Shown in pieces: positions 1-64,000 of a stretch of 64,000 nt of DNA (position 1 is the stretch's first letter; each line of letters begins with the position of its first letter). Where the stretch lies: NCBI RefSeq assembly GCF_021117405.1, contig NZ_CP088251.1, forward strand, positions 124,001-188,000. The letters are read 5' to 3'. A model generated the notes under the pieces. It had not been told where the DNA came from. It did no database searches and saw only the letters and a program-made list of their open reading frames with translations. This DNA comes from Frateuria edaphi (GTDB lineage Bacteria; Pseudomonadota; Gammaproteobacteria; Xanthomonadales; Rhodanobacteraceae). Position numbers and translations under genes: made by a program.

Positions 1-482
1 TGTACAAGCGCCTGACCGCGCGCGAGAACATCGACTACTTCGCGCATCTGCAGGGCTTGCCGGACGAGGAGGTGCGCAGCCGCCGCGAAGCATTGATCGA
101 GGCGCTGGACATGGCCGACATCGCCGACCGCCGCACCGAGGGCTTCTCGCAGGGCCAGCGGGTGAAGACCGCGATCGCGCGCGCGCTGGTGCACGACCCG
201 CGCAACGTGATCCTGGACGAACCGACCAACGGCCTGGACGTGATGGCCACCCGCGCACTGCGCCAGTTCATGCTGAAGCTCAAGGCCGAGGGGCGTTGCG
301 TGCTGTTTTCCAGCCACATCATGCAGGAGGTGGCCGCGCTCTGCGATCGCATCGTGGTGATCGCGCACGGCCGCGTGGTGGCGGACGAGACCCCCGACGC
401 GCTGCGCGCGCAGACCGGCGAGGCGAACCTGGAAGAAGCCTTCGTGAAACTGATCGGCACCGATGAGGGACTGGCCGCATGA
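1..482 (+). CDS. natA: ABC transporter ATP-binding subunit, NatA-like (5' end outside window)
   Basis: The reading frame is already open at base 3 and gives 159 residues, so the start, Walker A and Q-loop lie upstream of the window. What remains is the C-terminal part of an ABC ATPase. It has a signature loop FSQGQR (about residues 48-53, a variant of LSGGQ), Walker B NVILDEPTNGLD (68-79) and an H-loop SSHI (103-106). The sequence is closest in character to NatA/CcmA-type exporters. Its stop overlaps the start of the permease gene as ATGA, so the two are translationally coupled and form one exporter. Truncation is due to the window edge only. The substrate (Na+ in the classical NatAB system) is inferred from family resemblance. 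Confidence 0.9.
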   Translation, partial: YKRLTARENIDYFAHLQGLPDEEVRSRREALIEALDMADIADRRTEGFSQGQRVKTAIARALVHDPRNVILDEPTNGLDVMATRALRQFMLKLKAEGRCVLFSSHIMQEVAALCDRIVVIAHGRVVADETPDALRAQTGEANLEEAFVKLIGTDEGLAA

Positions 483-1687
483 ACAAGATGGAGACCCACC
501 CGCTGCGCCGCAGCCGCGCGTTCGTCACGGTGTTCCTCAAAGAAGTGCGCGAGAACCTGCGCGACCGGCGCACGCTCACCAGCGCCTTCCTCACCGGTCC
601 GCTGCTGACGCCCCTGCTGTTCACGATGCTGATCAGCTTCACGGTCAACCGCGAACTGGACAAGGCCGAACAGCCGCTCAACGTGCCGGTGATCGGCGCG
701 CAGTACGCACCCAACCTGGTCGGCGCGCTGAAGGCCGGCGGCGTGCTGCCGCAACCGGCGCTGGCCAACCCCGAGCAGGCCGTGCGCGACCAGCAGGCCG
801 ACCTGGTGCTGCGCATCTCGCCGGACTATGCGAAAGCCTGGCGCAAGGGCGAACCGGTGCAGGTGGAGGTGATCTACGACTCCTCCCAGCGCGATGCCAA
901 CACGCCGGTCGAGCGCGTGACCAAGCTGGTGGAGGGCTATTCCCGGCAACAGGGCGCCATGCGCCTGGTGGCGCGGGGCCTCTCGCCGGCGCTGGCCTCG
1001 CCGGTCATCGTGGCCAAGCGCGACCAGGCCACGGCGCAGTCGCGCGCGGTGCTGATGTTCAACATGCTGCCGTACCTGTTCGTGCTGACCATCTTCATCG
1101 GCGGCATGTATCTGGCGATCGACCTCACCGCCGGCGAGCGTGAGCGGCAGTCGCTGGAGCCGCTGTTTGCCAACCCGGTGCCGCGCTGGAAGGTGTTCCT
1201 GGGCAAGCTGGCGGCGATCTGCGCGTTCTCCACCGCAAGCCTGGTGATCTGCCTGATCGCGTTCTCGGTCGTCGGGCGCTTCATTCCGACCGAGAAGCTC
1301 GGCATGGAAGTCCATCTGGGAGCGTCCTTTGCCCTGCACGTGCTGCTGCTGCAGCTGCCGCTGATCGTGCTGCTGGGCGCGCTGCAATCGCTGGTCGCCG
1401 CGTTTGCCAAGAGCTACCGCGAGGCGCAGACCTACCTGTCGCTGCTGATGATGGTGCCGATCCTGCCGAGCATCTTCCTGATGGTGATGCCGCTCAAGCC
1501 GCAGGACTGGATGTACGCCGTGCCGCTGCTCGGCCAGCACCTGGGCATCATCGACCTGGTGCGCGGCGACGGCGTCGGCGCCCTGCCGCTGGTGCTGTGC
1601 CTGGCGGGCACCTCGCTGGCCGCGCTGATCGCCGCGCTGGTGACCATGCAGCTCTATCGCTCCGAGCGGCTGGCGATCTCGGGCTGA
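479..1687 (+). CDS. natB: ABC transporter permease, NatB-like
   Basis: 402 residues. The N-terminal hydrophobic segment is at about 32-55. A soluble extracytoplasmic domain follows (about 60-185), then five or so hydrophobic segments between about 190 and 395. This is the layout of ABC-2 type / NatB Na+ efflux permeases. The phrase ERERQSLEPLFANPV (about 222-236) is typical of the cytoplasmic loop after the second membrane segment in NatB proteins. It starts at the ATG inside the ATGA overlap with the ATPase gene, so the two should be made together. Transport of sodium or another small compound is family knowledge; the sequence alone does not fix the substrate. A strong palindrome follows the stop codon and may end transcription. 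Confidence 0.85.
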   Translation: MNKMETHPLRRSRAFVTVFLKEVRENLRDRRTLTSAFLTGPLLTPLLFTMLISFTVNRELDKAEQPLNVPVIGAQYAPNLVGALKAGGVLPQPALANPEQAVRDQQADLVLRISPDYAKAWRKGEPVQVEVIYDSSQRDANTPVERVTKLVEGYSRQQGAMRLVARGLSPALASPVIVAKRDQATAQSRAVLMFNMLPYLFVLTIFIGGMYLAIDLTAGERERQSLEPLFANPVPRWKVFLGKLAAICAFSTASLVICLIAFSVVGRFIPTEKLGMEVHLGASFALHVLLLQLPLIVLLGALQSLVAAFAKSYREAQTYLSLLMMVPILPSIFLMVMPLKPQDWMYAVPLLGQHLGIIDLVRGDGVGALPLVLCLAGTSLAALIAALVTMQLYRSERLAISG

Positions 1688-1695
1688 CGCGAACC

Positions 1696-1725
1696 GGCTC
1701 CCTCTCCCGTCGGGGAGAGGGAGCC
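1696..1725. repeat. CCCTCTCC-type palindrome between convergent genes
   Basis: Perfect 13-bp arms, GGCTCCCTCTCCC and its complement, around the 4-nt loop GTCG. It sits 9 bp after natB and between two convergent genes. There is no T-run on either side. Close relatives occur at 18441, 29698, 43301 and 63920, so this is a copy of a dispersed REP-like family. It may act as a bidirectional transcription barrier. Confidence 0.75.
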
Positions 1726-1872
1726 AGGGCTTGCGTGATGTTGGGACTGGAACGCGACAGGCGGTGTCAGGGGCATTGATGGAGCATCGGCCACGACGGG
1801 ACTCCTGCGAAAGCCGCGCCGTGCTTGCCGCGCCGACATCGCTCCCCTTCCAGCGGGAAGAGGAAGCGAGGC

Positions 1873-3867
1873 TCAGGGCGATGCGCTGCTGCTCGCCGCC
1901 GCTGGCAGCGGTTGCACCGGCGTGCTGTCCTCGGGGCGGCGCACCAGCTTGCCCTGTTTGAACAGCTCGGCGGCGATCTGGTAGTACGCGGTCGCGTCGT
2001 CGCTGTCTTCCGGGTTGCGCGGATGCGCCGGCGCCGCGTCGCCGGTCTCGAAATCGGGGCGGAACTGTTCGATCTTCTTCTGCGGCTCCAGGATCGTCAG
2101 CAACCCCTGGCGCAGGTAGCCCAGCTTCTCGTAGGTGGCCGGGAACGCCCGCTCGCGCCCGGGCGGCAACTGGAAGATGTCGTAGCCGAAGAAGCGGCTG
2201 CGGTAGCTGAAGTGCAGCAGTCCGAGCAGCGTCGGCGCGATGTCGATCTGGCTCATGAACCGATCCACCCGTCGCGGCGCGATGTGTCCTGGCGCGTAGA
2301 TCCACAACGGGATGTGGTAGCGGTTGACCGGCAGGCTGGTCTTGCCGGCGCTGGACGAATCGTGGTCGGCGGTGATGACGAACACGGTGTCGTCGAAGTA
2401 GGGCTTCTTGCGCGCGCGTTCGATGAAGTCCGCGATCGACCAGTCGGTATAGGCCACCGCGCCCTCGCGCGTGCCGTTGCGCTCCTTCACCCGTCCCTCC
2501 GGGAAGGTGAACGGGCGGTGGTTGGAGGTGGTCATGACGTGCAGGAAGAACGGCTTGCCCTGGCCATGGATCTTGTCCATCTGGCCCAACGCCAGCGTGT
2601 ACAGATCCTCGTCGGCCACGCCCCAGACATTCTCGCTGTGGATGACGGCGTCCTTGGGAATGTCCTTGCGGTCCACCGGAATGTATCCGTTGTGGCCGAA
2701 GAAGTAGTTCATGTTGTCGAAGTAGCCGTAGCCACCGTAGAGGAACTCCGACACGTAGCCGCGATCGTTGAAGATGTCGGCCAGCGAGAACAGGTTCTCG
2801 TTGTGGTGCATCTTCAGCACCGAGTCGCCTGGTGTCGGCGGGATCGACAGCGACAGCGCCTCCAGCCCGCGCACCGTGCGCGTGCCGTTGGCGTAGACGT
2901 TGTCGAAGAACAGGCTGTTGCCGGCCAGCGCGTCCAGGTGCGGGGTGATCTCGCCGTGGCTGGCGCCGAAGGTCTTGAGGAAATCGGCCGACAGGCTTTC
3001 CACGCTGATCAGCACCACGTTCAGGTGCTGCTCCGGGCCCGGGTTGCGGATCGCGCGGGTGAGGTCGTGCGGGTCGTTGCTGACGTAGGTGGCGTCGGGC
3101 GTCTGCAGGCCCTTGCGCACGCGTTCGAACGCCGCCTGATCGGGCAACGTGCGGTAGAAGCGCGAGTAGTCCAGGTGGCTGCTGCGGAAGGCGTTGAAGA
3201 ACTGGTAGATGCCATTGCCGGCCAGCTCGTTGACGTAAGTGTTGTCGCTGCGGTCCTTCATGGTGCCGTTGACCGCCAGCACCGAAACGATGGTGAGCAC
3301 CAGCCAGCCCAGCACCACCTTGCCACGGCCCAGGAAGCGGCTGCCCGCGTCGGCCGTACGCAGCCAGCGGCGGCTCAGCCAGACGATCGCGAGCGCCAGC
3401 AGACCGATCAGGCTCATCCAGAGGCCGATCGGATAGGACTCGCGGATGTTGCCGATCACCTCGGTGGTGTAGACCAGGTAATCGACCGCGATGAAGTTGA
3501 AGCGCACGCCGAACTCGCCCCAGAAGACGAATTCCGAGGCGGCTACGAACAGCAGCCAGTACACCAGCAGCAACGCGAGCAGATAGAGCGCCCACTGCCC
3601 CGCGCGCGACACATACGTCCGCCGCGGCACCAGCCACAGGAACAGCAGCAGCGGCCAGGCCACGTAGAGCAGCGTGACCAGGTCGTAGCAGGCGCCGATG
3701 CCGAAGGCGTAGAGCCAGTACAAGGGATTGTGCGGAACGCCGGGGCCGGTCATCGCCAGCAGCACGATGCGGGTGACGGCACCGATCAACAGGTAAGTGA
3801 CGCCGAGCCACCACAGCGGACGAAAGCGCTGGCGGAGCGGGCGGTCGGGCATGGCGGTCAAGGACAT
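1873..3867 (-). CDS. LTA synthase family protein / membrane sulfatase-fold phosphotransferase
   Basis: 664 residues from the chosen ATG at 3867. An ATG five codons later (3852) is also possible. The open frame runs further upstream, but that part is Arg/Pro/Gly-rich and not membrane-like. About five transmembrane helices lie in residues 18-200, followed by a periplasmic sulfatase-type domain. Motifs fit the alkaline-phosphatase superfamily: NVVLISVESLSADFL (283-297, metal-ligand E290), ANGTRTVRGLEA (326-337) with T331 as likely nucleophile, HVMTTSNHRPF (443-453) and ITADHD (498-503). Family members transfer glycerol-phosphate or phosphoethanolamine groups to cell-envelope polymers. In Gram-negatives the likely acceptor is a periplasmic glucan or lipid, as in OpgB/MdoB, but the substrate cannot be read from sequence. 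Convergent with natB. Confidence 0.85.
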   Translation of the reverse strand: MSLTAMPDRPLRQRFRPLWWLGVTYLLIGAVTRIVLLAMTGPGVPHNPLYWLYAFGIGACYDLVTLLYVAWPLLLFLWLVPRRTYVSRAGQWALYLLALLLVYWLLFVAASEFVFWGEFGVRFNFIAVDYLVYTTEVIGNIRESYPIGLWMSLIGLLALAIVWLSRRWLRTADAGSRFLGRGKVVLGWLVLTIVSVLAVNGTMKDRSDNTYVNELAGNGIYQFFNAFRSSHLDYSRFYRTLPDQAAFERVRKGLQTPDATYVSNDPHDLTRAIRNPGPEQHLNVVLISVESLSADFLKTFGASHGEITPHLDALAGNSLFFDNVYANGTRTVRGLEALSLSIPPTPGDSVLKMHHNENLFSLADIFNDRGYVSEFLYGGYGYFDNMNYFFGHNGYIPVDRKDIPKDAVIHSENVWGVADEDLYTLALGQMDKIHGQGKPFFLHVMTTSNHRPFTFPEGRVKERNGTREGAVAYTDWSIADFIERARKKPYFDDTVFVITADHDSSSAGKTSLPVNRYHIPLWIYAPGHIAPRRVDRFMSQIDIAPTLLGLLHFSYRSRFFGYDIFQLPPGRERAFPATYEKLGYLRQGLLTILEPQKKIEQFRPDFETGDAAPAHPRNPEDSDDATAYYQIAAELFKQGKLVRRPEDSTPVQPLPAAASSSASP

Positions 3868-4126
3868 GGCTTGGTCGGGTCCGGAATGCAACGGGTCTTT
3901 ATACAGCGTCGGGCTTGGCCGGCGCTTAGCAGGCCGCTGGCGCGCGGAAACTCCCGGCCCCTTCTTCCCTCCCGGGAGAGAGTTGGAGCAGGGGCGGGGC
4001 ACGTCCGAACCGCCGTGGCGCGACAGTTCTTTTTTCGCCGGAAGCAGGCGCACGCCGGGCTTCGTCTGCACTGCTCCGCATGCCTCGACTCCTCACCCCG
4101 GCCCTCCCCGGGCAGCGGAGAGGCGC

Positions 4127-5359
4127 TCAACCGGCGGCGGGCTTGGGGACGGCGGCGATCGCCACTATGCGCGCCTTCTCCATCGCTTCGCCGATCGCCG
4201 GACCGGTGAGGCCGCGTTCCACGAATTCGTTCGCGCCCACGGCGCCCGCCGCCTCCCGCGCCGCACGCAGGAATCCCGCTTGTGGGTACGCCGCTTCCGC
4301 CTGCCCCAGTCGTCCGCGCTTGTCGGCCTCGCAGACGGTGAGGAACGCCTCCAGCCGCTGCGGTCGGCGCAGGGCGTCGAGCCTGGTCAGCAGCCGCAGC
4401 ACGGTGGCCGGTTTCAACTCCAGCGCGCGATGCGCGTTGAGGTGTTCGCGGCAGACCAGTTCGGCCAGCGCGGCATGCTCTGCAGGCACCTTCAGTCGCG
4501 CGGCCAGCGCGCGCAGCGGCGCCACGCCGGCGTGTTCATGGCCGATGTGGCCGGGCAGGACGTCCGCCGGCGTGCATGCCTTGCCCAGGTCGTGGCACAA
4601 CGCGCAGAAACCGACCAGGTCGTCACCGGGCGCCAGGCGCGCGGCCATGTCCAGCACCAGTTCGAGGTGCGCGCCGGTATCGACCTCCGGATGGTATTCG
4701 GCCCGTTGCGGCACGCCATAGAGCGCATCGACTTCCGGAAACAGCACCGCCAGCGCGCCCGCTTCGCGGAGCACGCGCACGAATGCCGACGGTTGCGCTT
4801 CGGCAAGCGCGCGACGGGTTTCGGCCCACACGCGCTCGGGCACCAGATGGTCGACCTCGCCGTCGGCGACCATTGCGCGCATCAGCGCCATGGTCTCCCC
4901 GGCCACGTGGAACCCCAGCGGCGCGAAGCGCGCGGCGAAACGCGCCACGCGCAGCAGGCGCACCGGATCCTCCACGAACGCCGGCGAGACGTGCCGCAGC
5001 ACGCGCTGCCCGATGTCGCGCTGGCCGTGGAAGGGATCGACCAGCTTGCCGTCCTCGTCCTGCGCGATGGCGTTGATGGTGAGGTCGCGCCGGGCCAGGT
5101 CCTCTTCCAGTGTCACGCCCGGATCGGCGTGGAAGGCGAAGCCGTGGTAGCCGCGTCCGGTCTTGCGCTCGGTGCGCGCCAGCGCGTACTCCTCGCCCGT
5201 GTCCGGGTGCAGGAAGACCGGGAAATCCTTGCCTACCGGCCTGAAGCCCCGGGCCAGCATGTCGTCGGGGGTGGCGCCCACGACCACGTGGTCGTGGTCG
5301 ACGACCGGGCGACCCAGCAGCCGGTCGCGCACCGCACCGCCGACCAGGTAGCGGCGCAT
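4127..5359 (-). CDS. cca: Multifunctional CCA protein (tRNA nucleotidyltransferase)
   Basis: 410 residues, the size of E. coli Cca (412). It adds or repairs the 3' CCA end of tRNAs. The nucleotidyltransferase head has GGAVRD (7-12), the metal-binding pair D21 and D23 in DHDHVVVG, and [10 protein letters not shown] (90-99) followed by the [15 protein letters not shown] block. A C-terminal HD domain is present, with HDLGK near 253-257, as in the gammaproteobacterial enzymes that also have phosphatase and 2',3'-cyclic phosphodiesterase activity. The ATG at 5359 starts one base after the slt stop (TGA-C-ATG), so it is probably co-translated with slt. An ATG nine codons upstream lies inside slt and gives a start less like known Cca. 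Confidence 0.95.
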
Positions 5360-5360
5360 G

Positions 5361-7406
5361 TCAGTGCGTCGCGCCGGTGGCAGCATCCGGGGCGGCCGAT
5401 GCCATTGCGGGGCAGATCACATCCTTGCGCGGCGCATGGACGTCTGGAAGGTTGTACGGCTGGCCGATCGCCGGCATCCGCGAGGCCAGCGGCAGGGCCT
5501 TACCGGACAGGCGCCAGTCGTAGATCACGGCAAAGGCCATCACGCGGGCCACGTAGTCGCGGGTCTCATGGTAGGGAATGGTCGCCACGAACAGGTCCGG
5601 CGGCAAGCTGCCGCGTTCGCCCAGCCACTGGTCGACCTTGTTGGGACCGGCGTTGTAGGCGGCGCTGGCCAGCCACGGCGCGCCGTTGAAACGCGCGGCC
5701 ATCTGCGCCAGGTAACGTGTGCCGAGCATGATGTTGACGGCCGGGTCGTACAGCGACTCGCCGCCGCCCCAGGCCAGCCCGTTCTTCCTGGCGACCTGCG
5801 CCGCGGTGGCCGGCACGAGCTGCATCAGGCCGCGCGCGTCGGCGCCCGAGTGCGCGTCGCTCATCCAGGCACTTTCGGCGCGGGCGATCGCGTAGGCCCA
5901 CGACGGGTCGATGCCGGCCTGCTGCGCTTGTGGCACCACGCCGTCCTGGCTGGCCAGCGGGAAGCGTTGGTCGTAGTAACGCAGGGCGTCGCCGCTGGAA
6001 TAGGTGAACACGGCGCGGTCATACCAGCCGCGTTCGTAAGCCAGCCGCGCGGCGACCCGCAGCGTGGTGGCATCGGCGTCGGCGAGCGCGCGCGACCACT
6101 CGCGCCGCGCCAGCTGCGGCAGGTCCACGGCGAACAGTTCGAAGGCCCGTTGCAGGCCGGGCCTGGCCAGCAGGGCCTGCTCGCGCTGCCCGTCGTCGGG
6201 CGGATCGAGCGGGCAGATCGCGTAGTCGTCCTGCACGCGGTCGGCGGCGAGAAAGCCGTAGTACGTCGGCTCCTGCGCCAGCTTTGCGTAAAGCGCGTTG
6301 GCCTGGTCGGCCTGGCCGCTCGCCGCCAGCGCGCGGGCCCGGAAATAGCGCCACTCGTCCTCGTCCTGCTGGCCAGCGGGCATCGCGTCGATGGCGGCCA
6401 GCACGGCGGGCCAGTCCTGCCGCGCCAGCGCCACGCGAGCGCGCCATTCGCGGCTGGTGTCGGTCTGGACGTCGGCGGGAAGGCTGGCCAGGCGGACCAG
6501 CGCGTGCTCGTCGAAGTCGGTGGCGTGGAACAGCGCCAGCGCGTAGAGCACGCCACCGCGCTGGGTGGGGGTGAAGCTGAAGCGCGGCGCGAGGCGCTGC
6601 CAGCCGGCATCGGCGGCGTCGGTGTCGCGGCGGGCCAGACGCTTCAGCGCCAGCGCGGCAGCCTGGCGGTGGCGCGGCGTGTCGGGCCAGTTCAGCGCAT
6701 CGGCGACGGCGGCGGCGGGGTCGCGCAGCGCCTGGGCCAGGCGCGCGGCGGCCTTTCCTTCGTCGCCCGACAGCCAGGCCGCCAGCGCGGCGACGGTACC
6801 GCCCTGGCCGGCGTCGAGCGCGCGGTCGAGGCGCGTCCACAGGCGTGCGTCGGTGAGCAGGCCGCCATCGTGCGCGGCGTCTAGCACCGGGTCGCAGGCG
6901 TTGGGCAGGCTGGGCTTGCTCCACAGCGCGGCGAGGTCGCGTTCGAAGTCCAGCGTGCCGCCCAGCGCCAGCTTTGCCTGCAGCGCATCGCAGGTCAGCG
7001 TGTCGCCGAGGCCGGGCTGGTACAGCGCCAGGAAATCATCCCAGTGCTGCGCGCGCGCCTGGCTGCGCAGCCACGCGCGGCGCAGGTCGGCGGCCGGCAG
7101 CAGGTCGGGGTAGCGATCGAGGAAGCCGGCGACGGTGGCACGGTCGAGCGTGTCCACATCATGTTCCAGCGCCGCTTCCTCCAGATAGGGGTAAAGCGGG
7201 TAATCGGTCAGTCCCTTGGCCCAGCTGCGCCAGCCATCGCCACCCTGTTGCGCCACGGCCCAGGCCTGCCGGAAGGCGATGCGCTGCTCGGCCAGCGAGG
7301 GCGTGGCATGCGCCGTCGCCGCGAGGAGACACCAGGCGGTCAGGGCGAACAGGAGGTACGACAAGGGGCGCCGCGCGCGCGCGGCCAGGGAGGCGTTCGG
7401 GATCAT
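5361..7406 (-). CDS. slt: Soluble lytic murein transglycosylase (Slt70 family)
   Basis: 681 residues. The signal peptide ends near residue 34 (TAHA). A long alpha-helical superhelix region follows, then an SLT catalytic domain starting near residue 496. The catalytic glutamate is E511 in ARAESAW. Downstream are [10 protein letters not shown] and [15 protein letters not shown], both standard for GH23 transglycosylases. The enzyme cleaves peptidoglycan in the periplasm with formation of 1,6-anhydromuramic acid. The start at 7406 fits the signal peptide. An in-frame ATG at 7451 would add 15 residues before the Arg-rich n-region. A TACACT hexamer lies only seven bases upstream of the chosen ATG with no Shine-Dalgarno between, so the mRNA may be leaderless. 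Followed directly by cca, an unusual partner. Confidence 0.93.
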
Positions 7407-7413
7407 CGTCACA

Positions 7414-7419
7414 AGTGTA
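7414..7419 (-). promoter_or_regulatory. Candidate -10 element of slt (near-leaderless)
   Basis: TACACT on the minus strand, seven bases before the slt ATG. With usual spacing, transcription would begin at or next to the A of the start codon. A convincing -35 at 16-18 bp was not found, so this is tentative. Confidence 0.35.
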
Positions 7420-7513
7420 GTAAGGGCCGGTAAGCGCAGCGTTAATGGCATCGCCCGTGCCCTGCAGGGCTCCTGCCAGTAAGCTCGTCGTTTTGGTTGG
7501 ACCGCGCACACCC

Positions 7514-9100
7514 ATGGCCGTAGCTTCTGCGTCCCGCTCCCGCCCGCACTGGCCCGTGTGGGTCGCGCTCGCGCTGGCGGCCCTGGCCGGCGTGATCGGC
7601 TGGTGGTGGATGGGGCGCCCGGTGGCGCTGCCGGATGCGCCGTCCTCGCGCATCGCCTGCGTGTCGTATGCGCCGTATCGCCGGCCGGGCGAGACACCCT
7701 ACGACCCGGCCACCTTCATCACCCCCGAGCGCATCGACGCCGACCTGCGCGCGCTGTCGCAACGCTTCGACTGCGTGCGTACCTACTCGCAGGGCCAAGG
7801 CCTGGCGGCGGTGCCGTCGATTGCCCGGCGCTACGGCATGCAGGTGCTGATGGGCATCTGGCTGGGCCGCGACCCGACCGCCAACGCGCAGGAAATCGCC
7901 AAGGGCATCGCCACGGCCAACGCCAATGCCGATGTGCTGCGCGGGGTCATCGTCGGCAACGAAGTGCTGCTGCGCGGCGAGCTCGCGCCGGAAACACTGG
8001 CCGGCTACGTGCGACAGGTGCGCGCCGCGGTCCCGGCGTCGGTGCCGGTGACCTATGCCGACGTGTGGGAGTTCTGGTTGCGCTACCCGCGGATGGCCGA
8101 GGCGGTCGACTACCTGACCATCCATATCCTGCCGTACTGGGAAGACGAGCCGGTGCCGCCCGAGCATGCCGTGCGCCACGTGGCGCAGGTCTACGCGCAG
8201 ATGCAGCGCGCGTTTCCCGGCAAACGGGTGATGATCGGCGAGACCGGCTGGCCCAGCGCGGGTCGCCCGCGCCGCGCGGCCCGCGCCACGCTGGTCAACG
8301 AGGCGCGCTACCTGCGCGAGTTCCTCGGCTACGCGGCGAAGGTGCACATGCCCTACAACGTGATCGAGGCGTTCGACCAGCCGTGGAAGCGCGTGCAGGA
8401 AGGCACCGTCGGCGGCTACTGGGGCATCTTCGACGTGGATGCACGGCCGAAGTTCGCGATGACCGGGCCGGTGGTGGAGGAGCCGCGCTGGTGGTGGGGC
8501 TGGATCGCCGGGGCGCTCGGGGCGCTGCTGTTCGGCTTGGCCGGCGGGATGCGCTCGTGGCGCGGTGCCGGCGGCCTGGTGCTGGCCGGTTTCGCCAGTG
8601 GCGCCGCGCTGGCGTGGCAGGGTCGGCAGATGGTCTACGCCTGCCGCGACCTGCTCGAATCGGGCGTATCCGTCGCCGCCTGCGTGGCGGCACTGGCGAC
8701 GACGCTCTGGCTCGCGCGTGGGCTGGCGCGTCCTCTGAGCGGCCGGGGGCCAGGCTCGGCACCACCGGCGTGGCTATCGCTGGGCTGGCTGTTCGCCCTG
8801 GCCTGGTACGACCTGCTGCTGGTGTTCGACGGCCGCTACCGCGACTTCCCGCTCGGCCTGTTCGCGCTGCCCTGCGTGGGCTACGCGCTCGTTGCCTGGC
8901 TCGATCCGCAGCCGGCGCGCCCGCCGCTGGAGCACCGCCTGCTGGCCGGGCTGCTGCCGGCGCTCGGGACGCTGGTGGTGGTGCAAGAGGTAGGACTGAA
9001 CCTCACGGCCTGGCTATGGCTGGGGCTGAACCTTGCGCTCGCCATCCCGGTACTGGCTGCGTGGGGGCAGCGCATCCGCCTGCACCCGCAGCAGCCGTAG
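7514..9100 (+). CDS. Membrane-anchored glycoside hydrolase family 17 protein
   Basis: 528 residues. A membrane anchor (about 14-33) is followed by a GH17-like domain (about 50-330). The acid/base glutamate is E150 in VGNEV and the nucleophile E243 in IGETGWPS, the two diagnostic GH17 motifs. The remaining 190 residues are very hydrophobic, with about six membrane segments. This architecture resembles proteobacterial proteins annotated as exo-beta-1,3-glucanase or beta-1,6-glucan synthase, which act as transglycosylases on beta-glucans. Here the most plausible role is modification of a periplasmic or exported glucan. An upstream in-frame ATG at 7445 would add residues that do not look like a signal, so 7514 is preferred. 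It is divergent from slt and overlaps the next gene tail to tail. Confidence 0.82.
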   Translation: MAVASASRSRPHWPVWVALALAALAGVIGWWWMGRPVALPDAPSSRIACVSYAPYRRPGETPYDPATFITPERIDADLRALSQRFDCVRTYSQGQGLAAVPSIARRYGMQVLMGIWLGRDPTANAQEIAKGIATANANADVLRGVIVGNEVLLRGELAPETLAGYVRQVRAAVPASVPVTYADVWEFWLRYPRMAEAVDYLTIHILPYWEDEPVPPEHAVRHVAQVYAQMQRAFPGKRVMIGETGWPSAGRPRRAARATLVNEARYLREFLGYAAKVHMPYNVIEAFDQPWKRVQEGTVGGYWGIFDVDARPKFAMTGPVVEEPRWWWGWIAGALGALLFGLAGGMRSWRGAGGLVLAGFASGAALAWQGRQMVYACRDLLESGVSVAACVAALATTLWLARGLARPLSGRGPGSAPPAWLSLGWLFALAWYDLLLVFDGRYRDFPLGLFALPCVGYALVAWLDPQPARPPLEHRLLAGLLPALGTLVVVQEVGLNLTAWLWLGLNLALAIPVLAAWGQRIRLHPQQP

Positions 9101-9427
9101 CGCCCCGACCAGCAGCGCGAACGCGCCAGCCTCGAAGCAATACAGGACCAGCGCGGCCACGCCCAGCGCAGCCGCCAGCCACGCGGCGAGCGGGTGGCGC
9201 CAGAACAGCGCGATGAAGGCGGCGGTGAGCGCCGCATAGCCGTAGGCGTAGCCCAGGAAGCCGAGCACGGCCCACTCCCGCCAGGCGCACCAGCCCGGAC
9301 CACCGCCGGCGGTGCAGAGGTTGGCCACCGCGGGCGGCTCGATCACGCCGTAGCGCAATGCCGAGGCGGCGAGCGCCACCAGCGCGAGGGTGAACCAGGG
9401 CACGACTAGGCGCAGCGTGCGGGTCAT
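9014..9427 (-). CDS. Small integral membrane protein of unknown function
   Basis: 137 residues with three to four hydrophobic stretches (about 5-28, 45-75 and 78-112) and no domain I can name. The N-terminus reads as an uncleaved membrane helix. Its ATG overlaps the stop of the upstream endonuclease-family gene as ATGA, good evidence that it is a real coupled gene. Its 3' end runs 87 bases into the end of the convergent GH17 gene, so both proteins share that DNA on opposite strands. The overlapping part encodes a polar tail after the last membrane segment. No function is proposed. Confidence 0.6.
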   Translation of the reverse strand: MTRTLRLVVPWFTLALVALAASALRYGVIEPPAVANLCTAGGGPGWCAWREWAVLGFLGYAYGYAALTAAFIALFWRHPLAAWLAAALGVAALVLYCFEAGAFALLVGALRLLRVQADALPPRSQYRDGERKVQPQP

Positions 9428-10239
9428 CGGCGCAACCGTTGGGCGCGTGGCGCCAGTGGGGCGGGCAGGCGGATTTCCGCCGCCAGCGGCAGGTGATCGG
9501 AGAACGCCTGGGGCAGCGCCCACACGCGTTCCAGGGTGAGCGACTCGGAGAGCAGGATGTGATCCAGCGCCCGCCGCGGCTTCCAGCTCGGGAAGGTGGG
9601 CGTCGGTTGCTCCGGCGGCTGCAGGCTGCAGCGCGCGAACAGGTGGCGCATCTCGGCGCTATGCGCCTCGGTGTTGAGATCGCCCATCAGCACCACGTTG
9701 GGATAGCCGTGCAGCACCTCGGCGATGAAGGCGAGCTGGCGCGCGCGCGCCTGCGCCGATAGCGAGAGGTGGGCGATCATCACGGTCAGCGCCTGCGCCT
9801 CGTCGCCGTAGCGCACCAGCAAGGCGCCGCGCCCGGGAATGCGGCTGGGCAGCGGGTAGTCGTAGACGCTGTGCGGCTCCATCCGGCTGATCAGGCCATT
9901 GGCCGAATGCGCCAGCCGCGCCATCGGCCGGTTCGGCTGGTGGCTCCAGAACGGCAGGCCCGAGGCCTCGGCCAGGTAGCGGGTCTGGTTGAGAAAGCCC
10001 GAGCGCAGGCTGCCGGCATCGGCCTCCTGTAGGCCGATCACGTCGAATTGCGGCAGTACCTCGGCCAATCGGTCGAGGTTGTCCAGCTTGCTGCGGCCGG
10101 GCAACACCGCGTTGATGCTGCGGGTCACGTATTCGTGATAACGCTGCACGCTGGCGCCGGCCAGGATGTTGCAGCTGAGCAGCCGCAGGCGGCGCTCGGC
10201 GGGAGCCTTGTCAGGGGAAGCTTTTGCGGCGCTGGTCAT
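9424..10239 (-). CDS. Endonuclease/exonuclease/phosphatase family protein
   Basis: 271 residues of the DNase I-like EEP fold. Motifs in order: LRLLSCNIL (about 18-26), FDVIGLQEAD with the metal-binding glutamate (about 65-74), MIAHLSLSAQARARQL (about 153-168), VVLMGDLNTE (about 178-187) and FSDHLPLAAEI (about 246-256). There is no signal peptide, so it is probably cytoplasmic. Members of this family hydrolyse phosphodiesters in nucleic acids, sphingomyelin or inositol phosphates; nothing here fixes the substrate. It is coupled by ATGA overlap to the small membrane protein gene downstream. Homologues in this order are often simply called EEP-family hydrolases. Confidence 0.85.
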   Translation of the reverse strand: MTSAAKASPDKAPAERRLRLLSCNILAGASVQRYHEYVTRSINAVLPGRSKLDNLDRLAEVLPQFDVIGLQEADAGSLRSGFLNQTRYLAEASGLPFWSHQPNRPMARLAHSANGLISRMEPHSVYDYPLPSRIPGRGALLVRYGDEAQALTVMIAHLSLSAQARARQLAFIAEVLHGYPNVVLMGDLNTEAHSAEMRHLFARCSLQPPEQPTPTFPSWKPRRALDHILLSESLTLERVWALPQAFSDHLPLAAEIRLPAPLAPRAQRLRR

Positions 10240-10319
10240 TGAGGGCGATAGGCAGTCGGGACGGGGCGAGCGGTCGCGACGAGGATCGCCTGCCGTGCGT
10301 GAACGCGAAGCGCGCCGCG

Positions 10320-10970
10320 TTACTTGCCGGCCAGCTCGCGGTCGACCAGCCAGCGGGTGAGCTTGACCAGTTCGTCCAGCGTCTTCACCTGCGCGCTACG
10401 GTACTTGCCGTCCACCACGATGGTCGGGGTGCCGTCGATCTGCCACTTCTGCAGCAGGTCGAAGTCCTTCTTCATCTGCGCCGTCGCCGCGTCGGAGTTG
10501 GCGATCCGCAGGAACTTCGCGCGGTCCACGCCCTGGCGCGCGTAGAAATCGGCCAGCTCGTCCAGGGTGCCGATCGGGTAGTGATCCTCGAACTTGGCCT
10601 TGAACAGGGCCAGGTGGGTGCGATCGACCACGCCCAGTTGCCTGGCCGCGTAGTAAGCACGGGCATAGGGCATCCAGGCATCGTTGAACGGCGCCGGCAG
10701 CAGCTTGAACACCACGCCCTTGGGCAGCGACTTGCGCAGTTCCTCGGCGGTCGGCGCGAAGTGCGCGCAATGGACGCAGCCGTAGGAGAACACCTCGACC
10801 ACTTCGACCTTGCCCTCGGGACTCAGCCGCTGGTGCGGCCCCGGCAGCGTCACGTACTGCTCGCCCTCGGTGAACGGCGCCGGGGTTTCCGGCGAGGCAC
10901 TGCAGGCGGTGGCCAACAGCAGGCCGCCGAGCAGGGTCAGCAAGCGCAGGCGGGCGAGGTGCTTGATCAT
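10320..10970 (-). CDS. dsbA: Thiol:disulfide interchange protein DsbA-like lipoprotein
   Basis: 216 residues. The N-terminus is a signal with a possible lipobox ending at C23 (LATAC), followed by a thioredoxin-fold DsbA domain. The active site is C65-V-H-C68 and the cis-proline loop reads DGTPTIVV. It oxidises cysteine pairs in proteins arriving in the periplasm. A Shine-Dalgarno GGAGT precedes the ATG. Its ATG overlaps the stop of the GNAT gene as ATGA, and that gene follows a second DsbA, so all three look like one operon. The CVHC site differs from the CPHC of E. coli DsbA and the CPAC of its neighbour, so redox potentials probably differ. Confidence 0.9.
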   Translation of the reverse strand: MIKHLARLRLLTLLGGLLLATACSASPETPAPFTEGEQYVTLPGPHQRLSPEGKVEVVEVFSYGCVHCAHFAPTAEELRKSLPKGVVFKLLPAPFNDAWMPYARAYYAARQLGVVDRTHLALFKAKFEDHYPIGTLDELADFYARQGVDRAKFLRIANSDAATAQMKKDFDLLQKWQIDGTPTIVVDGKYRSAQVKTLDELVKLTRWLVDRELAGK

Positions 10971-11491
10971 GGAGTACTCCCTGGAACCGGATGCATGAAG
11001 AGCGGATGTGTTTCGCGAGCCAACCATTGAACCACCACTTCGCCATCCTCGGCGACGTGCTCGCCAAGGCGCACGAATCCGCAAGCCTGGACCGTGCGTT
11101 CGGACGCAATGTTCCCCGGCTGGATTTCCGCCAGGGCGCCCTGCGCGCCCTGGGCGAAAGCGCGCGCCACCAACTGCCTGACGGCAGCCGTGGCGATCCC
11201 CTGGCCGCGCTGCGCGGGCGCTACGCCGTAGAAGATGCCGGCGCGACCGTCCACCGGGTCGCCCTTGAAACCGCAGCCGCCCACGATGGTGCCGTCCGAC
11301 GCCCTCGCGACGGCGAAGACCTCGCACCACGGCTGCGCGTGGCCGGCGTCCCAGCGAGCCAGCGCCCGGGACGCGACCCTGGCCGGTGGCAAGGCGCCGG
11401 CCAGGGCGCGTGCGGCCAGCCCGGCCGGGATGCGGCCTTGCGCAAGCTCACCCAGGTGCTCGCGCGACAGTGCTTCGAGAGCGACCCGCAC
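10967..11491 (-). CDS. GNAT family N-acetyltransferase
   Basis: 174 residues from a GTG at 11491. No upstream ATG exists, because an in-frame TAA, the stop of the preceding gene, lies just 8 codons upstream. The acetyl-CoA binding core is recognisable: VGGCGFKG, then APAQRGQGIATAAVRQLV (about 93-110), and NIASERTVQACGFVRLGE, which matches the RimJ/RimL-type block. It would acetylate an amine on a protein or small molecule; the target is unknown. It sits between two DsbA genes, 21 bases after the first and overlapping the second by ATGA, so it is co-expressed with periplasmic redox genes although it is itself cytoplasmic. Confidence 0.82.
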   Translation of the reverse strand: MRVALEALSREHLGELAQGRIPAGLAARALAGALPPARVASRALARWDAGHAQPWCEVFAVARASDGTIVGGCGFKGDPVDGRAGIFYGVAPAQRGQGIATAAVRQLVARAFAQGAQGALAEIQPGNIASERTVQACGFVRLGEHVAEDGEVVVQWLARETHPLFMHPVPGSTP

Positions 11492-11512
11492 GGATGTGGC
11501 GGGCAGGGCCGT

Positions 11513-12394
11513 TTATTTCCCGGCCGCTTCCTTCGCCACCAGCCATTTGGCCAGCTCGATGGTCTGCGGGTAGCCGCCGGCTTCGCTCACGTCGAAGCGG
11601 TACTTGCCGTTGACGATCACGGTCGGCGTGCCGGTGACGCCGTAGGCCTTGATCAGGTCGTCGGCGCGCTTCATCTGCGTGTTGATGCTGAAGGAGTTGG
11701 CGACCGCGACGAATTCCTTCGGATCGGCGCCGCACTTGGCATAGACCTTGGCGGCGTCGGCGATGGTCGGCAGCGCATCATGCGGCTTGAGGCCGTTGCC
11801 CGCCTGGTTCATGGCGGACAGCTCGCCGCTCTTCCACACCGCGTCGTACATCGCGTCGTTGCACTTCTCGGCCACGCCCAGCGCCTTGGCGGTGAAGTAG
11901 GCGCGCTGCAGCATCGGCCAGTTCTCCTGCGGGATGAACGAGGCCGGCAGGTAGGCCATCACGGCGTTGGACGGCAGGCTCGCGGCGAGCTGGCCGACCA
12001 CCGGATGGAACTGGTTGCAGGCCGGGCAGCCGTAGGAGAACACCTCGGTCACCTCGATCTTGTCGGTGGAGGTGGCCTTGGACTGGGCCGGCTCGATGCG
12101 GAAATAGTTCTTGCCCTCGACCCACTTGCCGTCGTCGACGAACGGCTCGGCCGGCGGCGCAGTCGGCGCGCTGGCCGGGGTCGTGGCGGTAGTGGCCGCG
12201 CTGGCCGGTGCGCTGGCGGCGGAGCCCGGGGTGGCGCTCGTGCCGCTCGCGGCCGGCGCGGTGTTGGCGGCCGGGGCAGTCGCCGCGGTGGTGCTTGGGC
12301 TCGGTGTCGCGGGCGCGTTGCCGGTATCGCTGTCATGGCTGCACGCGGCGAGGGCGAGCAGGGCGGCACACAGGATCGGCAGGCGCTTGAGCAT
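11513..12394 (-). CDS. DsbA family lipoprotein with Ala/Thr/Pro-rich linker
   Basis: 293 residues. It has a clear lipoprotein signal (LALAAC, C18), then about 65 residues rich in Ala, Thr, Ser and Pro, and then a DsbA/thioredoxin-fold domain. The active site is C123-P-A-C126 and the cis-Pro loop is TGTPTVIVNGKYR. The linker would let a membrane-tethered oxidase reach its substrates. The start has a good Shine-Dalgarno (GAGG, 8 bases before ATG). It is a paralogue of the DsbA downstream, with extra cysteines (KCNDAMYD and YAKCGAD) that could form a structural disulfide. It lies just after cytochrome c4, separated by a hairpin. Confidence 0.9.
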   Translation of the reverse strand: MLKRLPILCAALLALAACSHDSDTGNAPATPSPSTTAATAPAANTAPAASGTSATPGSAASAPASAATTATTPASAPTAPPAEPFVDDGKWVEGKNYFRIEPAQSKATSTDKIEVTEVFSYGCPACNQFHPVVGQLAASLPSNAVMAYLPASFIPQENWPMLQRAYFTAKALGVAEKCNDAMYDAVWKSGELSAMNQAGNGLKPHDALPTIADAAKVYAKCGADPKEFVAVANSFSINTQMKRADDLIKAYGVTGTPTVIVNGKYRFDVSEAGGYPQTIELAKWLVAKEAAGK

Positions 12395-12452
12395 GGAAAC
12401 CTCGGGGCTTGGGGCGGGGGATGCGCGTGGGCATCCCAAGGGCTGGAAACGG

Positions 12453-12477
12453 ACACGCCGGCATGGGGCCGGCGTGT
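12453..12477 (-). terminator. Hairpin after the cytochrome c4 gene
   Basis: Ten-base-pair arms ACACGCCGGC / GCCGGCGTGT around a 5-nt loop, 7 bp after the cytochrome stop. Only a short T-run (TTT) follows on the minus strand, so it may attenuate and not fully stop read-through into the DsbA gene. Confidence 0.55.
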
Positions 12478-12484
12478 GGTTCGA

Positions 12485-13312
12485 TCAGGGCGTGGCCGGC
12501 TTGTTCGGGCCCGCCGCGTCGTTCACGTGCAGGCCTTCGACATAGCTGGACAACGCCGCGATGTCCTTGTCGTCGAGCTTCTTGGCGATCGCCGGCATGA
12601 TCTTGGCCTGCGCATCGTCGCCCCAGGTGGTGCCGTCGCGCCAGGACTTGAGGGTCTTCTCGATGTACTGCGCGTGCTGGCTGGTCAGCTGCGGATAGGC
12701 CGCACCGGGGTTGCCGCGGCCATCGATGCTGTGGCAGGCCATGCAGGCGGGGATGCCGCGTTCGAGGTCACCCTGGCGGAACAGTGTTTCGCCCTGCTGG
12801 ACCAGCGCGGCATCGGCCACGCCAGGCAGCGACTGCTTGGTCGAGAAATAGGCGCCCAGGTCATGCATGTCCTGCTCGGACAGCGGCGCGGCCATGCCCA
12901 TCATGATCGGGTTCTGGCGCTGGCCCGCCTTGAAGTGGGTCAGCTGGCGGACGATGTACGCCTCATGCTGGCCGGCCAGCTTCGGGTACTGCGCGTCGCT
13001 GGAGTTGCCATCCATGCCGTGGCAGGCGCCGCAGGCGGCGGCCTTGCCTTGGCCGGCGGTCGCGTCACCGGGCTTGGCCACGGCGGCGACTTCGGCCGGC
13101 GCGGCCGTCTGCGCGGCGGAAGCGGCGGCGGTCGGCGTGGCGGCGGCCTGCTGACCGTTGGCCGTCGGCGACGGCGCGGTGCTGGTGGCGGCCGGCGCGC
13201 TAGTCGCGGGCTTGGCGTCCTGCGCGACGACCGCGCTGGCGGACAGCGCGAACACCAGGGCGATCATGCCGCCGAGGGCAGTGGGCCGGAAACCGGCGGA
13301 CCGAAAACTCAT
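12485..13312 (-). CDS. Dihaem cytochrome c4
   Basis: 275 residues. The signal peptide ends near residue 30 (VVAQ), followed by an Ala/Thr/Pro-rich spacer (about 32-80) and two cytochrome c domains. Haem-binding sites are CGACH (94-98) and CMACH (190-194). Candidate axial methionines lie near residues 137-140 (MMGM) and at M239 (IMPAIAKKL). Cytochrome c4 carries electrons from bc1 complex to terminal oxidases in the periplasm. GGGAGA precedes the ATG at a suitable distance. The long spacer is unusual for c4, whose signal is normally followed directly by the first haem domain. A similar low-complexity spacer occurs in the neighbouring DsbA lipoprotein. Divergent from engB. Confidence 0.92.
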   Translation of the reverse strand: MSFRSAGFRPTALGGMIALVFALSASAVVAQDAKPATSAPAATSTAPSPTANGQQAAATPTAAASAAQTAAPAEVAAVAKPGDATAGQGKAAACGACHGMDGNSSDAQYPKLAGQHEAYIVRQLTHFKAGQRQNPIMMGMAAPLSEQDMHDLGAYFSTKQSLPGVADAALVQQGETLFRQGDLERGIPACMACHSIDGRGNPGAAYPQLTSQHAQYIEKTLKSWRDGTTWGDDAQAKIMPAIAKKLDDKDIAALSSYVEGLHVNDAAGPNKPATP

Positions 13313-13428
13313 ACACTTGTCTCCCGAAAGACGGCTTGATCCGCCGCGGACCGCTGCCAACATGGCTTGCGGCAGGCAGAAACCGCCGAATTATCCCCGC
13401 CCCACAGCATCCGGGTCAAACCGTTCCC

Positions 13429-14061
13429 ATGCCCAATCCGCTCAACGGCGCGCAGTTCGTGCTGGCCGCCCACCGCATCAGCCAGTTGCCCGCCGACCAA
13501 GGCGCCGAAGTGGCGTTCGCCGGGCGTTCCAACGCCGGCAAGTCCAGCGCACTCAATGCGCTGACCGGGCACAAGGGGCTGGCGCGCACCTCCAAGACGC
13601 CCGGGCGCACGCAGCAGATGGTCGCCTTCTCGCTGCCGCCGCTCGCGCAGGGCGAGGGCGAGGCGCCGCTGGAGGCGCGCCTGATCGACCTCCCCGGCTA
13701 CGGCTACGCCAAGGTGCCGGAGGAACTGCGCGAGCACTGGAAGCTGGAGATCGACGCCTACCTGCATCGCCGGCGCAGCCTTCGCGGCGTCGTGCTGATC
13801 GCCGACATCCGCCATCCGCTGAAGGAATTCGACCGGATGATGCTCGACTTCTGCTTCGAGACGAACCTGCCCTGCCACCTGCTGCTGACCAAGGCGGACA
13901 AGCTCTCGCGCAACCAGGCGATGCAGTCGCTGGCGGCGGTGCGCAAGGGATTCGCCGATGGGGTACAGGCCAGCGCGCAGGTGTTTTCCTCCGCCGACGG
14001 CACCGGTGTGGAGCCGGCGCGCGAGGCGGTGCTGGCGCTGCTGCGCACGCCGCGCGGCTAG
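13429..14061 (+). CDS. engB: Ribosome biogenesis GTP-binding protein YihA/YsxC (EngB)
   Basis: 210 residues, the expected size. Small GTPase motifs: G1 GRSNAGKSS (32-40), a threonine in TSKTPGRTQQ for G2, G3 DLPGYGYAKV, G4 TKADKLS and G5 SSAD. The YihA family assists assembly of the large ribosomal subunit and is essential in many bacteria. The start MPNPLNGAQF at 13429 matches the family, while the open frame upstream overlaps the cytochrome c4 promoter region. The divergent cytochrome c gene next to engB is a common arrangement in gammaproteobacteria, where engB is often beside a cytochrome c4 gene. Confidence 0.95.
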   Translation: MPNPLNGAQFVLAAHRISQLPADQGAEVAFAGRSNAGKSSALNALTGHKGLARTSKTPGRTQQMVAFSLPPLAQGEGEAPLEARLIDLPGYGYAKVPEELREHWKLEIDAYLHRRRSLRGVVLIADIRHPLKEFDRMMLDFCFETNLPCHLLLTKADKLSRNQAMQSLAAVRKGFADGVQASAQVFSSADGTGVEPAREAVLALLRTPRG

Positions 14062-14092
14062 TCCTGAGGACAAGCGTCCTCCCGCAGAGCGC

Positions 14093-14584
14093 TCAGCGAC
14101 CCAGCGACGCCATGAACACCTCGCACAGCGCCGCCATGCCTTCGCGATCGTCTTCATCGAAACGGCCCACGTGCGGACTGTCCACGTCCCACACGCCCAG
14201 CAGCGAGCCATCGGGCTTGACCAGCGGCACCACGATCTCCGACTGCGAGGCCGCGTCGCAGGCGATGTGCCCCTCGAACGCGTTGACGTCGTGCACGAGC
14301 TGGATCTGGCGCGTGCGCGCGGCGGCGCCACAGACGCCGCGACCCAGCGCGATGCGCACGCAGGCGGGCTTGCCCTGGAACGGGCCGACCACCAGCTCGG
14401 TACCGTCGAACAGGTAGAAACCGGCCCAGTTGAGATCGGGCAGGCTGTTGAACACCAGCGCGCTGAAGTTGGCCGCGTTGGCGATCAGGTCGCGCTCGTC
14501 GGCGAGCAGGCCGCGCGCCTGGCTGGCGAGGTCCGCGTAGTGTTCGCGCTTGCTGGCGTAGGTGGTTTCGGCGAGGTGGAACAT
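14093..14584 (-). CDS. msrC: Free methionine-(R)-sulfoxide reductase (GAF domain, fRMsr)
   Basis: 163 residues, a single GAF domain. It reduces free L-methionine-(R)-sulfoxide with thioredoxin as electron donor. All three cysteines known in the family are present: C75 (KPACVRI), C85 (GRGVCGAA) and C109 (GHIACDAASQSE). The end VPLVKPDGSLLGVWDVDSP also matches. The start at 14584 (MFHLAETTYASKREHY) fits the usual N-terminus; the longer open frame upstream is low-quality sequence. Convergent with engB, with 31 bp between stops. Confidence 0.92.
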   Translation of the reverse strand: MFHLAETTYASKREHYADLASQARGLLADERDLIANAANFSALVFNSLPDLNWAGFYLFDGTELVVGPFQGKPACVRIALGRGVCGAAARTRQIQLVHDVNAFEGHIACDAASQSEIVVPLVKPDGSLLGVWDVDSPHVGRFDEDDREGMAALCEVFMASLGR

Positions 14585-14876
14585 CGGCGCGTACCCGGCG
14601 GCAAAGCCCGTATTATGCGCCGACACCCAGGTGAGGAGACCCTCGAAGAGCCCGATCGGGCAGCGCGAGGGCATTCGAGGTGTGGATGGCGCGTTCGCCT
14701 TCACGCTCACCCTGCGGGCGATCGGCGGCGAGTGGTGTACGCGTTGATGTTCCTGATCGGACCGCTCACCACGCGCTTCCGTCGTCGCCATGGGCTCCCC
14801 CTAGACGCCAGGCGCTTGCCCGCGCCCGGCACGGCGGGGAACATGCCCGGTTCGCACGGCTCAATCAGGGACTGTA
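14585..14876. other. Intergenic region between msrC and bioD with hairpin potential
   Basis: 292 bp with no gene I can support. It carries a TATTAT hexamer (14612-14617). After it comes a stretch that can fold: CCTCGAA near 14641 pairs with TTCGAGG near 14674, around an inner palindrome GCCCGATCGGGC. ACACC and GCGCC further out have partners in GGTGT and GGCGC. It could be a 5' leader of bioD or a small RNA, but I could not match it to 4.5S, 6S, tmRNA, RNase P or a known riboswitch. Confidence 0.4.
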
Positions 14877-15584
14877 ATGCAGAACGAACCGAAGGGGGGC
14901 CTCGCGCTGTTCGTCGCCGGCACCGACACCGGCATCGGCAAGACCCACGCCGCCGCTACGCTGATCCATGCGTTGCGCGCGCGCAGGCTCGCCACGTGCG
15001 GCATGAAACCGGTCGCCAGCGGATGCCTGGAGACGCTGGATGGGCGACGCAACGAGGATGCGCTGGTGCTGCAGGCGGCCGGCAGCGAGCCGCTCGCCTA
15101 TGAATCGATCAATCCGATCGCGCTGCGCGAACCGCTTTCGCCGCACCTGGCCGCGCGGCTCGAACAAGTGACGGTGGCTATGGCGCCGCTGCGCGCCGCG
15201 TTCGACCGGCTGCGCGCCACGCACGAAGCGGTGGTGGTCGAGGGCGTGGGCGGCTGGATGGTGCCGCTCGCCCCCGGCCTGCTTGCCTCCGCGATCCCGC
15301 GGGACTGGGACCTCCCGGTAGTGCTGGTGGTCGGGTTGCGGCTGGGCTGTCTCAACCACGCGTTGCTGAGCGCACGGGCGATCCAGGCCGATGGCTGCCG
15401 CCTGGCCGGCTGGATCGGCAACTGCATCGATCCGGCGATGGCGGCGGTGGCGGACAACCTGGAAACCCTGCGCGAGATGTTGCCCGCGCCCTGCCTGGGC
15501 GTGCTGCCGCATGGCCTCGATCCGGTCCAGGCCGCCGAACGGCTGGACCTGGCGCCGTTGCTCGACCCGCGCGCCATGGATTAG
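14877..15584 (+). CDS. bioD: Dethiobiotin synthetase
   Basis: 235 residues. ATP-dependent carboxylation of 7,8-diaminopelargonate to dethiobiotin, the penultimate step of biotin synthesis. P-loop GTDTGIGKT (15-23), GMKPVASGC (the substrate-binding KPVASG block), VVVEGVGGWMVPL and VVLVVGLRLGCLNHALL are characteristic. The gene stands alone, without the other bio genes within this window. No obvious Shine-Dalgarno precedes the ATG. Followed by a REP-like inverted repeat and a small unknown gene in the same direction. Confidence 0.95.
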   Translation: MQNEPKGGLALFVAGTDTGIGKTHAAATLIHALRARRLATCGMKPVASGCLETLDGRRNEDALVLQAAGSEPLAYESINPIALREPLSPHLAARLEQVTVAMAPLRAAFDRLRATHEAVVVEGVGGWMVPLAPGLLASAIPRDWDLPVVLVVGLRLGCLNHALLSARAIQADGCRLAGWIGNCIDPAMAAVADNLETLREMLPAPCLGVLPHGLDPVQAAERLDLAPLLDPRAMD

Positions 15585-15598
15585 CCAGCATTCGTGTA

Positions 15599-15663
15599 AG
15601 AGCGCACCTGTGCGCGACCGCCTGTCCGGCTGTCCGCACGGCGGTCGTGCACGGGTTCGCTCC
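15599..15663. repeat. GGAGCGCAC/GTGCGC-type inverted repeat
   Basis: Two 24-bp arms (15599-15622 and 15640-15663) that are near-perfect complements with about three mismatches, separated by 17 bp. Key core: GCGCACCTGTGCGCGACC. Related copies occur at 46548 and 60999, and half a copy at 32086. It resembles the REP/BIME-type elements seen between genes in Pseudomonas and Xanthomonadales. It lies just after bioD. Confidence 0.75.
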
Positions 15664-15744
15664 GACCAAGGGTGCCGTTTCGCGTGGCAACCGCTTCACG
15701 CCCCGCATGCTTCGATTCATCCCAGCCCACACGCAGGAGCGCGC

Positions 15745-16095
15745 ATGAGCAACCGCAATCACTTCTATCTCTCCGTCGACGACATCCGCCGCGCGCGCGG
15801 CGCCGATCCGGCGCTGTCGTGGCAGGGCTCCAGTCCGGACGACCTTGCCGCCGCATTGCAGGAATCGCTGCGCGGCGCCGGGCTGTTCGAGCGCTGGCGC
15901 GCCACGCAGCCGGATCCGGACGAGGTCGACACGAGCCTGGCCGCGACCGATCCGCAGGCCACCGCCAGCGCCAAGGTCGCCGACCTGCATGTGGACATCG
16001 ATCTGGTCACCGACCTGCCGATGCGCGTGGTGCGCGCGCGGCTCGGCTGGCTGATCGGTTCGAGCTGGCAGCTGCGCGACATGCGCGCCGCCTGA
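15745..16095 (+). CDS. Conserved-looking hypothetical protein, 116 aa
   Basis: A 116-residue acidic, soluble protein with no signal peptide or membrane segment. A Shine-Dalgarno CAGGAG sits eight bases before the ATG at 15745. The N-terminal stretch (FYLSVDDIRRARGADPALSW) and the C-terminal block VDIDLVTDLPMRVVRARLGW look like structured protein with good codon bias, so I consider it real. I cannot name a family. It contains no cysteine. Placed between bioD and dcp, separated from both by over 100 bp, so probably its own transcription unit. Confidence 0.7.
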   Translation: MSNRNHFYLSVDDIRRARGADPALSWQGSSPDDLAAALQESLRGAGLFERWRATQPDPDEVDTSLAATDPQATASAKVADLHVDIDLVTDLPMRVVRARLGWLIGSSWQLRDMRAA

Positions 16096-16128
16096 GGCCG
16101 CAGGCGAGGCCCGAGGCACTTCCGGCCC

Positions 16129-16158
16129 TTGGAAGTCGTGCCCCAGTGTGGTTAGAGT
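16129..16158 (+). promoter_or_regulatory. Candidate sigma-70 promoter of dcp
   Basis: TTGGAA (16129-16134) and TAGAGT (16153-16158) are separated by 18 bp, about 55 bp before the dcp start. Spacing and hexamers are good for this GC-rich genome. The -35 overlaps the right arm of a small imperfect hairpin (16115-16142) that may end the preceding gene. Confidence 0.5.
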
Positions 16159-16212
16159 CGAACGCTTGACCCGCCCGTTCCGCGTCGCGGACACCACCCC
16201 TGGGGAATACCG

Positions 16213-18402
16213 ATGCCTCGTCTTCGCCTGCTCGTGATCGCTACCTCGATCGCCATGGCCGCCTGCTCGCAATCGTCCAACGACAACCCGTCCACGCCCG
16301 CGCCCACCGCGAGCGCGCCGGCGGCCAGCGCGAGCACGGCGCAGGCCAATCCGTTCTTCGCCGCCAGCACGCTGCCGTTCCAGGCGCCGCCGTTCGACAA
16401 GATCCACGAGGGTGACTATCAGCCTGCGATCGAAGAGGGCATGCGCCAGCACCTGGCCGAGATCGAGAAGATCGCCAACAACCCCGAGCCGGCGACCTTC
16501 GACAACACGTTCGTCGCGATGGAGAAGTCCGGCGCGCTGCTCGACCGCGCGATGCTGGCCTTCGACACGGTCACCGGCGCCAATACCTCCGACGCGTTGC
16601 AGAAGGTGCAGGAAACGGAGGCCCCCAAGCTCGCCGCGCACCGCGACGCGATCTACCTCAACGACAAGCTGTTCCAGCGCGTGGAGACGATCTACAACCA
16701 GCGCGACACACTGAAGCTGGATCCGGAGTCGCTGCGCCTGGTCGAGGTCACCTACAAGGACTTCGTGCACAACGGCGCCAAACTCTCGGCCGATGACAAG
16801 GCCAGGCTGAAGGAGCTCAACAAGGAAGAGTCCACCCTCAGCACGCAGTTCACCAACAAGTTGCTGGCCGCCACCAAGGCCGGCGCGCTCACCGTCGATG
16901 ACGCCGCCAAGCTGAAGGGCCTGTCCGAGGGCGACCTCGCCGCCGCCGCGCAGGCGGCCAAGGACCGCAAGCTGGACGGCAAGTGGACGCTGTCGTTGCA
17001 GAACACCACCCAACAGCCGGCGCTGAAGGACCTGGACGACCGCGCCACCCGCGAAGCGCTGTTCAAGGCCTCGTGGGACCGTGCCGAGCACGGCGGCGAC
17101 AACGACACCCGCGCCACCATCGAGCGTATCGCGCAGATCCGCGCCGAGCAGGCCAAGCTGCTGGGCTATCCTACCTTTGCCGCGTGGAAGCTCGAAGACC
17201 AGATGGCCAAGACGCCCGAGCGCGCCATCGACTTCATGCAGAACCTGGTGCCGGCGGCCACCGCCCGCGCCGGCAAGGAAGCGGCCGACATCCAGCAGGT
17301 GATCGACCAGCAGCACGGCGGCTTCAAGCTCGCCGCGTGGGACTGGCAGCACTACGCCGAGCAGGTGCGCAAGGCCAAGTACGACCTGGACGAGAACCAG
17401 ATCAAGCCGTACTTCGAATTGGACAACGTGCTGCAGAACGGCGTGTTCTACGCCGCCAACCAGCTCTACGGCCTGACCTTCAAGGAGCGCCACGACATCC
17501 CGGTGTGGCAGCCAGACGTGCGCGTGTTCGAGGTGTTCGACAAGGACGGCACCTCGATGGCGCTGTTCTATTGCGACTACTTCAAGCGCGACAACAAGGG
17601 CGGCGGCGCCTGGATGAGCAACCTGGTCGAGCAGTCGACGCTGCTGGGCACCAAGCCGGTGGTCTACAACGTCGCCAACTTCACCAAGCCGGCGCCGGGG
17701 CAGCCCGCGTTGCTGTCGTTCGACGACGTGATCACCATGTTCCACGAGTTCGGCCACGCGCTGCACGGCATGTTCGCCGATACCAAGTACCCGTCGCTGT
17801 CCGGCGCCAACACCGCGCGCGACTTCGTCGAGTTCCCCTCGCAGTTCAACGAGCACTGGGCGACCAACCCGAAGGTGTTCGCGCACTACGCGATCAACTA
17901 CAAGACCCACGAGCCGATGCCGCAGGCCCTGGTCGACAAGATCAAGCAGGCGCGCCACTTCAACAGCGGCTATGACATGACCGAGCTGGTCGCCGCGGCG
18001 TTGCTGGACATGGGCTGGCACACCCTGCCGGCCGATGCACCGAAGAAGGACGCCGACAAGTTCGAGATGGACGTGCTGACCAAGGACAAGATCAACCTGT
18101 CCTACGTGCCGCCGCGCTACCGCTCCAGCTACTTCCAGCACATCTGGGGCAATGGCTACGCCGCCGGTTACTACGCTTACCTGTGGACGCAGATGCTCGC
18201 CGACGACGGCTTCGAGTGGTTCAAGGAAAACGGCGGCATGACCCGCGCCAACGGCGATCGCTTCCGCAAGATGGTGCTCTCGCGCGGCAACACCGAAGAC
18301 CTCGCCCAGATGTACAAGGCATGGCGCGGCAAGGAGCCCAGCGTGGAACCGATGCTGATCGACCGCGGGTTGAAGGATGCGCCCGAGGGCAACGAGAAGT
18401 AA
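16213..18402 (+). CDS. dcp: Peptidyl-dipeptidase Dcp-like M3 family metallopeptidase, lipoprotein
   Basis: 729 residues. Lipoprotein signal with lipobox MAAC (C19), then a Ser/Ala/Pro-rich spacer and a full M3 peptidase. Zinc motif HEFGH at 511-515, within FHEFGHALHGMFAD, and a downstream NEHW (in PSQFNEHWATNP) and GYDMTELVAA region typical of Dcp. E. coli Dcp removes C-terminal dipeptides. This one should act in the periplasm, tethered to a membrane. Xanthomonadales commonly have lipoprotein Dcp paralogues. A putative promoter lies upstream and a strong intrinsic terminator follows the stop, so the gene is monocistronic. Confidence 0.93.
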   Translation: MPRLRLLVIATSIAMAACSQSSNDNPSTPAPTASAPAASASTAQANPFFAASTLPFQAPPFDKIHEGDYQPAIEEGMRQHLAEIEKIANNPEPATFDNTFVAMEKSGALLDRAMLAFDTVTGANTSDALQKVQETEAPKLAAHRDAIYLNDKLFQRVETIYNQRDTLKLDPESLRLVEVTYKDFVHNGAKLSADDKARLKELNKEESTLSTQFTNKLLAATKAGALTVDDAAKLKGLSEGDLAAAAQAAKDRKLDGKWTLSLQNTTQQPALKDLDDRATREALFKASWDRAEHGGDNDTRATIERIAQIRAEQAKLLGYPTFAAWKLEDQMAKTPERAIDFMQNLVPAATARAGKEAADIQQVIDQQHGGFKLAAWDWQHYAEQVRKAKYDLDENQIKPYFELDNVLQNGVFYAANQLYGLTFKERHDIPVWQPDVRVFEVFDKDGTSMALFYCDYFKRDNKGGGAWMSNLVEQSTLLGTKPVVYNVANFTKPAPGQPALLSFDDVITMFHEFGHALHGMFADTKYPSLSGANTARDFVEFPSQFNEHWATNPKVFAHYAINYKTHEPMPQALVDKIKQARHFNSGYDMTELVAAALLDMGWHTLPADAPKKDADKFEMDVLTKDKINLSYVPPRYRSSYFQHIWGNGYAAGYYAYLWTQMLADDGFEWFKENGGMTRANGDRFRKMVLSRGNTEDLAQMYKAWRGKEPSVEPMLIDRGLKDAPEGNEK

Positions 18403-18406
18403 GAAA

Positions 18407-18430
18407 AAGGGCCGGCGCAAGCCGGCCCTT
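18407..18430 (+). terminator. Intrinsic terminator of dcp
   Basis: Perfect 10-bp arms AAGGGCCGGC / GCCGGCCCTT with a GCAA tetraloop, 5 bp after the stop. The T-run is weak on the plus strand (TT CCGTTT), but an A-run precedes the stem. Confidence 0.8.
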
Positions 18431-18440
18431 CCGTTTCCGG

Positions 18441-18467
18441 CTCCCTGTTCCTACCGGAGAGAGGGAG
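18441..18467. repeat. CCCTCTCC-type degenerate palindrome
   Basis: Arms CTCCCT and AGGGAG with an imperfect inner part (GTTCC / GGAGAG). A decayed member of the repeat family best preserved at 1696 and 63920, here between the convergent dcp and gshA genes. Confidence 0.5.
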
Positions 18468-18478
18468 TTGAGCTCGTC

Positions 18479-19846
18479 TCAGTAAGCGAACTCGCGGAAC
18501 ACCGGGTCCACGCTGCCGCCCCACGGTCCGTGGAACAGCTCGAGCTTTCGCTCGGCCGGCGTCTGGTTCGCCTCGACGATCTCGATCATCGGTTCGAGGA
18601 AGATGCTCTCGTCGGCGCCGTTGCGGTTCTTCCGCGCGCGGCGCTTGAGCCCGTGCGTGGCGATCTTCAGCGTTTCGGCGGCGAGGTCCCGCACGCTGCC
18701 GCCGCGGAACGGCAGCTTCAGTGCCTGCCTCGGCACGCCGTCGCGCAGGGCGTGGCGTTCTTCCATGGTGAAGTCCTTCACCAGCTCCCAGGCCGCGTCC
18801 AGCGCCTCGTCGTCGTAGAGCAGGCCAACCCATAGCGCGGGCAGCGCGCACAGGCGGTTCCATGGACCACCGTCGGCACCGCGCATTTCCAGGTACTGCT
18901 TCAGGCGCACTTCGGGGAAGGCGGTAGTGAGGTGGTCGGCCCAATCCTTCATCGTCGCGCGCGTGCCCGGAACCGCGTCCAGGCGACCATCGAGAAAGCG
19001 GCGGAAGTCCTGTCCGGCCAGGTCGATGTAGCGCCCGTCCTGATAGCTGAAGTACATCGGCACGCCGAGGATGTAGTCGACGTAGCGCTCGTAGCCGAAG
19101 CCGTCCTCGAACACGAAGTCGAGCATGCCGGTGCGGTTCGGATCGGTGTCGGTCCACACCTGCGAGCGGTAGGAGAGGAAGCCGTTGGGCTTGCCCTCGG
19201 TGAACGGCGAATCGGCGAACAGCGCGGTGGCGATCGGCTGCAACGCCAGGCTCGCGCGGAACTTCTTGACCATGTCCGCTTCGCTGGAAAAATCCAGGTT
19301 GACCTGCACCGTGCAGGTGCGCGTCATCATGTCCAGACCGAGGCTGCCGACCTTGGGCATGTACTCGCGCATGATCTTGTAGCGACCCTTGGGCATCCAG
19401 GGCATCTGGTCGCGGCGCCACTTGGGCTGGAAGCCCATCCCGAGGAAGCCCAGGCCCAGCCCGTCAGCGACCGAGCGGACTTCCTCCAGGTGCGCGTTCA
19501 CCTCGCAACAGGTCTGGTGGATGTTCTCCACCGGAGCGCCGGAAAGCTCCAACTGCCCGGCCGGTTCCAGCGTGATGTTGGCCTTGCCCCGCGTGAGGGC
19601 CACCGGCGTTTCGCCCTCACGGGCGATGTCCCAGCCGTAGCGCGAGGCCAGTCCCTCCAGCAACGCGCGGATGCCGCGTTCGCCCTCGAAGGTCGGCGGC
19701 ATCAAGTCGTCCGTGCGGAAGCCGAACTTCTCGTGCTCGGTGCCGATCCGCCAGTCCTCGCGGGGCTTCTCGCCAGCGGCGAGGTAGTCCGCCAGCTGCT
19801 GGCGGCTTTCGATCGGGGTGCTCTTTACGGCACTGGGGATGGACAC
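18479..19846 (-). CDS. gshA: Glutamate-cysteine ligase (plant/EgtA-type GCS2 family)
   Basis: 455 residues from a GTG at 19846, chosen because the protein then begins [21 protein letters not shown]-like, as in Xanthomonas GshA; the upstream frame has no such character. It makes gamma-glutamylcysteine, the first step of glutathione synthesis. Diagnostic blocks are [56 protein letters not shown] and [18 protein letters not shown]. The type is that of plants and alphaproteobacteria, not the E. coli GshA family; using it is normal for Xanthomonadales. It lies downstream of rho but behind the rho terminator, so it probably has its own promoter in the 210-bp gap. Confidence 0.92.
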
Positions 19847-20065
19847 GGGCGATGCCTTGCGGGGAGGAGCGGCCACTATGGGGTTTGCGCCCGGCCCCCA
19901 AAAGGGGTGGACGTCGAAATAGTGTACGCCCAGGTCTGGATAACCGCCGTGAAAGGTAGCGTCCGCTCGATTCTGCATGGAGAACCCGCGCCTCGCCGCA
20001 CGGGAATGGGCCGTGGCGAAATCGTCGCAGCGGTCGTACCCGGGCAATGGTTCGCGCACGCCTGC

Positions 20066-20091
20066 AAAAAAAAGCCGGCCCTGAGGCCGGC
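20066..20091 (-). terminator. Intrinsic terminator after rho
   Basis: Stem GCCGGCC / GGCCGGC (7 bp, CTGA loop region, 20074-20091) followed on the minus strand by eight T (the A-run at 20066-20073). A textbook Rho-independent terminator 20 bp after the rho stop. Confidence 0.9.
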
Positions 20092-20111
20092 CTTTGGGAT
20101 GACGCGCTTTC

Positions 20112-21929
20112 TCAGCGCTTCATCGAATTGAAGAACTCGTCGTTGGTCTTGGTGTTCTTCATCTTGTCGAGCATGAACTCCATCGCCGCGAGCTCGTCCA
20201 TCGGATGCAGGAGCTTGCGCAGGATCCAGATCTTGGCGAGCAGGTCCGGGTCGATCAGCAGGTCCTCGCGGCGGGTGCCGGAGCGGTTGATGTCGATGGC
20301 CGGATACACGCGCTTCTCGGAGATGCGGCGGGACAGGTGCACTTCCATGTTGCCGGTGCCCTTGAACTCCTCGTAGATCACCTCGTCCATCTTCGAGCCG
20401 GTATCGATCAGCGCGGTCGCGATGATGGTCAGCGAGCCGCCTTCCTCGACGTTGCGCGCGGCGCCGAAGAAGCGCTTCGGGCGCTGCAGCGCGTTGGCGT
20501 CGACACCGCCGGTGAGCACCTTGCCGGAGCTCGGCACCACGGTGTTGTAGGCGCGGGCCAGGCGGGTGATCGAGTCGAGCAGGATGATCACGTCCTTCTT
20601 GTGCTCGACCAGGCGCTTGGCGCGCTCGATCACCATCTCGGCGACCTGCACGTGGCGCGCGGCCGGCTCGTCGAAGGTCGAGCTGATCACTTCGGCGCGG
20701 ACGGTGCGGGCGATCTCGGTCACTTCCTCCGGGCGCTCGTCGACCAGCAGGATGATCAGGTGCGATTCGGGGTGGTTGTACTGGATCGCCTGGGCGATGT
20801 TCTGCAGCATCATCGTCTTGCCCGACTTCGGCTGGGAGACGATCAGGCCGCGCTGGCCCTTGCCGATCGGTGCGATCAGGTCGAGGATGCGGCCGGTGAT
20901 GTCCTCGCTGGAGCCGTTGCCGCGCTCGAGGTGGAACGCCTTGCGCGGGAACAGCGGCGTCAGGTTCTCGAACAGCATCTTGTTCTTCGACGCCTCCGGC
21001 GGATCGCCGTTGATGTCGTCGACCTTGAGCATCGCGAAGTAACGCTCGCCTTCCTTCGGATGGCGCACGCGCCCGGTGATGTAGTCGCCGGTGCGCAGGT
21101 TGAAGCGGCGGATCTGGCTCGGACTGACGTAGATGTCGTCCGGCCCGGCGAGATAGGACTCGTCGGCCGAGCGCAGGAAACCGAAGCCGTCCTGCAGGAT
21201 TTCCAGCACGCCCTCGGCCCAGATGCCGCCGCCGGAGCGGGCGTGGGCCTTGAGGATGTTGAAGATGACGTCCTGCTTGCGCGCGCGCGCGACGCCTTCC
21301 TGGATGCCCAGCGACTCGGCGAATTCCAGCAGCTGGATCGCGTTCTTGCGCTTGAGCTCGGTGAGGTTGATCAGCCGGTCGTTGCTGCCGATGTCGGCGT
21401 TCTCGTCGTCCTCGGGGAGGCCGCGCGGGTTGTGACGGTTGGGCTGGCCCTGGTTGCCGCCCTGGCCACCGCCCTGGCCCCCGCTCTGCCCGCCACCTTG
21501 CGCACCCTGGGGGCGCTGGCCGCGCTCATGGCGGCGGCGGCGACCGCGGCCGTCGCGCTCGTTCCGGTCGTTGCGGCGCTCGTTGCTGCCATTGCCGCCG
21601 GCCTGGCCGTTGCCACCCTGGCCGCCTTCGCGCGCTTCCTGCGGCGGGCGCTGGGCATTGTCGCCAGCGTCCATCGGCAGGCTGGCCTGGGCGGGTGCGG
21701 GCGCCGGAGCGGGCGAAGGTGCCGGAGCGGGGGCAGGGGCAGGGGCAGAGGCAGGGGCAGGGGCAGGGGCAGAGGCAGGGGCCGCAGCCTGGGCCGGCGC
21801 CGGACTGGACGCCGGAGCGGCGGCCTTCTCGGCGGCGGATTTGCGCGGCGCACGGGTGCGCGGCGCGTCCGCGCTCTTGGGTTCGGCGCGCTTGGCGTCG
21901 GAAGGGTCTTGGGTTTCGATATCGGACAC
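20112..21929 (-). CDS. rho: Transcription termination factor Rho with long low-complexity N-terminus
   Basis: 605 residues from the GTG at 21929, which has GAGG seven bases upstream. E. coli Rho has 419. The extra part is about 190 N-terminal residues: an acidic/Ala start, a Pro-Ala tract with a tandemly repeated ASAPAPAP unit, and an Arg/Gly/Asn/Gln-rich tract. The normal Rho begins at [20 protein letters not shown], followed by the RNA-binding domain ([16 protein letters not shown]) and the ATPase ([15 protein letters not shown] with K371, then [12 protein letters not shown] and the Q/R-loop regions). Rho ends transcription of untranslated RNA. Long charged N-terminal insertions occur in Rho of several GC-rich groups and can affect RNA binding or condensation. 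The cluster rhlB / trxA-rho matches E. coli and Xanthomonas. Ends with a strong intrinsic terminator. Confidence 0.96.
21730..21777. repeat. 24-bp perfect tandem duplication inside rho
   Basis: Eight hexamers in the order GGGGCA x3, GAGGCA, GGGGCA x3, GAGGCA form two identical 24-bp units (21730-21753 and 21754-21777). On the coding strand each unit encodes ASAPAPAP. A slippage-prone tract that should vary in copy number between strains without breaking the frame. Confidence 0.9.
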
Positions 21930-22089
21930 GGGCAAACCTCGTGGGGGCGCCGTTGGAAGAAACAGGAGGGAGGACGGGCGTCGCGCGGAGCGCGCGGGAG
22001 GGGCGAAGCGGACCGCCCCTTTCGGCCGTGAAAGCCAATCTAGCATCCGCCGCGCGGCGCCGTAAAGCGCGCGCGGCGGGAAAGGCGGA

Positions 22090-22416
22090 TCAGAGCGCCT
22101 TGTCGATCATCTGCGACAGCTGGCCCTTGCTGACCGCGCCGATCTGGGTCGCCTCGACCTTTCCGTGCTTGAAGACCATCAGGGTCGGGATGCCGCGCAC
22201 GCCATAGGTGCGGGGGGTCTTCTGGTTCTCGTCGATGTTGAGCTTGACGACGCGCAGCTTGCCTTCGTACTGCCTGGCCAGCTCGTCCAGCATCGGCGCG
22301 ATGGCCTTGCATGGACCGCACCATTCGGCCCAGAAGTCGAGCAGCACCGGGGTGTCGGATTCCAGGACGTCCTTCTGGAAGGCATCGTCGTTGACGTGGG
22401 TAATCAGGTCGCTCAC
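22090..22416 (-). CDS. trxA: Thioredoxin
   Basis: 108 residues from the GTG at 22416. An in-frame ATG four codons upstream (22428) exists, but GGAG inside those codons sits eight bases before the GTG. Starting there gives [12 protein letters not shown], matching the usual MSDKIIHLTDDSF-type N-terminus. Active site WCGPC with C33 and C36, cis-proline in GIPTLMVF. It reduces protein disulfides in the cytoplasm and would serve the MsrC-type reductase encoded in this window. Upstream of rho in the same direction (160 bp gap) and divergent from rhlB, as in E. coli. Confidence 0.96.
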
Positions 22417-22836
22417 CAGGATCTCCATGGTTGCGTGGAAAAAGGGGTTTTAGGACCGCGCGGCCGGCATCGGCTACACTGGGGCGCCCATGTTGCGCGG
22501 GTTCCAACGGGAAGACTGCGGGATTGCCATTGCGGCAGGCCTCCATTCCAGCGTAACTCGGGTCGCGATTCAAGCGATTCAAGGGCGGCGACGGAGGGTT
22601 CCGTTGTCATAGGCGAGAGGGCTGTGAAGCCAGCCCGTTCGCCTATGCCAGCGGAGCCGTCGGTCATAAGCCCTCCACTGGCGGAGATCAGCGACGTTGC
22701 ACGCCCACACCGGCCCCACAGAGGCGACCGGCAGGATGCACGCGAGGTCGCCCCGCCCCGCAACTTCAACCGCTCCGCGCCGCACGGCGGCGGAGCCGGG
22801 CGAGCCTCGCGCCGCCCGCATCCCACTCAGTGACCC
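22417..22836. other. Divergent trxA-rhlB intergenic region
   Basis: About 420 bp without a supported gene. It should contain the trxA promoter and the promoter plus a long 5' leader of rhlB. A TACACT hexamer at 22475-22480 could be a -10 for rhlB, giving a leader of about 350 nt. The leader contains the extended hairpin listed at 22590-22660. The last 190 bp are C-rich and G-poor on the plus strand over parts (for example 22700-22760), which would favour Rho-dependent termination. Confidence 0.5.
22590..22660 (+). other. Extended hairpin in the rhlB leader
   Basis: Outer pairing ACGG/CCGT and CCG/CGG, then a perfect 8-bp stem ATAGGCGA / TCGCCTAT (22609-22616 with 22639-22646), then inner GGGCTG / CAGCCC around TGAAGC-type loop. 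The nested symmetry over about 70 nt looks like structured RNA and not a simple terminator, since no T-run follows. Confidence 0.45.
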
Positions 22837-24546
22837 ATGTCCGAAACCGTACTGACCGACACCTTTTTCGCCAATTTCGACCTTCACCCGCTGCTGCAGC
22901 AGGGCCTCGCCGAGGCCGGTTTCACACGCTGCACGCCGATCCAGGCGCTGACCCTGCCGCTCGCGCTGACCGGCCGCGACGTCGCCGGCCAGGCCCAGAC
23001 CGGCACCGGCAAGACCTGCGCCTTCCTGGTCGCGCTGATGAACCGCCTGCTGACCCGTCCGGCCGTGGCTGAGCGCAAGGATTCCGATCCGCGCGCGCTG
23101 ATCATCGCGCCGACCCGCGAGCTCGCGATCCAGATCGACAAGGACGCGCGCAGCATCGGCCGCCACACGGGCCTCAAGACCGCGCTGATCTACGGCGGCG
23201 TCGACTACGACAAGCAGCGCCAGCAGCTCAAGGACGGCTGCGACATCATCATCGCCACGCCCGGCCGCCTGCTCGACTACTACAAGCAGCAGGTGTTCGG
23301 CTTCAACGGCGTCGAGGTGATGGTGATCGACGAGGCCGATCGCATGTTCGACCTCGGCTTCATCAAGGACGTGCGCTTCATCTTCCGCCGCCTGCCGGCG
23401 CGCGAGCAGCGCCAGGTGCTCCTGTACTCGGCCACCCTGAGCCACCGCGTGCTTGAACTGGCCTACGAGCACATGCACGAGGCGGAGAAGCTCGTGGTGG
23501 AGACCGACAACGTCACCGCCGACAAGGTGCGCCAGGTCGTCTACTTCCCGGCCAAGGAAGAGAAGATGCCGCTGCTGCTCAACCTGCTGGAGCGCGAGAA
23601 GCCCAGCCGCAGCATCGTCTTCGTCAACACCAAGGCCGCCGCCGAACGCATCACCGAGCGGGTCAAGCGCCAGGGCTACCGCGTCGGCGCGCTGTCCGGG
23701 GACGTGCCGCAGCTCAAGCGCCAGAAACTGCTGCAACGCTTCCAGGAAGGCCAGCTCGACATGCTGGTGTGCACCGACGTCGCTGCGCGCGGCCTGCACA
23801 TCCCGGCGGTCAGCCACGTTTTCAACTACGACCTGCCCCAGGACGCCGAGGACTACGTGCACCGCATCGGCCGCACCGCGCGCCTGGGTGCCGAGGGCGA
23901 CGCGGTCAGCTTCGCCTGCGACCTGTACGCGATGAGCCTGCCGGATATCGAGACCTACATCGGGCAGAAGATTCCGGTGGCGACGGTCGAGCCGGACATG
24001 CTGGTGATGCCCAGGCCGCGTGAGATCGACCCGCAATTCGCCGCCGAAGCAGCCGCCGACAGCGCGCAATTCGGCGACAAGGTCGAGCCGCGCGGCGATG
24101 AACGCAAGTCGTCCGGCGGTCGCTCGCGCCAGGGTGGTCGCGGTGGCGAGCGTGGTTCGCGCGACGGCCGTCCGCCGCGCGCGCCGCGTCCGCCGCGCGC
24201 CGAAGGTGAGGTCGCCCTCGCGACCGAGCCGCAACCGGGCGTGGTGGCAGCGGATCCGGTGGCACCGGACGTCGCGCCCGCCGTGGATGGGGAGGGCGCG
24301 CGCAAGCGTCGGCGTCGCCGCGGTGGACGCGGCCGCCGCCGCGAGGGCGGCGAGAATGCTGCGACCCAGCCGCAGGCTGCGGCGGAGAATCGCGCGCCGC
24401 ACGGCGAGCGCAAACCGCCGCGCGAGCGTGGCGCGGGCCCGTCACGGCCGTCGCGCCAGGTGACGGTGCAGTCGGGCGTGGGCGATGCGGCCTCCAAGAA
24501 GCCGAGCTTCTTCCGCCGCCTGACGCGCCTATTCACCGGGCGCTGA
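22837..24546 (+). CDS. rhlB: DEAD-box RNA helicase RhlB
   Basis: 569 residues versus 421 in E. coli. Helicase motifs in order: [13 protein letters not shown] (Q motif), [31 protein letters not shown] (165-168), [27 protein letters not shown] and HRIGRTAR. The C-terminal 170 residues are Arg/Gly/Pro/Ala-rich and low in complexity, with clusters such as [13 protein letters not shown], suited to RNA or RNase E binding. RhlB unwinds RNA for the degradosome. The position divergent from trxA-rho supports RhlB over other DEAD-box helicases. Start at the ATG giving [11 protein letters not shown]; a long possibly structured leader precedes it. Confidence 0.94.
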
Positions 24547-24697
24547 GCGCACCGAACCTGCCGGGTCTGCAGGGCCCCTTGTGGGCGATGCTTTCAAAGG
24601 CATCGTCCACGATGGACCCGGGCATTTCGTGGGCCGCCTTTCCGGCCCGCGCATCCCGTATCCTTTGCCCCTGGTGCGGGACAAGGAACCACACGCG

Positions 24698-25375
24698 GTG
24701 ATCCGCTTCGACCAGGTGAGCAAGCGCTACGAGGGCGGCCATGAGGCGCTCTCGCAACTGTCCTTCGAGGTGGCGGCCGGCGAGATGGCCTTCGTCACCG
24801 GCCATTCCGGCGCCGGCAAGAGCACGCTGCTCAAGCTGATCGCGCTGATCGAGCGGCCCTCTCACGGGCAGATCGTGGTCGACGGCCAGGCCCTGGCCAA
24901 GGTCGGTCGCGGTGGCATCCCGAAGTTGCGGCGCCGGCTGGGCATGGTGTTCCAGGACCATCGCCTGCTGATGGACCGCACGGTGTTCTCCAACGTGGAG
25001 CTGCCGCTGCTCATCGGCGGCATCGCGCCCGCCGAACGCACCCGCCGCGTGCGCGCCGCACTGGAAAAGGTCGGCCTGCTTTCCTACGAGCGGCAGCTGC
25101 CCGACTCGCTTTCCACCGGCGAACAGCAGCGCGTAGGCATCGCCCGCGCCATCGTGGCGCGCCCGGCGGTGCTGATCGCCGACGAACCGACCGGCAACCT
25201 CGACCCCCAACTGGCAGTGGAGATCATGGGCCTGTTCGCCGAATTCCAGGACATCGGCACCACCGTGCTGATCGCCAGCCACGACCTTCCCCTGATCAAG
25301 CGCATGCACAAGCGCGTGGTGGTGCTCGACCACGGCCGGCTGGTGGCCGACATCCCGGGCGAGGAGGTGCTGTGA
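24698..25375 (+). CDS. ftsE: Cell division ATP-binding protein FtsE
   Basis: 225 residues from GTG at 24698, preceded by AAGGA at a good distance. E. coli FtsE has 222. Starts IRFDQVSKRYEGG as expected. Walker A GHSGAGKST (35-43), signature LSTGEQQRVGIARA, Walker B VLIADEPTGNLD and H-loop ASHD. FtsEX recruits and activates periplasmic peptidoglycan hydrolases at the septum. The stop overlaps ftsX as GTGA, so the two are coupled. Confidence 0.95.
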   Translation: MIRFDQVSKRYEGGHEALSQLSFEVAAGEMAFVTGHSGAGKSTLLKLIALIERPSHGQIVVDGQALAKVGRGGIPKLRRRLGMVFQDHRLLMDRTVFSNVELPLLIGGIAPAERTRRVRAALEKVGLLSYERQLPDSLSTGEQQRVGIARAIVARPAVLIADEPTGNLDPQLAVEIMGLFAEFQDIGTTVLIASHDLPLIKRMHKRVVVLDHGRLVADIPGEEVL

Positions 25376-26343
25376 ACGCCCCTGCCGCTACGGAAAAGGC
25401 CGCGCCGCGCAGCGAACGCAGCCAGTCCCGCCGTTTCGCCGGCTGGCGCGAGCACCACGGCTGGAGCGCGGCGGCGAGCCTGCGCCGGCTCGGTGGCCGC
25501 CCGCTCGGCACGCTGATGACCGTGGCCGTCCTTGGCCTGGCGCTGGCGCTGCCGCTCGCGTTCTACCTGCTGCTGGCCAACGTGCAATCGATAGGCGGCG
25601 CGCTTGGCCAGAACCCGGCGATCAGCGTGTTCCTGAAGACCGACCAGGCCGGTGCGCAGGCCAATCTGCTGGCCGGCGAACTGCGCGGCCGCGCCGACGT
25701 GACGGCAGTGACCGTCAAGTCGCCGCAGCAGGGCCTGGATGAACTGGCCACCCTGCAGGGTTTTTCCGGTGCCGTGCACGCGCTCGACGAGGCCAATCCG
25801 CTGCCGTGGGTGCTGGTGGTGCAGCCCAGGGCCGGGCTCGACGCGGCCGCGGTGGGCGCGCTGGTCGAAGCGCTGCGCGGTGAACGCGCGGTCGACCTGG
25901 TGCAGGACAGCGGCCAGTGGCGGCAGCGGCTCGATGCGCTGCTGGACGTCGGCCATCGCGTGGTGCTCGTGCTGGCCGCCTTGCTCGCGCTGGCCGCGCT
26001 GCTGGTGGTCGGCAACACCGTCCGCACCGACATCGCCGGCCGGCGCGAGGAGATCGGCGTGCAGATGCTGCTGGGCGCCAGCCGCGCCTTCGTGCGCCGG
26101 CCGTATCTGTACGCGGGTATTTGGTATGGCCTGTTCGGCGGCGTGCTGGCCTCGTTGCTGGCGCTGGCGATCGAACTGGCGCTGGCTGGCCCGGCGGCGG
26201 AACTGGACCGCGCCTACGGGGGCAGCCTCAGCCTTGGCGCGCTGCCGTGGTGGCTGCTGCTGGCCGTACCGCTGGCGTCTGCCGTGCTGGGCTGGATCGG
26301 CGCACGGCTGGTCAGCGCGCGGCAGTTGCGCAAGGCCGCCTAG
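25372..26343 (+). CDS. ftsX: Cell division protein FtsX
   Basis: 323 residues, starting with the GTG that overlaps the ftsE stop. Layout typical of FtsX: cytoplasmic N-terminus with a Ser/Arg-rich tail, first membrane segment (about 43-65), extracytoplasmic loop of about 100 residues, then three membrane segments (about 195-220, 245-275 and 290-312). It contains GNTVRTDIAGRREEIGVQMLLGAS, split by the membrane boundary, the FtsX/MacB-type signature. Works with FtsE to control septal hydrolases. Unlike E. coli, rpoH does not follow directly: three other genes intervene. Confidence 0.94.
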   Translation: MNAPAATEKAAPRSERSQSRRFAGWREHHGWSAAASLRRLGGRPLGTLMTVAVLGLALALPLAFYLLLANVQSIGGALGQNPAISVFLKTDQAGAQANLLAGELRGRADVTAVTVKSPQQGLDELATLQGFSGAVHALDEANPLPWVLVVQPRAGLDAAAVGALVEALRGERAVDLVQDSGQWRQRLDALLDVGHRVVLVLAALLALAALLVVGNTVRTDIAGRREEIGVQMLLGASRAFVRRPYLYAGIWYGLFGGVLASLLALAIELALAGPAAELDRAYGGSLSLGALPWWLLLAVPLASAVLGWIGARLVSARQLRKAA

Positions 26344-26448
26344 GTTCCCTTAGTGACCGCCTTCGCAACCCGTGCGAGGCGTGATGGTGCAAGATAGCCC
26401 CGGGTGCGCGCGGGGCGTACACGGGGTTCGGATGTGGATGGGTGGGGC

Positions 26449-27285
26449 ATGAATGCAGACGTTGGCAGCCGCAGCGCCGGCACCGCTCCGCGGGTGCTGG
26501 TGGTGGACGGCTCCAAGGTGGTGCGCCAGCTGATCACGCGCGTGCTCAAGGCCGAATTGCCGGAAGCCGAACTGGTCGATTGCGGTAGCGGCGCCGACGC
26601 GCGCGAACTGATCGAGCGGGGCCCGTTCGACTTCATCACCATCGCATTGCGCCTGCCCGACATGGATGGCCTGGAACTGGCGCGCCACGTGCGCGAATCG
26701 GCCCAGGCCTATGTGCCGATCGTGGTGGTTTCCGGCGATGTCGACGCGCGCCTGCACAAGCGCGAGCTGGGCGACGTCACCGATTATTTCGACAAGTCGC
26801 TGGGCTTCCAGGCTCTGGCCGATTTCATCCGCGGCTACGTGCGGCCGGAAGCGACCGCCGAGGGCACCGTGCTGTACGTGGAGGACAGCCGCGTAGTGGC
26901 GCTGGCCACCCGCCGCATGCTCGAGAAGATCGGCCTGACCGTGCGCCACGTGGTCAGCGTGGAGGACGCCCTGGCCATGCTGGAGACCGATCGCGCGCAA
27001 GGCCGGATCGGCGCCGACGTGGTGCTCACCGACGTCAGCCTGAAGGGCGAGCTCACCGGCGGCGACCTGCTCGAACGCATCCGCAGCCAGTTCGGCTACG
27101 GCAAGGGCGCGCTGCCGGTGCTGGTCATGACCGGCGACGAGAACCCGGCCAACCAGGCCGCGTTGCTCAAGGCTGGCGCCAACGACCTGGTCGAGAAGCC
27201 GGTCGAGGAAAAGCTGCTGGTCACCAAGCTGTTGTTCCAGTTGCGGGTGGCCCGGCACCTGCGCCAGCGAACCCAAGGCGCGTGA
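26449..27285 (+). CDS. Tandem-receiver response regulator, first receiver degenerate
   Basis: 278 residues: two CheY-like receiver domains (about 14-130 and 138-270) and no output domain. The second is complete: E145/D146, phospho-acceptor D195 in VVLTDVSL, T228 in VMTGDEN and K250 in VEKPV. The first keeps D20, S95 and K116, but the residue aligned with the phospho-acceptor is A66 ([12 protein letters not shown]), so it cannot be phosphorylated in the usual way. One acidic-pocket residue is also replaced by glycine (VVDGSK). It may signal by protein-protein contact in chemotaxis-, pilus- or c-di-GMP-type pathways. GTG of ung overlaps its stop. ATG at 26449 chosen over 26404 because the receiver starts shortly after. 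Confidence 0.88.
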
Positions 27286-27998
27286 GCGACACCGAAGAAG
27301 CCGAACGCGTCCGCCTGGAGCCTTCCTGGAAGGCGCGCCTGGGCGATTACCTGGAACGACCGGACATGCGCGCGCTGGCGGATTTCCTGCGCACCGAAAA
27401 GCGAGCCGGCAAGGTGCTCTATCCGCCCGGGCCGGAGATCTTCAACGCCTTCGCGCATACGCCCTTCGACAAGGTGCGCGTGGTGATCCTGGGCCAGGAT
27501 CCCTACCACGGCCCCGGCCAGGCACATGGATTGTGTTTCTCGGTGCGGCCCGGCGTGCCGGTGCCGCCTTCGCTCAACAACATCTTTGCCGAGATTGCGC
27601 GCGACCTTGGCATCCCGCGCCCCGACCACGGCTGCCTTACGCCGTGGGCCGACCAGGGCGTGCTGCTGCTCAACAGCGTGATGACGGTCGAGCAGGGCCG
27701 CGCCGGCGCGCACCAGAACAAGGGCTGGGAAGGCTTCACCGATGCCGCCATCGCGGCGCTCGACCGCGAACGCGAGGGGCTGGTGTTCATGCTCTGGGGT
27801 GCCTATGCCCAGCGCAAGGGCCGACTGGTCGACCCGAGTCGCCACCTGGTGCTGAGCTCGGTGCATCCCTCGCCGCTGTCGGCCCATCGTGGCTTCATCG
27901 GCAACGGCCATTTCTCGGCCGCCAACCGTTACCTGGAAAGCCGCGGCCAGGCTCCGGTCGATTGGTCGCTGCCGCCGCGTTCACGGCTCGCTGCTTGA
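27282..27998 (+). CDS. ung: Uracil-DNA glycosylase
   Basis: 238 residues, family 1 UDG. Catalytic motif [13 protein letters not shown] with the water-activating aspartate, and the leucine-loop motif [31 protein letters not shown] is also characteristic. Removes uracil from DNA. It starts at a GTG overlapping the stop of the tandem-receiver gene (GTGA), so it is translationally coupled to a signalling protein, which is unusual for ung. An EF-hand protein gene follows 55 bp later. Confidence 0.95.
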
Positions 27999-28053
27999 CG
28001 CTGTAGGACTGGCGTGGAAGTGTCGATCGAAGTGACACGACAAGGAGTACGTC

Positions 28054-28431
28054 ATGTGCAAGCCGATCGGTTTCCTGGTGATTTTCGCGGCCGCTGCGAT
28101 GCCGGTGGCCAGTGCGGCAGCCGATGAGGTCGGCTCTCGCCTGCAACTTCCGTCGTTCGAGCAGGTCGATGCCAACCACGACGGCGTGCTCAGCCGTTCG
28201 GAGCTTCCCGACGGCCTGCAGGACATGCGAATGCATTTCAGCCAGTACGCGTACGCGGACAACCGGATCTCGCGGCAGACGTATGCGCGGTACGCGTCTT
28301 CCGGGGAGCGGCGGCTGACCTCCGCGCCGAGGACATTCCTGGAACCCCGCGGTCGAATGGCGCCGCCACAGTCCTACCGCCGGGCGGATACCCCTGGCGC
28401 CACGCCGACGCCGCCGGTTCACAAGCGTTAG
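28054..28431 (+). CDS. Exported protein with a single EF-hand loop
   Basis: 125 residues. Signal peptide ending near residue 23 (SAAA), then one canonical calcium loop DANHDGVLSRSE (about 39-50). The rest is basic and Pro/Arg-rich with no second complete loop. Strong Shine-Dalgarno AAGGAG before the ATG. Proteins with a signal peptide and one or two EF-hands are common in Xanthomonadales, usually without known function. Sits between ung and rpoH; it is probably not needed for either. Calcium binding is an inference from the loop. Confidence 0.78.
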   Translation: MCKPIGFLVIFAAAAMPVASAAADEVGSRLQLPSFEQVDANHDGVLSRSELPDGLQDMRMHFSQYAYADNRISRQTYARYASSGERRLTSAPRTFLEPRGRMAPPQSYRRADTPGATPTPPVHKR

Positions 28432-28540
28432 ATCGCCCATGTGAACAATGGCCCGATGGCCGGACGACGAGGGCTGGCGATGCCGCCCGCATTGCTGTAC
28501 GATTCGGTACATTAAATCTCGCAGCGAACTTTTCAGCCTT

Positions 28541-28567
28541 TTAGCACTCTCAATACCGGAGTGCTAA
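28541..28567. promoter_or_regulatory. CIRCE operator (HrcA site) upstream of rpoH
   Basis: TTAGCACTC (28541-28549), a 9-bp spacer, GAGTGCTAA (28559-28567). This matches the CIRCE consensus at all 18 arm positions with the exact 9-9-9 spacing. It ends 28 bp before the rpoH start and just upstream of the Shine-Dalgarno GGAGG. CIRCE is bound by the heat-shock repressor HrcA, so rpoH itself appears to be under HrcA control. hrcA is not in this window. Confidence 0.95.
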
Positions 28568-28595
28568 GCTGCGATTTACTTGCCGGAGGTTCCAC

Positions 28596-29447
<852 letters not shown>

Positions 29448-29468
29448 CAAATGCCGTCACGGCAAACG

Positions 29469-29499
29469 AAAAAGCGGCCCTCGTGGCCGCTTTTTTTTT
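29469..29499 (+). terminator. Intrinsic terminator of rpoH
   Basis: Stem AAAGCGGCC / GGCCGCTTT with a 5-nt loop, followed by a run of nine T on the plus strand. Textbook Rho-independent terminator. Confidence 0.93.
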
Positions 29500-29697
29500 G
29501 CGTTCCTGCACAGCCGGCCATCAGCGATGGGGCTGGGAACGACTGACCAAGCAAGGCCAAGCCGTTTCTTAAGGTGCCCGAGCGCCGGCCGGCGATCGGA
29601 AGCCCGCACCCGAGCCAGGTCGCGGCGGGCTCCCGCAATGGCGACAGCAGGATGGCGTTCTTGCCGGGATCCCTGCGAGTCCCGGCCCCTTGCCCGG

Positions 29698-29719
29698 CCC
29701 TCTCCCTGGCGGGAGGGGG
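29698..29719. repeat. CCCTCTCC-type palindrome
   Basis: CCCTCTCCC, loop TGGC, then GGGAGGGGG (one mismatch). Sits just beyond the 3' end of tal, between convergent rpoH and tal. The 200 bp between this and the rpoH terminator show nothing I can name. Confidence 0.6.
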
Positions 29720-29730
29720 AGCAAGGCGCG

Positions 29731-30684
29731 TCAGAGCCGCTCGGCCAACAGCTTTTCCAGCTGCCGCTGGTCGGCCGCGAACTTGCGGATGCCTTCGGCC
29801 AGTTTGTCGCTGGCCATCGCATCCTCGTTCATGCCCCAGCGGAAGCGCGCCTCGTCGACGGCCGGGGGACGTTCCGTGCGGGTGCCATCGTCGGCCATGC
29901 GGCGCGGCAGCGGCTCATCCGATCCATCGAGTTCCGCCATCAGGTCGGGACTGATGGTCAGGCGGTCGCAGCCGGCCAGGGCCTGGATCTGGCCGACGTT
30001 GCGGAAGCTCGCGCCCATCACCACGGTCTCGTAGCCGTGGGTCTTGTAGTAGTGGTAGATGCGCCGCACCGACTGCACGCCCGGGTCTTCGTCCGGCGCG
30101 TACTGCTTGACCCCGGTGTTGGCCACGTACCAGTCCATGATGCGGCCCACGAACGGCGAGATCAGGAACACGCCCACCTCGGCACTGGCCACCGCCTGTT
30201 CGAACGCGAACAGCAGGGTCATGTTGCACTGGATGCCGCGCCGCTCCAGTTCGCGCGCGGCGCGCACGCCCTCCCAGGTCGAGGCCAGCTTGATCAGCAC
30301 GCGGTCGCGCTTGATGCCGGCGTCCTCGTACAGCCCGATCAGCCGCTCGGCCTTGGCGATGCTGGCGTCGGAGTCGAACGACAGCCGCGCATCCACTTCA
30401 GTGGAGACACGGCCGGGGACCAGCTCCAGGATCTTGCGCCCGACCGCCACCGCGAGGTGGTCGCCGGCATCGACCAGCTGCTGTTCGCGCGAATGGCTTT
30501 TGGCCCGCGCCCATGCCAGCGACTCCTCCAGCAGTGGGGCGAAACTGCTCTGCGTGACCACCTTGAGCAGCAGCGACGGGTTGGTGGTGGCGTCGACCGG
30601 ACGCCACCGGGCGATCGCATCGACGTCGCCGGTGTCGGCGACGACGGTGGTGTATTGGCGCAGTTGTTCGAGTTGGGAGGGCAC
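29731..30684 (-). CDS. tal: Transaldolase (TalB type)
   Basis: 317 residues, same size as E. coli TalB. Exchanges a three-carbon dihydroxyacetone unit between sugar phosphates in the non-oxidative pentose phosphate pathway. The Schiff-base lysine is in [22 protein letters not shown] near the N-terminus, [14 protein letters not shown], and [12 protein letters not shown] are all diagnostic. The gene starts 15 bp after the stop of the type II NADH dehydrogenase gene, so the two are probably one transcript. Confidence 0.96.
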
Positions 30685-30699
30685 GATGGGGTCCGGGTG

Positions 30700-32001
30700 T
30701 CAGGGGATGTCGGAGGGGCGTTCGTCCGCGGTGGGCACGTCGTCCGCGTCGGCACCGGTGACGATGCGGGCGTGGCGCTCGTAGGTCCAGTAGGCCCAGG
30801 CCCAGTCCAGCAGCACCACCAGCCGGTTGCGGAAGCCGATCAGGAAGTAGATGTGGGCGACGAGCCAGACCCACCACGCCGGCGGGCCGGAGAGCCGCAG
30901 CCGCCCGAATTGTGCCACCGCGGCCATGCGCCCGATGGTGGCGAGCGCACCCTGGTCGCGGTAGTGAAACGGAGCGGGCGTCGACTCGGCGTCGACGCGC
31001 GCGCGGATGCACCGCGCGACGTGGTGGCCCATCTGCTTCGCTGCCGGTGCCACGCCCGGCACCAGCGAACCGTCCGCGCGCTCGACGCAGGCCAGGTCGC
31101 CGATCACGAATACGTCCGGATGGGAGGGCAGGCTGAGGTCGGCCGCGACGCGTACGCGGCCGGCGCGATCGACGGGGGTGCCAAGGCGGCGGCCCAGCGG
31201 CGAGGCGGCCACGCCGGCCGCCCACAGCACGGTACGGGCGGCCAGCGGCGTATCCTGCAGGCACACGCCGGCGCCGTCGATGGCGGTCACCGCGGTGCCG
31301 GTGCGCACTTCCACGCCAAGGCGCTCGAGCTGGTGGTGCGCCTTGGCCGACAGTGCCGGATCGAACGCCGCCAGCAACCGCGGACCGGCCTCGACCAGCA
31401 CAACGCGCGCACTGTGCGGCGTGCTGCGGCGGAACTCGCGCGGCAGCGTGTGGCGGGCGATCTCGGCCAGCGTGCCGGCCAGCTCCACGCCGGTCGGGCC
31501 GCCGCCGACCACGACGAAGTTCAGCCAGGCGCGGCGCTCGGCCAGGTCGTCCTCGCGCTCGGCCCGCTCGAAGGCGAGCAACACGCGGCGGCGGATCGCG
31601 AAGGCATCGTCCAGCGTCTTCAGGCCGGGTGCCCAGCGCGCCCACGCGTCGTGGCCGAAATAGGCGTGGGTGGCGCCGGTGGCGACGACCAGGAAGTCGT
31701 AGTCCAGCGTCTCGTGGACGAAGCGCACGCGGCGCGCCGTGAGGTCCACGTCCAGCGCCTCGTCCAGCAGTACGGTCACGTTGTCCTGCTTGCGCAGGAT
31801 CTGCCGCAAGGGCGCCGCGATCGAGGGCGCAGAGAGCCCCGCGGTGGCGACCTGGTAGAGCAGCGGCTGGAACAGATGGTGGTTGCGCCGATCGATCAGG
31901 GTGACGCGCACGGGCGCACCGGCGAGGCCGCGGGCGGTGGCCAGGCCGCCGAAGCCGCCGCCGAGGATCACGACGTGGGGAAGCGTCGGGCCATCGTCCA
32001 T
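30700..32001 (-). CDS. ndh: Type II NADH dehydrogenase (NDH-2)
   Basis: 433 residues from the ATG at 32001. Two Rossmann motifs: FAD-binding VVILGGGFGGLATA near the N-terminus and NADH-binding FVVVGGGPTGVELAG in the middle. VATGATHAYFGHD, VLWAAGV and VFVIGDLA follow, then a C-terminal amphipathic and hydrophobic region (WWVWLVAHIYFLIGFRNRL) for membrane attachment. It oxidises NADH and reduces quinone without pumping protons. The 99 bp upstream in the same frame lack start-like context. Followed closely by tal. Upstream there is half a REP-like repeat. Confidence 0.93.
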   Translation of the reverse strand: MDDGPTLPHVVILGGGFGGLATARGLAGAPVRVTLIDRRNHHLFQPLLYQVATAGLSAPSIAAPLRQILRKQDNVTVLLDEALDVDLTARRVRFVHETLDYDFLVVATGATHAYFGHDAWARWAPGLKTLDDAFAIRRRVLLAFERAEREDDLAERRAWLNFVVVGGGPTGVELAGTLAEIARHTLPREFRRSTPHSARVVLVEAGPRLLAAFDPALSAKAHHQLERLGVEVRTGTAVTAIDGAGVCLQDTPLAARTVLWAAGVAASPLGRRLGTPVDRAGRVRVAADLSLPSHPDVFVIGDLACVERADGSLVPGVAPAAKQMGHHVARCIRARVDAESTPAPFHYRDQGALATIGRMAAVAQFGRLRLSGPPAWWVWLVAHIYFLIGFRNRLVVLLDWAWAYWTYERHARIVTGADADDVPTADERPSDIP

Positions 32002-32085
32002 GGGCTTTGCCTCATGCAAGGATGCGTCCGCCCATTGTCCCACCTCGAGGTGCGGAAGCCGAATGCCCCGCCATGCGCGATCCAC

Positions 32086-32118
32086 CGCGCGGTCGCGCAC
32101 AGGTGCGCTCGCGCTCGG
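32086..32118. repeat. Half copy of the GGAGCGCAC/GTGCGC-type repeat
   Basis: GCGGTCGCGCACAGGTGCGC matches the complement of one arm of the element at 15599. No second arm within 100 bp. Lies between priA and ndh, both on the minus strand. Confidence 0.5.
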
Positions 32119-32130
32119 ATCAGGGCACCG

Positions 32131-34296
32131 TCAGTAAAGGTCGATCGGATCGACGTCGATCGACCAACGCACCTTGCGCGCCGATGGCAGCGCCGCCAGC
32201 GCGTGCTGCCATGGCCGCAGCGCGGCATGCAGCGGACCGCGGGTGTCGGCCTCGACCAGCAGCTGCCCGCGATGGCGCCCGGCGCGCAGCGGCATCGGCG
32301 CGGGCATGGGTCCGGCGATGCGCAGCGCCGGATCGTCCGGCAGCGCCGCGTGCGCCTCGGCGAGAAAAGCATCGACCGCCGCGCGCTGGTGCGCCTCTAC
32401 GCGCAGCAGGGCCTGGTGGCTGTAAGGCGGCAGCAGCGCATCGCGACGTTCGGCCAGCAGTTCGCGCGCGGCCGCGGCGTAGCCGTGCGCGAGCAGGCCG
32501 CGCAGCAGCGGGTGTTCGGGATGGTGGGTCTGCAGCAGCACGCGGCCAGGCTTGCGCGCGCGCCCGGCGCGGCCGGCCACCTGCACCACCAGTTGGGCGA
32601 GTCGCTCGCCCGCGCGGAAATCGATGCTGTGCAGACCCTCGTCCACGCCGACGATGGCGACCAGGGTGAGGTTGGGCAGGTCGTGCCCCTTGGCCAGCAT
32701 CTGCGTGCCGACCAGGATCGCGGGCGCGTCGTCCTGCAGCCCGTCCAGCAACTGCTCGAACGCATCTCGGCGGCGCGTGGTCTCGCGGTCGATGCGCAGC
32801 ACCGGCACGTCGGAAAAGCGCGCGGTGAGCGCTTCCTCCAGCCGCTCGGTGCCTTGGCCCTGGGGCTTGAGCTCGGCACCGCCGCAGGCAGGGCAGGCCG
32901 GTGGCACGCCCGCATGGCGGTCGCAGTGGTGGCAGACCAGCGTGCGGCGTTGCGCGTGCAGGGTCATCGGGCGCTCGCAGCGCGGGCAGTCGGCATGCCA
33001 ACCGCAGGCGTGGCACAGCAGCACCGGCGCATAACCGCGACGGTTGCGGAACACCAGCGCCTGTTCGCCGCGGCCGACCGCCTCGGCCACCGCCGCCAGC
33101 AGCGCGGGCGACAGGCCGTGGTCCAGCCGCTGCGCGCGCATGTCCACGATCTGCACCTGCGGCGGGCGCACCGCGCCGGGCCGCGCGCGCAGGTGCAGGG
33201 AGCGGTAGCGGCCGACCTCGACGTTGGCGAGCGTCTCCAGCGACGGCGTGGCCGAGCCCAGCAGCACCGGAACGCCCAGCGCGCGGCCGCGCACCAGCGC
33301 CAGGTCGCGGGCGTGGTAGCGGAAGCCTTCCTGCTGTTTGTAGGCGCCGTCGTGTTCCTCATCGACCACGATCAGGCCGGCCTGCGGCAGTGGCGTGAAC
33401 ACCGCCGAGCGGGTGCCCAGCACCACGCGCGCCTCGCCGTTGCGAGCGCGCAGCCAGGCGCGCGCGCGTTCGCCCTCGGCCAGGTTGGAATGGATCACTT
33501 CCACCGGCACGCCCAGCCGCTCGCGCAGGCGCCGGACGGTCTGTGGTGCCAGGCCGATTTCCGGCACCAGCAGCAGGGCCTGCCTGCCCGCCGCCAATGC
33601 CTGGGCGATCAGCGCCAGGTAGACCTCGGTCTTGCCGCTGCCGGTGACGCCATCGAGCAGGAACGGCTGGAAGTGGCCGGCGGCGCCGGCGACCGCCGCC
33701 ACGGCGGCCTCCTGTTCGGCGCTCAGCGGCGGGGCGGGTGAGGGCGCCGGCTCCGCCGCTTCGGGTTCACGCTGCTCGACCAATGCCGCCTCCAGTAGGC
33801 GTCGCGCGGCGGGTCGCCAGCCCGGCAGGGCGAGATCCAGCTCGGCGGCGCCCAGCGGCGCCGCGGCGAGCAGGTCGAGCAGCGCCCGGCTGGAGCCGCG
33901 CCGGCTGCCCGCATCGCGCGCGCTCTGCCCGGCCACGGTGAGCGCGTAGCAGGGCTCGGTGGTTTCCGGCAGCGGTCGCGGTTCGCGCAGCGCCAGCGGC
34001 AACGCGTTGGCGTAGGCCTCGCCCGGCGCCGCAAGCCAATAGTCGGCCGCCCAGGCAAGGGTGTGCATCAGTTCGGCATCGAGCAACGGGCCCCCGTCCA
34101 GCACCGCCAGCACGGACTTGAGCCGCACCCCGTCCACGGCCGCCTCGACGTCGGCGGCCACGACCACGCCCACCATCTTCTTGCGTCCGAACGGCACCAG
34201 CACGCGGCTACCGACCGCCACGCCGCCGGCGGGCGGCAGATAGTCGAACAGGCGGGCGAGCGGAACCGGCAGGGCAACGCGGACGACGGCGGGCAT
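32131..34296 (-). CDS. priA: Primosomal protein N' (replication restart helicase PriA)
   Basis: 721 residues from the ATG at 34296 (732 in E. coli). An N-terminal 3'-DNA-end binding domain (VRVALPVPLARLFDYLPP) is followed by helicase motifs: GVTGSGKTEVYLALI (Walker A), DEEHDGAYKQQEGFRYHARD (DEAH-like box) and LLGSATPSLET. Eight zinc-binding cysteines lie in the CHACGWHADCPRC and CHHCDRHAGVPPACPACG blocks. GTQMLAKGHDLPNLTLV closes the helicase. PriA recognises stalled forks and reloads the replisome. Upstream lies a palindromic pair of DnaA boxes, so priA may be DnaA-regulated. GAGGTG precedes the ATG. Confidence 0.96.
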   Translation of the reverse strand: MPAVVRVALPVPLARLFDYLPPAGGVAVGSRVLVPFGRKKMVGVVVAADVEAAVDGVRLKSVLAVLDGGPLLDAELMHTLAWAADYWLAAPGEAYANALPLALREPRPLPETTEPCYALTVAGQSARDAGSRRGSSRALLDLLAAAPLGAAELDLALPGWRPAARRLLEAALVEQREPEAAEPAPSPAPPLSAEQEAAVAAVAGAAGHFQPFLLDGVTGSGKTEVYLALIAQALAAGRQALLLVPEIGLAPQTVRRLRERLGVPVEVIHSNLAEGERARAWLRARNGEARVVLGTRSAVFTPLPQAGLIVVDEEHDGAYKQQEGFRYHARDLALVRGRALGVPVLLGSATPSLETLANVEVGRYRSLHLRARPGAVRPPQVQIVDMRAQRLDHGLSPALLAAVAEAVGRGEQALVFRNRRGYAPVLLCHACGWHADCPRCERPMTLHAQRRTLVCHHCDRHAGVPPACPACGGAELKPQGQGTERLEEALTARFSDVPVLRIDRETTRRRDAFEQLLDGLQDDAPAILVGTQMLAKGHDLPNLTLVAIVGVDEGLHSIDFRAGERLAQLVVQVAGRAGRARKPGRVLLQTHHPEHPLLRGLLAHGYAAAARELLAERRDALLPPYSHQALLRVEAHQRAAVDAFLAEAHAALPDDPALRIAGPMPAPMPLRAGRHRGQLLVEADTRGPLHAALRPWQHALAALPSARKVRWSIDVDPIDLY

Positions 34297-34664
34297 GGAC
34301 ACCTCGTGGGCAGCCCAGTGTAGCGGCTCGCCCGCGGTCTCCTGCGGCCGGCCGGGGGAGTGCTGCCCGGTCATCTAGGAATCTTTCCTAAGTGACTCTC
34401 CCCCGACGGAAATTTCCCTTATCCACAAAGGCTGTGGATAAGTCTGTGGACGGGCCGGGGAGAGTGCTGTCAAAGCCCTGTCACAGTGGCCCTCGGGCAC
34501 GTGCTGGGCAAAAAATAACCAGCAAATTTAGCTTTTTGAAATCAACGACTTGCGGTATGGCGTGTGATGGTGTTCACGTTCTGCTCATGGTCCCCTAAGC
34601 GGCCTTGACAGTTCCACGACGCTGTGCAAAACCGCCTCGACAGGCATTTCCGGACGCCGGTCGC
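34297..34664. other. priA upstream region with DnaA boxes and an AT-rich patch
   Basis: 368 bp without a gene. From left to right: a small hairpin TAGGAA/TTCCTA (34376-34390), the DnaA-box cluster at 34419-34450, a CTGTCACAG palindrome near 34480, and an AT-rich patch (34509-34546), striking in this GC-rich window. The region should hold the priA promoter on the minus strand and the terminator of the DUF3667 gene, which I could not find. Confidence 0.6.
34419..34450. promoter_or_regulatory. DnaA-box cluster (two perfect boxes as a palindrome plus a partial third)
   Basis: TTATCCACA at 34419-34427 and TGTGGATAA at 34433-34441 are both perfect matches to the DnaA consensus. They face each other across AAGGC and form a 23-bp perfect inverted repeat. 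TGTGGACGG at 34445-34453 is a partial third box. They lie about 125 bp upstream of the priA start. Confidence 0.75.
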
Positions 34665-35795
34665 TCAGTGGCCCGCGCCCATGACCGCAGCCACCAGCAG
34701 GACGCCCCCCAAGAGCCAGAAGTAGCACCAGCCCACGCACCAGTACTTGAGCAGGGTCATCGGCCAGCCCTGGCGGTAGACACGCTTCTGCATCATCAGC
34801 AGATAGGCGGGCATCCACAGCAGGATCGCGGTCTGCAGGTAGTCCACACCACGGCCGGCCCAACCCGCGTGCGGTCGAAGCCAGCCGGCGAACATGCCCA
34901 GAAGGGTGGCCAGCAGGAGTGCGAGGAACAGGAAGGCGTGGCTGTGCAGGGCGACAATGAGATGCTCCATGTAAAGCCGTCGCCTGAAGACATAGAACAG
35001 CTTCAGCAGCAGCGCGAACAGCGGCACCATCACCACCATTGCCTGGGGCAGTACCGCGAAAACGCCGGTGATCAACCGCTCCCGGGCCAGTTGGCGGGCG
35101 TCGGGGTCCTCGCTGCCGAAGGCCTCTTTGAAGTTCGCCTTCGTGCGGTGCAGATACACGTCCACGCGGTCGTTCATGAACTGCGGCAACCAGCCGACAT
35201 GGAAGGTCTGCCCGTCCAACTTGCTGCTCAGGTGTACCGGGCGCGCCGGCGGGGCGCCCAGTTCGGCCTCGCGCTTTCTGGCGGCTTCGCGCAACCGATT
35301 CTCGGCCACATCGATCCCGGCGCCGGCAACCGCCGGGGCGCTCTTGCGGGCCGCTTCCAGCCCACCGATCTGCTTGGCCAAAGCGGCCTGCACTTCCTGT
35401 GGGGTACGCGCGTCGGCGAACGGGTTGCTGGCGGTGGAGTCGGTCTGTACCGCTGTGGCGAGACTCTTGTTCACCACGGCATTGACCGCCAAGTGCACGG
35501 CGAAAAAAGCCAGCAGGCACAGCACGAACATCAGCCGGAACGGCGCCACGTAGCGCTGCCGCCGGCCGGAGAAGTACTCCATGGTGAGGAAGCCGGGCCT
35601 GGTGAGCAGCGGCGGCACCGTGTGCAGGATGCGTCCGTCCACGTGCAGGAACATGTCCATGCCGTCTTCGAGCATGTGATGCACCGGCTTGAGCACGCTG
35701 TGCATGGACTGGCCGCAGTGGTGGCAGAACTCGCCCTCCAGTGGCGTGGCGCAGTTGGCGCAGTGCAGTTTGCCGGCTTCGATCAGCTCGTTCAT
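34665..35795 (-). CDS. DUF3667-type zinc-ribbon membrane protein
   Basis: 376 residues from the ATG at 35795. The N-terminal zinc ribbon (CANC at 12-15 and CHHCGQ at 24-29) is followed by a conserved-looking FLHVDGRILHTVPPLLTRPG block. After that come one membrane segment (about 88-110), a soluble loop with charged helices (about 125-240), and four membrane segments at the C-terminus. This matches proteins annotated DUF3667, membrane proteins with a CxxC...CxxCGQ ribbon, of unknown function. Divergent from the MATE gene. No convincing Shine-Dalgarno. A long antisense frame extends far upstream over the MATE gene, but the zinc ribbon marks the true N-terminus. Confidence 0.78.
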   Translation of the reverse strand: MNELIEAGKLHCANCATPLEGEFCHHCGQSMHSVLKPVHHMLEDGMDMFLHVDGRILHTVPPLLTRPGFLTMEYFSGRRQRYVAPFRLMFVLCLLAFFAVHLAVNAVVNKSLATAVQTDSTASNPFADARTPQEVQAALAKQIGGLEAARKSAPAVAGAGIDVAENRLREAARKREAELGAPPARPVHLSSKLDGQTFHVGWLPQFMNDRVDVYLHRTKANFKEAFGSEDPDARQLARERLITGVFAVLPQAMVVMVPLFALLLKLFYVFRRRLYMEHLIVALHSHAFLFLALLLATLLGMFAGWLRPHAGWAGRGVDYLQTAILLWMPAYLLMMQKRVYRQGWPMTLLKYWCVGWCYFWLLGGVLLVAAVMGAGH

Positions 35796-35900
35796 CGGGA
35801 GGCCGCCCCTGGGAAAGCGTGCGATCTTGGCACAGCGCGCCTGCCGGGGCAGCCCCGGCGACTGGGCTAGAATGGCGCGCCATCCCTGGATGCCGAACCC

Positions 35901-37316
35901 ATGAAGACCATCGACCGCGCGCGCGTCGTGCACGAGGTCGGCGCCACCGTGCGCCTGGCCCTGCCGCTGGTGCTCGCGCAGCTCGCCGCGGTGGGCACCA
36001 ACGTGGTCGATGCGCTGCTGTCCGGGCATTTCAGTGCGCATGTGCTGGGCGCGGTGGCAGTGGGCACCAGCGTGTGGACGCTGGCGATCGTCAGTGGCAT
36101 CGGCGTGATGATGGCGGTGCCGCCGTCGGTCGCGCAGCTCGATGGAGCCAACCGGCGATCGGAGGTCGGCGCGGTGTTCCGCCAGGCGCTGTGGCTGGCG
36201 GTGATCCTGGGCGTGCTGCTGTGGTTCGGCGTGCGCCATGCCGAACCGCTGGTCAACCTGATCGGCGTCACGCCGGGCCTGCGCCACGACGTCAACGAAT
36301 TCCTGCACGCGATCAGCTGGGGCGCGCCGGCGCTGGCCTGTTACTTCACCCTGCGCGGGCTGTCCGAGGGGCTGTCGCTGACGCGCCCGTCGATGATGTT
36401 CAGCCTCGGCGGCCTGGCCGTCCTGGCGCCGCTGGGCTACGTGTTCATGTTCGGCAAGCTCGGGCTGCCGCCGCAGGGCGCGCGCGGCTGCGGCATCGCC
36501 ACGGCCCTGGTGTTGTGGCTGGAGATGCTGGGCTTCCTCGTCTACGTGCTGTGCCATCGCAACTACCGCGGGCTCAACCTGTTCGAGCATTTCGAATGGC
36601 CGCACTGGAAGCGCATCGGCGCGCTGCTGCACATCGGCCTGCCGATGGCGGTGACGTTGCTGGCCGAGGCGGGGTTGTTCGTGGCGACCGCGCTCCTGAT
36701 CGGCACCATGGGCGAGAACGTGGTGGCCAGCCACCAGGTGGCGATCAACGTCGCCTCGGTGTTCTTCATGATCCCGTTGGGGCTGGCCATGGCGATCACC
36801 GTGCGGGTCGGCAACGCGGTGGGTCGCGACGACGCGCGCGGGGTGCGCTATGCCGGCTTCTGCGGCATCGGCCTGGCCCTGCTCACCCAGCTGCTCTCTG
36901 CCGCGGTGATGCTGGGCCTGCCGCATGCGATCGCCTCGCTGTATACGCGCAGCGCGACGGTGATCGACCTGGCCGCACAGTTGCTGGTGCTGGCGGGACT
37001 GTTCCAGTTTTCCGACGGCATCCAGGTCGCTTCCAACGGTGCGCTCAGGGGCCTGAAGGACACCCGCGTGCCGATGGCGATCACCCTGTTCGCGTACTGG
37101 GGCGTGGGCATGCCGGTGGGCTGGTGGCTGGCGTTCCGGCATGGGCTGGGCGCGCGCGGCATGTGGATGGGGCTGATCGCGGGCCTCAGCGTGGCGGCGG
37201 TGCTGCTGTTCGCGCGCTTCTGGCGCAGCGCCTGGCGGCACCGCTGGCTGGCGACCCCCCCGGAAGACACCATGACGGTGCGTTCCCAAGCGGTTACGCT
37301 CAACGATCATCTCTAG
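35901..37316 (+). CDS. MATE family multidrug efflux transporter (NorM-like)
   Basis: 471 residues with twelve membrane segments spread along the protein, two homologous halves. The N-terminal half contains ALPLVLAQLAAVGTNVVDALLSG (family start block, split over the first helix), the second half NGALRGLKDTRVPM. MATE proteins export cationic drugs and metabolites by Na+ or H+ antiport. A -10-like TAGAAT lies at 35868-35873, 27 bp before the ATG, without a clear -35. SppA follows 18 bp after the stop in the same direction. Confidence 0.92.
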   Translation: MKTIDRARVVHEVGATVRLALPLVLAQLAAVGTNVVDALLSGHFSAHVLGAVAVGTSVWTLAIVSGIGVMMAVPPSVAQLDGANRRSEVGAVFRQALWLAVILGVLLWFGVRHAEPLVNLIGVTPGLRHDVNEFLHAISWGAPALACYFTLRGLSEGLSLTRPSMMFSLGGLAVLAPLGYVFMFGKLGLPPQGARGCGIATALVLWLEMLGFLVYVLCHRNYRGLNLFEHFEWPHWKRIGALLHIGLPMAVTLLAEAGLFVATALLIGTMGENVVASHQVAINVASVFFMIPLGLAMAITVRVGNAVGRDDARGVRYAGFCGIGLALLTQLLSAAVMLGLPHAIASLYTRSATVIDLAAQLLVLAGLFQFSDGIQVASNGALRGLKDTRVPMAITLFAYWGVGMPVGWWLAFRHGLGARGMWMGLIAGLSVAAVLLFARFWRSAWRHRWLATPPEDTMTVRSQAVTLNDHL

Positions 37317-37334
37317 CATCAGCGACAACGACCC

Positions 37335-39209
37335 ATGAGCACCCCGCCGCCCCTGCGCCGCCCGAACGGATTCTGGGCCTTCCTCTGCGTGATCGGCCGC
37401 GGCTTCAACGTGGTGCGGCTGGTGATCCTCAATCTGGTGTTCTTCGTGCTGCTGTTCGTCGTGCTGCTGCTCCTCGGCGGCGTGGCGGGCAGCCGCATGG
37501 CGCACACCATCAAGGACTCAAGCGTGCTGGTGCTCCAGCCCAGGGGCGAGTTGGTCGAGCAGTACAGCATCGAGCCCCTGCAGCGCGCGCTGGAGAGTCT
37601 CTCCGGCGAGCCGCCCAAGCAGTTGCAGATGCGCGACCTGGTCGGCGCCATCGACGCGGCGGCCACGGACAAGCGGATCAGCCGCATCCTGCTGCTGCCG
37701 GACGAACTCAAGGGCGGCGGCTTCGCCGCGCTGCGCGAGGTGGGCGCGGCGCTGGACCGTTTCCGCGCCGCCGGCAAGCCGGTGATCGTGTGGGGCGTGA
37801 ATCTCGACCAGGGCCAGTACTACCTGGCTGCGCACGCCGACCGCATCCTGCTCGACCCGCAGGGCGGAGTGATGATCACCGGCCTGGCGAGCTACCGGCT
37901 GTTCTACAAGGACCTGCTCGACAAGCTCGGCGTGGACGTGCACCTGTTCCGCGTCGGCCGCTACAAGAGCGCCGCGGAGCCCTACATCCTCGACCACGCC
38001 TCGGACGATTCCAAGGCGGCCGACCGCTTCTGGATGAGCGGGCTCTGGGACGAATACATCGACGAGGTGGCCAGGCTGCGCCGGCTCGATCCGGCCACCT
38101 TCCGCGCCGACATCGACAACCTGCCCCAGGCGATCGAGCGCACCGGCGGCGACCTCGCCCAGCTGGCGCAGGACGAGCATCTGGTCGATGGCACCGCCAC
38201 CCGCGCGCAACTCGACGCGATGATGCGCAAGGCCGGCGTGCCGGCCGGCGACAAGCCGCAGGAGGGCTTCCGCCAGGTGAGCCTGGCGCGCTACGTCGCC
38301 AACCTCGAACATGACAGCCCGTTCGCCTCGGGCGTGGCCGTGGTGGTGGCCGAAGGCGAGATCGTCGGCGGCCGGCAACCGCAAGGCAGCGTCGGCGGCG
38401 AGTCCACCGCCGCGCTGATCCGCGCGGCGCGGCAGGACCGGCGCACCAAGGCGCTGGTGCTCCGGATCAATTCCCCCGGCGGCGAGGTCTATGCCGCCGA
38501 GCAGATCCGCCGCGAGGTCGAGCTGACCCGCAAGGCCGGCATCCCGGTGGTGGTCTCGATGGGCAACGTGGCCGCCAGCGGCGGCTACTGGATCGCGATG
38601 AACGCCGATCGCATCTATGCCGACCCGAACACCATCACCGGTTCGATCGGCATCTTCGGCATGTACTACGCGGTGCCGGGCACGCTGGAAAAGATCGGCA
38701 TCCACAGCGACGGCGTGGGTACCGGCCCGATGGCCGGCGCGTTCGACATCACCCGGCCGCTCGATCCGCAGGCGGGCCAGGTGATCCAGGCGATCATCAA
38801 CAAGGGTTATCGCGACTTCGTGGGCAAGGTCGCCCAGGCACGCGGCAAGAACTTCGAGGCGATCGATGCGATCGCGCAGGGTCGCGTGTGGACCGGCCGC
38901 CAAGCACTCGAGCGCGGGTTGGTCGACCAGCTCGGCGGCCTCGATGCCGCGCTCGACCAGGCCGCGGCGCTGGCGAAGCTGGGCAAGGGTTACCACGTGC
39001 ACTACGTCGAGGCGCCGCTTGGCGGCTTCGAGCAGTTCCTGGTCGGCATGAACCAGAGCGCGATGGTGCAGATGGCGCAGGGCTATGGCCTGCGGCTGCC
39101 GTCATGGCTGGCCGAACTGCCGCAACTGGCCCCCGAGCTCAAGCTGCTGCGCCACGCGCAGGCCGGCCGACCGAACGTCTACGCCTATTGCTTCTGCGCA
39201 GCGCGCTGA
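37335..39209 (+). CDS. sppA: Signal peptide peptidase SppA, 67K type
   Basis: 624 residues, the long tandem-domain form. One N-terminal membrane anchor (about 28-52). Catalytic lysine K211 in GRYKSAAEP (first domain) and catalytic serine S415 in VAASGGYW (second domain), the Ser-Lys dyad known from E. coli SppA (K209, S409). LRINSPGGEVYAAEQIR and TITGSIGIFGMYY also match. It digests leftover signal peptides in the inner membrane. Located 18 bp after the MATE transporter, so likely co-transcribed. Confidence 0.95.
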   Translation: MSTPPPLRRPNGFWAFLCVIGRGFNVVRLVILNLVFFVLLFVVLLLLGGVAGSRMAHTIKDSSVLVLQPRGELVEQYSIEPLQRALESLSGEPPKQLQMRDLVGAIDAAATDKRISRILLLPDELKGGGFAALREVGAALDRFRAAGKPVIVWGVNLDQGQYYLAAHADRILLDPQGGVMITGLASYRLFYKDLLDKLGVDVHLFRVGRYKSAAEPYILDHASDDSKAADRFWMSGLWDEYIDEVARLRRLDPATFRADIDNLPQAIERTGGDLAQLAQDEHLVDGTATRAQLDAMMRKAGVPAGDKPQEGFRQVSLARYVANLEHDSPFASGVAVVVAEGEIVGGRQPQGSVGGESTAALIRAARQDRRTKALVLRINSPGGEVYAAEQIRREVELTRKAGIPVVVSMGNVAASGGYWIAMNADRIYADPNTITGSIGIFGMYYAVPGTLEKIGIHSDGVGTGPMAGAFDITRPLDPQAGQVIQAIINKGYRDFVGKVAQARGKNFEAIDAIAQGRVWTGRQALERGLVDQLGGLDAALDQAAALAKLGKGYHVHYVEAPLGGFEQFLVGMNQSAMVQMAQGYGLRLPSWLAELPQLAPELKLLRHAQAGRPNVYAYCFCAAR

Positions 39210-39303
39210 CGCCGCCCTGATCCTTCCCGGTTACGGGGAAGGGCGCCCAGAGGCGGAAATGGGGAAGGCCTTGCGGAAGGCCCATCCTGGCCAGCTGGAG
39301 CGC

Positions 39304-39338
39304 GTAGGGTGGGCTTCAGCCCATGGTGCACCCTGCGC
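39304..39338. repeat. GGGTGGGCTTC-type inverted repeat
   Basis: GTAGGGTGGGCTTCAGCCCA followed by TGGTGCACCCTGCGC: an inner palindrome TGGGCTTCAGCCCA and outer AGGGTG / CACCCT pairing. Sits between convergent sppA and the small lipoprotein gene. Related sequence lies at 40424 and a larger version at 51737. Just upstream, at 39230, CCTTCCC/GGGGAAGG may be a decayed CCCTCTCC element. Confidence 0.55.
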
Positions 39339-39340
39339 GG

Positions 39341-39550
39341 TCACTGCTCCGCGTCGTCCAGCGCCTTCTGCTGCTCCTTGGCGCGATCGTCGACCAGCTT
39401 CTGCACGTCCTTTGCCTTCTGCTCGTCCTTCTTCATGTCGTCCCACGGCGCGGCCACGCGCTTGGATGCAGCGGTGGCCTGCGGTTCGGGCGCCTTGTTC
39501 GAGCAGCCGGCCAACGCAAGCAGGCAGGCGAGTGGCAGCAATAGCTTCAT
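39341..39550 (-). CDS. Small lipoprotein, 69 aa
   Basis: 69 residues. Clear lipoprotein signal with lipobox LAGC (C16). The mature part of about 54 residues is highly charged and helical (DEQKAKDVQKLVDDRAKEQQ, then KALDDAEQ) and could form a coiled coil, a shape reminiscent of Lpp-type or entericidin-like small lipoproteins but without recognisable identity. GGGGAACCACC before the ATG supplies a possible Shine-Dalgarno. Function unknown. Confidence 0.78.
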   Translation of the reverse strand: MKLLLPLACLLALAGCSNKAPEPQATAASKRVAAPWDDMKKDEQKAKDVQKLVDDRAKEQQKALDDAEQ

Positions 39551-39630
39551 GGTGGTTCCCCTTGTCGACCGGACTTCAGTGTCCCGCCGCCGCGCGATGG
39601 CGGCAAGCGCATCGGCTAAGCTCTGCGCCC

Positions 39631-40413
39631 ATGAACCTGCGCACCGACGCCTGGCAGCTCACCGGCCACACCGCCCTGATCACCGGCGCCAGCAAGGGCA
39701 TCGGCCTGGCCGTCGCGCGCGAGCTCGGTGGGCTGGGCGCGGACCTGCTGCTGGTGGCCCGCGACGACGTCCACCTGGAGCAGGTACGCGCCGAACTGGC
39801 CGAGGACCTGCCCGGGCGCGAGGTGCTGGCCTTCGGCGCCGACCTGACCGAGGAAGAGGAACGGCTGGCGGTGTTCGACTGGATCGCCGACCTGGACGCG
39901 CCGGTCTCGCTTCTGGTCAACAACGCCGGCGGCAATGCGCCCGACGCTACGCTCGCCTACGACAGCGCCGACTACCGCGCGATCTTCGAGCAGAACCTGT
40001 TCAGCGCCTTCGAGATGTGCCGGTTGGCGCATCCGCACCTGGCCGAGCACGGCAACGCGGCGATCGTGAACGTCGGTTCCGTTTCCGGCGTGGTGCATGT
40101 ACGCACCGGCTCGCCCTACGGCATGGCCAAGGCCGCGCTGCACCAGCTCACCCGCAACCTGGCGGTGGAATGGGCGGTGGACGGCATCCGCGTAAACGCG
40201 GTGGCACCCTGGTACATCCGCACGCAACGCTCGGAGCCGGCGCTGGCCGACGCGGATTACCTGGAGGAAGTGCTCGATCGCACGCCACTCAAGCGCATCG
40301 GCGAGCCGGAGGAAGTGGCCGCCGCGGTGGCCTTCCTGTGCCTGCCCGCGGCCGGCTACATCACCGGCCAGGTGCTGGCGGTGGATGGCGGGTTCCTGAG
40401 CTTCGGCTTCTGA
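39631..40413 (+). CDS. SDR family oxidoreductase (tropinone reductase-like)
   Basis: 260 residues, classical short-chain dehydrogenase. Cofactor motif TGASKGIG (20-27), NNAGGN, active-site serine in VGSVSGVV and YGMAK, then AVAPWYIRT and an end typical of the family (ITGQVLAVDGGFLSFGF). The overall pattern is that of NADP-dependent ketoreductases similar to plant tropinone reductases; the substrate is unknown. A TAAGCT hexamer lies eight bases before the ATG with no Shine-Dalgarno between, so the transcript may be leaderless. Followed by another decayed GGGTGGGCTTC-type repeat. Confidence 0.9.
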   Translation: MNLRTDAWQLTGHTALITGASKGIGLAVARELGGLGADLLLVARDDVHLEQVRAELAEDLPGREVLAFGADLTEEEERLAVFDWIADLDAPVSLLVNNAGGNAPDATLAYDSADYRAIFEQNLFSAFEMCRLAHPHLAEHGNAAIVNVGSVSGVVHVRTGSPYGMAKAALHQLTRNLAVEWAVDGIRVNAVAPWYIRTQRSEPALADADYLEEVLDRTPLKRIGEPEEVAAAVAFLCLPAAGYITGQVLAVDGGFLSFGF

Positions 40414-40491
40414 CTTCCGCATGGTGGGCTTCGGCCCGCCAGGCGCGCAGCCGCGAGGAGCGGTCGGCTGAAGCCAATCCTGCAAAGGCCG

Positions 40492-41154
40492 TCAGTCGCC
40501 GCAGTTGGTCAGTTGCGCCTGCAGCTGCGCCTCGCGTTTCTCCAGCGGCGGGCGCTGGCTCTTGAAGGCGTTGCCGAGCTTGTGCTCGTTCTGGTCGTAG
40601 GCGTCCTGCAGGGCCTGGCAGGTCTCCTCGACGTCCATCTCGCGGCACTGGTCCTGCACCCAGACGTAGTCGTTGGCGACCATGCCGGAGGTGACGCGCC
40701 CGCGGTTGGCTTCCGGCGCGGAGATGCCCGCCGCGCCACGGTCGGGGCCGTACACCTCCGACAGTGGCAATTGTTCGGCCCCGAGCACGCCGTAGGGCGC
40801 CTGGTAGGGCGGCGGGTTGCCGTTGTCGCTCAGGTAGGTCTTGCCGTCGGTGGCGCGCACGCAGGTGTACATCAGCGGCAGGGGCGCGGAAGGGGCGCGA
40901 GCCGGTGGCGGAGCGGCGGGTTCCGGCGGCGCCCCGGAGGTCGGCGGGGCGGCCGGCCGCGGCGCCGCGGGGGCATCGGCGACCTGCATCGTGCGTTGCT
41001 GCTGGCCGGCGCCGCAGGGGGTGTCCTGGTAGATCACCCGGCCGTCGGCGGTGGTGCACTCGTAGATCGTGGTGGCCGCTGCATTGCCGCACCACGCCAG
41101 TCCGGCGAAGAGCAGGCCGAGGCCCAGCAAAATGGAAAGAGGCGGGCAGCGCAT
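40492..41154 (-). CDS. Exported DUF4124-domain protein
   Basis: 220 residues from the ATG at 41154. Signal peptide to about residue 27 (GNAAAT), then the DUF4124 core TIYECTTADGRVIYQDTPCG, a Pro/Ala-rich linker (about 60-90), a second DUF4124-like repeat (MYTCVRATDGKTYLSDNGNP), and a C-terminal region with CREMDVEETCQALQDAYDQN. DUF4124 domains sit in small periplasmic proteins of proteobacteria and are of unknown role. Cysteines are paired (two per repeat region), so disulfides are likely. Nothing links it to neighbours. Confidence 0.8.
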   Translation of the reverse strand: MRCPPLSILLGLGLLFAGLAWCGNAAATTIYECTTADGRVIYQDTPCGAGQQQRTMQVADAPAAPRPAAPPTSGAPPEPAAPPPARAPSAPLPLMYTCVRATDGKTYLSDNGNPPPYQAPYGVLGAEQLPLSEVYGPDRGAAGISAPEANRGRVTSGMVANDYVWVQDQCREMDVEETCQALQDAYDQNEHKLGNAFKSQRPPLEKREAQLQAQLTNCGD

Positions 41155-41330
41155 GGGGCGATTGTAGGACCGGGACGAGTGAACCGGGCGGCTGAAAATC
41201 CCCTGCGCGGTCGCGCCGGAGGGAGGCGGCCGCCGATCGCCTTGTCCCGTCGTCTCCCGCGAGCCCGACCTCCCGCGCCAGCCTCCCATTTGATAAAGGA
41301 TGCGGGAGCAGGCGCGGGCGCAGTCTGAGG

Positions 41331-42272
41331 CTAGAAATCGGGCTCGTGTTCCTCGGCGGCGAAGCCCAGCGTCACCGCGCCCTCGCCCACGTTGACCATG
41401 CCGGTGATGCTCATCGGCGCTTCGAGCAGTGACACGCCGGTCTCATCGCACGCCTGGCGCAGGGCGTCGTAGCCGGGCAGCTTGGCCAGTTCGGCCAGGT
41501 TGCCGCCGTAGCTGACGCAGACCACCGGCACCATCAGGCCGGCGCGCACGCGCCTGGTGGCATAGCCGAACAGCATTTCGGCGCCGTGCTCGAAACCGCG
41601 CACCTTGCCGACCGGGCCCGTCTCGCCGCGGAAGCAGCGCAGCAGCGGCTTGATGTCCAGCGCCGTGCCGACCACCGCGCTGAACAGGCTGACGCTGCGG
41701 TCGCCACGCTTGCGGGTGCGGCTGCGCAGGTGGTGCAGGTCGCGCGGCAGCATGTAACCGTAGGTATGGTTGGCGACCACGCCCAGGCGCTCGCGGATCG
41801 CCGGCGGCGCTTCGCCGGCCTGGATCAGCCGCGTCGCCTCGAACACCGCGGGGCCCTCACCGGCGAACACGTTGCGCGTGTCGACCACGCGCATCAGGAA
41901 CGGGCCCGGCACGCCGGCGCGCTCGCGCACCTCGCGGTAGTTCTTGAGGATCGCGAAACTGGCCTTGAGCACGTGCTCGTGGATCGGGCTGCGCGTGGCG
42001 GTGATGGTCAGGCAGAACACGCAGTCCTGCTCCAGCACCAGCTTGTCCAGGAACATCCGTTGTACGTCCTCGACCGAGCACGGTTCGGTCTCGGCCGCGT
42101 GGGTGCCGGCCAGCTTCATGTACAGGAAGCGGTCGATCTCCTCCTGGTTGCGGTCGTCCTTGAACACGCTTCCGTCGAGCTTCACGATGATCGGCATCAC
42201 CGCGATGCCGTGTTGCTCGAGGAACGCCTGCGGAAGGTCGCAGGACGCGTCGATAGCCAGCCCCATCCGCAT
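41331..42272 (-). CDS. DegV family (fatty-acid-binding) protein
   Basis: 313 residues of the DegV fold. N-terminal MGLAIDASCDLPQAFL (usual: DSTCDLP), then the lipid-binding threonine/serine region TITATRSPIHE, and VSYGGNLAE. The end SITGMVNVGEGAVTLGF matches the usual GPVIGTHTGPGA-like end loosely. In Firmicutes such proteins are the FakB acyl-chain carriers for FakA fatty acid kinase. No kinase partner is seen here, so a fatty-acid-binding role is inferred. Divergent from the AMP nucleosidase gene. Confidence 0.82.
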   Translation of the reverse strand: MRMGLAIDASCDLPQAFLEQHGIAVMPIIVKLDGSVFKDDRNQEEIDRFLYMKLAGTHAAETEPCSVEDVQRMFLDKLVLEQDCVFCLTITATRSPIHEHVLKASFAILKNYREVRERAGVPGPFLMRVVDTRNVFAGEGPAVFEATRLIQAGEAPPAIRERLGVVANHTYGYMLPRDLHHLRSRTRKRGDRSVSLFSAVVGTALDIKPLLRCFRGETGPVGKVRGFEHGAEMLFGYATRRVRAGLMVPVVCVSYGGNLAELAKLPGYDALRQACDETGVSLLEAPMSITGMVNVGEGAVTLGFAAEEHEPDF

Positions 42273-42410
42273 GTGTCATTCCCCCTGGTCAATGACGCGT
42301 CGAACATAACACGCACGTCAATATTGCGACTTGGGTCATGGTGCGCGGTTTCCACTTGGGTTATCGGCTGCTTGCGCGAGCGCTTGAGTGACGATCCGGT
42401 GCACGCACCG

Positions 42411-42416
42411 TAGAAT
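42411..42416 (+). promoter_or_regulatory. Candidate -10 of the AMP nucleosidase gene
   Basis: TAGAAT with TGACGA 16 bp upstream (42389-42394). Predicts a leader of about 75 nt. Tentative. Confidence 0.35.
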
Positions 42417-42498
42417 GCCCGCACTCGAATGGCTCCTGCCGGCGTGGCGTCGCCGGCGCGCGCATCGCGATCGCGGTGCGTTTCCCTTCGGATACACC

Positions 42499-43290
42499 AT
42501 GAAAGACAAGCAAGCGATCGTCTCCAACTGGCTGCCGCGGTATACCGGCACGCCGCTGGAACAGTTCGGCCAGCACATCCTGCTGACCAATTTCGGCCTG
42601 TACGTGGACCTGTTCGCGCAGTGGCATGGCGTGGAAGTGCAGGGCCGTGACCGGCCGATGCCCAACGCCACCGCCGACGGCATCACCCTGATCAACTTCG
42701 GCATGGGCAGTCCCAACGCCGCCACGGTGATGGACCTGCTCAGCGCGGTGCAGCCGCACGCGGCGCTGTTCCTGGGCAAGTGCGGCGGCCTCAAGAAGAA
42801 GAACCAGCTTGGCGACCTGGTGTTGCCGATCGCCGCGATCCGCGGTGAAGGCACCTCCGGTGACTACCTCCTGCCCGAGGTGCCGGCCCTGCCGGCGTTC
42901 CAGCTGCAGCGCGCGGTTTCCACCATGATCCGCGACCTCGGCCACGACTACTGGACCGGGACCGTCTACACCACCAACCGGCGCGTGTGGGAACACGACG
43001 AGGCGTTCAAGGACTACCTGCGCCGCACCCGCTGCATGGCGGTGGACATGGAGACGGCGACCATCTTCGCGGCGGGCTTCGCCAACAAGATTCCCTGCGG
43101 CGCGCTGCTGCTGGTGTCCGACCAGCCGATGGTCCCCGAGGGCGTCAAGACCGAAGCCAGCGACCGCAGCGTGACCGAGAAGTACGTCGAGGCGCACATC
43201 CGCATCGGCATCGAGGCGCTCAAGCTGGTCCGCCGCAACGGGCGCAGCGTCAAGCACCTGCGCTTCGAGGACGAGATGGAAGGCGACTGA
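42499..43290 (+). CDS. amn: AMP nucleosidase (short form)
   Basis: 263 residues from the ATG at 42499, a single nucleoside-phosphorylase-fold domain. Features: INFGMGSPNAATVMDLL, LFLGKCGGLKKKNQLGD (phosphate/ribose site), VDMETATIFAAGF (the nucleoside-binding ME motif) and LLVSDQPMVPEGVKT. The shape and length match the short AMP nucleosidases found outside enterobacteria (E. coli Amn has 484 residues with an extra N-terminal domain). It would split AMP into adenine and ribose 5-phosphate. Another purine phosphorylase function cannot be fully excluded. Start at 42499 chosen because the upstream frame is Arg-rich and not conserved-looking. Confidence 0.82.
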   Translation: MKDKQAIVSNWLPRYTGTPLEQFGQHILLTNFGLYVDLFAQWHGVEVQGRDRPMPNATADGITLINFGMGSPNAATVMDLLSAVQPHAALFLGKCGGLKKKNQLGDLVLPIAAIRGEGTSGDYLLPEVPALPAFQLQRAVSTMIRDLGHDYWTGTVYTTNRRVWEHDEAFKDYLRRTRCMAVDMETATIFAAGFANKIPCGALLLVSDQPMVPEGVKTEASDRSVTEKYVEAHIRIGIEALKLVRRNGRSVKHLRFEDEMEGD

Positions 43291-43300
43291 TGCCTTGAAG

Positions 43301-43322
43301 CCCTCCCCTTCGGGGGAGAGGC
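43301..43322. repeat. CCCTCTCC-type palindrome in the amn to ThDP-enzyme gap
   Basis: CCCTCCCC, loop TTC, GGGGGAGAGG. Sits 10 bp after the amn stop. The remaining 240 bp before the next gene show no further signal except a possible Shine-Dalgarno AAGGAG at 43547. Confidence 0.55.
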
Positions 43323-43562
43323 CAGGGCGCGCAAGAATCTGCGCCGCGGATTGCGTCCGCATCGCGCCGCTTTCACCCGCAGATGACCGCCTGCGCGGCA
43401 AGGTGGGGGAGTCCGATCCCCAGCGCGTGTCGGCGTCGACGTTCGTCCGTTCCGCCGATCCTTGCCAGACCCCCACCGCTCTGACAGGCACGCGCTCCCC
43501 GCGCGAGGCGAACCCTTGCGCCCGTCCCGCGGCGCCCCGCGCCCGCAAGGAGCCAGCAACCC

Positions 43563-45353
43563 ATGAGCGAAACCGTCGGCGATTTCATCCTGCAGCGCCT
43601 CACCGACTGGGGCATCCGGCGCATCTTCGGTTTCCCGGGTGATGGCATCAACGGGATCATGGGCGCGATGGGCCGCGCGGCGGAGCGTTTCGACTACGTG
43701 CGCGTGCGCCACGAGGAAATGGCCGCCTTCATGGCCGGCGCGCATGCCAAGTTCACCGGCGAGATCGGCGTGTGCATGGCCACCTCCGGCCCCGGCGCGA
43801 TCCATCTGCTGAATGGTCTGTACGACGCACAGATGGACCACATGCCGGTGCTGGCGATCGTCGGCCAGTCCGCGCGCAGCGCGATCGGCAGCGACTACCA
43901 GCAGGAAGTCGACCTGCAGGTGCTGTTCCAGGACGTCTGCGGCTACGTCGAAACCGTGCTGTCGCCGGTGCAGGTGCGCCAGGTGATGGATCGGGCGATC
44001 CGCATCGCCGCCGCGCGGCGAACGGTCACCTGCGTGATCGTGCCCAACGACATCCAGGAACTGCCGGCGGTCAGGCATCCGCCGCGCAAGCACAACGACG
44101 TCTACACCGGCGTGGGCTACGCCAACCCTTGCCCCGTGCCGGGCGACGAAGACATCAAGCGCGCCGCCGACATCCTCAACGACGGCCGCAAGGTGGCGAT
44201 CCTGATCGGCGCCGGCGCCATGCATGCGGGCGACCAGGTGGTCGCGGTGGCCAACCGGCTCGATGCCGGCATCGCCAAGGCACTGCTCGGCAAGGCCGCG
44301 CTGCCGGACGACCTGCCCTTCGTCACCGGCTCGATCGGCCTGCTCGGCACCAAGCCGAGCTGGGACATGATGAACGATTGCGACACCCTGCTGATGGTCG
44401 GCACCACCTTCCCGTACTCCGAGTTCCTGCCCGAGGAAGGCCAGGCACGCGCGGTGCAGATCGACCTCGACCCGCGCAACGTGTCGATGCGCTATCCGAC
44501 CGAAGTGAACCTCATCGGCGACAGCGCGCAGGTGCTCGAACGCCTGCTGCCGCTGCTGCGCCCGAAGGAAAACCCGGACTGGCGCGAGCGCATCGAACTC
44601 AACGTGCGCAAGTGGTGGCGCGACCTCGAAGCCAAGGCGATGCAGCCGGCCAACCCGATCAATCCGCAGCGCATCTTCTGGGAGCTCTCGCCGCGCCTGC
44701 CCGACAACACCATCATCTGCGGCGACTGCGGCTCGCACACCAACTGGTACGCGCGCGACGTGAAGATCCGCAAGGGCATGATGGCCTCGCTCTCGGGCAA
44801 GCTGGCCACCATGGGCAGCGGCATGCCCTATGCGATCGCGGCCAAGTTCGCCTACCCGGAACGCCCGGTGCTGGCGATCGTCGGCGACGGCGCCATGCAA
44901 ATGAACGGCAACGCCGAGCTGATCACCGTCAAGCAGTACTGGAAGAAGTGGTCCAACCCCTGCTTCGTGGTGATGGTGCTGCACAACGACGACCTCAACC
45001 AGGTGACCTGGGAGCAGCGAGCGCTGGGTGGTGACCCGAAGTTCTCCGAATCGCAGGACGTGGAGGAGTTCTCCTACGCCAAATACGCCGAGCTGCTCGG
45101 CTTCAAGGCGATCCGCGTCGACCGGCCCGAGGACCTGGCCACCGCGTGGGAGCAGGCCTTCGCCGCCGACCGGCCGGTGCTGCTGGACATCATCAGCGAC
45201 CCGGACGTGCCGCCGCTGCCGCCGCACATCACCTGGAAGCAGGCCAGGGATTACATGACCGCACTGGCCAAGGGCGATCCGGACGAGGGCGGCATCATCA
45301 AGCAGAGCCTGCGCCAGGTGCTCGCCGGCATCCTGCCGAACAATTCCCGATGA
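43563..45353 (+). CDS. Thiamine-diphosphate-dependent enzyme, pyruvate oxidase/acetolactate synthase family
   Basis: 596 residues with the three ThDP domains: N-terminal PYR domain with activating glutamate E51 (VRHEEMAAF), middle domain with IGAGAMHAG, and C-terminal PP domain with GDGAMQMNGNAEL (441-453) binding Mg-ThDP. Most like proteins annotated as thiamine pyrophosphate-requiring enzymes or pyruvate oxidase/dehydrogenase (PoxB type). There is no C-terminal membrane-binding helix as in E. coli PoxB. It would decarboxylate a 2-keto acid or join carbonyls. First gene of a six-gene co-directional cluster; its stop overlaps the next start as ATGA. A good Shine-Dalgarno (AAGGAG) precedes the ATG. 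Confidence 0.85.
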   Translation: MSETVGDFILQRLTDWGIRRIFGFPGDGINGIMGAMGRAAERFDYVRVRHEEMAAFMAGAHAKFTGEIGVCMATSGPGAIHLLNGLYDAQMDHMPVLAIVGQSARSAIGSDYQQEVDLQVLFQDVCGYVETVLSPVQVRQVMDRAIRIAAARRTVTCVIVPNDIQELPAVRHPPRKHNDVYTGVGYANPCPVPGDEDIKRAADILNDGRKVAILIGAGAMHAGDQVVAVANRLDAGIAKALLGKAALPDDLPFVTGSIGLLGTKPSWDMMNDCDTLLMVGTTFPYSEFLPEEGQARAVQIDLDPRNVSMRYPTEVNLIGDSAQVLERLLPLLRPKENPDWRERIELNVRKWWRDLEAKAMQPANPINPQRIFWELSPRLPDNTIICGDCGSHTNWYARDVKIRKGMMASLSGKLATMGSGMPYAIAAKFAYPERPVLAIVGDGAMQMNGNAELITVKQYWKKWSNPCFVVMVLHNDDLNQVTWEQRALGGDPKFSESQDVEEFSYAKYAELLGFKAIRVDRPEDLATAWEQAFAADRPVLLDIISDPDVPPLPPHITWKQARDYMTALAKGDPDEGGIIKQSLRQVLAGILPNNSR

Positions 45354-46498
45354 ACGACGCACGGCCCGCGCCTGTCGCGACCGTTCCCGCAACGCGCCGC
45401 ATCGCCCGCATCGAAGTGGATGCCTATCGCATTCCCACCGATGCGCCGGAGGCCGACGGCACCATCGCCTGGGATGCGACCACCATGGTGCTGGCGCGGG
45501 TGTCGGCCGGTGGGCATACCGGCCTTGGCTGGACCTACGCCCATGCCGCGGCGGGCGCGGTGATCGCCGACCCGCTGCGCGACGTGCTGCTGAACCAGGA
45601 CATCGACGACATTCCCCGCGCGTGGGCCTCGATGAACCGCGCCTTGCGCAACATCGGGCGGCCCGGCGTGGGCCTGATGGCGATCGCCGCCGTCGACGTG
45701 GCGCTGTGGGACCTGAAGGCACGCCTGCACGGCACTTCGGTGGTGCGCCTGATGGGCCGCGCGCGCGAGGCGGTGCCGGTGTACGGCAGCGGCGGTTTCA
45801 CCTCCTATTCGATCGGCCGCCTGCAGGAACAGCTCGCCGGGTGGGCCGGTGAGGGCATGACGCGGGTCAAGATGAAGGTCGGCACGCACCCGGATGACGA
45901 TCCGTCGCGCGTGCACGCCGCGCGCGAGGCGATCGGCCCGGCGGTCGAACTGATGGTCGATGGCAACGGCGCCTACGAACGCAAACAGGCGCTGGCGCTG
46001 GCTGGTGGTTACGCCCGCGACAGCGTGGGCTGGTTCGAGGAGCCAGTGTCCTCAGACGATCTCGAAGGGTTGCGCCTGCTGCGCGACCGCGCGCCAGCCG
46101 GCATGGATATCGCCGCCGGCGAGTACGGCTGGGATGCCTGGTACTTCCGCCGCATGCTTCGGGCCGGCGCGGTCGACGTGCTGCAGGTCGACGCTACCCG
46201 CTGCGGCGGCTTCACCGGCTTCCTGCAAGCGGCCGCGCTGGCGCGCGGCTTCGGCATCCCGGTCTCGGCGCACTGCGCGCCACACCTGCACGCGCACGTG
46301 TGCAGCGCAATCGGGCACCTCAAGCACGTGGAGTATTTCCACGACCACGCACGCATCGAGTCGATGTTCTTCGACGGCCTGCCGGCGCTGCGCGATGGTG
46401 CGCTGGTGGTCTATGCGGACGCGCCCGGGCTGGGCCTGACGTTCAAGCAGCGCGACGCGGAGCGTTACCGCATCGCTCCGGAAGGACTCCTGACATGA
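45350..46498 (+). CDS. Enolase superfamily protein, mandelate racemase subgroup
   Basis: 382 residues. The full mandelate-racemase catalytic set is visible with constant offset from the type enzyme: K174-M-K176, metal ligands D204, E231 and E258, and the H308/D281 dyad (SAHCAPH and VDATRCGG). This set occurs in mandelate racemase and many acid-sugar dehydratases. It should abstract the alpha-proton of a carboxylate and either epimerise it or remove water. In this cluster a sugar-acid dehydratase is the more economical guess, because the 2-keto product could feed a ThDP enzyme; that is inference. Coupled to the upstream gene by ATGA. A 160-bp gap with a REP-like repeat follows. Confidence 0.88.
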   Translation: MNDARPAPVATVPATRRIARIEVDAYRIPTDAPEADGTIAWDATTMVLARVSAGGHTGLGWTYAHAAAGAVIADPLRDVLLNQDIDDIPRAWASMNRALRNIGRPGVGLMAIAAVDVALWDLKARLHGTSVVRLMGRAREAVPVYGSGGFTSYSIGRLQEQLAGWAGEGMTRVKMKVGTHPDDDPSRVHAAREAIGPAVELMVDGNGAYERKQALALAGGYARDSVGWFEEPVSSDDLEGLRLLRDRAPAGMDIAAGEYGWDAWYFRRMLRAGAVDVLQVDATRCGGFTGFLQAAALARGFGIPVSAHCAPHLHAHVCSAIGHLKHVEYFHDHARIESMFFDGLPALRDGALVVYADAPGLGLTFKQRDAERYRIAPEGLLT

Positions 46499-46547
46499 CC
46501 GCCAGAACACGCCATGGCCAACAAGGCCGCTCCCTCGGCCGGAATCC

Positions 46548-46621
46548 CTGCAGGAGCGCACCCGGTGCGCGACCGCCCGAAGCGGCATGCCCACGGGCGC
46601 GCACAGGCTGCGCTCCGACAG
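46548..46621. repeat. GGAGCGCAC/GTGCGC-type inverted repeat inside the six-gene cluster
   Basis: Left arm CTGCAGGAGCGCACCCGGTG and onward, right arm ending GCACAGGCTGCGCTCCGACAG; arms pair with few mismatches across a short GC-rich centre. Same family as the copies at 15599 and 60999. It fills most of the gap between the enolase-type and FAD/Fe-S genes and may tune downstream expression. Confidence 0.65.
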
Positions 46622-46658
46622 GAGAGTCAGCGGGTTACTTGCGGGGAGGGGCGACATC

Positions 46659-49600
46659 ATGACCAAGCAGCGGGAGCACGGCTCCGTCCCTTCGTTCCCC
46701 CGCAAACCCGACGCTTCCGGCGCCGAGGCGGCCGCATCGTCCACCGATGGCCGCGGCCGCCAGGACAGCCACCGCGATGCCGCGGTGCTGCCGCTGGCGC
46801 CGCCGCGCGTGCGCCACTCGCACAGCAACCGCTTGGCCTTTTCCAGTGCCGCCGCCGCCGTGCTGGCGCAGGACCTGGCCGCGGCGCTGGAAGGCGAGGT
46901 CTGCTTCGACGACGGCAGCCGTGCGCTCTACGCCACCGACGGCTCGATCTATCGCCAGGTGCCGATCGGCGTGGTCAAGCCGCGCCACGCCCGCGACGTG
47001 ATCGAAACCCTGCGCATCTGCCGCGAACACGACGCGCCGGTGCTCTCGCGCGGCGGCGGCACCAGCCTGGCCGGCCAGTGCTGCAACACCGCGGTGGTGA
47101 TGGATTTCTCCTACCACCTCAACCAGATCGTCGCGATCGATCCGGAGCAACGTCGTGCGCGCATCGAACCGGGCTGCGTGCTGGACGACCTGCGCGACCA
47201 GGCGGAGAAGCACCACCTCACCTTCGGCCCGGATCCGTCGACACACGCGCACAACACGCTGGGCGGCATGATCGGCAACAACTCCTGCGGCGTGCACTCG
47301 GTGATGGCCGGGCGCACTGCCGACAACGTGCATGCGCTGGAGATCGTCACCTACGACGGCCTGCGCATGCGCGTCGGGCCGACCAGCGAAGAGGAGCTGG
47401 AACAGATCATCCGCGAGGGCGGCCGGCGCGGCGAGATCTACGCCGGCCTCAAATCCATCCGTGACCGCTACGCCGACCTGGTCCGCGCGCGCTATCCGAA
47501 GATCCCGCGCCGCGTCTCCGGCTACAACCTGGACGAATTGCTGCCCGAAAACGGCTTCAACGTGGCGCGGGCGCTGGTCGGCACGGAAGGCACCTGCGTG
47601 ACCATCCTGGAGGCCGAGGTGCGGCTGGTGCCCAGCCCGCCGGTGCGCTCGCTGCTGGTGCTCGGGTACCCGGACGTTTTCGAGGCCGGCGACCACGTGC
47701 CGCAGATCCTCGCCTTCGGCCCGACCGGCCTGGAAGGCATCGACGACGCGCTGATCGCCGACATGAAGCGCAAGGACATGCACCCGAAGGACCGCGCCCT
47801 GCTGCCGCCGGGCGGCGGCTGGCTGATGGTCGAGTTCGGCGGCGACTCCAAGGACGAAGCCGACGGCAAGGCCCGCAAGCTGATGCAGGCGCTCAAGGCC
47901 GAGGACCACCCGCCGAGCATGAAGCTGTTCGACGACCCGGCCGAGGAAGGCATGCTGTGGACGATCCGCGAGTCGGGCCTTGGCGCCACCGCGCGCGTTC
48001 CCGGCCAGCCGGACGGCCATCCCGGCTGGGAGGACGCCGCCGTCCCGCCGGACAAGGTCGGTCCCTACCTGCGCGACTTCCGCAAGCTGCTCGCCAAGTA
48101 CACCTACACCTGTGCGCTGTACGGCCATTTCGGCGACGGCTGCATCCACTGCCGCATCGCGTTCGACCTGTCCACGCCCGAGGCGGTGGCGCAGTGGCGC
48201 GCCTTCATGGACGAGGCCTCCGACCTGGTGTTGTCCTACGGCGGCTCGCTCTCCGGCGAGCATGGCGATGGCCAGGTGCGCGCCTCGTTCCTGCCCAAGA
48301 TGTTCGGCGACGAGCTGGTCCAGGCCTTCGGCGAGTTCAAGGCGCTGTGGGACCCGCGCGGGCGCATGAACCCCGGCAAGGTGGTCGATCCCAACCCGAT
48401 GGACGCCGACCTGCGCGACGGTCCGGGCTACCAGCCGCCCAAGCTCAAGACCGCATTCGCCTTTCCGGCCGACGGCATGAGCTTCGCGCAGGCGGCGCGC
48501 CGCTGCGTCGGCGTGGGCAACTGCCGCAACAAGCACAAGAACGTGATGTGCCCGAGCTACCGCGCCACCCACGAGGAGAAGTGGAGCACGCGCGGGCGCT
48601 CGCACCTGTTGTTCGAGATGCTCGAAGGCGACCCGTTGAAAGACGGCTGGCGCAGCGAGGCGGTGCGTGACGCGCTGGACATGTGCCTGGCCTGCAAGGG
48701 CTGCAAGAGCGACTGCCCGGTCAACGTGGACATGGCTACCTACAAGGCCGAGTTCATGCATCACCACTACGAAGGCCGCCTGCGCCCGCGCGCGGCCTAT
48801 GCGATGGGGCGCATCTTCGACATCGCCCGCGTCGCGTCGCACGTGCCGTGGCTGGCCAACGCGATCCTGCAGACGCCCGGACTCTCGCACCTGGCCAAGG
48901 CGATCGGCGGCATCGCCCAGCAGCGCACGATGCCGCGGTTCGCCAGCGAGACCTTCCGCGACTGGTTCGCCGCGCGCGAAAAATCCCGCATGCGCGGCCC
49001 GGAAGTGCTGCTGTGGCCGGACACGTTCAACAACTACCTGCACCCTGATCCACTCAAGGACGCGGTCGGCGTGCTGGAGGCGGCCGGCTACCGCGTGGTG
49101 GTACCGCAGGCGACGCTGTGCTGCGGGCGTCCGCTGTATGCCGAGGGCATGCTGGACAAGGCACGCGCGCAGCTTTCGGACATCCTCGATGCGCTCTCGC
49201 CGCACATCGACCGCAGCGTGCCGGTGGTCGGGCTCGAGCCCTCCTGCGTCGCGGCGTTCCGCGACGAGCTGCCCAATCTGTTCCCGGGCGACGAACGCGC
49301 GCACTGGCTCTCGCGCAACACCTTCCTCTTCAGCGAGTACCTCGACCGTGTCGGCTACGCGCCGCCGCAGCTCAAGCGCAAGGCGCTGGTGCACGCGCAC
49401 TGCCACCACCACGCGGTCATCGGCACCGATGCGGAAAAGCGGCTGCTCGCCAAGGCAGGGTTGGACTTCGAACTGCTCGATGCGGGCTGTTGCGGCATGG
49501 CCGGCTCGTTCGGCTTCGACGCGAAGAAAGTCGACGTCTCCCTCGCGATCGGCGAGCTGGAACTGCTGCCGGCCATCCGCGCGGCCGATCCGGACACGCT

Positions 49601-49811
49601 GATCATCACCAACGGCTTTTCCTGCCGCCAGCAGATCGGGCAATGCACCGGCCGCACCGCGCTGGACGTGTCGCAGGTGCTGGCGATGGCGCTGGCGCAG
49701 GGCACGTCCAACCTCGACCCGATTCCCCGCCGCGAGCGCGAAGCGCCGCTGCCCTCGGCGCGGCCGGAGCCCGGACGCGGGGGCGAGGGGTGGGGAGGGC
49801 ACGCAAGGTGA
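46659..49811 (+). CDS. FAD-binding and Fe-S 2-hydroxyacid dehydrogenase fusion (D-lactate dehydrogenase/GlcD-GlcF type)
   Basis: 1050 residues from the ATG at 46659 (GGGGAGG upstream). Domains in order: variable N-terminal 65 residues; FAD-binding PCMH domain with VLSRGGGTSLAGQCC and TLGGMIGNNSCGVHS; FAD-oxidase C domain with GHFGDGCIHCRI and GSLSGEHGDGQVRA; ferredoxin-like domain with a first cluster (CVGVGNC...MCPS) and a second (CLACKGCKSDCPVN); two cysteine-rich CCG modules (CCGRPLYAEG and CCGMAGSFGF) with HAHCHHH between. This is the fused GlcD+GlcF layout of membrane-associated D-lactate or D-2-hydroxyglutarate dehydrogenases (YdiJ/Dld class), which pass electrons to quinone or a carrier. 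Here it is the oxidoreductase of the cluster. Exact substrate unknown. Confidence 0.88.
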   Translation: MTKQREHGSVPSFPRKPDASGAEAAASSTDGRGRQDSHRDAAVLPLAPPRVRHSHSNRLAFSSAAAAVLAQDLAAALEGEVCFDDGSRALYATDGSIYRQVPIGVVKPRHARDVIETLRICREHDAPVLSRGGGTSLAGQCCNTAVVMDFSYHLNQIVAIDPEQRRARIEPGCVLDDLRDQAEKHHLTFGPDPSTHAHNTLGGMIGNNSCGVHSVMAGRTADNVHALEIVTYDGLRMRVGPTSEEELEQIIREGGRRGEIYAGLKSIRDRYADLVRARYPKIPRRVSGYNLDELLPENGFNVARALVGTEGTCVTILEAEVRLVPSPPVRSLLVLGYPDVFEAGDHVPQILAFGPTGLEGIDDALIADMKRKDMHPKDRALLPPGGGWLMVEFGGDSKDEADGKARKLMQALKAEDHPPSMKLFDDPAEEGMLWTIRESGLGATARVPGQPDGHPGWEDAAVPPDKVGPYLRDFRKLLAKYTYTCALYGHFGDGCIHCRIAFDLSTPEAVAQWRAFMDEASDLVLSYGGSLSGEHGDGQVRASFLPKMFGDELVQAFGEFKALWDPRGRMNPGKVVDPNPMDADLRDGPGYQPPKLKTAFAFPADGMSFAQAARRCVGVGNCRNKHKNVMCPSYRATHEEKWSTRGRSHLLFEMLEGDPLKDGWRSEAVRDALDMCLACKGCKSDCPVNVDMATYKAEFMHHHYEGRLRPRAAYAMGRIFDIARVASHVPWLANAILQTPGLSHLAKAIGGIAQQRTMPRFASETFRDWFAAREKSRMRGPEVLLWPDTFNNYLHPDPLKDAVGVLEAAGYRVVVPQATLCCGRPLYAEGMLDKARAQLSDILDALSPHIDRSVPVVGLEPSCVAAFRDELPNLFPGDERAHWLSRNTFLFSEYLDRVGYAPPQLKRKALVHAHCHHHAVIGTDAEKRLLAKAGLDFELLDAGCCGMAGSFGFDAKKVDVSLAIGELELLPAIRAADPDTLIITNGFSCRQQIGQCTGRTALDVSQVLAMALAQGTSNLDPIPRREREAPLPSARPEPGRGGEGWGGHAR

Positions 49812-49875
49812 GGATGGACCCGATGCCCCTCGATCCTGCTCCACCTGGCCGGCCACCACGCAGGAGCGCCAATCC

Positions 49876-50322
49876 ATGCATTACCAACTGATCCACCAGG
49901 GCGACACGCGCACCTGGGCCGTCGTGCTCGAGACCGGCGACGAGGCCAACGCCTGCCTGCTCGCCTTTGCCAGGGCGCAGCAGCTGTCGGCCGCGCACCT
50001 GACCGCCATCGGCGCCTTCCAGCGCGCGGTGCTGGGCTATTTCGACTGGGACGCCAGGGACTACAAGCGCAACCCCGTCGACGAACAGGTGGAAGTGGTC
50101 TCGCTGATCGGCGACGTGGCGCTCAAGGACGACGAACCCCGGCTGCACATGCACGCGGTGCTGGGCCGGTCCGACGCCCGCGCGCTGGGCGGCCACCTGC
50201 TGGAGGGCCACGTGCGGCCCACGCTGGAAGTGATCGTCACCGAGGCGCCCGCGCACCTGCGCCGCCGCCACGACCCGGTCTCGGGTCTTGCATTGATCCA
50301 CCTCGACAAGGAGCTGCCATGA
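49876..50322 (+). CDS. PPC/DUF296 domain protein
   Basis: 148 residues. The single domain matches PPC (plant and prokaryote conserved, DUF296): a hydrophobic start, FARAQQLSAAHLTAIGAFQR, then LHMHAVLGRSDARALGGHL, in which the HxH and GGHL pattern marks the family's metal-coordinating histidines. In plants PPC is fused to AT-hooks; bacterial stand-alone forms are trimeric proteins of unknown role, suspected to bind small ligands or metal. CAGGAG lies nine bases before the ATG. Its stop overlaps the next gene as ATGA, so it is translationally coupled to the ASRT homologue, suggesting joint function. Confidence 0.88.
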   Translation: MHYQLIHQGDTRTWAVVLETGDEANACLLAFARAQQLSAAHLTAIGAFQRAVLGYFDWDARDYKRNPVDEQVEVVSLIGDVALKDDEPRLHMHAVLGRSDARALGGHLLEGHVRPTLEVIVTEAPAHLRRRHDPVSGLALIHLDKELP

Positions 50323-50699
50323 CCACGCCAGAACCGATCGGCCAGCGCCGCTGGGCCATCGCCGAGGGCTACATCCCGCCCGGCGGCACGCATGCGGACG
50401 ATCCGCGTTTCCTGAGCCACGAAACCGCCTGCCTGCTCAACACCAACGCGCAGGACGCGCAGGTGACCCTCACCATCTACTTCAAGGATCGCGACCCGGC
50501 CGGTCCCTACCGCGTCACCGTGCCGGCGCGGCGCACGCTGCACCTGCGCTTCAACGACCTGACCGATCCCGAGCCGATCCCGCGCGACACCGATTATTCG
50601 AGCGTGATCGAGTCGGACGTGCCGATCGTGGTGCAGCACACGCGGCTGGATTCGCGCCAGGCCGCGCTCGCGCTGCTTTCCACCATCGCCTACAGCTGA
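50319..50699 (+). CDS. Anabaena sensory rhodopsin transducer (ASRT) family protein
   Basis: 126 residues. Near-full-length match to what I remember of the Anabaena sensory rhodopsin transducer: WAIAEGYIPPGG, FLSHETACLLNTN, TIYFKDRDPAGPYRVTVPAR, RFNDLTDPEPIPRDTDY and IVVQHTRLDSRQAALALLST. The soluble transducer is a tetrameric beta-sandwich. Comparative work has placed the family (PF07100) beside sugar-metabolism genes and proposed small-molecule binding. No rhodopsin or retinal gene is present here; neighbours are a PPC protein (ATGA overlap upstream) and an SDR 27 bp downstream. A sensor or ligand-carrier role for a sugar-type metabolite is inferred. No cysteine, signal peptide or membrane segment. 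Confidence 0.9.
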   Translation: MTTPEPIGQRRWAIAEGYIPPGGTHADDPRFLSHETACLLNTNAQDAQVTLTIYFKDRDPAGPYRVTVPARRTLHLRFNDLTDPEPIPRDTDYSSVIESDVPIVVQHTRLDSRQAALALLSTIAYS

Positions 50700-50726
50700 T
50701 CCTGCAGGCACCGAAGGAGCCGCACC

Positions 50727-51734
50727 ATGAAGAAACCCGAAGTCGTCGTCATCACCGGCGCCTCCGCCGGCGTCGGCCGCGCCACCGCCCATCGCTTCGC
50801 CCGCGACGGCGCGCGCATCGCCCTGATCGCGCGCGGCAGCGATGGCCTGGAGGTCGCCGCCGAGGAAGTGCGGCGGTTGGGTGGCGAGGCGTTGCCGATC
50901 CCGCTGGACGTGTCCGACGCCGACGCGGTCGAGGCCGCGGCCGAGCGCGTCGAGCGGGAGCTCGGCCCGATCGACATCTGGATCAACGATGCCATGGCGA
51001 CCATCTTCGCGCCGGTCCACCAGATCAGCCCGGCGGAGTTCCGCCGGGCCACCGAGGTCACTTACCTGGGCACCGTGTACGGCACCATGGCGGCGCTCAA
51101 GCGCATGCGCGAGCGCGGCCGCGGCACCATCGTGCAGGTGGGGTCGGCGCTGGCGTACCGGGCGATACCGCTGCAGGCGCCCTACTGCGGCGCCAAGTTC
51201 GCCATCCGCGGCTTCACCGACGCGCTGCGCGTGGAGCTGATGCACGAGCGGAGCGACATCCACATCACGATGGTGCAGCTGTCCGCCTTCAACACGCCGC
51301 AGTTCCAATGGGGCCGCACCAAGCTGCCGCGCCGGCCGCAGCCGGTGCCGCCGATCTTCCAGCCGGAGGTCGCGGCCAGGGGCATCCATTGGGCCGCGCA
51401 TCACCGGCGGCGCGAGCTCAACGTGGGTTTTCCCGCGGTCAAGGCGATCCTCGGCAACAAGCTGTTCCCGAAGCTGGGCGATCGCCGCCTGGTCAAGCTC
51501 GGCTACGCCGGCCAGATGGGCCAGCTGCCGCTGCCGGAAGACCGGCCGGACAACCTTTACGAAGCGGTGCGCGAGGATTACGGCACGCACGGCCGCTTCG
51601 ATGCCCGTTCCAAGGCGTACAGCCTGCAGTTGTGGGCCACGACGCACCGCGGCCTGCTCGCCGCCGGCGTGCTGGCGGCCGGGGCGCTGTTGTGGGCGGG
51701 AAGCCGTGGCCCGCGCCGGGCGGAGCACGTGTAG
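50727..51734 (+). CDS. SDR family oxidoreductase with C-terminal membrane anchor
   Basis: 335 residues. Classical SDR core: TGASAGVGRATA, LDVSDADAVEAA, VGSALAYRAIPLQAPYCGAK with the Ser/Tyr/Lys set. The normally invariant NNAG is altered to NDAM (WINDAMATIF). After the catalytic domain come about 100 residues and a hydrophobic C-terminal segment (about 305-325, LLAAGVLAAGALLWAG) ending in RRAEHV, which may anchor the enzyme to the inner membrane. Longer SDRs of this kind (about 330 aa) are common in soil proteobacteria and have no assigned substrate. Last gene of the six-gene cluster; a bidirectional hairpin follows. Confidence 0.88.
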   Translation: MKKPEVVVITGASAGVGRATAHRFARDGARIALIARGSDGLEVAAEEVRRLGGEALPIPLDVSDADAVEAAAERVERELGPIDIWINDAMATIFAPVHQISPAEFRRATEVTYLGTVYGTMAALKRMRERGRGTIVQVGSALAYRAIPLQAPYCGAKFAIRGFTDALRVELMHERSDIHITMVQLSAFNTPQFQWGRTKLPRRPQPVPPIFQPEVAARGIHWAAHHRRRELNVGFPAVKAILGNKLFPKLGDRRLVKLGYAGQMGQLPLPEDRPDNLYEAVREDYGTHGRFDARSKAYSLQLWATTHRGLLAAGVLAAGALLWAGSRGPRRAEHV

Positions 51735-51736
51735 GT

Positions 51737-51788
51737 TGGTGGGTTCGGCCTACCGCCGAGGTGCGCCAGGGTGGGCCGAAGCCCCACC
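51737..51788. repeat. GGGTGGGCTTC-type inverted repeat between convergent genes
   Basis: GGTGGGTTCGGCC at 51737 pairs with GGCCGAAGCCCCACC near 51774-51788, with one bulge. Placed between the SDR and the minus-strand glutaredoxin gene, so it could stop transcription from both sides. Family as at 39304. Confidence 0.6.
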
Positions 51789-51796
51789 CTGCGCCA

Positions 51797-52720
51797 TCAG
51801 TAGCGCGGCACCGAGGAATCGATCTCGCGTGACCACGCATCCATGCCGCCCTCGACGTTGAACACGTCGGTGAACCCGTGCGCCGCGAAGCGCTCGGCCA
51901 CGCCGCGGCTGGAGTTGCCGTGGTGGCAGATGAAGGCGATCGCCGTGTCCTTCGGCAGCGCGGCCAAGGCGTCGTAGCCCTCCTCCTCCAGCACGCGCGC
52001 CTGCGCCAGCGACGGGGCCAAGGCGCGGCCAGCGGCCGGGCGCACGTCCACCAGCAGCACGCTGCTGTCGGCCAGGCGTGCCTTCAGTTCCTGCACGCTG
52101 AGCGACTTGATCTCCTGCGCGCCGGGGAACTTCAGGCTGAGGCCTTCGCCCTGCACGGTGGAGACCCAGTCGATCACGATGCCCTTGGCGCGCTGCGCGC
52201 TGCCCGGGTCGAAATGCACCTCGATGCCGTTGGCGGTCACCACGATGTCGTGGTCGCCGGCCGGCGCCAGCTGGAAGCCGGCGCTGTGGTCGGGGCCGAT
52301 CTCCAGGTGCAGCGCCAGTCCCTGTGCGTTGGCGATGCCGTTGCGGATGGCCTCGGCCGCCTTGTCGGTGATCGTGATCTCCGGCGGCGTGCGGTCCGGC
52401 GGGGTGGCGCCGAACAGCGAATGCAGTTCGCCGCTGGCGTACATCTGGCGGATGATGTCGGCGCCGCCGACCAGCTCGCCCTCGACGTACAGCTGCGGGA
52501 TCGTCGGCCAGTCCCCGAACACCTTGATGCCCTCGCGGATTTCCGGATCGTCCAGCACGTTGACCGTGTGGTATTCGGGCAACAGCTCGTTGAGCGTGTT
52601 GGTCGCGGCCGCGGAGAAACCGCACATCGGCTGGCGACGGTCGCCCTTCATGAACAGCACCACGCGGTGGTCCTTGAGCAGGGTTTCGATGCGTTCGCGG
52701 GTGGCAGGGTCGAGGGACAT
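51797..52720 (-). CDS. Monothiol glutaredoxin (CGFS) fused to A-type-like and rhodanese domains
   Basis: 307 residues, three domains. (1) Grx4-type monothiol glutaredoxin (1-105) with CGFS at 33-36 and WPTIPQLYV. (2) A HesB/IscA-like domain (about 110-200) beginning PPEITITDKAAEAIRN; it lacks all three cysteines that bind Fe-S in IscA. (3) A rhodanese domain (about 205-307) with active-site C265 in CHHGNSSR. CGFS glutaredoxins carry [2Fe-2S] clusters. The fusion suggests a platform for cluster handling or persulfide delivery. The cysteine-free middle domain probably serves as a dimer or docking module. The fusion as such is known in Xanthomonadales; the middle-domain loss deserves checking. 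Upstream gap of 75 bp to the SGNH gene. Confidence 0.9.
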   Translation of the reverse strand: MSLDPATRERIETLLKDHRVVLFMKGDRRQPMCGFSAAATNTLNELLPEYHTVNVLDDPEIREGIKVFGDWPTIPQLYVEGELVGGADIIRQMYASGELHSLFGATPPDRTPPEITITDKAAEAIRNGIANAQGLALHLEIGPDHSAGFQLAPAGDHDIVVTANGIEVHFDPGSAQRAKGIVIDWVSTVQGEGLSLKFPGAQEIKSLSVQELKARLADSSVLLVDVRPAAGRALAPSLAQARVLEEEGYDALAALPKDTAIAFICHHGNSSRGVAERFAAHGFTDVFNVEGGMDAWSREIDSSVPRY

Positions 52721-52795
52721 GGGAAAGCTCCGGCAAAGAGGGCCAATGATACGCCCCGCAGATGGGGGCGGTGCCAGGCGATCCCAATCGCCGCG

Positions 52796-53395
52796 CTATT
52801 TCACCGCAGCGGCGGCGGCCGGCAGGATCGCGTCGGTCCACAGCGTGTACTGCGCGGCGCCGGGGTGCAGGCCGTCGTCGGCTACCAGGTCCGGATGTCG
52901 GCGCGAGATCGGCGTGATGTCCACCCAGCGCGTGCCCGCGCGGCCGGCCTCGTCGCGGGCGATCGCGTTGTAGACGTCCAGGGCGCGGGCGATCTGCGCC
53001 GGGTCGCGATCCTGCTCGCGGGCGAAACGGGTGACGCCCCAGTCGGGAATCGAGACCACCACCACATGCGCGGCCCGGCCGCCCGCCAGCGCGATCGCCC
53101 GTCGAAGCAGGCCGCTGAACTGGGAGCGGTACTCACCGGCCGCGCGGCCCCGGTACTGGTTGTTGACGCCGATCAGCAGGGTGACCAGGTCGTAGGGCGG
53201 CGTGAACGTGGCCGCGTCCATCGCGGCGGAAAGCTCGTCGGTGGTCCAGCCGGTCACGGCGATGATCTGCGGGTCGTCGATGGCCACGCCACGCGCGCGC
53301 AGCTGGTGCACCAGTTGCACGGGCCAGCGGCCGGTCGCGGGAACGGCTTCACCGATGGTGTAGGAATCGCCCAGGGCGAGGTAGTGCAGGGGCAT
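52796..53395 (-). CDS. SGNH/GDSL hydrolase
   Basis: 199 residues from the ATG at 53395 (MPLHYLALGDSYTIGEAVP). Block I GDSYT with nucleophile S11, the glycine in block II (AVTGWTTDEL), block III GVNNQYRG and block V DDGLHPG with the catalytic Asp and His. No signal peptide, so probably cytoplasmic. Family members are esterases, lipases or carbohydrate deacetylases; substrate unknown. Gap of 174 bp to the upstream aminotransferase contains nothing I can name. Confidence 0.87.
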   Translation of the reverse strand: MPLHYLALGDSYTIGEAVPATGRWPVQLVHQLRARGVAIDDPQIIAVTGWTTDELSAAMDAATFTPPYDLVTLLIGVNNQYRGRAAGEYRSQFSGLLRRAIALAGGRAAHVVVVSIPDWGVTRFAREQDRDPAQIARALDVYNAIARDEAGRAGTRWVDITPISRRHPDLVADDGLHPGAAQYTLWTDAILPAAAAAVK

Positions 53396-53569
53396 GGCAG
53401 CGCTCCGGTGGGTGGTCCTTCGACTCCGGCGCCGGACATCCAGGCTCGGGCCGAAAGGATATGTTGGCCGCCCGGGAAACCGTTCGCGCTGGGCATAGCC
53501 CCCAGGGTGAAGTCGAAGCGCTGGCGGCAACCACGCGCCCAAACCCCTGTCCCGTGGGGATGGCCTGGA

Positions 53570-54829
53570 TCAGGCGATGGCCGACTCGCGCGCCTGCTCC
53601 TGCGCCATCCGCGAGAGCACCCGCTCGACCCGCACGAACACCTCGGCCAACTGGTCCGGCGGCGGCAGCAGGGTCAGGCGGAAGTGGCGGCTGTGCGGCA
53701 CGTTGAAGCTGGACCCGGGCACGACCAGCACCGCTTCCTCCTCCAGCAGGCGCAGCGCAAACACGTTGTCGTCGAACCGCGCCAGGCGCTCGGCCCGTAC
53801 CTGAGGGAACGCATACAGCGCGCCCGCGGGAGCGACCAGGTCGAGAAACCCGCTCGATGCCACGCCCTCCAGCACCGCGCGACGTGCCTCGTGCAGGCGC
53901 CCGCCGGGGGCGGTGAGCGCGGCGATCGTGGCGCGACCGGTCAGCGCCGGCTCGACCGCCCACTGCGCGGTGACGTTGGCGCACAGGCGCAGCGCGGCCA
54001 GCAGCTGCAGCGCATCGCGGTAGGCGCCGGTGCGCGCCGGATCGCCGGACAGGCTCAGCCAGCCGACGCGGTAGCCGCAGGCGCGGTGCACCTTCGACAG
54101 CCCGCCGAAGCTCAGGCACGGGTGCGTGCCGGCGACCTCGGCCAGTGGCTGGAAGGGCGCGTCGTCGTAGAGGATCTCGTCGTAGATCTCGTCGGCGAAC
54201 AGCAGCAGGTCGTGGCGCTGCGCGATTGCCACCAGCTGTTCCAGCAGCGCGCGCGGATACACCGCGCCGGTGGGGTTGTTCGGGTTGATCAACACCAGCG
54301 CGCGGGTGCGCGAAGTGATCAGCGACTCGAGTTCTTCCGGATCGGGCAGGTGCGCGTTCTGCGCCAGGCAGCGGTAATAGCGCGGGCTTCCGCCGTTCAG
54401 GATGGTCGCCGCGCTCCACAGCGGATAGTCGGGGCTGGGCAGCAGCACCTCGTCGCCCGGCTGCAGCAGCGCGCGCAACGACAGGTCGATCAGCTCGCTG
54501 ACGCCGTTGCCGACGAAGATGCGCTCCACCGCCACGCCCTGCGCGCCGTGCGCGCGTTGCTGCGCGGCGATCGCCTCGCGCGCCTCTTCCAGCCCCTGTT
54601 CGTGGCCGTAGCCCTCGCTGTCGGCCAGGTGTGCGGCGATCGCCTGGCGCAGGTGGCCCGGCGTCTCGAAACCGTAGCGGGCCGGGTTGCCGATGTTGAG
54701 CTTGACGATGGCGTGGCCGGCCGACTCCAGTTCGCGGGCGCGGCGGGTGAGCGCGCCGCGGATCTCGTAGCGCACGTCGGCGAGGTGGGGGCTGGGGGTG
54801 ATCGACGCGGAAAGGGACGGAACCGGCAC
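53570..54829 (-). CDS. PLP-dependent aminotransferase (AlaA/YfbQ-like)
   Basis: 419 residues from a GTG at 54829, which is preceded by GAGGA at four bases distance; the upstream open frame is not protein-like. Class I aminotransferase: LNIGNPARYGFETP, EGYGHEQGLEEAREAIA, NGVSELIDLSLRALL, LINPNNPTGAVY, DEIYDEILYDD and the PLP lysine in FGGLSKVHRACGYRVGW. The pattern LNIGNPxxFGFxxP and SxSKxxRxCGYRxGW is that of E. coli AlaA, which makes alanine from pyruvate and glutamate. Product assignment is by similarity. Divergent from rsgA with about 90 bp between. Confidence 0.88.
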   Translation of the reverse strand: MPVPSLSASITPSPHLADVRYEIRGALTRRARELESAGHAIVKLNIGNPARYGFETPGHLRQAIAAHLADSEGYGHEQGLEEAREAIAAQQRAHGAQGVAVERIFVGNGVSELIDLSLRALLQPGDEVLLPSPDYPLWSAATILNGGSPRYYRCLAQNAHLPDPEELESLITSRTRALVLINPNNPTGAVYPRALLEQLVAIAQRHDLLLFADEIYDEILYDDAPFQPLAEVAGTHPCLSFGGLSKVHRACGYRVGWLSLSGDPARTGAYRDALQLLAALRLCANVTAQWAVEPALTGRATIAALTAPGGRLHEARRAVLEGVASSGFLDLVAPAGALYAFPQVRAERLARFDDNVFALRLLEEEAVLVVPGSSFNVPHSRHFRLTLLPPPDQLAEVFVRVERVLSRMAQEQARESAIA

Positions 54830-54920
54830 GGGGTCCTCTGCGGGGCCTTGTAAAGCCGCTGATGCTAGCAGTGCGGGGTGCGCGGCGGACACCGCCTCGG
54901 CAAGGCATAATCGGGAACCT

Positions 54921-55973
54921 ATGAGCGATGCCGCGACCATCGAACGCCTGCGCCACATCGGTTGGCGCGGCGACCTGCCACCCGGTGGACACCGCATCGC
55001 CCGCGTGGTGGCGCAGCATCGCGCCGGCTACGAACTGCACGACGGCCAGGCACTGTTCGGCGCGCAGCCGGCCGGACATTTCCTCAAGCGCACCCTCGAT
55101 CCGGCCGACCGCCCCGCGGTAGGCGATTTCGTCGAGGTGGAGGAGGGCCGGCCGCCGCACATTCTCAGCGTGCTGCCACGGCGCAGCGTGCTTTCGCGCG
55201 CCGCCGCGGGCGAGCGCTACGAGCGGCAGATCATCGCCACCAACATCGACTACGTGCTGGTGCTCACCGGGCTGGACAACGATTTCAACCCGGCGCGCAT
55301 CGAGCGCTACCTGTCGCTGATCGAGGATTCCGGCGCGCAACCGGTGGTGCTGCTGAGCAAGCTCGACCTGCAGGCCGATGGCGATGCGCGCCTGGCCGCG
55401 CTGCGCGAGCGCCTGCCGGATACCACGCCGATCCACGCCGTCAACGGCAAGGACCCGGCCAGCGCCGAGCTTCTCGCGCGATACCTGGGGCCCGGCGACA
55501 GCGCGGTGCTGGTCGGATCGTCCGGCGCCGGCAAGTCCACCCTGACCAACACCCTGCTCGGCACCGAACGCATGGCCACCGGCGCGGTGCGCGAGCACGA
55601 CAGCCGCGGTCGCCACACCACCACCCACCGCGCGCTGCTGACGCTGCCCACCGGCGGTTGCCTGATCGACACGCCCGGCATGCGCGAACTGAAGCTCACC
55701 GGCGAGGAAAACCTCGACCTGTTCGCCGACATCGAGGCGCTGGCCGAAACCTGCCGCTTCGCCGATTGCGGCCACGGCAGCGAGCCCGGCTGCGCGGTGC
55801 AATCGGCACTGGACTCGGGCGACCTGACCGCCGAGCGCTGGCGCAATTACCTCAAGCTGCGCGACGAGCGCGAGGAGCAGGCGGCGACGCTGGAGGCGCG
55901 CCTGCGCCGCCAGCGCGGTGGGCGTCCGCCGGACCGTCCGCACGGACATCGCGGCCGGCGCGAGCGGGAGTAA
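54921..55973 (+). CDS. rsgA: Small ribosomal subunit biogenesis GTPase RsgA
   Basis: 350 residues from the ATG at 54921. Circularly permuted GTPase: an OB-fold N-terminus, then G4 (LLSKLDL), G5-like region, G1 GSSGAGKST, G2 (HTTTHRAL) and G3 DTPGMRE in permuted order. A C-terminal zinc knuckle CRFADCGHGSEPGC follows. RsgA checks 30S maturation. A CATAAT hexamer sits nine bases before the ATG with no Shine-Dalgarno between, suggesting a leaderless or very short-leader transcript. The C-terminal tail is Arg-rich. Divergent from the aminotransferase. Confidence 0.95.
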   Translation: MSDAATIERLRHIGWRGDLPPGGHRIARVVAQHRAGYELHDGQALFGAQPAGHFLKRTLDPADRPAVGDFVEVEEGRPPHILSVLPRRSVLSRAAAGERYERQIIATNIDYVLVLTGLDNDFNPARIERYLSLIEDSGAQPVVLLSKLDLQADGDARLAALRERLPDTTPIHAVNGKDPASAELLARYLGPGDSAVLVGSSGAGKSTLTNTLLGTERMATGAVREHDSRGRHTTTHRALLTLPTGGCLIDTPGMRELKLTGEENLDLFADIEALAETCRFADCGHGSEPGCAVQSALDSGDLTAERWRNYLKLRDEREEQAATLEARLRRQRGGRPPDRPHGHRGRRERE

Positions 55974-56040
55974 GGCGCGGCATGCACGGCAGCTGCGCGA
56001 ATCCGGGCCGTCCCTGCACCGCGTGTGCGCCGAGGCCGCG

Positions 56041-57312
56041 ATGAACGTCGACGCATCCGCCCGCCGGCACTACGCCGCGCTCGACCAGCGCCTGCTCGCC
56101 GCCACCCGCGCCATCAACATCCTGCCCACGGTGAGCTGGCCGGCCTCGCTGGAGCGGCGCATGATCGCTGCCTACGACAAGGGCGATTTCGCGTTGCCGG
56201 AGGTGCATTACGTCCGGCCGGACCTGGCCGCGGTGCGCGCCGAGCTGGCGGCGATCGAACGCGAAGCCGAGGTGCTGCTGGTCGGCGACCCGATCGGCGA
56301 TTTCCTGTGCCGCACCGCCACCTCCTGGCGGGTGGCAGCGGAGATGCTCGAAGCGGTCGGCAGCGCCGGCGTCACCGCCCCGTCGATCGCCCTGTACGGG
56401 CGGCCGGGCGATGCAATCCCGGGCAGTGACAAGAGCAACCTGGACGCGGCGCGCTACTTCGTCGAGCTCTCGGACGAGCTTGGCGCCGACCTGCTCTCCG
56501 ACACGGTGAGCATGAATCTTTCGGCCGAGGAACTGTGCGCGGACCTCAGCCAGGTGCTGGACGGCTTTTTCGGCCCCGGACGCATCGCGGTGGAAGTCGA
56601 CCCCGAACTCACCGCCAAGGCCGCCGCCGGCGCCACGCGCATCCGCCTGCGCGGCGGCGCCCACTTCAGCGAATACGACCGCCACCAGCTGCTCGCGCAC
56701 GAGGCGTTCGTGCATTCGCTCACCGCGCTCAACGGCCGCGAGCAGCCCCTGCTCGGCTCGCTGGCGCGCACCTCGCCGCGCGTCACCGCCACGCAGGAAG
56801 GGCTGGCAGTGTTCGCCGAGCTGATTTCCGGCGCCATCGACATCGCGCGGCTCAAACGCATCAGCCTGCGCATCCTGGCCATCGATATGGCGCTCAACGG
56901 GGCCGACTTCGTCGAGGTCTACAAATACTTCCGCCATTGCGGGCAGGGCACGGCCGACAGTTTCCACTCCGCGCAGCGGGTGTTCCGCGGCGTGCCGCTG
57001 ACCGGCGGCGCGGTGTTCGCCAAGGACAATGTGTACCTGTCCGGCCTGCTCACCGTGCACACCTTCTTCCGCTGGGCGTTCAAGCAGCAGCGCATGGACC
57101 TGCTGCGCTACCTGTTTGCCGGCAAGCTGGCGCTGCACGACGTGATCACCCTGCAGCCGCATTTCGAGGCCGGCACCCTGCTGCCCCCGCGTTGGCTGCC
57201 ACCGTGGATGCAGCGCGTGCATGGCTTGGCCGGCAAGCTGGCCTTCTCCCTGTTCGTCAACGGCATCCACATGGGGCAGGTGCAGGCGGACGAGCTGAAC
57301 CTGCGGCTCTGA
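56041..57312 (+). CDS. DUF1704/QEGLA-motif putative metallopeptidase (HExxxH)
   Basis: 423 residues from the ATG at 56041. It carries HEAFVH at 220-225, an HExxxH motif, and QEGLA at 252-256, whose glutamate is likely the third zinc ligand. This set identifies the family annotated as 'flavohemoglobin expression-modulating QEGLA motif protein' (DUF1704). Eukaryotic relatives of this fold (MATCAP1) are tubulin tyrosine carboxypeptidases with the same HExxxH signature. The bacterial substrate is unknown. No signal peptide or membrane segment, so it should be cytoplasmic. Its gene follows rsgA by 67 bp in the same direction. Peptidase activity is inferred. Confidence 0.85.
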   Translation: MNVDASARRHYAALDQRLLAATRAINILPTVSWPASLERRMIAAYDKGDFALPEVHYVRPDLAAVRAELAAIEREAEVLLVGDPIGDFLCRTATSWRVAAEMLEAVGSAGVTAPSIALYGRPGDAIPGSDKSNLDAARYFVELSDELGADLLSDTVSMNLSAEELCADLSQVLDGFFGPGRIAVEVDPELTAKAAAGATRIRLRGGAHFSEYDRHQLLAHEAFVHSLTALNGREQPLLGSLARTSPRVTATQEGLAVFAELISGAIDIARLKRISLRILAIDMALNGADFVEVYKYFRHCGQGTADSFHSAQRVFRGVPLTGGAVFAKDNVYLSGLLTVHTFFRWAFKQQRMDLLRYLFAGKLALHDVITLQPHFEAGTLLPPRWLPPWMQRVHGLAGKLAFSLFVNGIHMGQVQADELNLRL

Positions 57313-57427
57313 GCGCCATTGCCGCGCCAGACGGCCTGGCGTGGCTCCTGCAGGCGCCGGAAGGCTCGCAAGCAACCTGCCTGTTACCATGTGAGACCGC
57401 TTCCCCTCGCAGAAAAAGCCGCCACCC

Positions 57428-59740
<2,313 letters not shown>

Positions 59741-60001
59741 CGCAACGGCGGCCGGTACGGCGTATGCTGCGCTCGCGCGCCGGTTCCCGGGGCGGACGCG
59801 GGGGCGTCCACCCGTCATCCAGAGGACAGGACGAGCGCGCGCAGGGATCCGGAGGCATGACGGCAGGATGGCGCATCTGCGCCCAGCGTTGGCTGGGTGC
59901 AGGCCTTTGCGCAGATACCAGGCCGTCCGGCAACTGAACGGCGGATACCCGGCCATGGAGCGGCTTCGGAAACGCAAGGCATCCTTGGGGTCGGGTGACT
60001 C

Positions 60002-60985
60002 ATGTCTGAAACCGCACTTTCCGCCAGCATCCTGCTGCTCTGCTACCGGGATGCGCCCTACATCCGTGCTGCGCTGGAATCGGCGCTGGCGCAGACGGTG
60101 CCGTGCGAGATCATCGTATCCAACGACTGCTCGGACGACGGCACCTTCGAGCTGGCGCAGGAGATGGTCGCCAACTACCGTGGCCCGCACCGCGTCAGCG
60201 TGCGCCGCAACGAGCACAACCTGGGCGTGGCCGCGCACGTCAATGCCGCGGTGCCGCTGACCCATGGCGACATCGTGGTGATGATGGCGGGCGACGACAT
60301 CTCCTACCCGCACCGCGTGGCGACGATCCTGGATGCATTCCGGCGCCGGCCGCGGGCGACCGTGCTGGGCAGCGACTTCGACGGCATCGACGAGAACGGC
60401 CACGCGCGCGAGGTGTCGTTCCGGCAGCGGCCGGAAGTGTTCGGGCTGGACTACTACGTGAGCATCGGACGGCTGATCGGCCTGCTGGGCGCGGCCATGG
60501 CGTTCCGGCGCGAGGTGTTCGAACGCTTCGGCCCGCTGCTGGGACCGATCGAGGACAATGCGCTCAGCCTGCGCGGCGCGCTGCTTGGCGAATGCATGAA
60601 CCTGCGCCAGCCGCTCATCCAGTACCGCCAGCACGCCAACAGCGTCAGCGCCGGCGTGTTCGCCCGGCACGAACCGCCGATGCTGCGCATGCAGCGCCGC
60701 TACGAACGCACCATCCACTTCTACCGCGGCACCGCCGACGACCTGGAACATTGCCTGGCGCAGATGCCGGAACTGCCGCCGCGCCGGCGCGGACTGGCGC
60801 GGGACATCGTCGCGATGTACCGGATCGAGGCCGATGCACGCGAGGCACTGCTGCACAAGGCCCGCCACCACTGGCTCAAGCCGATCGGCCGTGGCCTGAT
60901 GCACCTGGGCCTGCGCCGCAAGAGTGCCGAGCGCGCGCTCAAGCTGTTCGTGCCTCGGCGCTGGTTCGGCCTGTACGGCCGCTAG
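60002..60985 (+). CDS. Glycosyltransferase family 2 protein
   Basis: 327 residues. GT-A fold start SASILLLCYRDAPYIRAALES, SNDCSDDGTFELAQEM (nucleotide-sugar site), and MMAGDDISYPHR, where the DD pair occupies the place of the DxD metal motif. Downstream PIEDNALSLRGALLGE looks like the acceptor/base region (ED). The C-terminal third (about 235-327) is helical and basic and holds no membrane segment. It would add a sugar to a surface polysaccharide, protein or lipid. It is alone, without other polysaccharide genes, which is unusual for GT2. Preceded by 261 bp without a recognisable gene and followed by a REP-like element. Confidence 0.85.
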   Translation: MSETALSASILLLCYRDAPYIRAALESALAQTVPCEIIVSNDCSDDGTFELAQEMVANYRGPHRVSVRRNEHNLGVAAHVNAAVPLTHGDIVVMMAGDDISYPHRVATILDAFRRRPRATVLGSDFDGIDENGHAREVSFRQRPEVFGLDYYVSIGRLIGLLGAAMAFRREVFERFGPLLGPIEDNALSLRGALLGECMNLRQPLIQYRQHANSVSAGVFARHEPPMLRMQRRYERTIHFYRGTADDLEHCLAQMPELPPRRRGLARDIVAMYRIEADAREALLHKARHHWLKPIGRGLMHLGLRRKSAERALKLFVPRRWFGLYGR

Positions 60986-60998
60986 CCCGCCGGTTCCC

Positions 60999-61083
60999 AG
61001 GAGCCCCTGTGCGCGACCGCGGCCTGCGGCCGGGCCGTCGCCGCGCGCGCGACATCGAGCGGCGAAAGGGTGCGCTCCTGCGG
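60999..61083. repeat. GGAGCGCAC/GTGCGC-type inverted repeat upstream of aceE
   Basis: Left part CAGGAGCCCCTGTGCGCGAC, right part GTGCGCTCCTG, with GC-rich inner sequence containing GCGGCCTGCGGCCG. Arms match the family at 15599 and 46548. It lies between the glycosyltransferase gene and the aceE promoter. Confidence 0.65.
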
Positions 61084-61121
61084 TATGCCGGTCTCATGTG
61101 GCACCCCCGCACCCCGAAAGC

Positions 61122-61127
61122 TAGAAT
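61122..61127 (+). promoter_or_regulatory. Candidate -10 of aceE
   Basis: TAGAAT about 58 bp before the aceE start. The -35 position at 17 bp shows only a weak TGTGGC. Tentative. Confidence 0.35.
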
Positions 61128-61184
61128 CGGGGGCTCCCCACACGTCGAATACATCAGGCGCCCAGCGCGCCGCGGAGAAGCTTC

Positions 61185-63902
61185 ATGGATCAGTTCGATG
61201 ACATCCTGAACCAGGATATCGACCCCACCGAAACCCGCGAGTGGGTCGAATCGCTCAATGCGGTCATCCAGCACGACGGCACCGAGCGCGCGCATTACCT
61301 GCTCGAGCGCATGGTCGATTCCACGCGGCGCTCCGGCGGCTACCTGCCGTTCGATCCGACCACCGAGTACGTCAACACCGTCGCGGCCAGCCAGGAGGCC
61401 AAGAGCCCCGGCGACGCGGCGATGGAATGGCGCATCCGCTCGCTGATCCGCTGGAACGCGATGGCGATGGTGGTGCGTGCCAACCGCAAGCCCGGCGAGC
61501 TCGGCGGCCACATCGCGAGCTTCGCGTCCTCCGCCACGCTCTACGACGTGGGCTTCAACCATTTCTGGCGCGCTCCGAGCGCCGAGCACCCCGGTGACCT
61601 CGTGTTCCACCAGGGCCACTCGAGCCCGGGCGTGTACGCCCGCTCGTACCTGGAAGGGCGCATCGGCGAGGAGCAGCTGGACCTGTTCCGCATGGAGGTG
61701 GTGGGCAAGGGCCGTGGCCTGTCCTCCTACCCGCATCCGTGGCTGATGCCCGACTACTGGCAGGTGCCGACGGTGTCGATGGGCTTAGGTCCCATCCAGG
61801 CGATCTACCAGGCGCAGTTCTGGAAGTACCTCGAGCACCGCGGCCTGATCCCGAAGACCGACCGCAAGATCTGGTGCTTCATGGGCGACGGCGAGTGCGA
61901 CGAGCCGGAGTCGCTCGGCGCCATCTCGCTGGCCGGTCGCGAGGGCCTGGACAACCTGGTGTTCGTGATCAACTGCAACCTGCAGCGCCTGGACGGTCCG
62001 GTGCGCGGCAACGGCAAGATCATCCAGGAACTGGAAGGCGTCTTCCGCGGCGCCGGCTGGAACGCGATCAAGGTGATCTGGGGTTCCTACTGGGATCCGC
62101 TCCTGGCGCGCGACAACGACGGCGTGCTGCGTAAGCTGATGATGGAAACGCTCGACGGCGAATACCAGGCCTGCAAGGCCTTCGGTGGCGCCTACACGCG
62201 CGAGCATTTCTTCGGCAAGTATCCGCAGACCCGCGAGATGGTCGCCAACCTGTCCGACGACGACATCTGGCGCCTGAACCGTGGCGGCCATGATCCGCAC
62301 AAGGTCTACGCCGCCTACCACGCGGCGGTGAACACCAAGGGGATGCCGACGGTGATCCTGGCCAAGACGGTCAAGGGCTACGGCATGGGCCTGGGTTCGG
62401 GCGAATCACAGAACCCGACCCACCAGCAGAAAAAGCTCGATACCGATTCGATCCGGACGTTCCGCGACCGCTTCAACATCCCGGTGCCGGACGACAAGCT
62501 GGACGAAGTGCCGTACTACCACCCGGGCAAGGATTCGCCGGAGGTCGAATACATGCTCGAGCGCCGCCGCGCGCTGGGCGGCTTCCTGCCGCAGCGCCGC
62601 CGCAAGACCGACGTGGCGCTGAAGGCGCCCGAACTGTCCGCGTTCGAGCAGATCACCAAGGGCACCGGCGAGCGCGAGATCTCCACCACCATGGCGCTGG
62701 TGCGCGGCATGAACCTGTTGCTGCGCGACAAGGCGATCGGCCCGCGCGTGGTGCCGATCGTGGCCGACGAGGCGCGCACCTTCGGCATGGAAGGCATGTT
62801 CCGGCAGATCGGCATCTACGCGCCGTTCGGCCAGAAGTACCGCCCGCAGGATGCGGACCAGCTGCTGTACTACCGCGAGGACCAGAAGGGCCAGGTGTTG
62901 CAGGAAGGCATCAGCGAGGCCGGCGGCATGGCCGCCTGGATGGCCGCGGCGTCGAGCTATTCGATCAGCAACCAGCCGATGCTGCCGTTCTTCATCTACT
63001 ACTCGATGTTCGGCTTCCAGCGCATCGGCGACCTGGCCTGGGCCGCCGGCGACATGCGCGCGCGCGGCTTCCTGATCGGCGGCACCTCCGGCCGCACCAC
63101 GTTGAACGGCGAAGGCCTGCAACATGAGGACGGCCAGTCGCACCTGATGTCCGGCGTGATCCCCAACGTGAAGTCGTACGACCCGACCTTCTCCTACGAG
63201 GTCGCGGTGATCCTGCAGGACGGCACCCGCCGCATGCTGCAGGAGCAGGAGGACGTGTACTACTACATCACCGTGATGAACGAGAACTACGAGCACCCGG
63301 ATCTGCCCAAGGGTTGCGAGGAGGGCATCATCAAGGGCATGTACCTGTTCCGCGACTCGGGTACGGGCAACAGCGGCAAGGGCAAGTCCAAGACCAAGGC
63401 GCCGTGCGTGCAGTTGCTCGGCTCGGGCACCATCCTGCGCGAAGTGATCGCGGCGGCCGAGCTGCTGCAGAAGGACTTCGGCGTGGCCGCCGACATCTGG
63501 TCCTGCCCCAGCTTCGCCGAGCTGCGCCGCGACGGTTTCGATGCCGAGCGCTGGAACCGCCTGCACCCGGAAGCCGAGCAGCGCCTGCCGTACGTCACCC
63601 AGCTGCTGCAGGGCCGCTCGGGCCCGGCCATCGCGGCGACCGACTACGTGCGCGAGTACGCCGACCAGATCCGCGCCTTCATGCCCGACGGCATGCGCTA
63701 CACCGTGCTGGGCACCGATGGCTACGGCCGCTCGGACACGCGCGAGCACCTGCGTGACTTCTTCGAGGTCGACCGCTACTGGATCGCCCACGCCGCGCTG
63801 GCCGCGCTGGCGAAGGACGGCCTGGTCAATGCCAAGGACGTGGCGCGCGCGATCAAGGAGTACAAGCTCGACCCGGACAAGCCGAACCCGCAGACGGTCT
63901 GA
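61185..63902 (+). CDS. aceE: Pyruvate dehydrogenase E1 component (homodimeric)
   Basis: 905 residues (E. coli AceE 887). Decarboxylates pyruvate and acetylates the lipoyl groups of E2 in the pyruvate dehydrogenase complex. ThDP motif GDGECDEPESLGAI followed by VFVINCNLQRLDGPVRGN, the N-terminal ETREWVESLNAVI and HxSHG-type blocks (FHQGHSSPGVYARSYLEG), and DEARTFGMEGMFRQIGIY in the second domain. Ends shortly before the window edge; aceF and lpd are not seen within the remaining 98 bp. GGAGAAG precedes the ATG. A CCCTCTCC palindrome follows the stop, so aceE may be transcribed separately from aceF. Confidence 0.97.
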   Translation: MDQFDDILNQDIDPTETREWVESLNAVIQHDGTERAHYLLERMVDSTRRSGGYLPFDPTTEYVNTVAASQEAKSPGDAAMEWRIRSLIRWNAMAMVVRANRKPGELGGHIASFASSATLYDVGFNHFWRAPSAEHPGDLVFHQGHSSPGVYARSYLEGRIGEEQLDLFRMEVVGKGRGLSSYPHPWLMPDYWQVPTVSMGLGPIQAIYQAQFWKYLEHRGLIPKTDRKIWCFMGDGECDEPESLGAISLAGREGLDNLVFVINCNLQRLDGPVRGNGKIIQELEGVFRGAGWNAIKVIWGSYWDPLLARDNDGVLRKLMMETLDGEYQACKAFGGAYTREHFFGKYPQTREMVANLSDDDIWRLNRGGHDPHKVYAAYHAAVNTKGMPTVILAKTVKGYGMGLGSGESQNPTHQQKKLDTDSIRTFRDRFNIPVPDDKLDEVPYYHPGKDSPEVEYMLERRRALGGFLPQRRRKTDVALKAPELSAFEQITKGTGEREISTTMALVRGMNLLLRDKAIGPRVVPIVADEARTFGMEGMFRQIGIYAPFGQKYRPQDADQLLYYREDQKGQVLQEGISEAGGMAAWMAAASSYSISNQPMLPFFIYYSMFGFQRIGDLAWAAGDMRARGFLIGGTSGRTTLNGEGLQHEDGQSHLMSGVIPNVKSYDPTFSYEVAVILQDGTRRMLQEQEDVYYYITVMNENYEHPDLPKGCEEGIIKGMYLFRDSGTGNSGKGKSKTKAPCVQLLGSGTILREVIAAAELLQKDFGVAADIWSCPSFAELRRDGFDAERWNRLHPEAEQRLPYVTQLLQGRSGPAIAATDYVREYADQIRAFMPDGMRYTVLGTDGYGRSDTREHLRDFFEVDRYWIAHAALAALAKDGLVNAKDVARAIKEYKLDPDKPNPQTV

Positions 63903-63919
63903 CCGCCCGCCTCATAGCT

Positions 63920-63942
63920 CCCTCTCCCCGCCGGGGAGAGGG
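63920..63942. repeat. CCCTCTCC-type palindrome after aceE
   Basis: Perfect 10-bp arms CCCTCTCCCC / GGGGAGAGGG around GCC. Same family as at 1696. It follows aceE by 17 bp. The remaining 58 bp to the window edge show no gene. Confidence 0.75.
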
Positions 63943-64000
63943 TCGGGCCATTGCGCTGTTCGACGTCCTCCCCGGGAAGGGCTGAAGGCCACCCACGGAC

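Follow-up and report, generated by a model that had tools for sequence, protein, structure and literature searches.

A conserved six-gene cluster in Frateuria edaphi with a possible role in the respiratory oxidation of a sugar-derived acid

Results

Layout of the cluster

The window, a stretch of 64,000 nucleotides from the Frateuria edaphi genome, carries at positions 43563-51734 a cluster of six plus-strand genes, encoding in order a ThDP enzyme, an MR-type enolase, an FAD/Fe-S dehydrogenase, a PPC protein, an ASRT protein and an SDR. Genes of these kinds had been proposed for these coordinates in the original prediction, and domain and profile matches uphold the assignment. Both ATGA overlaps it reported are present, one joining the ThDP and enolase genes at 45350-45353 and the other joining the PPC and ASRT genes at 50319-50322. 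Its description of the remaining gaps as short suits the 64 bp between the FAD/Fe-S and PPC genes and the 27 bp between the ASRT and SDR genes, but is generous for the 160 bp between the enolase and FAD/Fe-S genes.

The 160-bp gap contains an imperfect REP-like palindrome (46547-46622), parts of which recur elsewhere in the genome. This gap looks secondary, since at the same junction two Frateuria loci (L038 and L039) have an ATGA overlap from enolase to FAD/Fe-S, and two others (L036 and L037) have palindromic sequence different from that of the window. An earlier in-frame start for the FAD/Fe-S gene, at 46587, was rejected because the relatives start at an ATG equivalent to 46659 and because 46587 sits between the arms of the palindrome. 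A promoter scan detected no promoter, and terminator-like sites were no commoner than in shuffled sequence.

The encoded proteins

The first gene (43563-45353, plus strand) encodes a PoxB-related ThDP enzyme of 596 aa with three TPP_enzyme domains, which passes the cut-off of NF006129 (PRK08273, thiamine pyrophosphate-requiring) at 1018.7 bits against 724. The name pyruvate oxidase, or PoxB, was rejected, as the scores against NF006377 (493 of 742) and NF006591 (390.5 of 792) are both below cut-off. The closest solved structure is nevertheless PoxB of E. coli (3ey9), with 566 residues matched and a catalytic Glu common to both proteins. Where PoxB has Phe112 and Phe465, which belong to its substrate pocket, the window enzyme has Gln113 and Gln480. 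Among homologues whose matches cover at least 80% of the protein, Gln occupies the Phe112 position in 39 of 39 and the Phe465 position in 33 of 39, and PoxB Glu50 (E51 in the window enzyme) is kept in all 39; the coverage rule is the reason that 25, not 27, ASRT loci enter this count. A literature search for Phe112 and Phe465 of PoxB gave no paper with either residue among the matches listed. Gln at these two positions suggests that the substrate is a polar 2-oxo acid. Because the Gln pocket is also found in ThDP homologues outside the cluster, it cannot by itself tie this substrate to the enolase.

The second protein (45350-46498, plus strand; 382 aa) consists of MR_MLE_N and MR_MLE_C domains and is probably an acid-sugar dehydratase. 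K174, K176, D204, E230, E258 and D281 occur in 27 of 27 aligned homologues, while H308 is found in 25 of the 26 and E328 in 25 of the 25 that have a residue at the position. These eight residues correspond to the catalytic set of mandelate racemase, and the KxK lysines, the three acidic metal ligands and the His-Asp pair mark the MR subgroup. The complete mandelate-racemase set that had been claimed for this protein is therefore present and is nearly invariant. L-talarate/galactarate dehydratase was rejected as a name (198.7 bits against a cut-off of 500). The closest solved structure is 3cyj, an uncharacterized MR-type enolase (421.6 bits) from Rubrobacter; a literature search found no function for 3cyj, and the one paper in that search naming it treats it as no more than a putative member. 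Dehydration of 'd-glucuronate' and not of d-xylonate has been reported for an MR/MLE protein of Rubrobacter that may be 3cyj (PMC6458216).

The FAD/Fe-S dehydrogenase (46659-49811, plus strand; 1050 aa, with the start taken from relatives) joins a GlcD-like FAD half to an Fe-S/CCG half. Matches to FAD_binding_4, FAD-oxidase_C, Fer4_8 and CCG bear out the GlcD/GlcF-type domains expected of this large fusion, and its Fe-S cysteines are kept among homologues. The name YdiJ was rejected at 517.7 bits against a cut-off of 1350.

The three remaining genes, all on the plus strand, encode smaller proteins. The PPC protein (49876-50322; 148 aa) has a PCC domain (PF03479). The SDR (50727-51734; 335 aa) has an adh_short domain, belongs to the PRK07109 subfamily (NF005495) and ends in a hydrophobic C-terminal segment. 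Between them lies the ASRT protein (50319-50699; 126 aa), which passes the cut-off of PF07100 with 181.4 bits against 25 and carries the sequence SHETACLLN. This conforms to SHExxCxxN, given as the signature of the ASRT-like family in the portion of PMC2739507 available to us. Among 80 ASRT homologues, S, H, E and N are present in all 80 and C in 79. A search of viral_contigs gave no relative of ASRT, and a rhodopsin search of the window's genome gave no match, yet the control of that search gave none either.

Conservation and co-occurrence

ASRT is present in six of the six Frateuria genomes examined, and the six genes are syntenic in five Frateuria genomes other than that of the window. Among the best 80 of 433 ASRT loci, two from Chloroflexota have all six genes together, and other phyla have partial sets. 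It had been proposed that scattered genes in related genomes would speak against a functional unit; the neighborhood check came out for the unit, and the idea that the genes are scattered in relatives was rejected on the basis of the Frateuria synteny, the Chloroflexota sets and the partial sets elsewhere. The synteny within Frateuria and the recurrence in other phyla make the six-gene recurrence more than chance. Counts over these loci are not independent of each other, since they come from the best 80 of 433 and from related genomes, and they leave out SDR matches below 45% identity.

The tightest pair in the cluster is that of the ThDP enzyme and the enolase. Of the same best 80 of 433 loci, 23 have both genes, and in 20 of them the two share a strand and are at most 300 bp apart; the same is true of the enolase and FAD/Fe-S genes in 14 of the 19 loci with that pair. 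ThDP and enolase genes are also adjacent in genomes G727, G748 and G770, on opposite strands in G727, and no FAD/Fe-S match was found at any of these three loci. In G727 and G748 the enolase still adjoins the ThDP gene with no ASRT match, which weakens the proposition that the enolase always accompanies ASRT.

A survey of 147 genomes of the family found ASRT and ThDP in all 12 genomes with the enolase, and ASRT in all seven with the FAD/Fe-S protein. Five of the 12 enolase genomes have no FAD/Fe-S match, and 11 of the 23 ThDP genomes have no ASRT or enolase match. One ASRT genome (G371) gave no enolase or ThDP match above the thresholds applied, and in three others (G314, G364 and G387) the ThDP gene is away from the enolase. 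A sample of the class yielded ASRT matches in 5 of 274 genomes, three of them strong; the class-sample ASRT count leaves out the weak G032 and G177.

Presence counts were taken from tblastn, and neighbor counts are minimal, because the simple gene caller recovered the ASRT gene in only 55 of 81 sources. Over these 81 sources the raw neighbor counts are at least 18 and at least 12 for two GH13 groups, at least 16 for GH15, at least 7 for GMC and at least 8 for COX1. The flank scan of ASRT loci used 127 of 133 neighbors, the L042 set being left out as a near-duplicate of L041. The list of 133 came from 27 loci outside Frateuria, after removal of proteins longer than 1000 aa and of GH13, GH15 and luciferase-like clusters.

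Discussion

We regard it as about an even chance that the cluster is a conserved module for the respiratory oxidation of a sugar-derived acid. Gene content, synteny and residues are observed, and from them we infer a substrate, an electron acceptor and a sensing role. A 2,3-dihydroxy sugar acid would be dehydrated by the enolase. The resulting 2-oxo-3-deoxy acid, a polar 2-oxo acid, would then be decarboxylated by the ThDP enzyme, most likely oxidatively via FAD like PoxB, with the electrons going to the quinone pool. Oxidation of a 2-hydroxy acid, either in this step or in one that feeds it, could fall to the FAD/Fe-S protein, and the SDR, whose hydrophobic C-terminal segment probably serves as an anchor, may act on a carbonyl or alcohol intermediate. 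ASRT would bind a sugar or sugar acid and adjust the enzymes or their expression, and PPC would be accessory. In relatives the acid probably comes from alpha-glucans or trehalose and from sugars oxidized in the periplasm by GMC enzymes.

Of the catabolic or electron-harvesting route for a sugar acid or 2-hydroxyacid that the original prediction put forward, synteny favors a conserved unit for acids of the sugar-acid or 2-oxo/2-hydroxy-acid kind. The accompanying ASRT/PPC sensing pair is weak, because PPC is found in few ASRT loci and genomes: 8 of the best 80 of 433 loci under a stricter rule (10 under the first rule, a PPC-like fragment at L083 being among those lost) and 7 of the 13 ASRT-positive genomes of the family, six of the seven being Frateuria itself.

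ASRT loci are variable in composition and the nearest characterized models fall below cut-off, and both observations count against the module reading.

The role of ASRT could be different. It has been predicted to bind a sugar or a similar ligand (available portion of PMC2739507), and Anabaena ASRT is described in the accessible text of PMC8660804 as binding and looping DNA and raising reporter expression. It is possible, though we doubt it, that ASRT is a DNA-binding, DNA-looping regulator of the cluster, and not, or not only, an enzyme-side sugar sensor. Of the three residues reported there to contact DNA, the window protein, which is close to Anabaena ASRT, retains two, Arg and Gln, but these fall in a generally conserved stretch; the third, Asn, is replaced by Leu (numbering by motif), and the DNA binding is reported to depend only weakly on sequence (PMC8660804, same text).

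The enzymes might also act in another order. In a stepwise alpha-oxidation, the FAD/Fe-S protein would make a 2-oxo acid from a 2-hydroxy sugar acid, oxidative decarboxylation by the ThDP enzyme would then yield the acid one carbon shorter, and C2 epimerization by the enolase would let both epimers in. We think this scheme unlikely. The FAD half of the FAD/Fe-S protein resembles D-2-hydroxyacid dehydrogenases, the MR-type residues are compatible with racemization too, and the enolase and FAD/Fe-S genes are close in the 14 of 19 loci noted above; however, enolase and ThDP occur without an FAD/Fe-S match in five of the 12 enolase genomes of the family and at the G727, G748 and G770 loci.

Rather improbable, in our judgment, is a stationary-phase or stress module, in which slow-growing cells would use a PoxB-like respiratory ThDP enzyme for a common 2-oxo acid, and stress rather than a sugar acid would turn the cluster on. 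E. coli poxB is strongly RpoS-dependent (accessible text of PMC2759082), and the neighbors of 14 enolase-unlinked ThDP genes (101 of 102 used, one very long protein being left out) include DUF2383 (5), Ku (3) and LigD (3). Yet all Ku and LigD matches come from the loci of one genus (L118, L119 and L123), no genes of these types are among the window neighbors scanned, and the ThDP pocket residues are unlike those of PoxB. A loose association of redox genes by linkage, with no common pathway, would fit the variable gene content and order and the 38 of the best 80 of 433 ASRT loci that lack all five other genes (some being cut by contig ends), but is very improbable given the gene overlaps, the full sets in Frateuria and two Chloroflexota loci, and the way enolase, ThDP and ASRT occur together across the family.

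Returning to the oxidation of a sugar-derived acid, we tentatively suggest a narrower version, in which the ThDP enzyme and the enolase form an unrecognized respiratory sugar-acid route. Dehydration to a 2-oxo-3-deoxy acid would be followed by quinone-linked oxidative decarboxylation in the double-Gln pocket, with neither phosphorylation nor aldol cleavage involved, and ASRT would serve as a soluble sugar-acid sensor. If true, sugar acids could be burned phosphate-free straight into the respiratory chain, and the 3cyj enolase family and the PRK08273 ThDP family would gain a role. ASRT has drawn attention chiefly through its association with an Anabaena rhodopsin and, to our knowledge, is widespread without an agreed function. 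Its tie to a small enzyme pair, together with the prediction for the ThDP pocket, offers a concrete way to the ASRT ligand.

Several parts of the cluster resemble known systems. The enolase has its MR-type fold and catalytic positions in common with L-talarate/galactarate dehydratase (2pp0). The FAD/Fe-S protein, like the D-2-hydroxyglutarate dehydrogenase YdiJ, carries FAD, Fe-S and CCG parts on one chain, and the Anabaena sensory rhodopsin transducer (2ii7) matches the window ASRT over its full length (182.4 bits). The original prediction was unaware of any pathway that combines these genes, but as a sign of novelty this is not borne out, since sugar-metabolism neighborhoods of ASRT (ASRAH) that include most of the set were described by De Souza, Iyer and Aravind in 2009 (PMC2739507). 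The available portion of that paper's main text names neither PPC nor SDR, both present here, and no finished pathway. Nevertheless, most of the gene combination has been in print since 2009: as in those neighborhoods, ASRT, a pyruvate decarboxylase/oxidase, a sugar-acid dehydratase/racemase and a glycolate-oxidase-like FAD oxidoreductase, all four gene kinds, stand side by side in the window.

Results

The gene layout of the window, which lies in a genome of a single 3.77-Mb contig, and comparison with other Frateuria loci bear out the six plus-strand genes (43563-51734) and both ATGA overlaps of the original prediction, and the cluster is a real, conserved module. The short gaps also described there are less uniform, as 160 bp separate the enolase and FAD/Fe-S genes, a space partly occupied by an imperfect palindrome. 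Because this junction is an ATGA overlap in two Frateuria loci (L038 and L039) and holds other palindromic sequence in two more (L036 and L037), the tight layout is probably ancestral. The REP-like palindromes of these three genomes differ in sequence (window 46547-46622, L036 ~5950-6050 and L037 ~6230-6320). Downstream of the cluster, Frateuria also keeps a minus-strand gene (51797-52720) for a three-domain protein of glutaredoxin, Fe-S biosynthesis and rhodanese parts.

Scores above the respective cut-offs place the ThDP enzyme (43563-45353) in the PRK08273 family and the SDR (50727-51734) in the PRK07109 subfamily; by a simple hydropathy threshold, a hydrophobic C-terminal segment is found in 27 of the 34 cluster SDRs of at least 280 aa, that of the window included. 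The nearest solved structure is PoxB for the ThDP enzyme and 3cyj for the MR-type enolase (45350-46498), whose key residues are almost invariant among 27 homologues. The FAD/Fe-S protein (46659-49811) combines FAD_binding_4, FAD-oxidase_C, Fer4_8 and CCG domains, conserves its cluster cysteines in 19 of 19 homologues, and scores under the YdiJ, GlcD, GlpC and GlcF cut-offs. The PPC protein (49876-50322; PF03479) has 2h6l and 2dt4 as relatives among solved structures, and ASRT (50319-50699; PF07100) is near its Anabaena namesake.

Among the best 80 of 433 ASRT relatives, the named genomes with loci closest to the window are Frateuria. Partner genes at these 80 loci number 27 (ThDP), 27 (enolase), 21 (FAD/Fe-S), 8 (PPC, leaving out a PPC-like fragment at L083) and 32 (SDR), the lower values being minima since several loci end at contig edges. 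All six genes occur at six loci, four from Frateuria (L036-L039) and two from Chloroflexota by name (L107, with the SDR ~2.4 kb upstream of ASRT, and L109), and the other five genes are all absent at 38. In this set the tightest pair, on one strand and at most 300 bp apart, is ThDP-enolase (20/23 loci), followed by enolase-FAD/Fe-S (14/19); ASRT-SDR is so arranged at 18 of 32. Two loci carry a second, more divergent ASRT gene near the first (L060:10001-11992 and L095:10001-12219; 41% and 58% identical to the ASRT of the window).

The distribution of PF07100 is rare and patchy: counting the window's own genome, it occurs in 13 of 147 genomes of the family, in 3 strong and 2 weak cases among 274 of the class sample, and in 5 of 398 of the phylum sample. 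ASRT is present in all six Frateuria genomes examined. In family counts that ignore kinship (one genus supplies 6 of the 12 enolase genomes), every genome with the enolase (12) or the FAD/Fe-S gene (7) is ASRT-positive, as are 12 of 23 with ThDP and 7 of 9 with PPC; ThDP accompanies the enolase in 12/12. One genome, G371, has ASRT, with enolase and ThDP absent at the thresholds used. In the phylum sample, enolase and ASRT each occur in 5/398 genomes, with three in common (G000, G278 and G770); of the two genes, the enolase alone is found in G727 and G748, and ASRT alone in G502 and G705. A ThDP gene adjoins the enolase in G727 (on opposite strands), G748 and G770. Genomes G032 (L006, L009) and G177 (L007, L008) contain long open frames (464 and 511 aa), each with a pair of weak ASRT-like segments; they may be the multi-domain ASRAH proteins described in 2009 (PMC2739507).

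A simple gene caller and clustering, applied to 81 sources (the 80 loci and the window), gave as frequent companions two GH13 groups (18 and 12), GH15 (16), a luciferase-like flavoprotein (12), COX1 (8) and GMC oxidoreductase (7). Pfam searches with single representatives added Gluconate_2-dh3, glucodextranase domain N, a glycogen-debranching N-terminal domain, GH39 with a putative glucoamylase domain, VKOR, cytochrome bd, Rieske and an MFS sugar transporter. Leading families among 127 flanking proteins, none from Frateuria, include GMC (4), COX1 (3), GH15 (3) and the debranching N-domain (3). The 101 proteins flanking 14 enolase-unlinked ThDP genes (11 from genomes without an ASRT match, 3 from ASRT-positive genomes) include DUF2383 (5), response regulators (5), Ku (3), LigD (3) and alpha-amylase (3). 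All of the Ku and LigD neighbours come from one related genus (L118, L119 and L123), in which a PRK08273 ThDP gene (~8000-9850) lies near Ku/LigD without enolase or ASRT. As raw counts, these families are leads. A second type of ASRT neighbourhood, without ThDP or enolase genes, occurs in Cupriavidus, cyanobacteria and other organisms (L044, L051, L053, L056, L099, L102, L103, L104 and L106); it holds GH13 enzymes and, in many cases, a luciferase-like flavoprotein.

Discussion

The pyruvate site of PoxB is lined by F112 and F465. In an alignment of 39 ThDP homologues (25 from ASRT loci, 14 unlinked) with E. coli PoxB, these become Gln in 39 and 33, respectively, while G464 becomes Asn in 37, A467 Thr in 38 and M468 Trp in 39; Glu50 is retained in all. 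Such sequence changes point to a polar 2-oxo acid rather than plain pyruvate. The shift is equally strong among the unlinked homologues, so it marks the ThDP family as a whole and is not confined to the cluster.

Enolase and ThDP genes occur without an FAD/Fe-S match both in 5 of the family's 12 enolase genomes and at the G727, G748 and G770 loci, which favors a route whose core would be dehydration followed by decarboxylation, with the FAD/Fe-S enzyme secondary, as an added or feeding step. From PoxB and the respiratory neighbours, we infer that electrons pass to quinone. A possible direct lead on the enolase substrate is a Rubrobacter xylanophilus MR/MLE protein that, as reported in PMC6458216, dehydrates 'd-glucuronate' and not d-xylonate. 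Solved structures 3cyj and 2qq6 share one molecule name, and the protein assayed may be either or neither.

Two roles are possible for ASRT: that of a ligand sensor, proposed by De Souza et al. (PMC2739507), or that of a DNA-binding protein, which PMC8660804 reports for Anabaena ASRT; two of the three DNA-contact residues given there, numbered by motif, are retained in the window's ASRT.

The original prediction was partly right: the module stands, but its core genes had already been noticed together in print by De Souza et al. (PMC2739507), who place ASRT beside genes for a pyruvate decarboxylase/oxidase, a sugar-acid dehydratase/racemase and a glycolate-oxidase-like FAD oxidoreductase. In the open-access literature searched and judged by title or abstract, no other paper on this cluster was found. 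What our analysis adds is that PPC and SDR recur as partners, that the enolase-ThDP pair also exists in genomes without ASRT, that the cluster genes co-occur at the family level, and that the ThDP enzyme has a double-Gln pocket; this pocket together with the gene pairing makes the module readily testable.
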